This document shows positions 1-64,000 of a stretch of 64,000 nt of DNA, one piece after another; positions within the stretch are counted from its first letter, which is position 1; each line of letters begins with the position of its first letter. The position numbers and the translations under genes are program-made. The stretch is from Hyaloscypha bicolor E. Lineage: Eukaryota; Ascomycota; Leotiomycetes; Helotiales; Hyaloscyphaceae. The notes under the pieces are model-generated. The model was not told the origin of the DNA and made no database searches. It worked only from the letters and a program-made list of their open reading frames with translations. Where the stretch lies: positions 2,570,014 to 2,634,013 of the forward strand of contig NW_020194558.1 of the NCBI RefSeq assembly GCF_002865645.1. The letters are read 5' to 3'.

Positions 1-1365
1 TTGACCAGGACCAACATAACAAATGTCAATGCAGCCCCTAGCACACATCCCTTGTCAGAACCCAGAGTTACACATATGAAGATCTCTCATGATGGAAAGT
101 GGCTTGCAACAGTGGACGAATGGACGCCTCCAGCGAGAGAATATGACTTCTTAAAGCACAGGGGCAAAGACCTCTCCGTTGAGGTGCAGCAAAGACGAGA
201 GGTGTTCCTCAAATTTTGGCAGTGGAGCAAGGAGTCGGAGTTGTGGGAGCTCGTATCGCGTATTGATTCACCTCATTCGCTCGGCCCAGATTCAGGCGAT
301 GCCGGGAGGATTTTTGCCCTTGCCGCCGACCCTAGCTCCTCACGCTTTTCAACAATAGGAGAGGACAGTATAGTTAGAACTTGGGGGACAAAGACACGAA
401 AACGAGACGGAGTCGTTGTTCGTGCGAAAGACGGTAATGCTTTCAGAAATTGGCATTGCCAGCATGCCATTTGTCTTGGCAAGCCGGAACTTTTGGAGGG
501 ATCAGGGCATTCCGAAAAGTATCCTACAAGTGGATCGGTTACCTTTTCTGAGGATGGGTCAGTATTGGCCGCAGCATGCGATAGTGATGATGGCCTTTTG
601 CATATTGTGGACCCGGATTCTGGAATTATTCGACTCTCCCATACTGGATTGTTCGAAGGCACCATTATTGGCATGGAGTTCTTGGATCAGGATCTGATCG
701 TACTTTCCAACAAGTTGTTCGTCTTTGACGTTGTCTCTGAAACTTTCAGATTCGCCATCAAGCTAGCATCTAGTCCTGCATCTTTGACTCCCAGACAAAA
801 GCAGGAAATGATGCACTTGGCTGTTGATCGTCGAAGTCGGACCTTCGCAGTTGCACTTCCAACCTTCAGCGTTCAGTCGGGCAAGCCATCCCTTTGGTCA
901 GCGAGCTGCGAATTGACCGTATTCCACCAAGATAGTCGCGAGCCTCAACTCACCGAAGAATTCCCTACTATCATCACGGCTCTACTTCCCGCTGTCAGCT
1001 CCGAAGGCTATATCGTCCTCGACACCGCGGCCGAGATCCGTACTGTAATGAAGAAGGGCAGTCAAGCAGTCACTGCTCTTGCACAATCCACCTCAGCACT
1101 TGAGCTCGACACTGTGCCGGAAGAGCCGACTAGCGAAATGCTACAAGAGGAAGATGTCGAAGGAGTTGATGATTATCTCCTAACTCCCGCAGCAACACAA
1201 GACGGGGAGGGCGACGACGATAATGAGCACCCTGTCGTCACTCAACAACAGTTGTCAGAAATCTTCGATATTGGACCATCATTTGCCTTGCCACCGATGG
1301 AGGAAATGTTCTACCAGGTTGCTGGCCTATTTTCAAGCAAACCGCTTGCTCAGAGTGTATCATGA
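1..1365 (+). CDS. utp17: UTP17/NAN1-like WD40 ribosome biogenesis protein (5' partial)
   Basis: The frame is open at the first base and no initiator is visible, so the N-terminal part lies outside the window; 454 codons remain before the stop. The conserved stretch WLATVDEWTPP near visible residue 34 and the spaced beta-propeller blades fit the Nan1/Utp17 (WDR75) family. An acidic tail near residues 370-410 (rich in E and D) precedes the C-terminus, as often seen in nucleolar factors. Known family role: subunit of the t-UTP/UtpA part of the small-subunit processome, acting on 35S pre-rRNA transcription and early 18S processing in the nucleolus. No intron is needed in the visible part. Assignment rests on recalled family motifs; a different nucleolar WD40 protein is the alternative. 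Confidence 0.75.
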   Translation: MTRTNITNVNAAPSTHPLSEPRVTHMKISHDGKWLATVDEWTPPAREYDFLKHRGKDLSVEVQQRREVFLKFWQWSKESELWELVSRIDSPHSLGPDSGDAGRIFALAADPSSSRFSTIGEDSIVRTWGTKTRKRDGVVVRAKDGNAFRNWHCQHAICLGKPELLEGSGHSEKYPTSGSVTFSEDGSVLAAACDSDDGLLHIVDPDSGIIRLSHTGLFEGTIIGMEFLDQDLIVLSNKLFVFDVVSETFRFAIKLASSPASLTPRQKQEMMHLAVDRRSRTFAVALPTFSVQSGKPSLWSASCELTVFHQDSREPQLTEEFPTIITALLPAVSSEGYIVLDTAAEIRTVMKKGSQAVTALAQSTSALELDTVPEEPTSEMLQEEDVEGVDDYLLTPAATQDGEGDDDNEHPVVTQQQLSEIFDIGPSFALPPMEEMFYQVAGLFSSKPLAQSVS

Positions 1366-1776
1366 TTTCAGTTTCACAGTGTATGACTTGCATAGCGGTC
1401 GGGTTTCTCAGCATTTCAGCGATAGGGAGCTTTGTACAGGGTGTACAAAGCCAAAAGTAGGGATTGAATTACATGACATTGTCAACAGCTTCAATGTTAA
1501 GTGAGACCCCTTCAATTTCTTGGCAAGTGATCTCGTATCCAATTTCCAGAAGAAAGAATACAAGCAGGAGCATTAACGGAACCCGTTGGTCACGTGCAGA
1601 GAAGTGTCTTTAAAAGTGGGGTGCGAGCCATTTGGCCGATGGCGCAAGAGCAAGTGGATCAACCAACCTTCACAAAAAGGCATGTCGTACGAGCTCAAGT
1701 ATATCTCCCCTTCCTTCTCTCTTTTCAAGTCCAGTTCCCTCCCATTTCGTTCTCAGTTCCGTATACACAGTTCACA
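1366..1776. other. Intergenic: 3' end of utp17-like gene and promoter/leader of the oxygenase
   Basis: No credible gene. The stretch just before the next start (about 1710-1776) is rich in C and T, as in fungal 5' leaders. An open frame runs through it from 1594, but its sequence before 1777 has no protein-like character. Confidence 0.6.
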
Positions 1777-3047
1777 ATGTCATTTGACACCATCCCCATC
1801 CTTGACCTATCCCAGGCCAAAGACCCATCTACTAAGCCACAGTTCCTGGATGAGCTCCGACACGCTCTCTTAGAAGTTGGCTTCCTGTACCTGAAGAATG
1901 TAGGAATCCCAGAAGAGCTCACACAAAAGGTTATAGAAGAAGGCGTGGCCTTTTTTGACCTGCCTATGGAAGAGAAGTATATTGTACTCTCCCGTCTCCA
2001 TCCAGCTCCTAACCCGTTACGTACAGACTCAAAATTGAAATGAAAAACGCCCCCTCCTTCCTAGGTTACTCCCGCCTCGACGCTGAAATAACAGCACACA
2101 CCATTGACCACAGAGAACAAATCGACCTCTCAACCGACCACGCCGTCAGGACACCAGATCAGCCACTCTACCGAAACCTCTTTGCACCCACACAATGGCC
2201 GCCCCCTGCTTACCTCCCGGATTTCAAGCCCGTGTACTCGCAATACATAACCCTGATGGGCGAAATCTCCATCTTCTTCACGTCTTTGATCGCAGAAGCC
2301 ATCGGATTACCAGCCACCGCATTCAACAAGTACTTCGACGCCGACCAACAACATAAACTCAAAATCGTAAAATACCCCGATTTGAAAGAGCTAGGGCTAT
2401 GGAAGGAGGGAGATGAGGTGAAGGAGGGGCAGGGCGTTGGACCGCATAAGGATAGCATGTTTACGAGCTATTTGCTGCAGGTTACGAAGCATAAGGGTCT
2501 CCAGGTGCAGAATCTGAGGGGCGAGTGGATTGATTGTCCGCCTATTGATGGTACGCTTGTGGTTGCCATTGGGCAGGGGATGGAGGCTCTTACGCAAGGT
2601 GTTTGTATGTCCACGACCCATCGCGTGCTCTCTCCAGCTCCTGGGAGCGGGGCGAGATTTTCGGTTCCTTTTTTTCAAGGAGTTAGTCTTGATGCTGAGT
2701 TCGACGAGCTGAATGATTTGGATGGTGGAGGCGGCGTGGGCAGGGTTCCGGAGGAGGTGAGGGAGATGAGGAGGAGGGTTGTGGAGAGGAATGGAGGGAG
2801 GCTGGATGATGTGGAGTTTACGTTCAGGAGTGGAGGAAGTGCGAGGACGTTGGGCGAGGCGACGCTGAGGAATAGGATTAAGAGCCATCCGGATGTGGGG
2901 GAGAGGTGGTATCCCGAGATTCTGGCAGAAATTAGAGCGCAGCAGGAGGAGAGGGAGGAGGGTGACAGGAAGAAAGCTGCTTTTGAACCACAGCAGAATG
3001 GCGCTCCTCTGACCGGAGGGTTGGGCCAAGTTGTAGAAGCACACTGA
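1777..3047 (+). CDS. 2OG-Fe(II) oxygenase, isopenicillin-N-synthase-like
   Basis: Two exons, 1777-1976 and 2027-3047, joined over a 50-bp intron (GTATAT...CAG, branch CTAAC at about 2010); 406 residues. The join restores the sequence EEKLKIEMKNAP across the junction. The N-terminal part (IPILDLSQA, then GFLYLKNVGIP) is the DIOX_N fold; the iron ligands are His-x-Asp in GPHKDSMF and the distal His in STTHRVLSP, followed by the Arg-x-Ser pair GARFSVPFF that binds 2-oxoglutarate. Family members oxidise small molecules (flavonoids, gibberellins, beta-lactam precursors); the substrate here cannot be told. The gene stands alone, without biosynthetic neighbours, so a catabolic or detoxifying role is as likely as secondary metabolism. 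The start was chosen because the leader before it is pyrimidine-rich and the family begins close to this motif. Confidence 0.88.
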
Positions 3048-3282
3048 TGGAGAAGGATCAGGCTGATCGTGTACCGTAGACACATTATGCATAGCCTTTT
3101 GTCCATGCTAACTCCCAATGCGCCTATCGCTCCAGTAAATCCATCTAACATCTCGCATCCCTTATTCATTCATATCGCCTCCCTTCATCTCGCCAGTAAA
3201 AGGTAAAAGTTGCTCCACCTCCACTGCAAAGCAGGTTCAGTCCTCCATCATCGCACCTCCCCTCCCTCCCCTTTAACACCAC

Positions 3283-3651
3283 CTATTTCGCAGGCTGCAC
3301 CACAAAATTCGGGAAGCAGTCCTCGATTGTCTTGCTATGCTTATTCGTAGCGTGTTCCGTAAGTCTGTAACCCAAAGTATCACCATCAGCACCCCTCCAG
3401 TCTTCAGATTCCGGTGAGGCACTTACGCAGGCGCGCGAGTCGTCTTCAGGAACGTCGATTTGCAGATGTCGCACTGGATGTCCTTGGCCTGCTCATTGAC
3501 CTTCAGTTGCGACTTGGCCACTCCCTTGTCATCTTTGTCCTTGCGCGCACGCTTTGAGGCGGCTTTTGCTCCCTGTTTGAGGTCTGTCAGCCTAGAGGAG
3601 TGGAGGTGGGAGGAGGGGGAGGAGTGGGGGACTGACGTTTCCGCCACCCAT
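3283..3651 (-). CDS. Small 4F5/At2g23090-type zinc-binding protein
   Basis: Three exons on the minus strand: 3651-3637, 3572-3427 and 3364-3283, with introns of 64 and 62 bp; 80 residues. The first exon encodes only MGGGN. Joined, the protein starts MGGGNGAKAASKRARK, then has a CxxC pair (CDICKSTF) and an ExHxxNKHxK segment that completes a C2H2-like site, ending KTIEDCFPNFV. This matches the conserved small eukaryotic family containing 4F5 and zf-met2 signatures, about 75-85 residues long. The molecular function is not established. Each splice choice is forced: only these joins keep the family sequence RAPAL-T-EHATNKH in frame. No single open frame shows this gene, so it is easy to miss. Confidence 0.85.
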
Positions 3652-4002
3652 TTTTGCTTGAACTTCTGGTATTGAGGAGGGTGTCTGTTGGGTGCGTGGT
3701 AGAGGTAGAGGGTAGTGTTGTCTCGAGAGTTTGTGTCGTCGTACTCAGCGATATTTTTGGAGGAGGGGTTCTTCCGGGCTTATCGAAGAAAAAATACCTA
3801 CACAGCCAATCCGGTTTAGATTGGTGCCACAGGCCGACAGGGGTCCGTTTCCAGGGCGCTTCTAAGACCCCTGTCATTATTGATTTATGAGACGCGATTT
3901 CTGTCGCGAGTCAACCCTCTCAATTTCCTCACGTCATAAAATTCGACAACAAATCTATCTTCCCCTCAAAAACACCTAGAATTGCAAAGGGCAGTCTTCT
4001 TA
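3652..4002. promoter_or_regulatory. Divergent promoter region between the small zinc-binding gene and the HhH protein gene
   Basis: The two flanking genes are transcribed away from each other and share these 351 bases. A purine/pyrimidine-skewed stretch (3600-3780) is present, but no defined binding site could be assigned. Confidence 0.45.
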
Positions 4003-5211
4003 ATGCTTCGAGGAATCTTCGGAAGGAAAGAGAGCAATACGGTTCCCGAAATGGCGGAGACTATCGACGCTAAGTCCTTCAAGGACGCCCTCGATCGTTA
4101 TCCTGCTCTGATTAAGAGTCTCTCAAAGCCTCGTATGTAGCTCTTCATTTCTGATCGTTTTCTTTGGGAGATTTGAAGGCCGTTGTTAACGCGTTTGATA
4201 GCAAAGGAGGGTCAACTCAGTCTTGAGGAGCTCGACGCTTTCAGATATAATGGGGCTCCGATGGCTTATTCTTCGAAGACCGGTCGCACTATGGAGAGCA
4301 AGGACCTCCAGAAGCTGTTCGAGTGGAAGATGTAAGTTCCTTTGCAAATTGAGGCACTTTCCTTGGGATTTCATTTATTTGTGATTTTGAGCGAGTCCTG
4401 TATGAGTTGTTTTTCAGCGTCAACTTAAAAACGCATAGTTTTACTCGGTTACGTACTAATTTGGTTCAGGCGCCATGGCGTTTTCCGTCCAGGTCTTTCC
4501 GGCAAAGTTGCAAGCAACTCCAATGAGACAATCGCTGCTGCTTTCAAGGACGGTTTCGTCTACTATGCGGAGAAGCCGTCAGACATCGCCGGCGTTCTCG
4601 AGAAGTTGTCAAAGCCCCTCAAAGGTGTTGGACCAGCCACAGCCTCTCTCCTCCTCGCAGTCCATGATCCCTCAAACGTTGTATTCTTCAGCGACGAGCT
4701 CTACAGATGGCTTCTTCATGATGGCAAGAAGGTCTCCCCGAAGTACACGGCCAAGGAGTTCGAGGAGCTCTTCAACAAGGCGAAATCATTCATGTCGAGA
4801 ATCAAATGCACTCCGATTGAGCTCGAGAAAGCCGCATTCGTCATCATCAAAGAGAATGAGCCGGTCCCTGAGCCGAAGCCGAAGAAGGTTTCAAGCGGAC
4901 TTCCAAGAGGCCGCCCTAAGAAGCCTGACAGCGAGAAGAAGGTCAAGGTTCCTTCTGGCCGTGGTCGGGGACGCCCCCCCAAGGTAATCACTGCTGAAGA
5001 AAAGGCTGCAATGGCCGCAAAGGCCGCCTCTGGAGAAACCAAGAAGCGAGGAAGAAAGCCGAAGGCCAAGGAGGAAGAAGTTAAGGGTGAAGCTGATGTC
5101 GAGGCAGGGGAGGTAGAGGAGACGGCAGCTACACCAGCATCGAAGAAGAGAAAGACTTCAGAAGGCCCTGCTAGCAGTGCGAAGCGCAGTGGAAAGAAGG
5201 CAATGGCTTGA
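4003..5211 (+). CDS. Conserved helix-hairpin-helix-like protein with AT-hook-rich tail
   Basis: Three exons, 4003-4132, 4202-4331 and 4470-5211 (introns 69 and 138 bp); 333 residues. The joined N-terminal half reads SLEELDAFRYN, then FEWKMRHGVFRPGLSG and LKGVGPATASLLLA. The GVGPATAS motif is a helix-hairpin-helix signature like that of DNA glycosylases, followed by SDELYRWLL. I recall the same arrangement in uncharacterised proteins across eukaryotes. The C-terminal 120 residues are basic and contain three RGRP/RGRK-type AT-hook cores (RGRPKK, GRGRPPK, KRGRKPK) and nuclear-localisation-like KKRK clusters. A nuclear DNA-binding role is inferred; no catalytic lysine or aspartate of a glycosylase could be assigned. 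The start at 4003 is the first ATG of the open frame; a second ATG lies 16 codons later. Confidence 0.8.
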
Positions 5212-5821
5212 GCAGTTTTATTTGGTTTGGGAGGGCGAAAACTTGGAGCTGTGCATAGAATTTTTAGGCTTGGAAATGATATCCACAGGAGAGCCGCCAC
5301 TGAGATTATCATACAATGTATGATGCCACGGTAGTCGAACGCATGATTTTTAACTGGAAAAGCTCTTGATGTTATGTTGGCTGGAGTGGGAACAACATGC
5401 TTTGGCAGCGAAGCTAGGCTCGTTACAGCGCATAGAAGCCTATACTTACAGCGCCCCGACCACTATAAATTGGCCTAACAAAAGTCCTGATGTGCAACAA
5501 AACTCGTCACTAGAGGGTTGTCACGAGCTTCTTGCGAACCGCAATAGTGAATATCGGGCCACAGAGATATAAGGTAATTGAGAATGTTTTGAAGTGAAGC
5601 TAGGATAGGGGTTCGAGCAAGGTTTCTGTCAACCCCACAGGTTCGCGCATCCTGCCGCTTCGGGTCGGCGCGTCTTGTGCGTGATCAGGGAACCCATCCT
5701 AACCTCAACATACCTTCTTTTAGACAACAGTCAAGCTTCTATGTAGCCATTCAACGATATCTCTTTGCTTCTATCTCAACTATGATGCTTCATGCTCCCA
5801 TGCAACTCTGAGACAATCAGA
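5212..5821. other. Intergenic, no gene seen
   Basis: Contains the 3' region of the HhH gene and the leader of the DUF1479 gene. Small open frames here show no protein-like pattern. Confidence 0.55.
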
Positions 5822-7321
5822 ATGCTCTCAACCCTCCGCCGTCTCGCAGGCGGGGTAAAGCTACCCCTCCTTCAGACCCGCACCCCCGCAACCGTAACAG
5901 CAACCGCCACACAAAGCAAACATGCTCCAAAGAAAGAAGGCGACATCTCCTCCGTCTTCGCTTCTCTCTCAGGCGGTGAAGCTGTCCCCCTTCCCACACG
6001 CTTCGCAGAGCTCAAATCCTCCCTGATCCACGGCCATGAAGCCTCACTCATCGCCTCCTGGTCCCGCCTCCTCACCACCCTCCGCTCAGAAATAGAACTC
6101 ATCTCCACCGCCGGCTCCTCAATCACCCCCAGCATCCCATTCTCGGAAATCAGAAACCATTCCCGGGCCCTACCTTTCTCTCGCGCCATACGCAAACGCG
6201 GAGCCGCGGTAATCAAAAATGTGGTCCCTGAAGAGGAGGCCCTGGGCTGGAAAGAGGAGATTAAGGCGTATATCGCTAGGAATCCGGGGACGAAGGCATT
6301 CCCGAAGGGTAATCCGGCGGTTTATGAGTTGTATTGGAGTCCTGGGCAGGTGAAGGCGAGGGCTCATCCTAGTGTCCTCGAGACGCAGAGGTTTTTGATG
6401 AGTTTTTGGAATAATGGAAATAAAGAAGCCTTGATTAGTACAGAAATTCCGGTTTCGTATGCAGATCGATTGAGGATTCGACAACCTGGAGATAGTGGTT
6501 TTGCTCTTGGTCCGCATGTTGATGGCGGGAGTGTAGAGAGATGGGAAATGGAAGGATACGGGAAGGGAGGCGTCTACGATGCAGTGTTCGAAGGACGATG
6601 GGAGGATTTCAACCCCTGGGAATCTAGCTGCAGGTTGAAAGTGGAAAGTGATTTATATAACGGCGCTGGAGCCTGCTCGATGTTTAGAATGTTCCAGGGT
6701 TGGCTGAGCATGAGTTCCACTGGACCCGGGGAGGGGACATTGCTCGTTAATCCATTGTTCAAGCTTGCGACGGTATACTATGTGTTGAGGCCATTCTTTG
6801 AGCCTAGAAATGGGAATAAAGAGGCGAGCGGGTACTTGGATGAGAGAAATTGGATATTGAGTGAGAACCAGAGCTCCGTGCTACAAGGTGCGACCATGGG
6901 GTGTACTCAAGAACTGAACGAGACGTTGCATCCGCATCTTGAACTCGAGAAGACGATGGTTCATATTCCCGATGTTGGACCGGGGGACTATGTTGCGTGG
7001 CATTGCGATTCTATTCATGCTGTGGATAAGTTGCACGCTGGGAGGGGCGATTCAAGTGTGATGTACATTCCGGCTTGTCCATTGACGGAGGTAAATTCGA
7101 GGTATCTGGTTAGGCAGAGGGAGGCGTTTTTGAATGGGACACCGGGACCGGATTTCCCTGGTGGGAAGGGGGAGAGTGAACATGTTGGGAGGATGGGAAG
7201 GGCAGATATTGAGGATGCTGGTGGAGAAGATGGACTGCGAGCTATGGGTTTGGCGAGCTGGGAGGCTCAGTTCGAAAGCGAAAGGCAGATTGTGAGGGTC
7301 GCGAATTCGATCGTGACTTGA
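5822..7321 (+). CDS. DUF1479 (YbiU-family) dioxygenase-like protein
   Basis: Single exon, 499 residues. The family pattern is clear: SRAIRKRGAAVIKNVVP, then YWSPGQVKARAHP, a His-x-Asp in GPHVDGGSVERWE, and the distal region PGDYVAWHCDSIHAVD followed by VMYIPACPLTEVNSRYL. DUF1479 proteins are predicted Fe(II)/2OG-type oxygenases of the double-stranded beta-helix fold and occur in fungi and bacteria; no reaction is established. The N-terminus (MLSTLRRLAGGVKLPLLQTR) has Arg, Leu and Ser and no acidic residue in its first 20 positions, so mitochondrial import is plausible. An in-frame ATG ten codons upstream (5792) would spoil that presequence, which is why 5822 is preferred. Codons in the first 400 bp are C-rich and later ones are G-rich, a within-gene shift also seen in the oxygenase gene at 1777. 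Confidence 0.88.
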   Translation: MLSTLRRLAGGVKLPLLQTRTPATVTATATQSKHAPKKEGDISSVFASLSGGEAVPLPTRFAELKSSLIHGHEASLIASWSRLLTTLRSEIELISTAGSSITPSIPFSEIRNHSRALPFSRAIRKRGAAVIKNVVPEEEALGWKEEIKAYIARNPGTKAFPKGNPAVYELYWSPGQVKARAHPSVLETQRFLMSFWNNGNKEALISTEIPVSYADRLRIRQPGDSGFALGPHVDGGSVERWEMEGYGKGGVYDAVFEGRWEDFNPWESSCRLKVESDLYNGAGACSMFRMFQGWLSMSSTGPGEGTLLVNPLFKLATVYYVLRPFFEPRNGNKEASGYLDERNWILSENQSSVLQGATMGCTQELNETLHPHLELEKTMVHIPDVGPGDYVAWHCDSIHAVDKLHAGRGDSSVMYIPACPLTEVNSRYLVRQREAFLNGTPGPDFPGGKGESEHVGRMGRADIEDAGGEDGLRAMGLASWEAQFESERQIVRVANSIVT

Positions 7322-7774
7322 ATGTCTTCAACCCACGCCATCAAATGAGGGACATTGTTTCGAAGTGAAATGATCTATCGATTCGCGAGTCATGTAAAAA
7401 AGAATTCCTAGTTCCTCTTTTGTCTCAGTCTCAAAGTGGTCTGGAACATTCTCGCTCGCAGGGGATTGTCAACAACACCACTCCTCTGTCATCGCCACTG
7501 GTTTCTGAGCTCCCTTTAGGTCTGTAGCGGACTCTAGATCTGCTTTGCAGAGATTTATTCTATTATTTCATTATTTATGAACAAGTGGCCGGGATTCTTC
7601 AAGAGGGAGTCTCAATCCACATTCCTAATATTACCAGGTCAGCTTCCTTAGACAAGTTCTCATTGATGAGACAATTCGGATTGGCGACAATCTTCATGAG
7701 CAATGCATACCTATCCTCTATCTAAGAAAGGCCATTCTGTGATCTCTTTCCGATTTTTGCAATTTCAATTCGTG
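7322..7774. other. Intergenic: promoter of the cellulase gene
   Basis: No gene seen. Cellulase genes are usually controlled by carbon repression and inducers, but no site could be assigned with confidence. Confidence 0.5.
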
Positions 7775-10460
7775 ATGGCAACTCTTTTCCTCGTTCTTGG
7801 GCTCGTACAGCTGATTGCTGCGCTGGCCACAGCATATGGTAAGATATTATACCAATTGTGAACGGAAAATTACCTAACTCTGAGTAGGGAAGTGTGGTGG
7901 GAACGGATATACAGGACCGACGAGTTGTATTGCTGGCTACACTTGCGTCGTCTCGAGTTCAACCTATTCACAATGCCTGCCAGCGCCGATCCCACCTGGT
8001 CATCAATCACCATGGGGTCCGTGGATCATCTCTTCATAGAACAGCAAGCAGATACTGACTTTTATCAAGGACAGTGTGGAGGTCAAGGCTACAGTGGACT
8101 CACTCAGTGTTCTCCGGGGTATTTCTGTTGTGTAAAGTCAATTTACTACTCGCAATGTATCCCGACACCTCCACCCGTTTCTAGCAGTTTCACAACTTCA
8201 GTGGCGAGTTATTCGAGGTCAACATTAAGTAGATCATCTTCGAGCATTAAGTTTTCAAGTTCTCAAGTTCGTCCACCTGATGAGAACATTGATTTATCCT
8301 TTCAAGATACAGCAAATCATAAAGACAAAGCAGCTGCATTGACGTCCACTTTGTCGAGATTGGCAGTATCGTCGTCATCAAGCACAAAGGATAAATTTTC
8401 ATCGACATCTTCAATACGCAGTAAGAAATTTACCCGCTCGCCCTCAAGTCAAGGAAATCCGCTTATCAAAGACAGCATCTTCGTCATCCGCTTCGGTGAA
8501 GTCATCGCCATCTTCTTCAACTTCGGTCACTCCAAAACTTACAACAAGCAGTAAGAAATCAACCACCGCATTTGCAAGTACCACCAACTCCAAGAAGTTA
8601 TCATCTACACCTATGTTCCCAGTGGGCTCTGCAACCAGCACGGTCTCAAGTCAGCAAGCCCAACAGACCCCATGGGGTGAGTTCAAATATTCAAAACTTC
8701 CTTCTTCGATCATGACTGAAACTGTTGCAGGCCAGTGCGGAGGAACTGGATGGACTGGGCCGAGTCTATGCCAGAGTGGTTGGACTTGTGTTTCACAAGC
8801 CGGAAACCCTTGGTATTCGCAATGCTTGCCTAACGCTGCAACGTCCTCGATTGGTGGAGGACAAGTCACAACACCATCTCTATCTTCAACCACCGTGATT
8901 AGCGTTACACAGTCCCCACCTAGCCAGTCTGGATCGCCCCCTCCACCCAACACAGGATCGCCTCCAAGTTGCGCTTCATCCAATGCACCAGCTCCAGGTT
9001 CTGGAAAGGTGTCGGTGGCGGGAATCAGTGAGTTTGGTGATATCAAGTCTAAACTGTTGAGTCTTGGATCTCTGACAGACGTCTAGATATTGCTGGCTGT
9101 GAATTCGGGACTGATAGCAACGTGAGCAATATTCCTGATTGCAGTGATAAACATCTAACAGAACCTCAGGGAAACCAACAGCCATCAGCGGCGTACTGTC
9201 CCCTCGGTCCAATGTATAACAAACCAGACGGACCCGGCCAGATGTCTCATTTTGCATCGCAGGACAAGTTCAACGTCTTCCGGCTTCCAGTTGGCTGGCA
9301 ATATCTCACAAATAATGCCAATGTAGCAACTGGAACTCTGGATCCGACGAATTCAGGGGCATATGACTTGTGAGAGGGTTCACTTTTTCGGTGGGATGCT
9401 GGCTGACTTGCTCTGCAGTTTGGTTCAACAGTGCTTAGTGACAGGAGCGTACTGTCTGATTGATATCCACAACTATGCCAGATTCAGTATGCACTCTTCG
9501 AAAGTATGCGAGAACTAACTAACAGGAAAATTTAGATAACGCCATAATCGGCCAAGGAGGACCAACCAATGAAGTCTTTGCTGCTCTCTGGGCCTCCATC
9601 GCTACCACATACAAGAGCCAAAGCAAAGTCATATTCGGACTCATGAACGAGCCACACGAGAGTGAGAAGAACCCTTGCCCTTCCCAATGAGACCGAGACT
9701 GACATCTCCCAGTACTCAACATATCAACTTGGAGAGACACCGTCCAAGCAGCCGTCACCGCAATCGTGAGTCCAAGCTTCCTTCCCGTTTCTTGATCTCC
9801 TAACATAAAGCAGCGTAATGCAGAAGCAACCTCCCAAATCATCCTTCTTCCCGGTAACGGTTGGACGAGTGCCCTATCATTCCTCTCCGACGGTTCCGGA
9901 CCTGCACTTGCAACGGTTACAAATCCAGACCACTCAACCACGAAGCTCGTATTCGACATCCACAAATATCTTGACTCGGATAGTAGTGGAACTAGCCCTG
10001 AGTGTGCGGATAATTATATCAGCAAGGCTTTTGAGCCGTTGGCGCAGTGGTTGAGGTGTAATGGACGGATGGCACTTTTGGTAGGTTATGGGTTTATGTG
10101 ATGGGAAGGTTTGAGGCGAAATTGACATTTGCTAATGGGAATAGAGCGAGACGGGAGGCGGCAGTACGAGTAGTTGCCAGACATATCTTTGTCAGACTGT
10201 TGCATTTTTGAATGCGAATTCTGATGGTAAGCTTGGTGTCTCTTAAGCTAGGAGGGGGGACTAACTGGTGACAGTGTATCTTGGTTACATTGGGTGGGCT
10301 GCTGGTGCTTTTGACCGTAAGTGACTCCTTCCCACCACCCTCCGATTTGGCAAGAGGCTGACAGCATGCAGTGAGCTACCAACTTGCAGAAACGCCGACG
10401 AATAGTAAAGGAGTGTGGAAGGATACGCAGATTGTGACCCAGTGCTTGGTTCCTAAATGA
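7775..10460 (+). CDS. Secreted GH5 endoglucanase with three CBM1 cellulose-binding modules
   Basis: Thirteen exons: 7775-7838, 7888-8016, 8070-8420, 8476-8676, 8731-9027, 9087-9369, 9419-9486, 9536-9661, 9713-9765, 9814-10080, 10145-10226, 10275-10316, 10372-10460; 683 residues and a consistent frame throughout. A signal peptide ([20 protein letters not shown]) is followed by CBM1 modules at about residues 22-55, 65-99 and 249-285, each with the Cys pattern and aromatic/Gln surface (for example [14 protein letters not shown]). Ser/Thr/Pro linkers separate modules 2 and 3 and module 3 from the catalytic domain (about 346-683). That domain resembles Trichoderma Cel5[22 protein letters not shown], acid/base Glu503 in MNEPHE, nucleophile Glu615 in LLSETGGG. 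It should cut internal beta-1,4-glucan bonds outside the cell. The donor of intron 2 (GTCCGT) and its acceptor (AAG) are weak; all other junctions are ordinary. Usual relatives carry one CBM1. Confidence 0.9.
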
Positions 10461-10738
10461 GATTTCTTAGGATGAGATGAGGGAGGAGATGAGTGCATAG
10501 AGCATAGCGAGATGAAAACAATAACAGCATGGATTGACACCTAATCCTTAGCATTATTAACCGCAGTCAAGTTAGGAACAACCAACCCGGGCTGAAATTA
10601 CTCGATGCTCCATACTCCCATGAACAAGCAGAAAATTCTCAACTCCTATACCACGACCATCCTTCGGCGCCTCATCAGTCTTTCCAGACTCAGCCATTCC
10701 CCCCACCTCTCGAACCATGTCCCGTTGAAAGACACCCG

Positions 10739-11575
10739 CTATGTCCCTTTATACCCATGTACAATATCATGCAGCAGCTCGTGATGCCATACACTCTGAT
10801 TCTTATTACAATCAATCATCACTGCGGCGATAATTGCGCCGGTCAGGGAGACGAACGAGAAGTACTCGTCGCCTGCTGCATAGGCGGATGAGGAGCTTGG
10901 GAGGCTGTATTCTTGTTGGTGGAGCGATCAGGCGCCGAAGAGCGTGGTGAACGTTATGTTGAGATGAAAGCGTAGGTTATTATTTGAGCGGCGGTTTGGG
11001 AAGATGGCTATATCTGGGAGATGTTTAGGGAGGCATGTTTTTGTGGGAATTGTAAGGACAATTACACAAGTCTACAGCGAAGATGTTCGGTTGATCTAGG
11101 AGCTTGTGTCTATGAGCAGAAGGGGTTTCAGTCCTATTGCCACTGCGGATTCGAATTCTGGGCCGTGCAGTCTGGAGCTGGTGCTGCTGTGGAAATTAAA
11201 ATATATTGCCTGAAGCAGTGGGCGCATTGTATGGACTCCAATGGAACAATATTTTCTGAGTTGAGCGGGCGTCTTTCTGATTCGAGAAGGCATTTTCAAG
11301 AACGCTGACATAGTGATATATCCTTGGCCTAGTTCGGAATAGAGAGAATTGATGCTTCCGACGCCATCTGGGGTCGGGGAAGAAGTGGGCTCCGGGTGCT
11401 CCAATTTTGGCGTGAATGTAACGGCACCGCTTTTGAGAGGAAGAGGGATAAGTCTACATTTGTTATTGGCATGCTTCGGTGGCTCGGTGAATCCATAGCG
11501 GGTGGCGGGTTGCCTGATTATTCCGTTGTTACCCGGCGAAGGGGGCTGGCATTGTCCCATCCCAGCCCTGAACAT
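10739..11575 (-). pseudogene. Possible decayed gene (unidentified)
   Basis: One minus-strand frame stays mostly open for about 835 bases, interrupted only by stops at 11098-11096, 11074-11072, 10930-10928 and 10741-10739. That is fewer than expected for non-coding DNA of this composition. Protein-like text continues across the stops: RFHLNITFTTLFGA, stop, SLHQQEYSLPSSSSAYAAGD, then YFSFVSLTGAIIAAV and VWHHELLHDIVHGYKG. The stop at 10930 is TGA where TGG is a plausible ancestor. I cannot name the family. The first part (11575-11099) is less convincing. A spliced functional gene is an alternative, but I found no intron set removing all stops. It lies between the convergent ends of the cellulase gene and NPR2. 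Confidence 0.3.
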
Positions 11576-11590
11576 TTCTTGTATTCAATT

Positions 11591-12979
11591 TCATCGGTAG
11601 ATGATTTCAACATCGCCCTTGGGAATTTTCCGCAGCTGGTCCATAATCTTAGAATCACCGATGTTCTTCTCTGCAGTTATCTGGTCGAAGCAATGGCATC
11701 CATCTGTGTAGCTCTGCAGCAAATCTCCTCCTTCGATCTTGATGCTTTGTCTAGTGACTAAGGAAGCCAGGTATTGTGAAGAAACAGCATATTTGTGAAC
11801 CCTATAAATTAGGCCCTTGATGACGCCGAATTGAATGAATCGTCGGACATCGACATAATTCAGAACAGGGAAGCCTTGGTCAAGATGCATCTTCAGCCAT
11901 TCCTTGACTGTTCGAGAGGTGCAGAGTGAGGTGAAAAGACGGCAAAGATAGAATTTCGGGAGGCGTGGGCCATTAATGTAGACGTAGTTTGAGCATTCAT
12001 CTTGCATACCGTCTTTGTCGATTATGAAGTCGTTCATCTCGGGAGCTGGAGCATAGATATTGCCAAAGAGGAAGATATCCAGCATCAGGATTGAATCGTG
12101 GTAAAGCAAGTGTTGGAGGGCAATCTTCGTCAAGTCAAGAGCTACATCTGCATCATGAGCGATGCGCCGGACGTCTTTGATGCCGTCGATTTGGGCGATG
12201 AGCTTCTTCATTGTAAGGTCCCAGGTGTCATCCATGATCTCGGTGAACTTCATCTTGGAAATTGGGACGTGCCAAGACTTCACTGGCGGAGGATGCCTGT
12301 GAATAGGGAAAAGCTTCATATTTATTGTGTTTGCATCGTCTGCAAAAGGGTCAATATATAAATCTCAGAGATGATGCAAGAACTTACCAACTGGGATCAT
12401 GCACTCATTGTAATTGTTCAAGTCTTCCTTGATGATCTCAATGAGAGCAGCAATCGAGCGGCGATCCTTCGAAGTTGAGAGGTCTTCTTGACTTAGAAAT
12501 TGATTCTGAATCTCCATCTCCGTGAAGGTGCTGGCCAGTCGTCGAACCACGGCTTCATATGGATGCATATCGACCTCAACGCCAATGACGATACAGAAAT
12601 TGAACATGAATTCATTTCGCACATACTTTTCATCTTTGATACAAACTGGGTGACCAAGAATTCGATACTTGTCTTCGGGATCGCAGATCGTGACATATCG
12701 GTTGCAGAAGCCTTGCCTAGGTATGATGTACTCGCCCATTGTTTCGAAGTCGAAGAAGCGGTGCTTGTCAACTCCAGGCTCGGATACGATGCATCCTGGC
12801 GGGCTTTGATGGACAACCTTGGTCCCTTTGCCATTGTTAGTCTCACTGAGAGTAAGAGCGGAGGGGATTGTAGTGATGTATGCCAGGCCCAGGGATGATG
12901 CCGAGGAGAAAGAAGGAAAGATATTGTATAGCATACCCTGCTGAGGAAGGAAGCGCGCAAAGAATATGCCTTGAATCAT
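11591..12979 (-). CDS. npr2: Nitrogen permease regulator 2 (NPR2/NPRL2), GATOR1/SEACIT subunit
   Basis: Three exons on the minus strand: 12979-12937, 12825-12388 and 12339-11591 (introns 111 and 48 bp); 409 residues. The first intron length is a multiple of three without a stop, so an unspliced frame looks continuous, but removal gives the family sequence FLPQQGTKVVHQSPPG. Other recognisable stretches are EYIIPRQGFCNRYVTIC, YRILGHPVCI, RNEFMFNF, DDANTINMKLFPI and PPPVKSWHVPI, ending with a winged-helix-like region (GCHCFDQITAE). Npr2 pairs with Npr3 in SEACIT/GATOR1, which restrains TORC1 at the vacuole during nitrogen or amino-acid limitation. It is somewhat short for filamentous fungi, mainly by lacking an internal insertion. 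It is transcribed divergently from the EFM2-like gene. Confidence 0.92.
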
Positions 12980-13199
12980 TACGAATCGTGAAAAGTTCTC
13001 TTCGCTTGAGGAGTCGATACATTCATATATCTGTTTTGATGGAGAGAAAGGATGAGAGCAATAAGTGGGGAAGATGCGGTGCTGTCGACGCTAGCGCGGA
13101 CCATTGCATCAGATGTGATTGGCTCGCTTGTTGAATGGAATGATTCCTTCTCCGACTTTCCCAACGACATGTTAATTTCCAAGTCTTGTTATTCAGCTA

Positions 13200-13466
13200 T
13201 CAATAACCTTTAGAAGTATTTAAGCTCATGTATTTGAGGATATTCTCGGATGGTGAGGTCTTGAAGTCCACAGAGGGGCTAGGAGAGCTCTGCGCGTTTC
13301 CCAGCAAGCTCAACGGGCCAACCCACGTGACCTGCTCACACTCACTGCTTTTGGGGATCAATCTGGGTCTTGAAGAGCCATAATCTACTACTTGGATAAT
13401 TGTGGTATCCAGTGGTGAATCAGGTATGTTAGGAATGCCTCCGAATTGTAAGATATTGGTTGACAT
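13200..13466 (-). CDS. Possible small ORF (88 aa) in the npr2-EFM2 divergent region
   Basis: An ATG-started frame of 88 codons inside the 519-bp region between NPR2 and the methyltransferase gene. It has a mixed, protein-like composition (IIQVVDYGSSRPRLIPKS) but no family I recognise, and may simply be part of the shared promoter/leaders. No intron or dedicated promoter is visible. Confidence 0.2.
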   Translation of the reverse strand: MSTNILQFGGIPNIPDSPLDTTIIQVVDYGSSRPRLIPKSSECEQVTWVGPLSLLGNAQSSPSPSVDFKTSPSENILKYMSLNTSKGY

Positions 13467-13498
13467 TGAGGTTTCCAAGCTTCCGAAGGCCTTCAATC

Positions 13499-14776
13499 AT
13501 GGATCTTCCCAGTCTCCGCAAAAAACCAACCTACGCCGTTCTTCTGAGTGCTCTACAAGCTCTAGAAGTTAAACCAAACTCATGGAATAAATCCACTGCT
13601 GCTGAATCATCCTTGGTCAGCGACGAGGCTGTCGTCCAGCGATTCTTGATGTCCATCATTGCAAGCGATTTGGAATGGATTCCTGAATCGACTGATATTG
13701 GCGGAGAATTTTTGACAGCGTTGGAGCAAAAAGAACTACTGGTTGATCTGGCAAGCAGGCGAGTTGCTGAACGTTGCGGACGATCTGGTACGTGTCCCAT
13801 TTAGCACGCAGTGTTCTCAGTGCAGGGGTGCATTCGGAAGTTGAGTATGTGCTTGAGGACAACACCTCCTGAGAACACTATGAGAAATTTTGTGATAATT
13901 TGTTTTCATGTACTGTACTTGCCTTCAGGACGCTAACACAGACTCTCTGCAGCAATGCCTGAGATGACCAGGACTTGGGTTATACCGGCATCCTCCAATT
14001 TACCTGAAATCAAATTTGATATCCGGGAACCACCTCTCACAGGAGATAATCTTGGTCTCAAAACGTGGGGAACATCATATGTCATCGCTAAGAAACTCGA
14101 GAACTTCGGCATACAGTACCTCGACCATTTTTTTACCAAGTCGATCGTGTCGAGATCCGGTACTAGCAAGAGATCACTGCAATCCGGCGCCAAAGTTTTG
14201 GAGTTAGGAGCTGGTACCGGACTTGTTGGAATTGCAGCGGGAGCTGTTTGGGGCGCAGAGGTATTCTTGACAGATCTCCTGGACATTGCGGACAACCTAC
14301 TGTTTAATGTTGAAAAGAATGCCCCAACAGTGGGCGAGTTCGGTGGACATATATCCTGCGGTGTTCTGGACTGGAGGGAACCTAATCAAGCTCTAGAGAT
14401 TGTGCCTGTCAAGAAGTTTAGTGTAAGTTAGTTTGAGAAACTCCATGGAATCCTGACTGACAACTGGTAGATTCTTCTGGCTGCTGATCCACTTTACGAC
14501 GACGACCATCCTGCACTCCTCGCGAACGTTGTAGAGAAGTTCCTTCAAGATGATGAGGGATCTAGAGCCCTCATAGCAATTCCTATCCGGGACAATGCTA
14601 CGAGAGCCCTATCTGAGAAACTTTCAAATCTCATGGCTGAGAATGGCTTCTTGGTAGATTGTTCAGGAGAGGAAATATGCCAGGACGATTGGGAGGCTTC
14701 TAATGGACCCGAAGTCAAATTGCTGTGGACGTTCTGGAAACGAACTATCATCTCGAAGTCAACTACCGAAAACTGA
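13499..14776 (+). CDS. efm2: EFM2-like protein-lysine methyltransferase (family 16)
   Basis: Three exons, 13499-13787, 13953-14422 and 14471-14776 (introns 165 and 48 bp); 354 residues. The Rossmann SAM-binding motif I is VLELGAGTGLVGIAAG and the acidic motif II follows as VFLTDL; the family's GLKTWGTSYVIAKKL stands before it and the post-IV motif is LLAADPLYDDDHP. These match fungal family-16 methyltransferases, closest in my recollection to Efm2, which methylates translation elongation factors eEF2 and eEF3 in yeast. Rkm5 and Efm7/Nnt1 are related alternatives. The first intron is longer than most here but has a CTAAC branch site and a clean CAG. Cytoplasmic; no targeting signal. Confidence 0.82.
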
Positions 14777-14967
14777 AACACTGACCACCCTCCTATTCCT
14801 CGCTTGCCAATTCCATGATTCTCAGGGTGGAAATTCGCAGTTTCCCACCCGTCCCTGATGCAGAACATGTCAGTCCAACACCTCGAACCCACAATTTTGC
14901 ATGTTGTCGGTTCAATGTACAAGTTCATTGCCGTACATTCACCGCAGCGCTCTCAGACGCCACCTGG

Positions 14968-15395
14968 TTAAGTCCGTTCTGCATGTGCTCGTAAACCATT
15001 TCCCTTGACCACCACCTCAAAATGTTCTTGAGCACCTAGAACGCCGCGATGTACTCCTTCGGAGCGTAACATTTCGCACAGCAGTTCGCCGTACGTCTCA
15101 ATGTTTTTTGCATCACTCTCAGCCTTGCAGTAGCACACTATTTTGGTGCCGTTCTCTCTCCGTTCCCTCACAGTCACCAGCCCCTTCGCTCCAGCTCAGT
15201 ATTTTCATGATCGCTCACAAGAATCGTGACCTTCCAGTCATCTTCGACACAATACTTCGTGAATAAAGAAGTTCCACCTTCTGAAGACAGTGGTGAATCA
15301 GCACTCTCGAGTATAAAGTTTGGATATTTTGCGACTCGGGCTCCACACTCTTCGACCAACACCTCGCTCACGCCAAAACTCTCAAGGTTACACAA
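14968..15395 (-). pseudogene. Frame-broken relic, unidentified
   Basis: Two overlapping minus-strand frames read as one protein if one base is skipped at the GGGG run near 15181-15184: LFTKYCVEDDWKVTILVSDH...LERRG continues as LVTVRERRENGTKIVCYCKA, then KNIETYGELLCEMLRSEGV. No start codon is present: a TGA directly precedes the upstream frame. No plausible intron explains the switch. A remnant with a one-base indel is the simplest reading; I do not recognise the family. The rest of 14777-15668 holds nothing else supportable besides the leader of the next gene. Confidence 0.35.
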
Positions 15396-15668
15396 TCATG
15401 CTAGAATCATAGACATCATCAGCACATTCGCAAGCACACTCTCGAGACCTATTCATGATCATACCTTTCACCTTCAACCACCTCAACCAATATTCCAGGC
15501 ACCTAGCCATCAAGTCCCAGGCCTTAATTCAAAGCTAAGGAACTCACCAAAGCCACGAGGCGAGATTGTCTGTTTGGTACTTTGGTAGTGCTAACACATA
15601 TCGGAAGGCCGACCAACCAAACATCTCGTTGGCGAATACCAAACCCCCTCGGCCCTTTACTCGACATC

Positions 15669-18600
15669 ATGGTGGGTGTTAAGACTTGGGAAGACGAACA
15701 GATAAATTTGATTTTGACCTGCAAGGAGCAAGGCAAGACAGTTTCCCAGATCATCGACCTGCTCAAGGCACGGTGGCCCAGAAAAGTAGTCAAAGAGAGC
15801 GGGGTCAGATATGTTATGACCAACTACAAAGAAGGCCCACGGTAAGACAAGTGCAGGAAAAGGTGATTATATATTCTGACGCTGGTGTTCAGGGCTCAAA
15901 CTATGGCAGGTGGTTCGAAGCCTCGAAGTCCCCAGAATGGCGCAGGTCGCGCTTCCCAAAAGCGGCCACACCCAAAGTCTAAGCAACCAAAGTTGACTTC
16001 AAACTGGGCCGCACCACAAGCTGCAGCAAATTTTCGCTCACGCATATCTCGATCTCGATCTCCGTCCCCGCCGCCATCTCCACTCTTCGACCCCATGGAT
16101 GAGTTCGCACTCGCAGCTCACATGCGAGAAATTTCCGGAGGACCCATTACTGCATCTTTAGACACTCCCCAACCTCTCAACGTACTGAACACCGGAGTAC
16201 ACTCGAGGACGAAACTGCTTGCTCACGCACAACAAGCTAAACACGCTCGAGAACGAGGCCAAGAAATTCCAGCTTCTTCACCCGGAGCTAAATCCATCAT
16301 GGTATCTCCATCGCCTCAGCCACCTGCAACTGTCCCTCAAGCACACGCTACGATTCAAGGAGAATTCCAGCCGCAGGACATGCACCGCACAATGAGCATG
16401 CCGCAGAACTTTCAGTATAACCCACAAGGACACATGGGACCACAGAATATGCCAATGGACGGTCAGCATTATCACCATATCGGCCCAATAGCCAACGGAC
16501 TGCCAGCCACAGCAGGTTTAGGAGGCCGCAATGCACAATTTCGATCCAGCCCTCAGCATATGGCTTCCTACCACGGACAATTTGGAGGAGTTGGCCCAAA
16601 TGGAGGCGCAGGCATGGGTTTCAACACAATTCCCGGCATGAATTTTGGGCCACCGTTTGGATACACCCCTCAAGCTGGAATGCCACCGCCTTCAATGCCG
16701 CAACAAATGTACCACCAAGGTGGTCCGCTCAATTATGCCCCCACTGGAGGGTTCGCGCCGATGATGCCACCGAACATGCCTTTCCATCCGCAGATGAATG
16801 CAGGACAAGTCACCAATCCCGTTAGTAATAGTCAGTATCGCCACGGCCCCTCTCGGACGCAGCGCCCAGTTAGTCGAATGACCAACATCGATCCGCAACT
16901 TTTCGATGCAACCACTTTTGTGGACATGCAGCCAATTGATCAGCAAGCGGCCATGGCCTTTAATTTCTCGAGACCTCCAACTCGCAATGGAGCCATTGCC
17001 ACACCTCAAACTAACCATGTCCAACAGTTCATGGCTCAGCAGGCTCGAAATGGAGCGCATTTCGCCCCCGGAGTCAATCTTCCTAGCAATTTAGCGACTC
17101 AAGGAAATGGAAATTGGCCAATCCCCGCTGCAACTCAACCAAACCCTACCCGTCAGTCAATGGCTCAGCAAGGTCAAGTTAGACCTACTTCCACTCCTCA
17201 AGTTAGTCATTCTGGTAATTTGATGGCCCAAGAGACTCAAAATGGACCGACCGCTACATCTCAACCGAACAATATTCTGCAATCGATTGCCCGGAACGGA
17301 GCGGCTGCCACATCTCGAGTCAACCATCCCGCCAATTCAGAGATACAAGGCGCTCGAATTGGAACATCTTTGCAAACAAATCCTTCTGGTAGCCCGGCTG
17401 CTCATGAGGCACATAAAAAGGTCATCGTCACCTTCACGGAACCCGTTTTCGACAAGCCTTTTACGTTCCCCACTTCGTCTGAAGGCTGGAATACAGTGAT
17501 CACGGAGGATATGATGAGGGAGCTGCAGAAAAAAGGAAAAAATAGCCCGTCTCCAGCTGATCTCGGTTTCAGAGTTTTAAATGGAAAATTCGAGCTCCAT
17601 TTTGTAAGACCTGTTTTTCGCCAAGGATGGAATTTCTGGAAGGGAAACCCACAAGCCTCTGGCATACCAAACAATGAGGCGAGGTTCTCTCCACCAGCTG
17701 CGCAGATGGACCTGGACCCTCCTGCTTCTTCCGAACAGAGTGGGGTAATAGAATCTTCCCAAAATCCAAGTTCCTCGGGACCGACAAGACAGGCGACGCA
17801 ACCAGCAACTGAGAGACAGGCGCCAGTTACTGGACCAACGCAAGGAAAACCAAACCAGAACCCCAAGACTCCTCCAATGAAAGGTCCTGATTCTTTGGCT
17901 AATCATGTGACTCCTTCCATATCACCTCTGACTCTAGCGTCTTCACCAGATGCCAGCATTTCTGTTCAACGGCCGGTACTCGGAGCAGGAAGAACCACGG
18001 GTCTCGCCACTCAAAAGACGCCAAACCTCTCCAAGCAACCATTAGAGAGCCACAGCCAAACTTCTCATAATCGGCCGACTGGAAAGAGGGCTGCACCAAC
18101 AGCCAAGCAAGAAGTGTCGCCTTCTAAGCGTCGCAAACCTTCAGCTGAAAGTTCATCAATTGCCAGTGGACCTGCGGGGGAATTCCCCACGATCACTAAA
18201 GGAGGGTTTGACGGTCGGCTAGAATTTGCGTCTCCATCATATCCATCTGCTGTGCCGGAGGAGTTTGCTGAGAAAGTAGCGGGGCTCCCAACTCCACAAC
18301 CAACCCAGAACCCCCCTTCAGGTCACTATAAATCCCGCCGCGAGTCCCAATTTTCTGCTCCATCTCAATCATTCGACCCGAGACCTTCTCAAGCAATTAA
18401 GGACTCCGAGCTTTTCAATTCTCCGCAGCGGCAATACTCTTCACGGGTGCGAGAGTCAATGAAACAACAGCTCGCAAACGTGCAAGACAGTGGGCTGGCT
18501 AAACCTACGAATGAGGGACGTTCAACTGTTGGAACTTGCTCAGATGTGCCGACACTCCCTCAGATACACCATAATCATTTACCTGATGGCCTTCCTGCTC

Positions 18601-19196
18601 CAGAGCAAACACAGCAGCAAGAGCAGTCTCAACGCAGTGCAAATGCTGAAAATAGTCAGCAGCAGCAGGAGTATCGCCACCCGAGCGACCTTCTCGATGG
18701 AGGTGTTGCAGACACCGAACTTCAGCAGCAGGAAGACTATGGCTTCGACTCCTTCGTAAATGATAACTCGGACCTGACTGGTATTTTAGCCATGGACAAC
18801 GACCCGAGTTTCGATCCAGTACCGACTGCCCCACACATCGACGACGACTCCCCGGAGCAAGACCCAAACACAGGCTCCAGTTCTGATTCTAACCCCGCCC
18901 CGTCCCCACATACTCCTGCTCAGGCAGCAGTCGACGCTCAAGCAGAATCCGAACGTCTCGCCTACGAGCAAGACCCAACCGACCTCGGTCCCTATGGAGA
19001 TGATAATTGGGGCGACAATCAGTATGACGGTCCGTGGGAGCAAGCAACTAATGCTGTCTTGGACGATGATCCTTTCTCGCTGGAGAATATCTTCGCAACG
19101 GGAGGAGATTACTCGGATATCGTGGATGTCGGGGGTGGTAACGATCCGGCAAAGCCGCAGGGACTCATGGCCGAGTTTGGCAAATTCATACACTAG
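15669..19196 (+). CDS. Long disordered nuclear-type protein with N-terminal helix-turn-helix-like region
   Basis: Two exons, 15669-15841 and 15893-19196 (51-bp intron); 1158 residues. The first exon encodes a compact 58-residue helical unit (KTWEDEQINLILTCKEQGKT, then IDLLKARWPRKVV) that resembles a Myb/SANT or GcrA-like helix-turn-helix. The rest is mostly low-complexity: Pro/Gln/Met/Gly-rich up to residue 550, a short ordered island at about 563-640 (VTFTEPVFDKPFTFP and LGFRVLNGKFELHFVRP), a basic bipartite-like nuclear signal near residue 789 (KRAAPTAKQ...SKRRKP), a Gln-rich patch near 960 and an acidic C-terminus. This looks like a transcription or chromatin regulator, but no function is established. 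The gene is isolated from its neighbours. Confidence 0.72.
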
Positions 19197-20067
19197 ATAG
19201 GCTTGTGAGATGAAGAGGGAGGTGGGAGGTTCCGCTATTTGGCTAGACGGCGTAGGCATATGTGAATGTGATTGGGTTTAGTTCTTGTCGTTTGGCAAGA
19301 GAGAGCAGGCGCAACGGGATGGGAATGGAGTCGCGGCGTGAGTACTTCGAGAGCATCGGCTCCTTGGCTGGATACCATATGCACATGGGAAATGGAAATG
19401 GAAATGGAAATGGAAATTGGATTGGAAGGTGTCACAGCTTTTCCAGCAAGGAGTTCAGGCGAGGCTGCGTGACGCATGGAAAGATCCGAATGGGGCCTGG
19501 ATATAGGGCATACACTCTTTGAATACGTGAATTATTGAGCCTGCAAGCAATTCATTCGTTCAAGGAAAGTGAACTAAAAACTAAAAACTCTTCCACCTCT
19601 TCCTGTGAATCATCCTAAACCGCACCTCTGAGTCCATCTCCACATCACTACTTCCAATCTGTGAATGAGAATGAGGAAGAAAATTGCCGATATCGTTATC
19701 GGAAAGAAGAGAGTGAGAATGAGTGTCTTCCTGCGTAGGCGTCTTATCCAGATCCCTGAATTGCGTTCTTGTTGAGGTCCGATCCGCAGTTTTCGAAGCA
19801 AGCCATTGTGAAGAAAAAGGAAAAGCGAGCATGGGGAAAATGTTGCTTGACCGAGTGCTGGGTCGGTGAGTTCGAATTTGAAAACGTTGCTGGAATGAGA
19901 ACGGGAATGGGAAGAGACAGGCGAGGCGCGGGTTGTCAGATCTCGAGTTTCTCGAGGTCGACGGAGGAGCCGCGGCTAGAGTGTGTGGCTTTCGGCGTGA
20001 GTGGGGCAAGATCCTCGGTTTTTGTGAGAATGTAGCAGGATGCATACATGTTGACTCTGTTTTGTGA
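19197..20067. other. Intergenic with convergent gene ends; no firm gene
   Basis: The neighbours converge here. A minus-strand open frame at 19581-20045 (154 codons, Ser/Arg/His-rich) directly follows the BTA1 stop but has no recognisable domain and is not called. A hexanucleotide repeat lies at 19388-19417. Confidence 0.5.
19388..19417 (+). repeat. (GGAAAT)5 microsatellite
   Basis: Five perfect copies of GGAAAT, followed by a degenerate copy. It lies in non-coding DNA downstream of the disordered-protein gene. Confidence 0.95.
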
Positions 20068-22663
20068 TTAGTTTTGGACTTTTAATAGGGGGAGGGAAAG
20101 AACGAACCGATCAATGCAGCCCCCCGCAATCCTGGCACCGACTCTCCTTCCCTGGAAACCCATTGACTCGAAGGTAGCAATGTACCAAGGTGTCAACGCA
20201 GCTGAGCGAAGCAAGACACGGCCACCAAGTTTCAAGGCTCGGTTCAACTTCTCGATTTGCGTTGCTGCTGCTTCGGCGCCGGGGTCGAACCAATCCATGC
20301 TGTCCATCACGACAGCCACGGTGAGTGTACCTGGAGTGAGGCGGGAGACAACTTCATTGATCTCATCGGTGTGAATGCGGAGACCGTCGAAGGCGTTACC
20401 ACGGGAGAGCTTCTGGTGGGACTTTGGCTTAAGGTAGTCCGGGTGGCAGCGTTGGCTGTAGGAGCTTTGAAGACAGACGAGGTAGTATGGATTGTCTTCA
20501 CCGATCAAGGAGGACTCGATGACGGGGTCGAGAGTTTGGACCATGTATTCCCAGACCGCTGCACCGCGAGTGGAGTTGAGCTCTTTGGGGGTGTGCTCCA
20601 GAGGGGAAGGCGAGGTGTGCGTCTCGGCTGCAATGTGGTCTGCTTCAAGCATGGCGAGCTGGTTGTGTGGAACTCCAAGGGCGGCCCAGAGGAACTTCTC
20701 TTGGGAGACAATGAGGTAGGAGAGCAGGCGGGACATGATGATGGGCCGGATCTTCTTAGTCCAGATCTCGCGCTGCTCGTTCAGGGTCTTGGATTCGACG
20801 AGGGATTTGATTTGAGAGCTGAATCCGAGACCGTGGGAAAGAAGACGCAGGATTCGAATAGCGTGGCGAGAACCGCCGGTTTCGTAGAGGCCTTTTGAGC
20901 GTTTCGACGAGAACACGTCGGCATTGCTGAGCCAGTATTGGAATGCACGTGACGACAAGTGTGGTGAGAGTCGGGAGACAAGCAGGTCCCGGAAATTTGG
21001 GTGCTTGCCCACGCCGAAGAGTTTCCAGAAATCACTATAGGGCAGGGCAGTGAAAGATGCAACTTTGAGCTCCAGGAGATGGTTCTGGTTGGGATTGAGA
21101 TCCACGGCATGGATGCGGGCTGGAGACGAGAGTGCGTATGAAAGAATGTTGTCGCCGGCTGAAGTGATGGCCAAAACGACGTCGTCCGAGGTGAGCTTGA
21201 GAAGGCGTTGGTCGACTCGGGAATCTTCCCAGGTAAAAGCATAGATGTACTCGTTCTTGAACTGGGTGTGCTTCTTCAGCTGGTCGTCGTAATGAATTCT
21301 CCAGTGGTGATTCTGGTAAAAGAAGGAAGGGAGTGGCAAGTTTGCTGAAAGATTAACAATGGCCGCATTGAAGGCTTTTGAGCGAAGCTCAGGAGGAGTG
21401 GAATTGTCGACAGCGCGAGAAAGGGCGTTTGTGTGATTGATTGGAGACAAGTAAGGAGATTCCGTGGCAGCTGCATCCAGCCGATGAACAATTTCGTGGG
21501 GAAAATTTGGAGTGTTGAGTGAAGAAGCCGGCTTCTTCTGGCAACCAATCCAGACATAGTAGGGGATTGAGCCCAAGAGAGTGTTGCGAGAGTTGGTGCT
21601 CAGAACTGTCCCAAATCGGTATTCGAGGTAGTCTCTACGACCAGCCTCGAGACCAACTCGGTCCACATCAAACCATGCTCTCCAGAAAAGTCGTCCAAAC
21701 CAGTTCACGTGACGATTTACAACGCCTCCGGTGTAATTTCTGCAGGTCAAATCCACGTTCGACTGAACGTAGAAGTCAACTGCTCCAATTGTACCAGTGG
21801 GCGAAAGGAGAGAAACGAGTGAGTCGATGACAGAATAGAAGTCAGGCTGTTCCGAGTCAGAATGAAATTCATAGCAGGTGACAGAGACTTACAATCATTG
21901 ACAAGCTGTAAGAGAGTGTGATGAGATCCGCACCGCCAACATTCCCATTATCTTCCGAATAATAGGATGAAGGAGACCGGGAGACAACAGCGCCAGGAAT
22001 GTCACTCTCGTAATCCTCGAGGCGGAATGTCCTCGCATCCTGGCACACAACCTTCACATTCTTCCAGCCAAGACGCTTGAATCGCTTTTGAGCTACCTCG
22101 CAGAGGGAGGGAGAAAAGTCGACAAGGTAAACGCTGGAGAAGAATTCGGGGACATCGACGTATTCGGACATTGCTTCGATATTCCAGCCGGTGCCACCAC
22201 CGATCTGCGAGCAAAGATTTGTTAGTGAACGGTTGTTAATGAACGGCTCTCAGTGAAGTGTGTAACCGATGCTCACATCAACCCAAATACGTTTGGGATC
22301 ATGGGTGCGTTCACTTGCAGCCTTCCGCACAAGTTGAGCAGCCACCAATCCAAGCATGTCCTCTCGACCGCGCAACAGCCTCTTCCGAGTTGCATCATAG
22401 ACACCAGCTTGCGCCTTGTAGAAGCTCTCGAGAGCGGCCTGCTGGCCTTCGCCGAGACCATCTCCATTGTGGGGCTTCAAGAACGAGGCATAGAAAAATC
22501 GCAGGAAGGAGGTGAAGGCGCTCGGATTCTCTTCATCTCTTTTCTTCGTCGAGTGGAAAGTGACGGCGAATACAACACCAATAAGGAGAACTAAAGTTGC
22601 TCCTGCAAAAATGATTTGGGTGTGGGGATCCTTGGGTAGGATGCTAGGGGTAAGAGAAGCCAT
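20068..22663 (-). CDS. bta1: Betaine lipid (DGTS) synthase, BtaB-BtaA fusion
   Basis: Three exons on the minus strand: 22663-22277, 22204-21893 and 21846-20068 (introns 72 and 46 bp); 825 residues. An N-terminal membrane segment (about residues 17-36) is followed by a SAM methyltransferase domain with motif I VDIGGGTGWNIEAM (about 128-141) and VYLVDFSPSLCEVA; the splice joins give MIPDFYSVIDSL and GTIGAVDFYVQS. The second half (about 430-815) is the DUF3419/BtaA domain: YAFTWEDSRVDQRLL, ITSAGDNILSYAL, IHAVDLNPNQNHLLELK. In bacteria BtaA transfers the 3-amino-3-carboxypropyl group of SAM to diacylglycerol and BtaB trimethylates it; fungi and algae fuse both in reversed order, as here. The lipid replaces phospholipids when phosphate is scarce. 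The protein should sit in the ER membrane. All key motifs look intact. Confidence 0.95.
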
Positions 22664-24466
22664 GATACTCTCTCATTGCTGGCCAAATGAGTAATTGAGG
22701 TCTTGAAGTAGTTGATACTCGCGAATACAATTGAGAGTGTGACTGAAGGAGAAAAGAGAGAGAAGATGAAGATGAGATGGCGAGGGATATATCTTACTCG
22801 TGCCTTTTCGGAAAGCACTTGCCCCACCTACTCGAGTGCAACCTTCCCCATTGCCCCTCCATTAAGCAGCTCAACATGTGTCAAGAGTGACGAAAAAAGC
22901 ACCGTTTCGACCTATCAAGACGACAACGTGGGCTGCACCCAATTCAGGGTCCTGCATGAAACCGCATTAGTGGGGAGACAGCCCAGAGCGCTAGACGCGT
23001 CTTTGCGGGCAGCTTGGGATCATCGTTCGTTGTGCGTGCCGGCTAAAATCTTGCATCCAGAGCGTATTGCAGTTGAGTGCTGGCGAAGGCGTCTTCTTCC
23101 TCCAGCCATTGTCAGGCACAGCCAGAGGTGCGTATCTTCAAGTTGACAGACATGTGCTCGTCCGTCTTCGGATGCATCTTCTTTACCCAGCACAGAAGAT
23201 GATCACCTGAACACTGGAGGACTTGAATTGGGTACCTCATTGGTGGGGATGAGGGCGTTCTGACATGTGGGACAAAGCACTGGGAATGAAGGGTTGTGAT
23301 GCAGAAGAGATATGAGTAATGAGAGACGGAGTGCGGTTGTGCAAAGAAGGTTTTAGACTCTCGCTTAATCCGGGCCAATTGCAGAGCAGCCCGAAGGGGG
23401 CGTGCTTGAGATGTTGGCTTACAGCCTCGCTCTCAGCGATGTCGGGAAGTTCTGATCGAATCGTTTTGATTGAATTCAGCCTTGTTCCGGATTTTCCCTG
23501 GGTAGAAGCGGATGTCCATGTTGAGCCTTCCATTGGATGTGTGTTTGGTCACCTGAGTCTATATCACGTGCTTGGAATCCTTGCTTCTCTCTTTCTCTCC
23601 ATAACAAAGAGCTGCGGGTTTTAAGTTGCAACATCGCCATAAGGATCCCTCGGTCCCGTCAATCTGAAATCCCATCATCAGTGGCCCACTTCCACTTCAC
23701 ATCCTCAGCTGCTTTCACCCCATGACTCTTCACAATACCTCCTAAAATCTCGCCAATAACTTCCCGCCCAACATACCTCTCGCCCTCCTCACTCATCGCA
23801 ATCTCCACTTCATCTTCTTTCCAACTCCAAACTTCAAACCCCGTCCTCCCATTAATATCCATGACCTTGCCCTCTTCCACACCACCATCCAGCCTGTATG
23901 GCTCCCACGGCTCTTCTCCAACTGAAAACTTAATCCACCTTTTCCCATACTCCTCACTAATACCCCTTGACTTTTGACTCGGATGCCGTTACCTCAGCGT
24001 CTGAAACAAGAAAAGCAAGTCGATGAATTGGTGGTGAAATAGAACTCTAGTCCACAATATGATGGGTTGAAAGTGTGAGAGAAAGAGAGGCACAAGAGCC
24101 CGAAGGTAGGTTTAAGATGTAACGAAGAACGTTTGTTCAAGTGATATGTGAGCATCAATCAGTAGATCCTTGAGTCGGCCGGATATTGCACGTTATTATC
24201 AGTGCAACTTTTGTAATATGAAGAAGTGGTCTGTTGGAGTGATGATTAATAATTTGCAACAGGGTGTGGGATTGTCTTTTAAGCCCGGCATAATGAACAG
24301 GGGCAGAACTGGCCATACTTAGCAAGTTCGATCACAAATGGAAGACAGTGGTGTGCATCCTTTTTGGAAGTGATTCATATAAGGCCAATACAGATTCCTG
24401 CCGTTGCAGTTTTGGGACGCCAAACTCCGCCAAAACCAATTCGTAAGCATTCCAGGCATGAGAATA
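22664..24466. other. Intergenic, about 1.8 kb; one isolated coding-like frame
   Basis: Holds the BTA1 promoter and the 3' side of NOC2. Apart from the frame at 23659-23988 I see no gene. Phosphate-regulatory sites for BTA1 might be expected but none was assigned. Confidence 0.45.
23659..23988 (-). pseudogene. Isolated C-terminal-like coding fragment, unidentified
   Basis: A minus-strand frame open for 109 codons after a TAA, without its own good start. It is clearly protein-like: GISEEYGKRWIKFSVGEEPW, then TGFEVWSWKEDEVEIAMSEE and YVGREVIGEILGGIVKSHG. It looks like the last exon or surviving end of a larger protein, but no convincing upstream exon was found within 24000-24318. I do not recognise the family. 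Confidence 0.3.
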
Positions 24467-26779
24467 CTACTCTTCATCTCCGAATCTAGCCTCGGAGTCA
24501 TCGTCTTCATCGACATCCTCCATATCTTCATCACTTCCCTCCACAGCTTTCTCCTTTTCTCGATCGAGCCTTCTCTTCCGATCTTCTTCTCGTCTGCCTT
24601 CCTCCATAAGTCTCGCCTTCTCCTCTCTTTGCTTTCTCTGCCCGACGACAAACGCACCAAGAGGTGTCTTCTCCCATTCGAATCCCTTCAGGAACCCTTC
24701 AACACCGGCTCTGTCATTTGGTGCGAAGTCGACTTTTGATCTCCGCTCTTCGATCCACTTGCCATTGGCCTCCAGTTTCTGTATTACTAATAATATTCCG
24801 GAGTTGATCTTACTGTTTTTGTTTCCTGAGCCCTTGTTGTTCACCTCCTTAAGCCATCGCTTCAGCATGACAATCACAGGTAAAGCCAGCTCAGGGAAAG
24901 CGATGCTGGTTGACCACAGCACGAAGAATTCTGACAGAAGCTCAGCGACTTGTTCACCCACTCCATCTTGGTAAACCCGTGTTCGCAGGTATGATTTTTG
25001 GGCTTTGTAATTTGAGGCAAAATCGAGGCTCTTCAGAGTGCTAGGCTTCGGTGGTTTCTTCATCTCAGCAGAGTTTAGAACCTCGAGTAATGCCGATGCC
25101 AAGGGGATGTAGGTACCAGTTGCTCGGGATATCCTGAGAAGTGATCGTATCATATGAAATCGGAGGGGGAAGTATGTGGCTGTGGGAATAAGTCGCATAG
25201 CACCTAGTGTGACTTGAACAGTAGGGTAGATCAGATCTCGTAATGGCGACTCTTTGCCAATCTCCGCTTCCTTGACAGGACTGCAATGCTCTGATAACAC
25301 GCAAGACCAGAAGTTTAAAGAGTGCACATATTGCCAATTGTAGACAGTCTTGTACGACTCTTTCTGGTTGTTTGTGATGCTAGATCGGAGATGAATGGCC
25401 AATTGGCGTATGAATGTGAAGCCGGTGGTATATCCAACGGCCTGGTCAATCCCCCACAGTTCTGCCGCTGAATTCATCACTAAATTTATTCCCTGGGTGG
25501 TGTGTATTGTGGTATTCCGACTGCCTTTGACCAAGCCCTGATACACAGTCTTCAAGACGGCTTCCCGCAAACCAGGATCTCCGATCACAGTCAACCTCCG
25601 AAGAACCAAGAACGCGGTAATTCGAGTGGCTTCCGTACTTGACGAATCTGACCAGATATCGACAACACTCTTGACTATGTTCTTGAGGACTTTCTTAAAA
25701 GATAAGAGGTATGGCAAAAGAGGTGTGATGGAAGAGAGTGTGAGCTTGAGTGTCGATTCATCGGAGAGGGTCGTGAGGAGGTGGTGAACGGATGAGGAGT
25801 GTGATTTAAGAAGAGCCGTCAAAGTCTTAAATTTCTTTGAATCCGTCGAAACTCGAACCTTTCCAGCAGCGCTTTCCTTGACGGGTAAATGGTAATTGAG
25901 GACCTCGGGAATATTCTTGAGAGCTGTGACGAGCAATTCATGGTAGACGTGGGGGCTCGATATCGTATACTTATATTCCTTCCCCTCATCTTCATTGACA
26001 TGAGCAGCAGACCTAAAAGCAAGTGCCACTTGTCGCATTGCACGCAATGAATGTTGTTCTTTCATAGCTTTCGTCCATTTTGCAACCATGGCTTTTGTCA
26101 CTTCCGCCAGGTCCTCGGTTTCGTCCTCTTCAGTCTCCTCCTCTTCTTCCTCAATGGGCATTTTCTTAGCCTTCTTTTGCTTCTTCTTTTTGGGCGGCGC
26201 TTCGGTTTCGCTGTCACTCAGCCCGTCAACCTCTGCCAAATCTGCATCTTCGTCGAAATCGAGAGCTTCGGGATCGTGCTCCTTCAGATATTTGTAGAAT
26301 TCGGGATCCTTCTCAGCTAAAGCGTCCATCGCACCCTTACTCATGCCAGTCTCGTCTTCTTCGCCACTCCCGTCCTCGCTGTCGCTCAGTACTGGCGCCT
26401 CTTCGAAAGAAGCCTCTGAAGAATCATCCTCGTCTTCTTCCGGTTCCGTCCTCTTCCTCTTTCCTAACTTCTCGTGGACTGCTTTCTTCGATGTCTTCGA
26501 TTTCTTCGCAGACATTTCAGGAATTTCAAATCCGCCTTGGAAAAACTCGTCCACACTCATCTTTCCGAAAGGGTCTTCCTTGACAGTCTTTGTCTTCTGA
26601 GGCTCTTCCTCTCCATCTTTTGCACCCAAGAATTCTGCATCTTTCGCATTTCGAGCCTGTTTCTTGGCTTTGACTTGCTGTCGTTGTTTGATCTTTGCAC
26701 CAGCTTTTCGCTTCTCGAGAGTATCCCTAAGGTGATTCTTCTCGAATTTCCGAGTCGATTTCTTCGTGCTTTTAGCCAT
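24467..26779 (-). CDS. noc2: Nucleolar complex protein 2 (NOC2)
   Basis: Single exon, 770 residues. The N-terminus is basic (MAKSTKKSTRKFEKNHL), followed by acidic blocks (EPEEDEDDSSEASFEEA) and the family phrase DPEFYKYLKEHDPEALDFD. The Noc2 repeat domain follows (about 330-690), with NYHLPVKES, LRRLTVIGD, FIRQLAIHLRSS and YPLRFHMIRSLL-type motifs (here FPLRFHMIRSLLRISRATGT), and an acidic/basic tail. Noc2 forms complexes with Noc1 and then Noc3 that carry pre-60S particles from the nucleolus to the nucleoplasm. Known homologues are about 700-780 residues, so this is full length. It is divergent from VPS28, with only about 200 bp between the starts. Confidence 0.95.
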   Translation of the reverse strand: MAKSTKKSTRKFEKNHLRDTLEKRKAGAKIKQRQQVKAKKQARNAKDAEFLGAKDGEEEPQKTKTVKEDPFGKMSVDEFFQGGFEIPEMSAKKSKTSKKAVHEKLGKRKRTEPEEDEDDSSEASFEEAPVLSDSEDGSGEEDETGMSKGAMDALAEKDPEFYKYLKEHDPEALDFDEDADLAEVDGLSDSETEAPPKKKKQKKAKKMPIEEEEEETEEDETEDLAEVTKAMVAKWTKAMKEQHSLRAMRQVALAFRSAAHVNEDEGKEYKYTISSPHVYHELLVTALKNIPEVLNYHLPVKESAAGKVRVSTDSKKFKTLTALLKSHSSSVHHLLTTLSDESTLKLTLSSITPLLPYLLSFKKVLKNIVKSVVDIWSDSSSTEATRITAFLVLRRLTVIGDPGLREAVLKTVYQGLVKGSRNTTIHTTQGINLVMNSAAELWGIDQAVGYTTGFTFIRQLAIHLRSSITNNQKESYKTVYNWQYVHSLNFWSCVLSEHCSPVKEAEIGKESPLRDLIYPTVQVTLGAMRLIPTATYFPLRFHMIRSLLRISRATGTYIPLASALLEVLNSAEMKKPPKPSTLKSLDFASNYKAQKSYLRTRVYQDGVGEQVAELLSEFFVLWSTSIAFPELALPVIVMLKRWLKEVNNKGSGNKNSKINSGILLVIQKLEANGKWIEERRSKVDFAPNDRAGVEGFLKGFEWEKTPLGAFVVGQRKQREEKARLMEEGRREEDRKRRLDREKEKAVEGSDEDMEDVDEDDDSEARFGDEE

Positions 26780-26980
26780 TATGAGGTTGGCAGCTTCGTG
26801 ATTGCAGTTGATGCATTTTCCTATCGGCTCAGAAACTTTTTGGCAGTGATTTGAGAGGCTAAGCCAGTTTGGGCAAGCTTAAGGCGGTGTGTGCTACTAG
26901 CGTGGCAGAACGGCCTTCAGTAACCCCACCAGACGGGGTCAAAAAAAGCTCCTGATCAATTGTCAAACGTGACATTTAAA
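26780..26980. promoter_or_regulatory. Bidirectional promoter between noc2 and vps28
   Basis: Two intact genes are read away from each other from this 201-bp stretch, so it must hold both promoters. No TATA element or specific site could be assigned. Confidence 0.6.
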
Positions 26981-27787
26981 ATGTATCAAACTCGGCAGGC
27001 GTATGCGCCTACACCCCACAGTTATGTGCCAAATACCGCTTTCTCAGCCACGATAAATCTTGACGAGGTAAGGTTCTTCTCCAGCTCCACAACTGACTCT
27101 AATTTGAACATCCAGGAGGTGAAACTTGCAGAAACGAGAGCCGAACGAGATCTTCAGGACTCTCTTGCCGAAGTATTCAGCATCATAATCACCTTAGACG
27201 AACTCGAGAAAGCCTATCTGAAAGATGCCATACCCGAGGCTGACTATACCGAAATATGCGATCGATTGCTGAAGCAATACAAAGCGATATTGACAGACGA
27301 GGCTGTGTCGAGGGAATTCGTGGACCTCGAAACCTTTAAGAATGAGTGGGATGTATGATGTACCCACGTCAAAGCGAGGAAAAGCTGTATCTGACATTTA
27401 CAGATGGAAGTTCCGCGAGCAACGGAGAGAATCAGAATTGGCCTTCCCAGCACAGTAACCGCGCCGTCCATCAACACGGCAGCGACGAGCAATAATGGGA
27501 CGAATGGTACCCTCATTCTTGAAGCAACACAGGACTTCATTACCTTCCTCGATGCACTCAAGCTAGGGCTTTTGGAGAAACACCAATTACACCCCTTACT
27601 TTCGGATGTCATTCAGAGTGTGAACAAGGTTACAGATAGAGACTTCGATGGGAGGGGAAAGATCGTACAGTGGTTAATTGCGTTGAACCAGATGAAAGCG
27701 ACGGAGGAGATCAGCGAGGATCAGGCACGGGAGTTGGAACTAGACATGAATTCGGCTTACCAAGGATTCAAGGCTACCTTGAAGTGA
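26981..27787 (+). CDS. vps28: ESCRT-I subunit VPS28
   Basis: Three exons, 26981-27067, 27116-27352 and 27404-27787 (introns 48 and 51 bp); 235 residues. The start MYQTRQAYAPTPHSY is typical of fungal Vps28. The first intron is a multiple of three without stop; splicing gives INLDEEVKLAETRAERD, which fits the family far better than the read-through. The N-terminal core (ELEKAYLKDAIPEADYTEIC, YKAILTD) binds Vps23/Vps37, and the C-terminal four-helix domain (LLSDVIQSVNKVTDRDFDGR, ELELDMNSAYQGFK) binds ESCRT-II Vps36. Role: sorting of ubiquitinated cargo into multivesicular bodies; in fungi ESCRT-I also serves alkaline-pH signalling. Confidence 0.95.
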
Positions 27788-27936
27788 TGACTGATGTAAC
27801 TACCGGTAATGGTCAAATATTGGAGGCATAGCGTGGGCGTTGGGGTTTATGGAAGTCGGCATTGAGATTTTAACCGGGATGGGAGGCCCTTCTTTCTCAT
27901 GAGACGTGCAAACATTTCCAAAGCATATTGTTTTTT

Positions 27937-29184
27937 TCAGACCAAGAAAGTCCAGAAACTGGGATACACAAACTCATCCTCGAAGATTCGTCTAACTTGC
28001 TCTAGCACGAACTTTTCCACCTTGCCCACATTTTTGAGAACCTGTTTCCCATTCTCTCTTTGACCAATCTCGCTCTCGACTTTGATCTCATGTAAAAGAC
28101 CACCCATTTTCATGCCACTGGAATGGCTCTCTTCTGTCCCTTCTGCCCCAATGGCAGCATATGCGTCTTCCGGTGACAGGAAACAAAAGTGTGCCCTCTT
28201 CCTGATATAGGCCAGGACGGCAACTCCATCGAAGGACAGCCCAGTGATATTCAACTTGACAGGTATGCCTACGAAACTCGGCATTGGATAATCTAGAAGG
28301 ATTTCGGCTGTGAGAGACAGCTTCACGTCACCAGAATATCTCACTCGGAAGACTGTTTGTAAATCTTCGACTCGAGGTTCACGGAACCGTCGTGGAGGCG
28401 ACGCTGATTCTTCCTCGACTGTCTCTTCCAGTAAACCATCTCGGGTTTGCGGTCTGGTAGTGGTAGCTGACGTAGCTAATGTTGAGACACTCTCTCGTTC
28501 ACGCAAAGCTGGATGCTTGGAAGAGTCTGCGGTTGGAGGTGGGGACAGTGAGCTTCCGCTAGCGGTGTGACGGTGTCCCCTTTCCTTTGAAGATGGTAAG
28601 TTCGAGTAGTCTGGCCAGCCGTGGGGAAGGTGTGCACCTGCGACCGCGGCTAGAGGAGTCTGTGTGCCAGACAAGCCCGTTGCAAGTTGAGAATGGAAGT
28701 AGTTGAGATTCGAGGTCCCGCCAGGAATTCCTGGTGTACTGACGCCAAGGAATGGGCTGCCTATATCGCCGGGACTTTGCATCGACCTCATGCCAGGTAG
28801 CCGCGTATCGATATATGGGGGGAGATGGGTGACTTGGGACGGCCCATTCGTCCTCTCAACTCTTTCCATCCTTCGTCGCTCTCTCAAACTTTCTTGCTGC
28901 GCCGTTTTGGGCTTCCAGCTGTCGGCGCCATTCTCCTCATCTCCATCTTCGCCATAGTCATCCTCGATCTCTTCATAGAAGTCGGGTAGAGGGTCACAAA
29001 TGTCCTTGATCTCAACTTCGGGTGCGATGGAGCCAAACTCGAAGGCGTGGACCCTGACACCCTTGATGAATCGAGGTAGCGTCACCGTTTGGAATTTCTC
29101 GTGCACAAAGTCTCGTATCTTTTCCGCCAGCGCGATGCCATCGGGGCCAGTGGTCAGAGTTTCCCAGTTGAGGTCGATGGACAT
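27937..29184 (-). CDS. mdm12: ERMES subunit MDM12 (mitochondrial distribution and morphology)
   Basis: Single exon, 415 residues. It begins [16 protein letters not shown] and continues [35 protein letters not shown]: the N-terminal part of the SMP (lipid-binding, TULIP-like) domain. A disordered, Pro/Ser/Thr-rich insertion (about residues 85-265) interrupts the domain, as in Pezizomycotina homologues, before [20 protein letters not shown] and the C-terminal half ([23 protein letters not shown]). Mdm12 with Mmm1, Mdm34 and Mdm10 tethers ER to mitochondria and moves phospholipids. Its 3' end faces VPS28 across 149 bp. Confidence 0.95.
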
Positions 29185-32100
29185 CTGAGCTCTTGGCGGG
29201 AATCACGAGACGCCCCAGAGTCCTAACATGGGATATTCATGAAAGATCAACAATTCGGGGGCTTGTCTGAGATGCCGATAGCAGCAGGATCCATTCAGAA
29301 GATACTGCAATCTTCAAATGCCGCCGGGGTAGTCGTTGAGAGTTCTCGGATCAACGTCTCGAGTGATGTTCTAGCGAAAGCTCGCCAGGCTAAAGCGGCG
29401 CTAAGTACCACCTTAAAGCGGCATTGTTTGCCAAACGACTTTCCTCCTCCTCTATTTTCTTTAATCAACCACCGTCTACGCAAGAACTCACAACGATCAG
29501 AAGTACTTCCACCGCATAGAGCAATATCGGAACCTGTGGCAGGACTAGTTGTGTTCTGTCTTTTTCTACGGGCAGAATTTCTGAGTTCTGGTCCGCAGCC
29601 AGTCGGGTCAAAATCCAGCAAGTCTGTTGGCTGCGAGAACCTTGACTGTATCCCCCGAGTTCAACGCGACGAGCACACCGAGTACCGTCAGGCAAGAGCT
29701 GGCTGCCAGGGTCTACTCACACAGAGAGTCCTCACCTCTGTCAAAGCTCACAAGCCCTGCATTATCCTTATTTGTCATGTCAATTGGCGGACGTCGAGAT
29801 CTCGATTTAAGAGCCTGCTTTTGCTTTTTTGAGTGGATGACAGGGCATCTAGGCGCTTCGGCGCCTCTGCCGCTCTGGTGGCAGGGGTCTGCTGCAGCCA
29901 AACCGTTGTATCACTGTCTGCACGACACAGATTTCAGCATATTGGAAAATCGAAGTATTTCTCACAGCTTACTGGCGCTATCAACGGGAGGGACCTGCAC
30001 TTTCTCCGCTGTCACAGCTGCAGCAGCACATCATCCGCAGTTGGATCGTGCACAGATGGCGTCTAAATCCCTCAAGCAAGTTTAACTGCAAGGTCCGCAT
30101 TCAACCAAACCGGCGCTTGAAATTACTTACGAATCTACACGCCAGGGTCATCCACTACCTCTTTCGATCTTCCCGGGCAATCAGCAGGTTCATTGCCTAA
30201 CCTAATGGATTCTCCCTTTGCGCCAAGCCGGTGGCAATTTGTCGGAGGGGCATGAGCCGTCTTTCCCACAAGGCCCCAACACCATCTCATCCTCCCATTG
30301 CCACCCTTTTGCCGACGGAGGGTGGGGAGGGTGGCTGCGACTCGAGTAGAATGATCTAAATTTCACGGCATGTGATGGTCGAATGCTTCAGTCTTTAACC
30401 ATGGCCCTTGTCAGTCTGCAGACAAAGATGAAATGGGCAAGATCTCCTTTCAAATACCAACACCGAAGCCCCATATATGCAGCCTCATCACATGATTCAA
30501 CGTGTATGCATGCAGTGACAAGGGTCTCGACGCCTGAGATACGACCGCATTGACATTTCTGGCGTGTTGTCTTCTTCCTTGAAACGCATACCAAATTGCC
30601 AACATTGTGGCTTCGTTGGTATAGAAATTGTTTCCACATTATGGATGACTACCAGGATGCCTTCGTGATCTGCGGGCCTGCAGAGCGGGCAGACCCGTCC
30701 TGATGCTGCATCCGTACGGCACCGAAACAGTCGAAGGGGGGCCACATCTGTGGCCCGTCTGTAAGCCGCTACTCCAGATCAGCTTTTCCACAGGCAGTCA
30801 TCCTGGACTTCTTCAGCAATCCTTGTCAACTTCTGGGAAAGATGTCGGTGCGGGTGTGTTGTCTAAGAATGTTGGATGTTGGTGCCCAATGGTGCAGATG
30901 AGCTCAACTAGCCTTCAGCAGGCAGAAACCATTGCTCAGAATACGAAGAAAGTTTCTAAGCTGCGAATCTTCGGGGTTGCAATCACAAGAGTAAGCCCAG
31001 ATTGTGCCGAAACGCCATGTTGACCTCGCTGATATTCTGACTGAGTTTAGGACGAATGCTAGGTCAAAGCAATATGCCCACCCCCTCAGCGACTGCTCTG
31101 TCAACTGCCAAACCCTGGAACTCCAAAACATGCTGTATGCCTGCAGCAATACTATGGCGATCTTCTCACCGCAGCGAGCCCTGACGTATGTGGATCCCCA
31201 ATTTTTACCAACCGTAACTCCTGCAAATGCTCAATCAACACCATCTCCAGGATCGTCCATGAAGAACGAGTGAAATCCCCTTCCTGGAATACACTTGTTG
31301 AAGCTTGGTGTTAATGGGCATCTGGAACCCAGTTAACTTCCCGCACCACAGATTTGCAGATGAAACTTACTGCTTGCCGGTGTTACACACATTGATCACA
31401 AGGATAATCTTGCCTTTCGTGCTTGTCTATGACGGGACAGCTTCGCCCCGGATTTGCCCTCTTTCTGGCGCAGTGAACAACAGAATATGGGACGACATGG
31501 CCACAAGAAAAATAATAAATCCATCGATTACACATGTTGTCGTTGGCGGCAACAAAGAGGTTGATTTTGGAAGAATTTGGAAGGTCCGAGCTTTGGGATT
31601 TGGACGACCGGCCGAGCTGTGATTGATAATAGTTACTAACTGGACAGATAAAAGGGAAAGGAGCAACCGGGACTCTGCTGATATAGAGCCGGTATATGTG
31701 AAGTTCGACATACTCGGAAGTAGTTCACCTAGGTATGTGTGAAACCTGTGTTCGTGGAGGCAGGTCCCGGAATTCTTGTAGTTGAAGTGTCGAAGCTGCA
31801 GCGAGAGGCACAAGATTCAAGATGAGTGTTCGAACGTTCAGTTTTCATCGGCGTCGGCAGGTTGCTTTATAGCCCGTCACACCATCCCGAGTATACGGTT
31901 CGGTCTGGTCAGTTAAATTGGGATGTTGTTGTTTGCCATTCCCCGTGGGATGTAGCAGCACTGCGGCGACCTTCCAAAGCACAGCTGCCTGCCTGCGCGC
32001 GGCCTTGTTGGTGGTTTGTTATCTCACGAGAGATGTGATGAGTTGAGGAGAGTTGGATATTACTTGCAGCCATAGAAGTATCATACCGGGCTGGCCCCAG

Positions 32101-32380
32101 ACTACCAACAAAGATGCCTCATTCGGGGGCCGAACGGTTGGCTGAAAAGGATCATTGAGGATCACATAACGGTAGGGCAGGCAAGGAACATCGTCAATGC
32201 TGGCAAGGTTTGCAGCGGGCTATGATTCCAAAGCTCACATGGACACCCAGCAGAGATTGGCGTGCAAAAAGAGAAGAGGAGTGAGTGGCCCACCGGTAGC
32301 GGCGCACCCAAGGTTGCAAGGAGGCAAGGCCTAAAGTCGAAGCTCCAAAGAGGCAAGGCCACGCTATGGGCCAGCCCCAG

Positions 32381-32410
32381 GAGCAGCCCCCAGCAGCCCC
32401 CAGCAGCCCC
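32381..32410 (+). repeat. 10-bp tandem repeat (CAGCAGCCCC, three copies)
   Basis: Three adjacent units, the first with one mismatch (GAGCAGCCCC). It lies in a locally GC-rich patch of the gene-free region. Confidence 0.9.
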
Positions 32411-32739
32411 ACTGTTGCGCGTAGCAGAGAGTTCGACCTTGTCGTCTCGATATTAGCTTCGAGGGCTGTGACAGGGGGAGCAGCGCAAAATGTGCGACGG
32501 ATGTCGGGTGGAGGCCAATCACCAGCGGGCATCCGATTCGAGGTCGCGGCTCACAGCATGGCTTGCTACGGGGGTGCCATGTGCCCAGCCCGGGCGTGAT
32601 CTCGACATGAAGACGCTTTTCAGGCCCGTTGCAGGATCTGCCCAGGCCGCTGCGCGCGGTGGAGCTTCTCGAAGGCGCACTGGCTGCTGCGCTGGACTTT
32701 CGCCGCCGTGGTTGGAGGGGGAGCGAGAGGAGAGGGGAG

Positions 32740-32775
32740 GAGACTCAGGAAACTCAGGAGACTCAGGAGACTCAG
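32740..32775 (+). repeat. 9-bp tandem repeat (GAGACTCAG, four copies)
   Basis: Four units; the second has A for G at the third base. The unit is a multiple of three, so a passing open frame reads ETQ-like tripeptides, but that frame has no other support as a gene. Confidence 0.9.
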
Positions 32776-35689
32776 GAGAGGGGAGGAGAGGAGAGGGGAG
32801 CGCAGGAGGGGGAGGCAGCCGCAGGACCCTGGGCTTCTGCTCGGCAGACAGCTCCCCTAGCTCTCCTTTTGCGTCAGCCGGAGGCGTCTGGTCTGCCGTG
32901 GCGCTACGACCGACTTACGCCCCCAACCTTCAGTCCAACGTTAGGCAACGTCGACTGCCGTGTTAAATCCCCAATGGAGACAATACGAGCCTATCACCAA
33001 CTGTTGCTTTTGCTCGCGGTCCTGCGTCTGTACCACTCCGTCTGCACTTCACCACAGGAGCAGTCGGCCATGCGCGGCGGGCCGGACATTAACTGCGTGA
33101 TCTTGGACAGCGCGCATTAATTGGAACACCTGGGCTCCCTGCAATGCGCTTCCGCGCCACTGCGCCAACAGCGCAGCACTTGGATGTTTCGATATCTTGC
33201 AGCTGGGTAGCTCCAAGTTGGGCAACGAGCCGGGCCTTATCGGCGGACGTGGATCTCCACAGTAAAGACAGATTTCACCCCATGCAACTTGGCCTGCCTG
33301 CTGGGCCACGGATTAACCCATCCCCCCCAAGCCCCAGAAACGGCCGTTTTCGAGAGCAATAATGGCCGCGAATGCAGCCCTTCTGTCACCCGCATGAACT
33401 ACGCTGAAGTGTGACCAGATGAACCGATCGACGACGACAGCCGCCCCGTTGCCCGAAACAGCTCCTCCTCACCCGGTCCACGTCGAAATACTGGTGAGTC
33501 AAGCCTTCATTTTACGAGGATGCCGGGACCTCATATGAAGCGGCGAAGTCATCCAAAAAGGACTCGAGTGCTGGCCCGCATTCCCGCTCTCCCCTCCCCC
33601 ACCCTCACTCAGACATCCCTCACCATGGTGCCGTCAAGGGTTTGTAACGACTTCGTCTCGAGCCTTGAACCTCCGTGGTTTGTGACAGAAATTTGAACAA
33701 TCTATAGAAATTTCCGTGGGGAGGCACAAGGCCTCTCATCCTGCAGGACCCCGACGTCAACCTATTTCTGGCAGCGGATGGCTGCAAAAGGTGTTGTCAG
33801 CTGCAGCATCTGAGATTTGAGCCATCCAAACAAATTTACCCCAGAGGCAAATATTGCAAAATCAAATGCCAATCAATACGCAATTCTACGCAGCTGGACT
33901 TTTCCCGAGGGGGGCGATCCTTCAATCACCATCCATTATCGATAAGAAGAGTGTGATGGGGAAGGCGTGTCAGCCACTGGTGCCAGTAGCCAGCTAGCGA
34001 ATTGCAGTAGCACAATAAGCGCCATTCAGATCCTGACATGCAACCTCTTTCGCCTCTCGCCTCTCCCTGTTGCGCACCTTGCAAAGACGCGTCAAAATCG
34101 GGCTTGGACGACAGTGGGTGAGTGGGGAGAAGATTACTTGACAGATCGCGGACAGCACAAGCCTGTAATGTGACGTATTGCATGTCATATAGGCTCTCAT
34201 ATGCCATCTCAAACTCGAGGTCTGCCCTTGATCCTGGTCAGCAAGCCCGGTTGCGATCCGGACTCCGAAGACATTGACATCAAGAAGGAATGAGTTTCCG
34301 CAGGACAGCTCTTGGACCGCTGAACATAATTTCAAAGCCCAGACCCTCATCGAGGAGTGAGCGCCCCCGAATGATCGAGGACGCCTCTGCACGGATCTCA
34401 ACGGCAGGATGAAGAGAAAGGAAGTGTTCCTGGCGCGTAAGACGAGCTGCATACCCGGATCAGAGCTGCGGCCGGCTTAACACGATGCAACCAAGTGTAT
34501 CGATACCTCTTTTAGCGCACAGCCTTAGCTCAGCTCTGCGTATCTACACTCTTGAGAATCTCAAAAGGGTGACGGCCCTGCCAGGAAGATTCTGCTTCGT
34601 TAGCTTCATCAAGTCATCGGACCGACATTTCATGCAGATGCAAAGGCATCCCGTGCATGAAACCGCTATGATATGTACGGTATTTATAGCGGCTGCCCTC
34701 TACACAACCAACACTTCTCAAAACGCAATGTCGCTGAAGCCACCGCAAGCAGCCCTGGAGAGGTCCGGGTCAATTCAGGTCACGTGAATTGCAACTAACG
34801 GATCAAATCCAACAAGAAGCTCGACCGCCACACCAACTTTTTGACGTAAAAGTCTCTGATGAAGCCTAGCAGCAATCTCTCCTGGTAGCACACAAATCTA
34901 TCTACCGGCAAGTCACAGTCATCTGGCATGACTTTGTGGAATGCGATCCTGGCACGGGTCCCTCTGCGAGAGGACAAAAACTCAATCATACGACTTGGTT
35001 CTTTCCACTGGTTAATCTGTCCAACACCGTCCCTCCAGGATGGACAGAATTGCTCCGGCTCGAATCTGGTTGACCACTGGGTCCTACCGACTTGAAGCAA
35101 CATCTTACCTCGGTAGTGTTGACGCCTGGCTCAGCGATGCGGAGATCTAGCCCCTTACTCCTCGATTACCCCGGATTTGCGGGAAACCAGGTTTCGTGAC
35201 GACATCATTTCGGAATAATGCAGAAGGATTCTGGCATCTGGGTGGACTGACTGACGAAAAGCAATTTCTCGGCATGCCCCGAGAATATGGCCACACGAGC
35301 TCTTTCCACAACAGGACAGCGCCAGGAGCCGCCTGACTTGAGAACAGCAATCATGAATTGATCAGGCGAACAGCTGATAAAATTCAAAACGACCTGCGTG
35401 GCTTTGCTTGGGGTCAAATAGCAAGCTGTGCTGATTTGTCTGGTTGCTCAGCCATTGCGGCTAGAGGTGGCCACTCTCGGGAATCTCGTCGCATGGTCAG
35501 ACGAGGGGCAGTTGGCGTGGGAGTTCGCCCTGAAGAGAGCGAGCTTCCGACTTATATTCTTGTGTCGAGGTGTTCCCACCAATAGCAGCAGTGCAGATGG
35601 TTGTGCCGGCCACAAGCGTCGGCCACAAGCGACGGCTCGACAGACTCTCAATTATCGTGCTTGTGAACTTCCATTACCCCATCGGGAAT

Positions 35690-36148
35690 GTAGCTTCAAC
35701 CTCCTCATTCTCCTCGTTCCCCTTCTTGTTATATTGGCCTGATTTCTCTTTCTTTGTTGTTTGTTCGCGACAAACTTTTCATTCTCGATCAAAGAGTTTC
35801 CATTACGATTACGAATCCTTTGCTTTTTCATCCATCAGCCGACCCTATCCCTCTCACACGTGCTTAGTGCTGCATATCTGGGCGCTCACCCACCAATTCT
35901 ACGCCTTACGCCGAAAATCCCCCCACGACACCATCAATTTCTTACGAGAGCACCTTGAGAAATCAAGGATAAAAAGGCTGCCCCCGAAGTTTCCTTTCAT
36001 CATATTTCCACTTTACGACCAAAGTTTTCCATTCCTGCGAGCCTCTTCTGCGACCCAAATCCTTTGTCCGGTCATCCTTCAAAGACCTACATACAATCTA
36101 TCTTTGCGCCCAACACTTCCTTGAGCTCACTCATCCTACGAGGCAGCA
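35690..36148 (+). promoter_or_regulatory. Pyrimidine-rich promoter/5' leader of the small conserved gene
   Basis: From about 35690 the plus strand becomes strongly C+T rich (runs such as CCTCCTCATTCTCCTCGTTC and TTTCTCTTTCTTTGTTG). Such CT-rich stretches are typical upstream of strongly expressed fungal genes. No TATA box was assigned. The transcription start cannot be fixed from sequence. Confidence 0.5.
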
Positions 36149-36562
36149 ATGTCGAGCCCACCAACTCCCGAGGAACTTCTCTCCATGGCCTTCTTGGGCC
36201 AGGAAAACTTCACCCCTGCCGCTGAGGAACGGCAGCAACCCCGGTTCCTCTCCCTCGCCCCAACAACCAGCGCTTCCTACCCCTCGACCCCCTCTGTCAA
36301 GTCCCCTGCACCTCAATCTCCTCTTCAGGCTGCTATAGAAACTCCCAACAACACCATGGCTAAATCAACTCCGGCCAGGACTGTCAATGCCACTCCCGTT
36401 ACGCCGAGCGCCGCAGTTATTGACGAGTCCTTGAAGTCGAGGCGGAGCTCGAGCTTGAGCAGCGATGGGAGCAACCAGAAGAAGCGATTCCTGAAGTTGG
36501 GACCCGTCCACTTTGGTGACGGCGGCAAAAATGATTGGAGCGAGGACGTTGTCGAGGAGTAA
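36149..36562 (+). CDS. Small conserved fungal protein with FLKLGPVHFGDG tail motif
   Basis: Single exon, 137 residues. N-terminus MSSPPTPEELLSMAFLGQEN, then RQQPRFLSLAPTTSASYPST, a Ser/Thr/Pro-rich middle, RRSSSLSSDGSN and the C-terminal KKRFLKLGPVHFGDG followed by NDWSEDVVEE. I recall a family of small, mostly disordered ascomycete proteins that keep exactly these elements (AxTxEE-like start, RFLSLAPTTS, SSLSSDGS, FLKLGPVH[FW]G); their function is unknown to me. The motif RRSSSLS is a plausible kinase target. The gene is unusually isolated, with nearly 7 kb upstream and 2.6 kb downstream without genes, which suggests complex regulation. Confidence 0.8.
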   Translation: MSSPPTPEELLSMAFLGQENFTPAAEERQQPRFLSLAPTTSASYPSTPSVKSPAPQSPLQAAIETPNNTMAKSTPARTVNATPVTPSAAVIDESLKSRRSSSLSSDGSNQKKRFLKLGPVHFGDGGKNDWSEDVVEE

Positions 36563-39216
36563 ATGAATCTGCTATTCTGGGACTTGGATGGATTTGCGGA
36601 TCTTGAAATAGAAGGCGTTGGAATATGACTGAAGTTGTCGCAGGAACGGACTTCTTGGGCTTGGGGTAATGTTGGCGTTATCGACTGAAGGCTTATGAGT
36701 TATGACCGGTGTTAAGCATTAAACTTGGGAATAGATCAAATCGCTAGGTAGCGAATTCACGAGATTGCATTCAAGTCTCTACATTGGAGAGCCAGCAGTG
36801 AGTTCAACTGGATCTCTATAGCTATTGACTATTCAAAGCTTATGGACGCTGTGCTCCCACACACATGGTGCTTCATTCGCTCAAATGCACCGCTCAACCG
36901 ATTCTCCTTCCTATCTCAACTAACATCAACACATGCCACTTCACGTCCCCAACACACCATTTTCCACATGCAAAAAACCCCCTTCTCGTATCCATGACGC
37001 TCCATCTCTCCGCCACACGTCACCGTAATCAACATCTCTCATCATCGCGGCCGATCACGTGATAACCGAGACCCCCGAGCATCTGCATGATCACTAGCAT
37101 GCAGAGTTTTCCCTCTGACTCGGCATACACGGCAGACTGGCCTCTATCCAGCTCCTCGATATCTGCCTTCTTTGCCATCTCATTTGTGCACGAGAATGCA
37201 CTTACTCCTGCACCTGCAGCCGAGTGAGGATGGCTCTGCAGCCCTGCTTCTGAGAGGACATCGGCAGGACCAATGGGAAAGCACGCCGGCGTGAAAGGGA
37301 TCTCTGGCTGTGTGACAGAGATGAGATCGAGGGTGTGATATGAGGAAGGCCTAACCTGGCTATTTTTGGGTGTGAAGCCATCGTGGCGAACTTGACTTGA
37401 TGGTCTGAGTGATGTGAAGATACTCTATCTGAACACCGCGCTTGCGTTGGGCCGTCGGCGCGAGGGGGTGACATATCGTTACGCGAAGATAGAGATACCA
37501 GTGCATATGCAAGGTTCTGGGTTAAACCCTCAGAGACGAATCGACGTACCACGAGTTGAGATCCGTGGCAGTGGAAGTGCCCACGTCGTTCAATCCTGAG
37601 ATCACCAGAACATCGAATGCGGTACCTTGATTGACTCACCCTCTCGATTGATGTCGAGGTCAAGATTCTCGTCTCTCGTATACCCACGCTTCCATTCTGC
37701 ATCGGCTTCCGCCATCCCCTCGTTCCCTTTTCGGCTCTCGTTATCATTACTGAGACCTTCCACTCATCTCAGAACTTCATTCGCAACGAGGATGTCTTTG
37801 GGTTGAAAGCAGCAAAGTACTTGCCTATAGCAGATGCATGAGGAATCACTGGACATGAAGATGCACATCGCGCCTGCTCAGCTTGCTGCCTGCAACATTG
37901 CAAGTTCCGAACTCCGCCGTGAATGTTCCACCGCTTGTGGGACAACCAGCAAAAAGTAACAACAAACCTTTGGACTTAATCGTGGGGGTGTTAACACTTG
38001 ATCGATGTCTATACATTTCTAGATCTAGATGTGTGCTTGAAGACATGACGAATCTGTCGTCTCTAGATCATTTCCCAACCCGCTTCCTGTTTCTCACCAC
38101 TCATAACATGCATGACCATATACGCTTTGTAGTGCTGATTCTCAACACTTCCTCCCAAGTCGCTCTGTCCAGCAGAGGCGACAGGTTTCTCGGAACCAGA
38201 GTGTCTGAGACTCAGGCGTCTTGAGCTGGGTATCGATATTCGAAAGTAAAACCGAATGACGTGAGTAGTCTTTGATCATTCGCTAGTATGGAGCCGTAAC
38301 GCTTCGGATAGCCACTTCATCTTATTTGGTATTCATCCGGCCAGCGGAGTTGTGTAGTTGCCGAGTTTTCGAGTTCGGGTTTCGTGCTTCCATAGCACCT
38401 GCCAGCACCATAACCACTCCTCCCAGATGCCATACAACACATCACCTATACAGACTTCCAGACTTCCGCGGTACCTGCCCGTATGACGAAGTGTGTTTGC
38501 CCATCGAAATCTATTTTGGAACGGCTCAGAAAGACACTGAACGGGTTGGCCAAGACGAAGTACTTTCGAAAATGTGTGGTGTAGAAGTTAAGCCCTGATG
38601 GCCAGTCTATGTTACAATCCGACTGACGAGCAATGGCCGAGAAGGGAGTCGGAACCAGATGTCGTCTTGCAAGGCTGTGCGTCAAGTCAGTCATCGCGTG
38701 TGCCGTGCCTGCGGATAATTGCAATGCGCTCGCCGCTGCCACCACTGATAGCCCGAACGGTAGCTCGCTCAGGCTCCTACAGCAATGAGACAAAGATTTA
38801 GGGGTGCATGAATAATGATGTTTTTGTTCTGAAATCTTTAGCCCTGCGGGGTGGATGCACAGCTACCTACTTAGCAGTAAAAGTTGGGAAAATAACTTGA
38901 CAGATAAATAACCATGATGCTCCTCAGCCACTCAGCCGGGTCCTCCGAAGTAATGTCAAGCAGAATTGGAAGAAGTACGGAGAATTTTCGGACATCTGAA
39001 TGTTTTGATTGGATATATGGGTATATATACGACGGCGGAAGGTAGAAGACTACATCGAGAATGCCTCTGTCTCAGTGCCTCCGGTACAATGCTAGGGCCT
39101 CGAAAGGTCTTCCGTGTTGCACCTCGTGCTGTCCAGAAGACAGCAGCGGCACAGTATTCGGATTGAAATGACCCTCTCCCAATTCATGCAGGAAGGTAAG
39201 TCCGAGAAGGAGGTAT
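36563..39216. other. Gene-poor region of about 2.7 kb
   Basis: No supportable gene. The longest open frame (37202-37747, minus, 181 codons) has Ser/Arg-rich, non-family-like content and is not called. No transposon or RNA gene recognised. Confidence 0.5.
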
Positions 39217-42200
39217 TCAGCTCAGAACTCCTCCTCTTTCAACATCGGCACTAGCTCTCATCCTAAACCCGGTCTGCTTCTCTCTGGCAGCCGTGGCGGA
39301 TGTGGGCCTACCAGACAGCGAGAGTCGCTCCCTTATCCAATCGGTTTCGACGCTCTTTCTCGCACTTCGAGCGATACTCAAGGCATGTTCAAAGCGCAAC
39401 ATATCCAATGTAGTTTCACCAGGGCCTTCATCGAAAGGTTTTTCCCGTAACGATTTACGTCGGTTGATCCATCTCCGCAGATGTCTGAACATATTGCCGA
39501 TATCATCCAGGCTCAAGGCAATTGCAACTAGAGGGATGGACACAGCTAATCCAATTCCAAACATGTATTTGCTCACATATGCCAGCGGAATGCTGGAGTT
39601 CCCATCGAGCCGTGGGAATTCGCGAATATTGATAGCGAAAAATGCAGCAATGAAGCTCAAGGGCAAGAACACAATCGTCACAATGGTAAACACCATTATA
39701 GTTTGGCTTTGCCTGGCAGTTCCTGCCGCTTGGTCTCTCGCAAAGCGGGCTTCGAAGGCATTTGCGTGTTTTTGCTTCAAGTCCAGCATATCGGTAATTG
39801 AGTTGTAGATCCGTTCAGCCTGCCTATCCATACGATTCAAATCATTTATATGCACCTCGATGGCCTTCATCTGATCCCTAAACCGCTTTTTGACCTCTTG
39901 CTGAGATGATCGCTCATCCTTGTAAATGTCGCATATGGCTTCTTGTAGGTCGGGGAGAACGTGGAGTTGATCCTCCAGAACCTTGGCTATCATATTCAGT
40001 TCATCTCGGATGTCTTTCGTCTCTGCTAAGAGGTCTGTTTCCTCGCCAATGTCCAAGAGTTTGTCGACGAAAAGAGGGCCACGCATAAATTCTTCATATT
40101 TGAACTTCTCCTCCCGCTCTTCTCTTTCCTTGTCCTTTGCGTTCTGCCTGTCCTTGGGGTCCATGGCGTCGTGTTCGATGTACCTGGAAAATCGACTAGG
40201 ACGCCGATGATGCTGTAGCCACGCAGAGGCTTGCGCTGATGCCGCATTGAATTCTCTGAATAAAACTGTTTCCCTATCCGTCACATTGCCAATGGAAGAT
40301 TCAAACATATCGAGAAACTGGTAGTCTTCGTCCCCCATCCGATGTCGATCAAACACTCCACTACAGCGGTTTGATATGGTCATTGCGAGGTCGTACACAC
40401 TTTTGACGGGTTCCCGAGTTTTGCTGTTGATATCTTCTATGACAGTATCAAGGACATTAAGAGGGTCGTTCTTTGGCTGCTGCCAACGTTGCGGAAATGC
40501 CGTGACAATTAGACCTTTACCCAATACCCACTAAGTAACGGGGGAGTCAGCAATTGCTTAATTGGGATTGTTTCGGGAGAGGACATTGTCTTAGGAAAAT
40601 CTCATGAAACAGTCACAAATAGGAAAGGGTTTCTCCCCCAACACCTACCATCCAAAGTTGATCCACCATCACGATCTTAGGATCAACTTCTGGATCATCG
40701 TGGCTTTTGCCTTTCAATTGATATCGATACACAACTTGGTCGTGATCGCGGCTCTCGGTATCAATGTTGTGATAGAATGATTGATCTAGCGTCCGCCGTA
40801 CATGAAGAGAAACGGTCGAGGTTGCAAGGTGGGCTCGGATTAGCATTTCGTCGTATGTACTAGCTTTGCTAAGGTTACGGCAGAGTGGAGATCGAAGTGT
40901 CTCTGCACGCTTAATGGCTTCCTGCATCTCCTGGCGACGGCGGCTGCTTTCAAAGTGAAGATACGGCATGAAGGTGAAGACATTGTTCTTTGGCTGGACG
41001 GGCTCTTTCCGGGCAGGAGAGCTGGGGGAAATGGGGCGTCGATTTTCGAGAGGCTGGCTTGGTTTGCGTTGCTGATCCTTGATGGGTGTTTCTGTACCTT
41101 TTGGCGATTTATTGCCTTTAGCACTCGTCTTCTTTCCCTTCTCCTTTTGGGCCCCTTTTGCTTGGTCTTTTCCACCTTGATTTGAGGGAAATTTGAAAAG
41201 ATCAGAGCTTTCTTCGCGGAAAGTGGAGCTTCTCGAAGGGGTTTTTGGGATGCCAGTAGATTCTGATCCTCCATTAATGACAATGGTTGGAGGGCCTTGC
41301 TCTTTGGTGGGTTCTGCTGGGGTTTCTTCTGCCACCTTAACTGATCTGACTGTGCTTTGACAAAGGGGCCTCATGAAATGCGAGTGGCTCTTCTGTCCTC
41401 GGTGTTGATTACTGAAAGATCTTTCCAATGCTTTGAACCCTTCGACATCGTTCGCACCCTCTTCGATAAACGCCTTCGTGAGAAGAGCTTCAACCCATGC
41501 CATATTATTAGCCGGGAGGTCTACGTAACGGGGGAGTTAGCAATTGCTCGATTAAGGTTGTTCCGGGAGAACCGGGAAATTGTCCCGGGAGGCTATCGCG
41601 AGACAGTCAAAGATAGGAAAAGGGTTCTCCCCCAACACCTACGGATCCACCTGAAGTTTGTTGCTTTGTCATTTGGCAGCACTGTAAGTTTTGGTTTTCG
41701 GGGGTTGACTGGGTCACGGCCATAGAGCAGCTCTGCGGAACTCCGTCAGTTACCGAAACATATGAATTGGGAGGACGAATCAATCATACCATATACAGTC
41801 CATCTTTTGACTCGATTTTCGTTGCGGAAATTTCCAAAATCCACAATGGTGGTGTGGAAGCCATTTGAAGCTCCAAGTGCGTCTTCTGAAATAGTTTCCA
41901 AATGATTGAATGGAGCAAGGAGATTGACAATATCTTTACGTTTGTTCTGAGCTGCTCGTAAAAATGGAGTACTTCCAAAAGTGTCTCTTGCAGTCCGCTT
42001 GATGTCCTTCCGCTCCAAAAGGAGCCTAACGACCTCGATATGGCCCCCTTGAGCGGCAAGATGAAGTGGGGTCATCCCGTTAAGCAGTTTTGCATTGACA
42101 TCTGAACCCACCCTAATCAAGATGCGTACTATGGTTTCCGACCCAACTTCGCAAGCATTATGTAGAGGCGTCCATCCTCCATCGGACTGCTTGTTGCAAT

Positions 42201-42981
42201 CTGCTCCATATTTCAGGAGCAGCTCCACCAAGTCATCGCGGTCGTGGCTGGCTGCGAGATGTAGACTCGTTTTCTCTCGAATTTCGAGTGCGTCGATATG
42301 TGCTTTCGGTCCCTTTGGTCTCGTGAGAAGAAGCCCCGCCAGATGCAATTTCCCAGTCGCGCAAGCCCAATGCAATGGTGTCCGTCCGAGATTGTCCTGC
42401 CCTTCTGGACCATCGATTTGGATGTTTTCTACCAAGAGACGCTCAATGACAGAATCGCCCCAGTCGCATTTCTTGTCTGCGCCCAGGTTGTGTAACACAT
42501 TCCGGCCTCGATTGTCCTTTGCGTTGATGTTGGCCCCCTTGACGATCAGAGAGTTCAGAATATGCCAGTGGTTCTGCCATGCTGCAGTCATCAGGGCAGT
42601 CCTTCCCTTCTTGTCTGCCGTCTCTGTGTTTGCGCCATGCTCGAGGAGTAGCTGGACAATAGCAATATGGTTCTTTTCCACAGCTCGTAGCAGTGGCGGC
42701 AGTCTGTTTCCTGCGGCCCCATCCGGTTGCGCACCTTGTGCCAAAAGATATTGTGTTGTTCCAACTTTTCCCTTCTCCGAGCTTCGCATCAATCCGATCC
42801 GCAGGAAGTTCTCGCTCAACTGATTCTTGCTTCGCGCCGATTCGATAATCTTGCTGAGCAAGTCGACCTCGTCGCTCTCAGCTGCACGTAGGAGTTGCGG
42901 TTCGAGGCGCTCATTGTGGCTACCGTCAGAGGACCTCGACCCTGTTCGTTTCCGTGTCAATCTTTCCCCCTCGTTTGCCAT
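39217..42981 (-). CDS. Ankyrin-repeat protein fused to a CorA-like membrane domain
   Basis: Four exons on the minus strand: 42981-41790, 41732-41643, 41520-40649 and 40530-39217 (introns 57, 122 and 118 bp); 1155 residues. About eight ankyrin repeats (residues 60-375; for example GRTPLHWACATGKLHLAGLL, GWTPLHNACEVGSETIV) lead into KRWTVYELLYGRDPVNPRKP, FRWIHLPANNMAWVEAL and FTFMPYLHFE, a segment I recall as standard in fungal ankyrin-CorA proteins. The C-terminal part has a coiled-coil stretch and two membrane helices (VFTIVTIVFLPLSFIAAFFA and FGIGLAVSIPLVAIALSL). The GMN signature of true CorA Mg2+ channels is replaced by AIN, so transport of Mg2+ is doubtful. It may sense or scaffold at a membrane. 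The second and third introns are homologous to each other (separate entries). Confidence 0.88.
40531..40648 (-). repeat. Introner-like element, copy B (third intron of the ankyrin-CorA gene)
   Basis: A 118-bp intron, GTAGGT...TTAG, phase 0, between LWM and WVLGKG. Its first 18 bases are identical to those of the intron at 41521-41642, and its last 28 differ at two positions. GGGGGAG near the 5' end and CTCCCCC near the 3' end are complementary, so the ends can pair. It also carries the palindrome AGCAATTGCT. Confidence 0.8.
41521..41642 (-). repeat. Introner-like element, copy A (second intron of the ankyrin-CorA gene)
   Basis: A 122-bp intron, GTAGGT...GTAG, phase 1, inside the codon for His of RWIHLPANN. 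It aligns along its whole length with the intron at 40531-40648, with small gaps in the middle. It has the same near-terminal GGGGGAG/CTCCCCC pair and AGCAATTGCT palindrome. CGTAG occurs directly at both ends. Confidence 0.8.
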
Positions 42982-43460
42982 CCTCGGTGCAGCATCACTC
43001 GTGTGGAAGTTCGAGCTTGGTCGTACGTCGGTTCAGGAGCTGTGTTTGTACTTGGAGGATCGGTTGGCTCCCGTGTTGTCCATTGTACAAACTCCAGTGG
43101 TCGGATAGGGGAGTAGATAGGAGGAAACTCTCTGGAGTGGCAATCCAGAAGGTTGTGAGATCGCCATCGCGGTTGGCTGCAGCAAAGAGCTGCAGGAGCT
43201 CCAGGGAAAAATATACGGTGACCAGGAATCTTCCCTTGCGCCGTTCTCCCCCATTTTCTCCTTCTCCATGCTTCAATATCACTACGTTTTTGACGTATAC
43301 AGGAACGACAGACCAGCTGTATAGACTGCGGCTCAAATTAGGGGGGACTGAGTGTTGAAGTCGTTTTATTGTGTTTGAAGACGAACACAGTAGCGAGATG
43401 CAAGGAGATCAGTCACGTGAATCAGGAATGTTCTTCTTTCTTTGCACAATGGATTATTTC
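42982..43460. other. Intergenic: promoter/leader of the ankyrin-CorA gene
   Basis: No gene seen; short open frames overlap on both strands and have no family-like content. Confidence 0.5.
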
Positions 43461-43957
43461 TTATTTATACAGTATTCGAAAGCGGTTTCTGAGAAATTGG
43501 AGGAGTTCTCTCACAACGGTTGTGAAGTTTTCTTTCGTATTATCAGCTAGAAACACCATTGGAGAGTTTTGCTGGGTCAAATATCCCTTGGAAGGCTTGG
43601 ATTTCTTTGCCCCCTTGTCTTTCTTGTCATCATTACATTCTTCGTCTTCTTTGTCCTTCTCAATACCATCCCCATGGCCGTCATATTTTCCATTATCTTT
43701 TCCTTTTTTGGGGGGAATCCCTGCGCTCCACATGAACTAGCACAGCACCATTTCCACGTCCAGGAAGTGCGATACCATTAAAAGTCCCTTGAGAAGAGAT
43801 CTCGCGGGGTGGAAGAGCATTTCTAAAAGCTCGAGGTAGCATATGGGTCGAATTATAGAAACAACGCCAGAGAGTGAGCACTTACTGGGAGAGCTTCGAT
43901 GAGGAGAGTAGCAGTTCCCACGACTGCCAAGGAGAGACCAATCTTGTGGACGCGCAT
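43461..43957 (-). pseudogene. Possible small secreted protein, frame-broken
   Basis: A minus-strand ATG at 43957 opens a clean signal-peptide-like sequence (MRVHKIGLSLAVVGTATLLI, then EALP). Downstream are two overlapping coding-like frames: NALPPREISSQGTFNGIALP...GAVLVHVERRDSPQ and a Lys/Asp-rich stretch (GKYDGHGDGIEKDKEDEE) ending NFTTVVRELLQFLRNRF. Joining the first to the second needs a one-base shift exactly at a T6G6 homopolymer (43704-43715 on the plus strand). Joining the signal peptide to the first needs a 43-bp intron with a weak GTTGTT donor. A pseudogene, a sequencing error in the homopolymer, or unrelated fragments are all possible. A TATA-like element lies about 90 bp upstream of the ATG. 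Confidence 0.3.
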
Positions 43958-44044
43958 TTCGTGTTCTTCGAGTAGGAGAAGTTTTTCATATCTTGGAGAG
44001 TGAAGCTGCTGTGTAGAATCATAGAGTGGCGGCCGAGGACGTGA

Positions 44045-44054
44045 TTATATATAC
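44045..44054 (-). promoter_or_regulatory. TATA-like element upstream of the possible secreted protein
   Basis: Reads GTATATATAA on the minus strand, about 90 bp before the ATG at 43957. Position and strand fit a TATA box for that gene. Confidence 0.4.
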
Positions 44055-44376
44055 ATCTTTCCTCGAGATCCAGACCGCTCGATTTACACCGTCAGCCTTA
44101 AAATTTTTACTCCCAAGTATGTAGCCATCATAAGAAAGATATAAATGCTTAGAAAATTATTCCTCCAACGAGGTTCAAGATCATCCAGGATATTCTGGCA
44201 TGAATTTCGCGAATTAAGAGCTCAACTTGAGTGGTGAAATAACACGTCAACTTTCATTGGGAATTTGGGACGGCCAAATCACAAAAGCCTTTGTGGAGAT
44301 TGAAAAGGGGATATTCAATCACTTTGGACAACGCCGCTATCCTAACTGAATTCTCTAATCTCCCGACAGGTGGTTA

Positions 44377-44536
44377 CGTCCTCTGATCCTCGGAATCCAA
44401 CCATCGACAGCACATCTGAAGCATCCTTTCTCTGGCCTGTGCCGCCAGTGTGGCCTTTCGCTCGGTGAATTCGAGTCGGTTAGATATCGATCCAGCCAGT
44501 GGCGTGGGCCACCCACGACCCAGGTTGCTCGGGTGT
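44377..44536 (+). repeat. Diverged inverted repeat, left arm
   Basis: Shares ordered blocks with the reverse complement of 45889-46012: CGTCCTCTG, CCAAC..TCGA, GGTGAATTC-AG-CGG, TATCGATCC, GGCCAC and TCGGGTGT. Some differences inside the blocks are C/T or G/A transitions. Gaps of about 15-20 bases separate the copies in two places. Confidence 0.6.
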
Positions 44537-44889
44537 AGATCACGTGATCGAAGCGAGCCCCTGAAAGAGGATTTGACCCCCTCGTGCCACAACGAAAGGC
44601 TTCGAATGAACATGAGACTAGAGACAAAGATGGAGAATCAAGAATAACGAAGGTGGAACAATCTCGTTGTGTTTCGGCAATTATCTCCGTGTTTAACAAA
44701 GGATTCGTAGAACAATGAAGAAGGAATCAAAGGCTCAGGAACAGATGTTTCCAGATACAATAAACAAAACATAAATCAGAACTTCCTGGCATCTCAAAAA
44801 GTGTTGCATTGATTCTTAAGCTTATCAACTGAGCACGTTTACAGAGCACCCGCCGATATTTTCATAAGATATCGCTCTTCAACAAATCA

Positions 44890-45687
44890 ATGCTTGTCCT
44901 TGGACTCTTGAATCCCTTCACCAACATATCCACCAATCCCCTCTCTCTTCAAGACATGGGAGGCCAAAAGACTCCGCTTGAGGCGAACTCCATCAAGCTA
45001 GCAATAACCATCACTCTAGACGACGGGTTTTCCTGCGGCCTCATTCCGAAGTATGCATTTCTCCTCCTAAAGGAAGTAGGCTACATCAAGAACGAATACT
45101 CCAGACCAGAACACTACTCGTCTTCTGCGCCCACAATCCACATCCCTGGCGTGCGACGCGATCTCTGGCTCTCCCTCCAGAACACCATCGCCATGAACCG
45201 TGGCGTTTTAGTACCGGAGGCTCACCCAACCGAGTACAAGGGTAGAGCAGACATGACCGGGGTAGGAAAGAACGACATCCGGATCTGCGCCTGGGATTGC
45301 GGCATCCACTATCTTCTCGAGCTTATGATCGTCGGCGAGAATCTGCAGGCACCGGGCTTTCAGAACCAAGTCATGGACAAGCTGCTTTTGACTTATCGGA
45401 AGTTCTATCAAGAGAATGAAGGCAGAGTCCCGTTGGGGAACGTCGAGTATGTCTTTGAGAACTCGCAGAATGAGCGTTTGAGGGATTTCGTCAGGGATGT
45501 GTTGATCTTTGCTATGAGTGACCGGACGACGACACAGGCTTTTGTGGAGAGACACATCAGTGAGGAGCTTAGGGACGATTTGAAGAAGAGGTGGGACAAC
45601 ACGCAGAGGAGAGTTAGGGATGCGCCGTGGGATCACCCTGGTGATTACCAGGTTCCTCGAGTGGATCCTATCAGCATCCAGTGCTGA
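44890..45687 (+). CDS. Hypothetical protein, possibly distant BTB/BACK-like
   Basis: Single exon, 265 residues; an in-frame ATG at 44956 is an alternative start (MGGQKTPLEANSIKLAITIT). Coding character is good: LIPKYAFLLLKEVGYIKNEY, IRICAWDCGIHYLLELMIVG, NVEYVFENSQNERLRDFVRD. The stretch with a helical YLLELMIVGENLQAPGFQN followed by PLGNVEYVFENS resembles the region after a BTB/POZ domain in fungal proteins, where the chain continues with 'x-L-x-N-x-V-x-x-A-Y-x-N-T'-like helices, but the resemblance is weak. No membrane segment or signal peptide. It is enclosed by an inverted pair of diverged repeats, which raises the possibility of mobile or duplicated origin. Confidence 0.55.
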   Translation: MLVLGLLNPFTNISTNPLSLQDMGGQKTPLEANSIKLAITITLDDGFSCGLIPKYAFLLLKEVGYIKNEYSRPEHYSSSAPTIHIPGVRRDLWLSLQNTIAMNRGVLVPEAHPTEYKGRADMTGVGKNDIRICAWDCGIHYLLELMIVGENLQAPGFQNQVMDKLLLTYRKFYQENEGRVPLGNVEYVFENSQNERLRDFVRDVLIFAMSDRTTTQAFVERHISEELRDDLKKRWDNTQRRVRDAPWDHPGDYQVPRVDPISIQC

Positions 45688-46288
45688 AGTTGCGAGAGCC
45701 AATGTCCAGCTAACCCAATATCAATAAAATTTCCGTAGTTACAACTCCCGTCCTTCTGCTTTTAACGCAATGCTCGTGCGCCGCTGTGAAATGTTAACCA
45801 TGATTGACCTGATAACATAATTGTAATTGGAATGAGAAATTGTCTTGCCAGTTTTGCGCTTGATCAACTTGGCAGTCGTTGGGACTGAACACCCGAGTGG
45901 CCCCGGTGACCAGGGATCGATACCTCGCCGGCTTGAATTCACCACGTGAGGGGTCACGCTGTTGCCAAATATGATGAAGAATCGACAGTTGGAAACCAAC
46001 CACCAGAGGACGGAAGTTCAGGCTGTATTCGACCTGAGTCTGCACAGTTCGAAGACCATGCATTGGCTGGGATCCGTTTTCTAGAAGGGAAGGGGCATCT
46101 TCCCAATGTGGAAGTACCTTCATAATATTGATACAGCTAATCACGTGGCACCAGTCTGGGATACACTCTTTCATTCATCTACTTTTATCTACGTCGCCCG
46201 AATACTAAAATCCCTTATTACGAAGGAGAGAAAACTTCTCGTGGCATGCACTATATGTATCCTGAAATAGGGGCAACCTCCACCATTC
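45688..46288. other. Intergenic with the other arm of the inverted repeat
   Basis: Contains the repeat arm at 45889-46012 and the 3' side of the M28 peptidase gene. No gene called. Confidence 0.5.
45889..46012 (-). repeat. Diverged inverted repeat, right arm
   Basis: Reverse-complement partner of 44377-44536, lacking about 36 bases relative to it. The best block is GGTGAATTCAAGCCGG followed by TATCGATCC on the minus strand. Confidence 0.6.
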
Positions 46289-48726
46289 CTACTCCAAGCT
46301 ACCTGCCGCTTTGTACAAGCTGCCATGAATAATCCCCACCCACTTCTGCGCAATGCCATAATCCTTTGCATCAATCGCCTCTACGAGCCCAGGAAACACG
46401 GCCCCGGAATAGCCCGTCCACAGACCAGGCGCAAAGACAATATGCTTGAACCAAGGGCGGCTATCTAATCCTTTCGAATACAGGAATTGTCGCTCGAGAT
46501 ACTTGTATTTGCTATTGGCTCTGCGGATGTTGTAGTAGAGCTTTATCTTGGAGTACCACTTCCACCAGGGAATGTCTTGTCCTGCCTCCTCAGCTAATTC
46601 TATGGCCCACGCATCGTGGGCTTTAGCTGCTTTCTTGAGCTTTTTGGCGGCTTTGTGGAGTCTCTTGAAGGACACCTTCAGATCTTCTAGGTCGCCCTTG
46701 TGCCCAGTCGGAGTTGGGCGTGCTCGAACTTCGATATCGTCTTCCTCTGCCGTGCCGGAAAGTTTAGATTCCACTTTCGAGATGTATTCGTCAAGGGCGA
46801 TAGCGTAGTCGGTAGCATTAAGTGGTATAACAGGAGATTCTGCCAATCTTGCAGTAAACAGACCGAATAACTTGGCCGTGGCTATGTGGTAATGGAATCC
46901 TGGGTCCCCATATGTGTTCATCCAATAATAGGAATCGTAGTTCGAGTGATAATGGTAAACGGCATTATTCGTATCTTCTTCATTAGGCCCGAAGCCAAAG
47001 TCGATGGACGGAACGCCAGCATGGTCTTGGAAAGCAGTGAAATCTGATCCACTGCCCATGGTACTGATATGGCCATTCCAGAGATCGCCAAGCGTCTGGC
47101 CCGGCACGGTTTGGTTGGGCGATGGGATCAATGCTGTGACTTCGTACAATAATTTGTTGAGAAGCGGGGAAGCTGAAGCATGGAAGATAGGTCCGACAGT
47201 TGCGACGTCTAGATTGACGTATGCAACGTTGGCATGCGAGAGCCACGGGAGGTATTCTTCTACCCATTCTGTTGACCCAACCAATCCGTACTCTTCACCG
47301 TCCCAGCTTGCGATGACAATAGTACGTAAAGGTTTCCAGCCTTGGGAAAGTGCAACACCGAACGAGCGAACGACTTCATTGAGCGCTGCCGAACCACTGT
47401 TTGGGTCTCCTGCTCCACCAGCAATCCAGGCATCACGGTGATTGCCGATAACGATCACTTCGTCGGGAAGAGTGCCATTGATGACACCAATGACATTCCA
47501 GAGAGGTGTTGTCACGTACTCCTGTTCGTTAACGAGATTGAGGACCAAATCATCCGGGGAGGGTCCAACATTATAATCAACACCTTTGTACTTCAGTCCT
47601 TGATTTCGTTCCCAATGTTTGTTCAAGTCCTTTGAGGATGGACCATGTCCATTGAGAGCTTTGAGAATCGGAATAGCATCGACATATGAAATTGGGATCG
47701 AGGGAATCGAGGGGATTCCTCCTTCGACTGGTTGGCGTGGAACTCCAGGCTTCGAAGGATAACCAGGGGTTGTTCTACATAAGGTTAGAAAATTCGAAGA
47801 GCGGTTCGAGCAACTTACGGATCCCCAGGAGCGACGCTTAGGAATTGGGCACTGCCTCGTTGTACGCTACTCGGGTTTCTCGCAGGACCTTTGGGGTATG
47901 TTGTTACGTTGTTCTCGTCGCTTGCAGCTCCATCATCTCCAGGGTCCGAGAAGAGGATTGTGCCAACCATTCCCAACTCCTGAGCACGCTTCACCTTGAG
48001 ACCTCTGAAGATTCCCCCATACTTTGCAACCGCAATCTTTCCTTCCAAGCTAATGTTCGCATTTATCAAATCCTCATAGTCCTGGTATGTTCCGTAGTTA
48101 ACATAGACGTAGGGTGCTGTGACGTTTCCGCTTGCAGAATAGCCATGAAACGTGGGAATGCTGTCTTCCAGTCCAGTGGTTGGATCTTCATCTAGGACAT
48201 CTTCCACAAGGCTCGCTTCGAATTTGACTTTCCACGAATCCACATCATCTTTGCCCTTCTTCTTGTTCTCGTATAAAGCGAGTCGATGGCCGAGGGGGTA
48301 ATTGATGTAGACATCATATGCCACAATACCAGACTTGATTCCCCACTCCTCCCATCTCTCCTGTGTCCAGACAGCCTGGCTATAGTTCTTTCCTGCCAAA
48401 TGTGGTCCAGATGTGTAGTACTTGCTCCATTCTTGTGCCTTCTCCTCCCTTGGCGTCTCTAGCAATATTGCTTGAAGCTCCTCGAAAGCAATTGATTGCG
48501 GCTGAGGGCGATAGTGGGGGAATTTTCGATGGTGATGATCCGGGAGGAGGGCGACTGGGAGGAGGAATAGGACAGTGAGAGCGATCAAAGAGGATCCGAG
48601 AGCAATTGTGCAGAATCGACGGACTACGCTATGGCTGTATCGTTGTCTCGCGGGTGCAACCCGTACAGTGGCAATCAATGGCGTGGTCTCGTTGCTCTCC
48701 ATCTTCTCATCGATCAGGCTGCCCAT
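46289..48726 (-). CDS. Glutamate-carboxypeptidase-II-like M28 metallopeptidase, type II membrane protein
   Basis: Two exons on the minus strand: 48726-47819 and 47774-46289 (44-bp intron); 797 residues. A cytoplasmic N-terminus precedes one membrane helix (about residues 41-60, IALGSSLIALTVLFLLPVAL). The PA domain (about 170-300) contains YVNYGTYQDYEDL and KIAVAKYGGIFRGLKVKRAQ. The M28 core has all zinc ligands: His and Asp in HRDAWIAGGAGDPNSG (about 415, 426), catalytic Glu and its neighbour in SWDGEEYGLVGS (about 463-464), Asp in YVNLDVA and His in VYHYHSNYDSYYW. A TFR-dimerisation-like domain closes the protein. Fungal members resemble human GCPII and yeast Vps70/Tre proteins and act at vacuolar or cell-surface membranes. 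The ligands are complete, so an active peptidase is expected; the substrate is unknown. Confidence 0.92.
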
Positions 48727-49562
48727 GGTGCATTAGCAGGTAGAAGGTATTCTTATGCCTTAATCATTCGCATGTGAGAGAAACAGCGATGCGAGGTGAC
48801 TTGAAGGCAATTGAAATAGAGTCGAGGTCCTGAGGTCCTGAGGTCCTTCGCTATGTGAAAGGGGAGAAACTTACTTCCATGTAGTGAGGTGAGGTGAGGT
48901 TATCTGGTTACCTGGCCCTGGTCACCACAAGCTTTGACCAACGTTTGGCAAGAACGTCGTAGGGGCACGACATCAACCTTCCCAGATAGGTTAAGATTGT
49001 GTCCTCAAAGGTGGGGACATCCAGAGCTCGCTGCAATGCTGCACGCCTCTCTTTGGCCGCAGGACGACGTCAGGGTAAAGCGGCCAACGGACTCGAGTTT
49101 GTCAGCACACGTGAGTGGGACCGATTGCGGCTTCTGCGCCCCGCATTTTCGTTATCGTCGACCAATCACATCCCTCAGCCCCCGGCAGCGGGGTAGAGGC
49201 TGCCAGACACAGCTCCTTAAACGACTTTTTCGGGGGAACTTTTCTACATAATCCTTGCTGTAGTGGCACCTAGATGCACTCGGATGCACCCTCTTTGCAT
49301 CCCCGCTGTGGGCGGTGTTGGTTTATCGGGCGAGGACAAGGCGGATGACTACTTGATCTCTGCCTCTCCTTCTTCTGACTCGAATCCAACGTCTCTCCCC
49401 AACATTGCTCTCTTCGTCACCAAAAGCTGTTCAACCAGCCCGCAGCGTCCTCCTTCGACACATATATCCACATTCTCGTGGCCTCATGCTGGGTCCGAAG
49501 ATCAGACAGCGGTACGATCGACAACTCTTAGAGGTTGACAAGGCTCTGCTTCCACCATCACC
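48727..49562. other. Divergent intergenic region with short repeats
   Basis: Lies between the starts of the M28 peptidase and the MFS transporter. It holds short tandem repeats near the peptidase start. An open frame at 49263-49538 is probably leader sequence of the transporter gene. Confidence 0.5.
48824..48900 (+). repeat. Short tandem repeats: (GAGGTCCT)3 and (GAGGT)3
   Basis: Three perfect 8-bp units at 48824-48847 and three perfect 5-bp units at 48886-48900, all sharing GAGGT. They lie 98-174 bp upstream of the peptidase start codon. Confidence 0.9.
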
Positions 49563-52022
49563 ATGGTGAAGAAACGGTCACGTGGGCCTCCAAAGCTGCC
49601 TTCTAAGCAGTTGGCAATCCTTGGTGAGTTTCGAATCTGATTTCAGTTCGACTCACACTCCAGGCGGTCGAGTTGGTGGGGTTGAAATTCTTTCACATGT
49701 GGTGGCAAGGCTTTGGGAAAGCTGGGTGAGGCTATCGGGCGGGCTGTGAGGGGTGATCAGGCAGCATGTTGAGATCCGAAGTTTTGGAAATATTCATTGA
49801 TGGCACTTGCAAGAAATCTACATTTTCAGATGGTTCTTCAAGTCGTGAACGCCTCTCTGCTTGACACTGGCCCTGCCGAATATCCGAATCCGCTCTTCAC
49901 CCTGATACCGATCTACATGTTTGGTACTCCACAGCCTCAAATCACCGTGTTTTGCATCCTGTGATGATTCCTCCTTGCAAAGCATCCACTAATTACCCCA
50001 AAGCAATATGTAGATTCGCAGAGCCTGTCGCCATGACTTCGGTCTTCCCATACCTCGTCAGTTACCACCCCCACCTGCCGTATGCAACTTGCTGACCATT
50101 CCACAGCCCGAAATGATCGAGAGTTTCGGTATAGATAAGAAAAATGTCGCAAAGTGGGCTGGAATCACTTCATCTGTCTTCTCCCTCTCACAATGTCTCA
50201 CAGCTGTGCTTTGGGGAAGGGCGTCGGACAAGTTTGGTCGAAAACCTGCAATCTTGATTGGCCTCACTTGCACCATGCTTTCAACTTTGATGTGGGGAAT
50301 GTCAACTAGTCTTCCTATGGCAATAACTGCGAGAGCTCTTGCAGGTGGCTGTAATGGCAATGGTAAGCCCCTCCTTCAGCCTCAAGGATGTTGTTGACCC
50401 CTGTCAGTGGGTATTATCCGTACCATGGTGGCCGAAATGGTTCCTGAGAGGGAACTTCAACCAAGAGCATTCTCGATTATGCCACTCGTATGGAGTCTGG
50501 GGTCTATCTTCGGTCCTTCCTTTGGAGGTTTCTTCGCCAAGCCTGCAGAGCACATGCCTGGGTTGTTTGGGAACAACAAATTCATGCTCAAGTTTCCATT
50601 TGCACTTCCAAACTTCGTGGCTAGTGCGTTATTTATGGTCGGCATCAGTACTGGGTTTTTATTTCTGAGGGTAAGTCGTTATCACTCTCTCTTCTTCGCC
50701 CTGCTAACAGCGACCAGGAAACTCTCGAAACTAGACGTCACCGTACCGATGCAGGCCTCTTTCTCGGGAAGCAACTATCTGCCTTTGTTAAGACAATCTT
50801 CCGTATGGGCAATCTACATCCTAAACGAAAGCCATTCCGACGACCTTCCGAGAGCTACGATGAATCTTCAGCATCCCTCCTTCGCCGATCATCCATATCC
50901 GCTTCCGATACTTCCAAATACGACGACTTCCCCAAGAACACCAAGCCACCTCTTCCTCGCCCGACTCTCGTCGAAGTCTTCACCCGCCAATCAGTTATAA
51001 ATCTAATAGCCTACACCTTATTGGCCCTCCACTCCGTAGCCTACGACCAACTCCTGCCCATCTTCCTGCACCACCCACCCCAAATCCCCACCAAAGAGAA
51101 CACCCACCTCCCCTTCAAATTCAGCGGCGGTTTCGGCCTTAACAGCAGCAGTATCGGCACCATGTTCACTATGTATGGCGTCCTCGGCTGCGTCGTCCAA
51201 TTCCTGATCTTCCCTCCAACAGCCCGCAAATTTGGCGTCCTAAACTGCTTCAAAGTCTGCGCCTTGTCCTTTCCAATCATCTGTTTCGCTACGCCTTACA
51301 CAGCGCTCATCCAAGACCCGATGTTGCAACAAGCTACGATGTTCGGGATCATGGTCGTCAAGTGCTTTGCGGTCATCTTCGCGTTCCCGTGCTCCATTAT
51401 CCTGTTGACGAATTCGGCAGTCAGTTTGAGGATCCTCGGGACGCTGAATGGCTTCGCTGTCTCGATTTCAGCGGTAGGAAGAGCGGCCGGTCCTGCTTTG
51501 GGCGGTGCGGCGTTCACCTGGGGATTGGAGAAGGGGTATGTTATCACGCCTTGGTGGCTACTTGGCATTATTTCAGCAGCTAGCGCGGTACCAATCTGGT
51601 ATCTGAAGGAAATGGAAGGCTTCAGCAAGTCTGATTCTAGCGATGAAGAAGACGAAGAATCAGAGGAAGAAGGTCTTCCAACATTAGATGAATACATCGA
51701 CGGCGAGATCCTGGAGGGCGACGAAATCCTTCCTTATGACCAGGACGAGGAAGCGCTTGATACTGTGGATGGACCGAGCCTGAATGAACCTCATCATCAA
51801 TCGAGGAAATCGCTTGATGGGGCGAATGAGGATTATATGCATGTCAGGAGAGCTTCGAAGGGTGGAAGTAATAGGAGAAGTAGTTTTAATCTGGAGAGGA
51901 GGATGAGTTCTCCGATTGGGGTGAGAGGGGGAAGCGTTGGGCCTGGTGGAGGGAGGAGGTTAAGTAATGGGCTTGCCGCGAGTAATATGGGGCAAGGGAC
52001 GGGCGGGACGAGCTTTGCTTGA
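49563..52022 (+). CDS. MFS transporter, YCR023C/ZIFL-like
   Basis: Five exons: 49563-49623, 50004-50056, 50107-50362, 50408-50670 and 50718-52022 (introns 380, 50, 45 and 47 bp); 645 residues. Exons 1 and 2 encode MVKKRSRGPPKLPSKQLAIL and AICRFAEPVAMTSVFPYLP, the opening helix. The MFS motif A is WGRASDKFGRKPAI, and GPSFGGFFAKPAEHMPGLFG marks helix 5 and its loop. A long central loop (about 230-290) and an acidic cytoplasmic tail (SDSSDEEDEESEEEGLPTLD) flank the second six helices (LRILGTLNGFAVSISAVGRA). The order and motifs resemble the fungal/plant ZIFL-YCR023C family of drug/proton or zinc-linked transporters; substrate unknown. The first intron is far longer than the others but has a CTAAT branch site; its acceptor is AAG. 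Confidence 0.85.
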
Positions 52023-52692
52023 TTGCTGGGGCTGCTGAGATGGTATACAGACCCCAAATTGCATGTATAGAGAGGATGGAAGCATATAGATGAACGGATC
52101 GCTGGTATAAATTCACTCAATGTGCTAAGGCAGGTTGTGTGAGATTTGATGTGAAGAAACGTTGTGTGAAAGCCTGATAGAGGGAAGTGTCCTCTTGAAA
52201 TTCTTCTTCCTCTATCCAATCTGTCTGTTGTAGTTTTGACTGAGTTAATATGTGATGGAAATATATTCAAATGCTTGAGAGATTCACAAGTGTTCAAAAT
52301 CCAATAGAGGGAATCCAACTAGGGTCTACTCGTAGTTCTTCTCCCTTCGTCCTATCCCGTCGAGATGAAGATGTGGGGTTTCGGGGTTGTAAGATATGCG
52401 CAGCGTCGGCTCTTCAAACCATTGATGGATCAGAGCATGTTTGGATAGAGCGAAAAATAAGGCAGGAAGTAAGATCGCTGAGATGTGTTATTTTGTCGCA
52501 GCCGTTTTAGTAACCTTACCCAGATTATGTGAGATGTGATATGGATGCATTCAACGGCGCAAGGAGGAGCGATCTTCAAGTGCCCTTTCGGTGCTCTCCT
52601 CCCTCCACCCTACCCATTGGAGATCAGGATGTTTGTTAGATGGTTCATACGGTGTTCGTATCCTCGGTTTCTCGTCGTATCCCTGTCTACCA
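52023..52692. other. Convergent intergenic region, no gene seen
   Basis: Downstream regions of the MFS gene and the 2EXR gene. No supportable coding frame or repeat. Confidence 0.55.
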
Positions 52693-53481
52693 TCAGCGAT
52701 TGACAAGCAAATTGGAAGGGAGGCGAGGTGGGCGTACTGGAGGCTTCTCGCGCTTCAAGTGTGACTCGAGACATTCTTTCAAACCAAGTATGTCTTGCGA
52801 AAAATCATGAGCAGCTCCCACAAAATAGTCAACGTCGATGAGGCGCACGTCCTCCAATCCACGCAAACTGACTAATTCATTAAAGCCAATTGCATCCGCA
52901 ACCGCGGAGCAGAAATCGCTTGGCGATGGTCTGCTCCACTCGAGGAAATGTGCTCGTTGGGATTCGGGGAGGGGAAGAGATTCCGTTATTCTGATCGTGA
53001 GATGCGTGAGCGCTGGAAGAGTCTGCAGTTTGGCAATAGCGTCTTGAGGGGCGGGTGGATATCCGGAAGTCTCTCCGCGCCAGTGAAAATAGAGGCTTGT
53101 GAGCTCTTGTTGAATCGGATACAGTTTTGGCCTTTTTAAAAATGATAGAAGGTGACAGGCGCAGTAGAAGTGGAGTGTGAACTCTTTTTTAACCAGTGTT
53201 TGTTGGAGTTCGTGCATGAGTTGCCGGTTGACCAAGAGTAGAGTGAATGAATGCTTTCTTGCTGTCCAGTAAACAAGCTCATCCTTACGACATGCCCCAC
53301 AGCGTTTTCTGTCAAAAACAGATCTTGAGTAGCCCGGGGTTGAAACTTGGTCTTCTATGTGATGCTCGTAGATAGCGTCCCGTAGCTCACGAGGAAGCTG
53401 GAAGAAGAGCGGGAGAGCAGGGAGTGTCTCCTGTTTGTCTTGGATTGCGGCGAACATACAAAATGAGTCGTAAGTCTTCAT
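52693..53481 (-). CDS. 2EXR/F-box-like domain protein
   Basis: Single exon, 262 residues. The start of the domain, LPLFFQLPRELRDAIYEHHI, is the 2EXR signature common in Leotiomycetes and related fungi: a short F-box-like helix pair followed by a beta strand. The next part contains a CxxC-like RCGACRKDE and TLLLVNRQLMHELQQTL (the usual 'LL.vnRqi..E' helix), then LTSLYFHWRGETSG and LTHLTIRITESLPLP, which continue the family fold. Such proteins are numerous and lineage-expanded; their function is unknown, with a ubiquitin-ligase adaptor role only a guess. An alternative start lies at codon 9 (MFAAIQDKQ). Confidence 0.75.
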   Translation of the reverse strand: MKTYDSFCMFAAIQDKQETLPALPLFFQLPRELRDAIYEHHIEDQVSTPGYSRSVFDRKRCGACRKDELVYWTARKHSFTLLLVNRQLMHELQQTLVKKEFTLHFYCACHLLSFLKRPKLYPIQQELTSLYFHWRGETSGYPPAPQDAIAKLQTLPALTHLTIRITESLPLPESQRAHFLEWSRPSPSDFCSAVADAIGFNELVSLRGLEDVRLIDVDYFVGAAHDFSQDILGLKECLESHLKREKPPVRPPRLPSNLLVNR

Positions 53482-54228
53482 CTTGAGTTCCTTACTCCAG
53501 AGACGGCCTTTGGCAATGATATGTAGCGCAATTTTCCCGTAAACTATTCTTCGATGAAGTAGGGTGACTCATCAAACGTCTCGAGGCCAACTAGTGAAGG
53601 AGCAATGTGTGCTGAGTGCTGTGGTAACGCCGTGAAAGAAATTAAGACTTGAGAGTTATGAAGAGTGAATTGAAATTAGAGAGAGAAAAAGCTTCTAGCT
53701 TTCCAAGTCAACCGTGCCATCTTCCCGCCCGGAGAGAAGACCTTAACCTGAATTTCCACTTGATGGTAGCGAGCTCTAGGGGTTCTGGGAAATGACAATT
53801 TTGGCTTCATTAATGGAACGCCATTATAATCCGCAGGTGGTCGTCGACAGAGCGACATTTTAGGAGTCGTTCAAAATGTTATTTGATGATGGTAAGAATG
53901 GGATGAAGCAATCTCACCAGCCGAAGAAAAAAAGGAGGGGCTGCACAGTTGTCGCATCTCGGTCACTGCACATCAATCACCCCTGCCAAGACTCGCTTGA
54001 TTTCAACCTCACTTGATTCACACTTCACACTTCAGATCACATTCTCACTCATCACACCCTCTTTTGTAACAGCTCCTTCAAATCTCATTGATGCCGGGAG
54101 TACTTCTCGAAGCAGGCAACATCCTTGACGTTCTCAACGATTGTACAGAGGGATGATGCCATCTTCCAGATACTCCTTGACCTCGACCACAGCTCCATCT
54201 CATTCTTCTGACGCGATACTAGATTCAA
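53482..54228. other. Intergenic; leader-like pyrimidine-rich stretch near 53970-54070
   Basis: Contains a C+T-rich stretch with many TCAC elements that looks like a promoter/leader for a plus-strand transcript beginning near 54060. A very short upstream frame (MPGVLLEAGNILDVLNDCTE) follows it. Confidence 0.4.
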
Positions 54229-54387
54229 ATGTCAACAGGACGAGAAATTAGATACTTCAAGGACACCGGCGGGCCCAAGGACATCGCCAAGATGGACCTC
54301 GAGCAGCGAGTTAAGTGGTCCCTCCTTTCAGCGGGCCCCTGCATCCAGATGATGCAGGAAGCCCCCAGAGTCAAATTATCTTCATGA
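54229..54387 (+). CDS. Possible 52-aa small protein
   Basis: ATG-started frame with protein-like content (MSTGREIRYFKDTGGPKDIA, then KMDLEQRVKWSLLSAGP). It follows a leader-like stretch. I recognise no family; it may also be an exon of a longer transcript. Confidence 0.3.
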   Translation: MSTGREIRYFKDTGGPKDIAKMDLEQRVKWSLLSAGPCIQMMQEAPRVKLSS

Positions 54388-54481
54388 GCTATCTCATTGG
54401 CACCTTTATTCTCATACCACATGAAATTCTCTCTCTGTACATTTTGATATGTCACAATGTTCCTCAACAACTGGGGACATC

Positions 54482-54669
54482 GTCGACCTTGTCGGCATTC
54501 TCTACAATATTTAGATGTTCCGAGAAACGACAGAACAATATCGACCTTGTCGGCGTCATTTGAGGCGTTGTTTGAGAAAATTCAATGTTCTGAAAAGACA
54601 TGGAACAATTTCGGCTTTGTCGGCATTCTCTAGAAATATTTAGATGTTCCGACAGAACAAGGTCAATTT
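54482..54669 (+). repeat. Imperfect tandem repeat, three units of about 58-70 bp
   Basis: Units start at 54482, 54542 and 54612. Each begins CGACCTTGTCGGC or CGGCTTTGTCGGC and ends near GACAGAACAA or GGAACAAT. Units 1 and 3 share GTCGGCATTCTCTA and ATATTTAGATGTTCCGA. The array ends about 150 bp before the start of the giant gene. Confidence 0.8.
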
Positions 54670-54817
54670 CCATCACCTTCGAGGCTGTGGCACGTGATGG
54701 CGCCAAGCGAGCGAATTCCGCCAGCTGCCTCTCCATCACCCGTCCTCTGTACACACGGTAACCCTCCTTCTGAACGCGTTCCCATTTTCCTTGGATCTTT
54801 TGGTCCAACCAAATTGA

Positions 54818-57800
54818 ATGATGGACACCAAGGGTAACCTGTTCAAGGCGGTGTACAACCATCTTGTCTTGCCTCCACGTCTACCTGAACGACAAGATGC
54901 GAAGCTGGCGCAAATTGGGCACGAAATTCTTGACAGATTGGCCAGTGCGACACGATTTCTTACATTCCTTCAAGACAATCCCTTCTCTCGAGAACACAAA
55001 ATCCTTTTTCAGAGCCTCCGGAGCTGCAGGATCGTGAACGAAGGCGGGAAACTCGACACAACCTCACTGTTGGCAGCATTTCGAACTCTGGAGTGCAATC
55101 ATGTCCTGATCCTACATATCACGGAGCAGAACACTGGCCTGCTTATCCGACGAGAACATAGGTAAGTCTCTCGCTCTTCCGTCTACCAATTAATTCTCTT
55201 CTCTTCACCATCCCCAAGAATCATGCATTTGCTGACACGGTCTCATTTCTAGTACCAACGGTGATCGCGTTATCTTTGAAGCGTTTGAAGCTTCACCCCT
55301 CTCGGAGCATGTCCTTTCTGCAACGACTTTAGAATGGGACTTCCCTGGCTGCGCCGTTTCTGTTCCGTGCGAAGCCTTCAACAGCGAAACCTTCCAGATC
55401 GAGCTCTCAAGTTTCCTCGAGCGCGCGAGCATCGAGCCCGTTCGAAGGTTTACTCCTCAGGCGTATAAAGAACGAGCTTCAATCTCCGAAAGTCGTGACA
55501 CGGTCGATCCTGGACTCACAACCCAGATTTTGATGCCTATTCTGGAAGTTAATGGCACGCGAATTTTCCACGCCATTCTCAAAAAACGCGTACGAGATGA
55601 TGTCTGCTGGTCCGAAGGGGCTCACAAGCCTTGGAGACGTTGCCCTTTTTGGCTTGTACTACGAGTCGCGGTACAACGGCACCTCTCGACATTACTTGAT
55701 GGCGAGCTTGGGAGATTGCAATACAAGTTCTTGATCTGTTTGGTTTTATCCCAACTTCTCAAGGATTCAATTCCATCCCGCGAGAACTCAGTTCCATCTC
55801 TCGATCTGGAACTATTAGTGTTCCTCAAGGTGAAGCTCTGTCGCCGTATAGCCAAGCTTGAGGCTGAGAAAGACAGGGCTCCTCTACAAATTCGCCAAGC
55901 TTACGAGACAATGTTCCAGCTGCTTGAGGTAGAATTCCTTCAGCAAACCAAGCGCGCAACCGAGTTTGTAGCAAAGCGCTGGACACACTTTAAGAGTGCC
56001 GTTAGCAGACGCATCCCAAAGCTCCCATATCATCTAGCTCGCACAAGTGGCTACGTGGAGGGGCAGCAGCCTTTTCTGATCTTGAACCTCCCCAACAGCA
56101 TGAAATATCTGGACAGAGTGCTCAAAGGGGCCCAGCAAAACACTGTTCAACAAGGCTCTGGAACATCCAGATTACCTAGCGATTTCGATCCGTCGCTTGC
56201 CGTTCCACAAGCAATGTCGAAATATGTAAAGAAGTATCAAGACCTGGGCGAAAGAGAATGCGACATCGAGAGTGATATTCAATATGTTCCGACGTCGACG
56301 CTCAACTGTGAGGCACTATGTTCCGAACTTGCTCGTTCGATGAAAACCTACATTAAGCAGGTAGCAGACGCTTACGATAAAAATCCCGAACAGAAAAGCA
56401 TCATGCTTCTGACGTTAATGGAAATGTGGATGTCAATGGACAAATGTGCGATCAAAAATTTCCCCCTGTTGCAGGACTACGACCCGGGATTTCCACTTGA
56501 AATTTTAGACACTCTACAGCTGTCCTACTTGAGCGATATGAAGCGCTTACAGACTGTGCGGCTCTATCTTCGACACAGACATGCGGAATCTAAAGGCTCA
56601 CGTATGACGATCTTCTACGAGCCTTCTAAGGGATGCTTTGCAGAGCGATATTACGACGAGTCTCCAAACGCTTCAAACCTAAAAGAACTCCACGATCGCA
56701 TCGAAAAGGACGCCCAACATAATCGGGCAAAGAAGACGAAAGAATGGAAGAAAATGACAGAAAAATACAACGAACTGCGAAAGAAGCACTCTGAAAGCGA
56801 ATGTGTTTACTACACGGATGAATTTCTCGTCAGAAGCCACAGCCCGCATTGTAGTAAATGCTATCTAGAGCGATCGGCGGCGGAAATGAGGATCAAGATC
56901 TACGAGCACCCGTTGCCATCCAATCTCGTCCAGGCCAAGAGTGTTGTGTTTGAGTTGAACTGCCCCGAAGCTTTTCTTGATTATCGGGAAGCGACCTGGA
57001 CATTGCTCGGGTCGTTCGGGGCACCAGACCTATTGCCTAGCCAAGCACTGGCCCACCGGCTCTCAGCATATTCGGAACTCTCTGCCTACTTGAAACCGGG
57101 CCAGGGCAAAGAGTACGGCATTTGTCTCGCGTCAACCAAAAAGTCGCATCTCGGCACTCATTACTTGGAGCGAAGTTTCCCTGTGAGCGAAAATGACCTG
57201 TTTCGATCGAACGGGATGGAGTTTTGTTACTTCGATGACAAGCTCAAAGTGTGGCCCTCACGACTGTTCTTCAAACCAAGCTTCGCCCATCATTGCGAGC
57301 TACCCCTGACGCGAAGTTCCCCACTATTCTCCTTCATTGCTTCTATGAAGCTGAGTATCAATTCGAATGGCCCTTCCTCGTACCAAGTAGTCGCCAACCA
57401 GACGCACTGCCCAACTGGGCTCAATGCACATGAGTTCTTGGGATATTTGTATTTGTTTTCAGGCAAAGAGCGACGATGGCTACAGATTCTTAACGAACTT
57501 GGTTCTTCCAATTTGAATTTTAGCTCAGAGACTACCACGTTGCTAGTATCAAGTCTGGCTCTCCAAGTCGGGCCGTCATCTTCGGAGGAGGACCACCACC
57601 TTGGCACTGTTCACAACCCACTCCGCGATGGAGCCTTCTGTACCAGGCTCATAGACCAGCTCCGCTGGCGCCTTGAAGATATTTCGTCCAATTGGCGGGA
57701 GATGAATTGCATGGAGACGATAATTACTTTGCTGCTCCAATTGCATCATTTAGGAAATGTTCGTCATCAGCAAGCTTCCGAGTTGCTCCAGAAAGTTCGG

Positions 57801-60800
57801 GACGTCACCATGTCCTGGATAGGAGCTCTGCGACAGGAGGCCCAAACAGTAAGAGATACAGGAACGTCTGACAGATGCTCCAAATACGCTCTCTGGGCTG
57901 CGCTCCTTTGCAGAAGAACATTTGCTTTGCATGTTGACGGCAACTCCAATAGTCTTGACCCGCTCGCACTCCGGACATTCCTCGATTGTTCGGTAGCTCT
58001 GCAAGACAATTTGGTCAGTGACCCTGTTGGGCTGAAGGGGGCTCTGGAACGCGCTGTCATCAGGGATGCGAAGATGGCCTCCCGGTTGAGATACATCCTT
58101 CGTCAAACTGTCGAAGACTACCCTGACGCCTTGATAGCCTTCATCTTTACCATATGGCCTAATATTCGAGACGACCCTACGGCGAAGCTGAATCCACCCA
58201 GGTTTCTCCCGGGAGTAGAGAATTGCTGGGTCGAAATCAAAATTCAATTTCCCGCTGTCCATGCAGTACAAATCATTCACGTCCATCTCCTCGAAGGCCA
58301 CTTCCTTGTTATGGGCCAACCTCTAGGAAGCTTGTCAGCAGTTTACCGGGAATCCGTCACCGTCCAGGCACTATTTGGGAGTCAAAGCCTGTTGACGTAT
58401 CCATCGTATTTGACAGACATGTCACATGTCTTGAAGCTCAGCCCCAACGGCCATCAAATACACCTTGGACTTCGCAATGGCAAAGTTCTTGTTCGTGCGA
58501 TGTTTCGGGGTAAATTGCTTGAACTTATCCCGGCCAAAGTCTTCTACAGTACCAGAAGTTTCGATCTTCCATCCTCTTTGATCAACGATTGCGTGCATTG
58601 GCTGGATTTGAAGAGTGGGATTCTTGAAATTCGACATCAATCAAATATCTGGTATGAGAAACTATCAAACTGGAAACTCAATGTGAAGACGAAAACGGCC
58701 CTGCGTCGGACGGTCAGACTGGTCAACCCTCAATCGAGCATCTTCCAAGCCATTGCGAACATCTTCCAAGGATTCGAAGGCCCTCAGCACCTCACTGTTT
58801 TCCAACCAGAATTTCGACCTCTATCTGTAGAACTCAAGCGCCTGGGTCTCTCTTTCACCGTTAATGGAAGAGGCTGGCTTGAATCGCCTCAACTTAAAGC
58901 TGAGATCAACAATAACCGTAAGTAATTTTTCTTTCGTTCTTTTGCTTGCCTGACGCTCCACGCGGGAGTACTGCATGTCACCATATGCCCATAGAACATT
59001 GGTTGTGCGTGAGCACAAACGTTATCCTCGGCACTTACAGTCTCGGCATTTCTCGCACACAGGCTAACTTTAACCGCCTCGCAGAGGACGCTGGAACTTG
59101 GTACGGACTTTCCTCGAAAATTGTTCTTACTGAAGTACTTCGAGATGCGCAGGCAAAGCAGCACATTGTTCCTCCAAATCCTCGTCGAAGTATTGTCGTG
59201 CCGATGGGAACAATGCTCTACGAGCGACATGGACCTCACGTGGAAGTCAAGGTCGACAATGATGGCGCTTATGGCATTTTCACGATCAACAATATTCTTC
59301 AGCGGGTTGACTGTCAAGCTGAGCCACGACTGCTCTACTTGAAAGCTCAATATCATGCTTTCACCTCTTTTGTGATTCCTGATCCTCTTACAGGCCGAAC
59401 AGGAACTGAAGAAGCCTTACACCTCCTACGCTCGGGTATCTGTCAACCATGGTCGCCCCTTACTGAGGGCCAAAATCGAGGATTGATCTGGATATCGAAA
59501 CTCACACCCCGCCGAGAATATTATCCGACACATTTGAAAGTCATGCAGAAGACTTTCTGGGATCCTCATTTGACTACGAATATCCAGCATGACTGCTTCC
59601 GAGCCTTTGTTGATGCTATTCATAAGCGATCGGAGGAACTCGCGATATTCAGTTCCCAGAGCTTTCAAATTCCTCAGCTAGGCCCGACTGGTGAGCGCCA
59701 TTTGACTGAACGCAGCCAACTTCGTCGCCAAGTTTATCAACGACCGAATTCTGGGTTCTTAAAACAGACTCTGGCTGAAAAAAACCTCCCATATCCTGCA
59801 AGACATTTTCAGAAGGCTACTCCGGTTCGAGAGAACGTCCTGGAAATAACTCGACTGGTTCGAAGCTGGTCATCAAGATTCCCGACCACAGAAGACTTGG
59901 CCGGCTTACTTCATGGCCAATCAGTTATTGGAGGGTTCAAGCAAGAATACAATTCTATGCTTCTCAGCGACCTCCTTGATCTGGATCTGTCAATCCACTG
60001 GGGTTCTTTGGTCAATTTTTGTTGCAGCCGTGGATACGAAGATCGATATGAAATGATGTTCGTTTTTGCGGTTATGACATTCAGTCATACCAGCCAGGAA
60101 GAATTGGCCCTCATTAGAGCACTGCTGGCATTCGCGGTCTTTACTGAGCTGAAGAAGGTTGAACAACCAATTTGGCCATCATACAGCAACTTTCAATTCT
60201 CGGAAATTCCCATGCTTGGGCGCCTATTCCCTTTGATCCATCCATTTCTGGTTCCGTATCCAGGAGACGACAGGTCCATTTTAGAAGGCACCGAATTCAA
60301 TATGGGGGTGAGGCAATGGAGGCAACTCGAGAACCAGGAGCGTGTATATATGCAGCAACAAGAGAACGATGGGAAGAGATTCATCAGATTCCTCTTGGAA
60401 CAATGGCCGTGCCAAGAACCCAAACTTGACGACCTTCCAGATTCGCTGTTGATTGATAGTTCGCGAGCCCTCGATGCAGTTCTTCCAGAGTGGTTCCGCT
60501 TGTACCGAAATTCCCAACTTTCCGTTTTCCTCACCGCCGCTCAGAAGGTCCTGGACGCCCATAGTTGCGAACCTCAAATTCCATTGGCCTTTGAAGTTAG
60601 AGAACAGGAGGTATTGCCGACCCGTGTTCGAGGTGGGGATTTTCCGCAACTCTCGGATCTACTCCGAAAAACCTGCAGAGGCAGAGACGAGAATTCAAGC
60701 ATGCCCAAGCCTCGAATGTCCCCAACGAATGTGGACGTCGGCAAAATGGAGACCATAGCTGCAATCGCTGTTGAACAAGTCAACGGAATGTCCCAGAAAA

Positions 60801-63800
60801 ATGAGGACAATAGCACACCTGAGGAAGCGACCGCCGTTGTCCCGACTGAAGCCCTCGAACTCACACAAATTCAAGGTATAGTTGGGCGGCTTATGAAATC
60901 GAAGCAATCAGTACGCCGGCAGTATGGCCAAGATCTCGGCCATAGTCTAGTCGCATTTCGAAGACTGAAAGGTGCTTCGCCAACGCCGAAACTCGAGGTG
61001 CACGAAGCAGCACGCCTCGTTTCACAAATCCCTCAAGCTCAATTGTGTGTTGGTCAGCATCTCAGTTGCCTCCAAGGCAGTTTTGAAGGATCGGAAACTC
61101 CAGAATCGGTTACAAAATGGCTAAAGTACGGTGATCTTTGGCCATGTGTCACTCCAGTGACCCTTCTCGAAACTTTACGTTCTACGACGAGCATTAATTT
61201 CGGTAAAGGCATGAAGGAGAGTCTCACAGGCTACGCACTATCTATCACATCATTGCAGCGCCTGTTGAGGATGGATTCCGCTTACCAGAAACGGAACCTG
61301 CAGCGATTCATGGAAGAGTTTGAGAATGTTGGTCATTCTAACTGGCAACCGTTGGTTCAGACTGATTGGCTTCTCCTCGAAATTGACGCAAATCTGTTAA
61401 TTCGCCCTGGTCAAATCGAAGTTGCAGTGGCGACCATATCCCCGGCTTCTCAATCCAATTCGGTTTTACAGATGGTAGGTATCATCCATTCTATTTTGAT
61501 CACTTTTCAAAGGAACCTGCTCAAGCTTCTGACTGTTTTGAATTCAACGAATCTTATGACCTTGAATTTCCTCTACTTGGTTTACTGCGTACTGAAATAT
61601 GACATTGCTAACTTGCTGACCTTTTAGAACATGGGACAAGGTACGTTTGCGTTTGGAGGCGCCCGAGATGTTGACGGCGGAATTACTAATAGTATCACCA
61701 GGCAAAACCTCGTGCATCATGCCTATGGCTGCGGCTGTTTTGGCAAACGGAAAAAACTTACTAAGGGTTATCGTCCCCAAGCCCCTCCTGCTCCAGACAG
61801 CCCAACTAATGCACTCACGCCTTGGTGGACTACTTGGGCGCAAGATTATCCACATCCCTTTCTCTCGAAAGACTCGCACTGATATGGACGTTTTGGGTAA
61901 GTTCGATGCGATTCACTCAAACATGAGAAAGTCCTCAGGGGTTGTGCTTGCACTGCCAGAGCACATTTTATCGTTCAAGCTCAGTGGGCAACAACAGCTC
62001 TTGGATGGCCGTGTCCAGGAGGCCAAGAGGATGATCCAAATACAACATTGGATGTCGCAGGTCTCTCGCGATGTTATCGACGAAGCAGACTCTATTCTTG
62101 CCATCAGAACACAGCTTATATACCCGTCTGGCACCCAAAAGACTGTGGACGGCCATCCGCAGCGATGGTTGGTAGCGGAAGCATTGCTGAGGCAAGTTCG
62201 TGGACATCTAGATAGTCTGCACCACGAGTTTCCCCATAGCATTGAGGTTGTGCGGAGACCAGATGGTGGCCTGCCATTTGTGTTCTTCCTCCGTAAAGAT
62301 GTCGAGGATAGAATGCTCTCGCTGTTAGTCGACGATATCTATTGGGGACGAACTTCCATACTGCCGGCAGAGATTCCCAAATCTGACCGTGTTCTCATCA
62401 AAGCATTTATCTCGGAACCACGAGTGTCCTCAACACTGGCAAAATCGATTGAATATATGTTTCCAGATAAGCCTGCTCTAAAGCAGGTCACATATCTGCT
62501 GCGCGGCCTGATCGTACATCGAATACTTCTGATGGCTTTGAAGAAGCGCTGGAATGTCCAGTATGGTCTGCACTCTGCGAGAGACCCCATGGCAGTTCCC
62601 TTTACTGCAAAGGGGCAACCATCGGAACAAGCTGAGTGGGGTCATCCTGATGTTGCAATCCTGTTCACATGTCTCGCGTTTTATTACCAAGGTCTAAGCA
62701 GTGAGCAATTGCGACAAACCTTGGAACACGTCTCCAAATCAGACGATCCATCACGGACATACGAGCGTTTTTCACAAGATTCAGATCTTCCAGGTTCGCT
62801 CCGAATGTGGAATGCAATCAACGTAGATGATGATATCCAGCTTCAAGAACTTTGGAGAAAACTTCATGCTAGGGTGGTTGTGATCGACTACTTCTTGAAC
62901 AATCATGTCTTTCCGCGATATGCTCGGCAATTCCACATGAAGCTTCAGGCTTCAGGCTGGGACATCCCGCTATTCTCTGCACAAATTAAAAGCGAATCTA
63001 CTCTCGGAGTTCGATTATCAGCCGAATCAACGGCACTCACAACCGGGTTCAGCGGTACAAATGACTGGAAGAGAATTTTGCCTTTGACCATTTCACAGAA
63101 TGATCTACCAGGACTTTCTCATACCAACGCCGAAGTCTTGTCATATCTCCTGGAGCCCCGAAATCGTGGTTATATACTTGCTGCCGACAACCGTGGAAGG
63201 CATTTATCTGAGGTCGGCCTACTGAATTCAATGAAGATGTGGAAAATTCGAGTCCTTATCGATGCTGGGGCACAAATATTGGAAATGAATAATCGTGATC
63301 TGGTCAAGGCATGGCTGGATATCGACACAGAGGCTCCTGCGGCCGTTTACTTTGGTGACGACAACAGAACTCTTGTGTACTATCGACAAGGGTACTCGAT
63401 ACCTCTTTTGGCGTCAACTTTCGCAGACGATTTGAGCGAGTGTTTAGTGTACCTAGATGAGGCCCACACTCGCGGCACCGACCTGAAGTTGCCTCCCAGA
63501 GCCATTGGAGCACTTACTCTAGGACTTGGTCAGACGAAGGACCACACTGTACAAGGTTGGTTCTCCATCATAGTGTGGTCTTCCCAAACTCAAGTGCCTG
63601 ACTATTCATAGCTGCTATGCGACTACGACAGCTAGGCACAACCCAATCCGTTTTGTTCTTCGCACCTCCAGAAGTCCATCAAAGTATTCTTGATCTGGTT
63701 AAGAAGACTGAGCACGATACAATTACTTCGCACGAAGTTATTTGCTGGCTTCTTGATCAAACCTGTAATGGCATTGAACAACTCTTGCCGCTGTACTATT

Positions 63801-64000
63801 CACAAGGCATGGACTTTTGTCGCCGAACCCAGGCCGGGTTAGACAATTCCGACTTTCTTGTTAATACCGAGCAACGCGACGCATACCTTGGTTCGCTGAG
63901 GCAAATCGAGCAGCAATCTCTGGCGCAGCTCTACGGAGTAAGTGCTAAGAAGAAGCCCCCTAGAGCTCTAACTTCGACATCGCCACAAATTCTACCTTTC
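54818..64000 (+). CDS. Giant DUF6606/DUF3638/DUF3645-type NTPase-like protein (3' partial)
   Basis: Exons in the window: 54818-55161, 55253-58917, 59085-61474, 61628-61640, 61702-63555 and 63612 onward past the end; about 2885 residues are visible. The N-terminus (NHLVLPPRLPERQDAKLAQI) is DUF6606, continuing with RVRDDVCWSEGAHKPWRRCP. A Cys pair (HCSKCYLERSA) near residue 650 and DAGTWYGLSSKIVL follow. The DUF3638 core has Walker A NMGQGKTSCIMPM (about 2134-2146), VIVPKPL, LALPEHILSF, and DEAD in RDVIDEADSIL (about 2264). A later LDEAHTRGTDLKLPP (about 2723) is a second DEAH-like box, then AAMRLRQLGTTQSVLFFAPP. The order resembles SF2 helicase-type ATPases; databases often label the family 'ubiquitinyl hydrolase', but no supporting active site was seen. 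The fourth exon is only 13 nt. Biological role unknown. Confidence 0.85.

Follow-up and report, generated by a model that had tools for sequence, protein, structure and literature searches.

Two homologous introns of an ankyrin-CorA gene as members of an introner-like element family in a helotialean fungus

Described introner systems and the present family

The origin of new spliceosomal introns is an old open question, and the introner families of ascomycetes are described, in the part of PMC9860276 that deals with them, without marks that tell of a mechanism. In Dothideomycetes, among them Fulvia fulva, Dothistroma and their relatives, introner-like elements are presented in passages of PMC4457414 as dispersed, nearly identical canonical introns in unrelated genes, with cases of two copies in one gene, of insertion where other genes have ordinary introns, and of parallel gains at one spot. 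As quoted in a passage of PMC8469720, which cites van der Burgt 2012 and Torriani 2011, they possess inverted repeats or a stable structure and prefer AG/GY sites. The family described here, from Hyaloscypha bicolor, is likewise dispersed in unrelated genes, places two copies in one gene, appears to hit positions of ordinary introns and resembles them in its imperfect inverted repeats, whereas it is another sequence family in another class of hosts, and its preference is for a pyrimidine|purine (Y|R) step, AG being found before the intron in only 2 of 49 copies.

Symmetrical sister stwintrons and cropped sister introns of Hypoxylaceae and Xylariaceae (Xylariales) are characterized, in parts of PMC8469720 and PMC12403724, by inverted repeats, by seamless insertion without target duplication, by near-terminal complementary elements that unite the terminal Gs, and by the absence of base bias in the bordering exons. 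The inverted repeats, the near-terminal complementary elements and the seamless insertion without target duplication recur in the present family, whereas its bordering exons show a strong base bias. Identity with [D1,2] stwintrons was considered and rejected, since only 6 of 49 copies have a G in front of the GT and removal of a single GT...AG unit gives an intact protein in five cases out of five.

Introners derived from DNA transposons, known from algae and other eukaryotes, have inverted-repeat ends in part of the families, and the ascomycete families are treated as outliers without terminal inverted repeats or target site duplications (sections of PMC9860276). With these transposon-derived introners the present family shares a dispersed repeat that makes introns and, in partial form only, inverted-repeat ends, but target duplication and splice-site co-option are lacking; from the ascomycete families, as portrayed in those sections of PMC9860276, it differs in its partial terminal inverted repeats. 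No description of introners in Leotiomycetes, Helotiales or Hyaloscypha was found in the open-access main texts searched, where the matching titles concern two Dothideomycetes and Pleosporales (supplements may list this genome), and the same main texts, supplements aside, yielded no earlier description of the YR preference or of the lineage signal discussed below. The elements are of a known kind, but the family is new, and it has insertion marks not found in print. As clues to a mechanism it offers a strand-symmetric YR step, partially inverted ends with no target duplication and a tendency of the first exon base to go with the lineage of the intron.

The two introns and their relatives in the genome

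The window, which is the whole 64-kb stretch of DNA that was analysed, contains no Rfam family at gathering thresholds. The host gene, encoding a protein with ankyrin repeats and a CorA domain, is located on the minus strand (39217..42981) and specifies 1155 amino acids when introns 1, 2 and 3 are removed; this protein was submitted whole to a Pfam-type domain check. Near full-length relatives occur as named proteins in other ascomycetes, for example in the helotialean fungi Oculimacula, Diplocarpon and Rhynchosporium, and the CorA part is 90% identical to that of Hyaloscypha variabilis. Intron 1 is placed by the gene model at about 41682-41789, several placements being possible.

Intron 3 (copy A, minus strand, 40531..40648, 118 nt, phase 0) interrupts the motif VDQLWM|WVL, and intron 2 (copy B, minus strand, 41521..41642, 122 nt, phase 1) belongs to another subfamily; the two are 872 nt apart. 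Positions, phases (from the gene model with both introns removed) and end-to-end homology agree with the preliminary description, as do the identity of the first 18 bases, the close similarity of the last 28, which differ at 2, and the presence in both copies of the palindrome AGCAATTGCT and of GGGGGAG/CTCCCCC near the ends. The 5' terminal repeat of copy A (40633..40648) consists of the donor GTAGGT followed by GTTGGGGGAG, and its 3' terminal repeat with the acceptor (40531..40546) reads CTCCCCCGTTACTTAG; the corresponding segments of copy B, also on the minus strand, are GTAGGTGTTGGGGGAG (41627..41642) and CTCCCCCGTTACGTAG (41521..41536). Used as blastn query against the whole genome, copy B retrieved copy A with E = 2.0e-20 and 78% identity, so that chance likeness of the two is excluded, and the closest relatives of copy B are the copies L010 and L011, which are about 85% identical to it. 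A family profile matched copy A with E 4.7e-38 and copy B with E 2.6e-31, and found only these two copies in the window, as had been reported earlier. Elsewhere in the window a 53-nt stretch (54455-54507) is repeated 128 bases further on (54583-54635) with 74% identity.

The genome that was searched comprises 82.0 Mb on 76 contigs, and the union of blastn and longer-pattern searches places the element at no fewer than 76 distinct places on 31 contigs. This number is a lower bound because blastn scored the best candidates only, namely the best 40 of 69 for copy A and the best 40 of 60 for copy B, all of which had E < 0.001 and which together represent at least 51 distinct places. Three longer patterns taken from different parts of the element matched 46, 46 and 40 places, against no match for a reversed control, and the 91 bases around intron 1, used as another control, matched only themselves in the genome. 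Patterns of 16 bases from the ends were rejected as copy counters on account of their high background (54 hits vs 7 in the control, and 92 vs 35), and their matches are therefore left out of the count of 76. One exact 16-base 5' end, at C71:2701396-2701411, has no 3' end listed near it and may belong to a copy that is truncated or to a longer element whose end it forms.

The hosts are unrelated and include genes for an Hsp70, a phosphoketolase, a viperin-like protein, a GH1 glycosidase, a polyketide synthase and a copper amine oxidase. Many GT-AG copies in unrelated genes are what had been named beforehand as support for an introner-like nature of the two introns, and we consider it highly probable (about 0.97) that copies A and B are members of an introner-like element family in this helotialean fungus. 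Among 54 copies the median pairwise identity is 81%, and pairs reach 99%, so some copies are young. In total 56 copies were read, of which 49 are full length (114-125 nt); these 49 are the better-matching copies and hence a non-random sample, in which copies with an ambiguous frame, such as L004, L074 and L016, were retained, and the truncated copies L005b, L013, L062, L076, L083, L085 and L087 are outside every count of 49. At L083:1446-1516 a copy with model positions 47-118 only follows CGTAGGTGTTCAG, the middle of the 5' half seemingly being lost, and L090 has two degenerate copies head to tail (1276-1391 and 1394-1516) with two bases between them.

Judged from their sequences, the 49 full-length copies look like complete, working spliceosomal introns. 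The donor is GTAGGT in 45, the end is TAG in 38 and CAG in 11, and a branch-like CTRAY site is found 8-30 nt from the end in 47; in 42 copies the last of these sites has its A at a distance of 16 nt from the end. The repeated unit spans exactly from GT to AG. Most copies are in sense orientation in open reading frames that are restored when the element is removed: the open stretch after sense splicing exceeds that of the antisense case in 40 of 49 and that of the retained element in 44 of 49, and over 56 copies the open stretch that remains after excision has, on its shorter side, a median length of 178 nt, as compared to 73 for random excisions. The joined host proteins of five copies (an SSB-type Hsp70, phosphoketolase, GH1 glycosidase, viperin and polyketide synthase) were aligned with solved structures, and in none of the five was there a gap at the joint, the nearest one being at least 7 residues away (7 in the GH1 case); insertion thus adds nothing to the message and removes nothing from it in the cases tested. 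From a further 40 junction peptides, two of which stem from truncated copies, 15 gave a Pfam match at or above the cut-off, 4 a match below it only and 21 none; the matched peptides include a copper amine oxidase, two M20-type peptidases and an alpha/beta hydrolase. Eleven of the 56 copies (A, B, L004, L020, L074, L090, L005b, L013, L062, L083 and L085) contributed no junction peptide to the Pfam and structure sets.

The terminal inverted repeats are imperfect, with a median of 11 of 16 positions alike in the 49 copies vs 5.7 in shuffles, and in ten copies the family profile also gave a match to the reverse strand at E <= 0.01, in several cases over model positions 2-117. A stable or symmetrical structure, as predicted for fungal introner-like elements, agrees with the folding energy (median -30.5 kcal/mol), which is lower than that of shuffled sequences with a mean z of -1.97 and a range of -4.1 to 0.5. 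The stem gained no support from covariation: compensatory change was absent from all 10 pairs of the consensus stem, which is therefore unproven as an RNA structure.

Insertion site and lineage signal

The elements are inserted preferentially at pyrimidine|purine steps, of which T|GG and CC|A are frequent forms. In 42 of 49 copies the exon upstream of the intron ends in T or C, whereas 24.2 would be expected in the same exons, and a YR step spans the joint in 32 vs 11.3 expected; neither number was reached in any of 20000 random draws or placements. The enriched joint dinucleotides are TG (17, P 4e-8), CA (9, P 5e-3) and TA (5, P 0.02); CG, which is likewise a YR step, is not enriched at the 49 joints (1 vs 2.8 expected). 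T|GG or CC|A occurs at 17 of 49 joints where 2.4 are expected, and the two are one site read from opposite strands; enrichment of both TG and CA is as expected if double-stranded DNA is the target. The YR excess persists when each cluster of similar copies is represented once: with clustering at 95, 90 and 85% identity (39, 24 and 13 clusters) the numbers are 27.9, 17.3 and 9.7 vs 8.8, 5.4 and 2.9 expected. The AG|G protosplice site is not preferred, since AG precedes so few of the introns.

Flanking direct repeats of 1-8 nt, including those at offsets into the element, are not enriched in the 49 copies, and a target duplication is therefore not supported. In copy B (122 nt) the CGTAG present at both ends, which had been suggested to be a trace of target duplication, provides no evidence for it either, because the usual end of the family is CCTAG, from which copy B deviates by one base, and because of this lack of enriched short repeats.

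The first downstream exon base (+1) tends to follow the lineage of the intron. On the family tree it requires 14 changes vs 24.1 in shuffles (P 0.001, the lowest value that this test can give), and the gain in likelihood from the tree is 9.2 for +1, as compared to 0.0 for -1 and at most 1.7 for 22 other positions. Agreement of this base with the three nearest copies is 52% vs 30% (P 0.0005), and weak hints are present at -1, +2 and +4 (P 0.03-0.04 on the tree; for +4 also P 0.01 among near neighbours). The global correlation between intron identity and agreement at +1 is nil (r -0.02, P 0.65), so the signal belongs to near relatives. With the CorA copy L006 left out, nearest neighbours share 0.94 flank bases on the right vs 0.46, and 0.71 on the left vs 0.54. 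It may be that a copy carries along one base of its parent site. Long homology of the flanks to the parent site was considered as well and rejected, as the memory extends over no more than about one base outside the CorA genes.

A bold and rather improbable idea is that the introner would pick its target by pairing, a variable intron base after CCTATTT being complementary to the +1 exon base (T-A, C-G, G-C/T). This variable base, alignment column 37, is the column most strongly tied to +1. Under a tree-aware null model, Watson-Crick pairs are formed in 28 of 49 copies as aligned where 13.9 are expected (P 0.004; 0.024 as the best of 27 variable columns), and when wobble is allowed the number is 34 of 49, with marginal support (P 0.038; best-of-27 0.059). 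Hand correction of three gap-shifted rows raises these counts to 30 (Watson-Crick, P 0.0038) and 37 (wobble, P 0.0098) of 49. Against the idea counts that the base in column 37 changes only about 6 times on the tree, and among the seven truncated copies outside the set, as scored by eye, pairing agrees in one, is a wobble in one, disagrees in three and is unscorable in two. Mobile group II introns spread by retrohoming, during which an intron base contacts the first base of the 3' exon, and to this contact the proposed pairing, if true, would be a parallel. It would be an analogy only, since the present element, an intron of the spliceosomal type and about 118 nt long, contains neither a ribozyme nor a reverse transcriptase.

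Possible routes of spread and the CorA genes

The mechanism that we favour, at little better than even odds, is capture in DNA of an excised, hairpin-closed intron, either as RNA or as cDNA. The intron would be spliced from the transcript of its host gene and closed into a hairpin by the imperfect inverted repeat (UAGGU/ACCUA, with GGGGGAG/CUCCCCC near the ends), by which the terminal Gs would be brought together. Genomic DNA would then capture the intron RNA or its cDNA at a pyrimidine|purine step, in many cases T|GG or CC|A, where it would constitute a new intron, the choice of site retaining some memory of the lineage at the first downstream exon base. Against this capture model speak the lack of covariation in the stem, folding z values of up to 0.5, the ambiguous frames of some of the 49 copies and the fact that CG does not share in the enrichment. 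Furthermore, DNA transposition would account for inverted ends and a strand-symmetric step as well. A non-autonomous, MITE-like DNA transposon, inserted at YR steps with no duplication of the target and having both splice sites at its very ends by chance, would explain the terminal inverted repeats, imperfect as they are, the self-complementarity of several copies over nearly their full length and the enrichment of TG together with CA. We nevertheless consider such a transposon an unlikely source, in view of the missing target duplication and of a unit that coincides with the intron to the base, its removal leaving the joined protein intact in all five cases; nor was a longer copy with a transposase noticed.

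Somewhat less probable again is a route in which the spliceosome puts the intron into another mRNA by reverse splicing, this mRNA is reverse-transcribed and the resulting cDNA recombines with the gene; according to a passage of PMC8469720, earlier authors favoured this model for fungal elements. The seamless GT-to-AG unit and the sense bias agree with it, but the protosplice context is not preferred: of the 49 introns 2 are preceded by AG and 6 by G at -1, while in 42 the last exon base is T or C. Moreover, the site preference is the same on both strands. Since pairs of copies are up to 99% alike, comparison of strains should make it possible to separate reverse splicing, DNA capture and DNA transposition.

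That gene conversion or duplication between related genes spread these introns, without an insertion process of their own, is extremely improbable. As an explanation of the whole family, gene conversion, which the preliminary description had named as the alternative, is refuted by the unrelated host genes; the pair formed by copy A and L006 is still open to it. L006, in a paralogue of the CorA gene on contig C23, is located at the same codon boundary in VDQLW as copy A, and the two are 91.9% identical over 148 nt, including 21 nt upstream and 9 nt downstream of the element; a clade of the two is not rejected (p 0.283). However, the exons beyond this short match failed to align in blastn, and copy A groups with L002, which is located in another gene (support 99/85). 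The copy in a third CorA gene, L005b (contig C73), is damaged at its 5' end and lies 1 nt upstream of the site of copy A (frame determined by eye), and a clade of A, L006 and L005b is rejected (p 0.0146). We read the CorA spot as one of repeated gain, conversion or replacement being possible alternatives.

Some CorA paralogues, by their sequence, look like they carry an ordinary intron at the position of copy A. In the paralogue at C72:542531-542907 the protein match breaks off and, after 62 nt, is taken up again in a different open frame, and an ordinary intron of about 60 nt seemingly occupies this position. Matches at five places (two on C70, and one each on C72, C1 and C22) stop at query residue 64 or 65, which is the position of the joint, and paralogues on C52, C27 and C4, the last with an in-frame TGA, matched across the site in one stretch. 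From the apparent ordinary introns at the same position it may be that this site is intron-prone, or that an older intron was replaced there. In protein-level comparisons with relatives, protein P0028 (99% identical, from a single contig of 13,457 bp) reads through the site of copy A and begins just past that of copy B, and protein P0043 (87% identical, longest contig 893,601 bp) reads through both sites. If the P0028 contig is genomic, and if its source used a gene caller that ignores introns, as we presume, intron A would be absent from a very close relative. A second gene with two copies of the element is that of L005, where they are found at 740-845 and 1501-1618, one of them being damaged at the 5' end and located in the CorA motif, the other lying upstream in an open frame.
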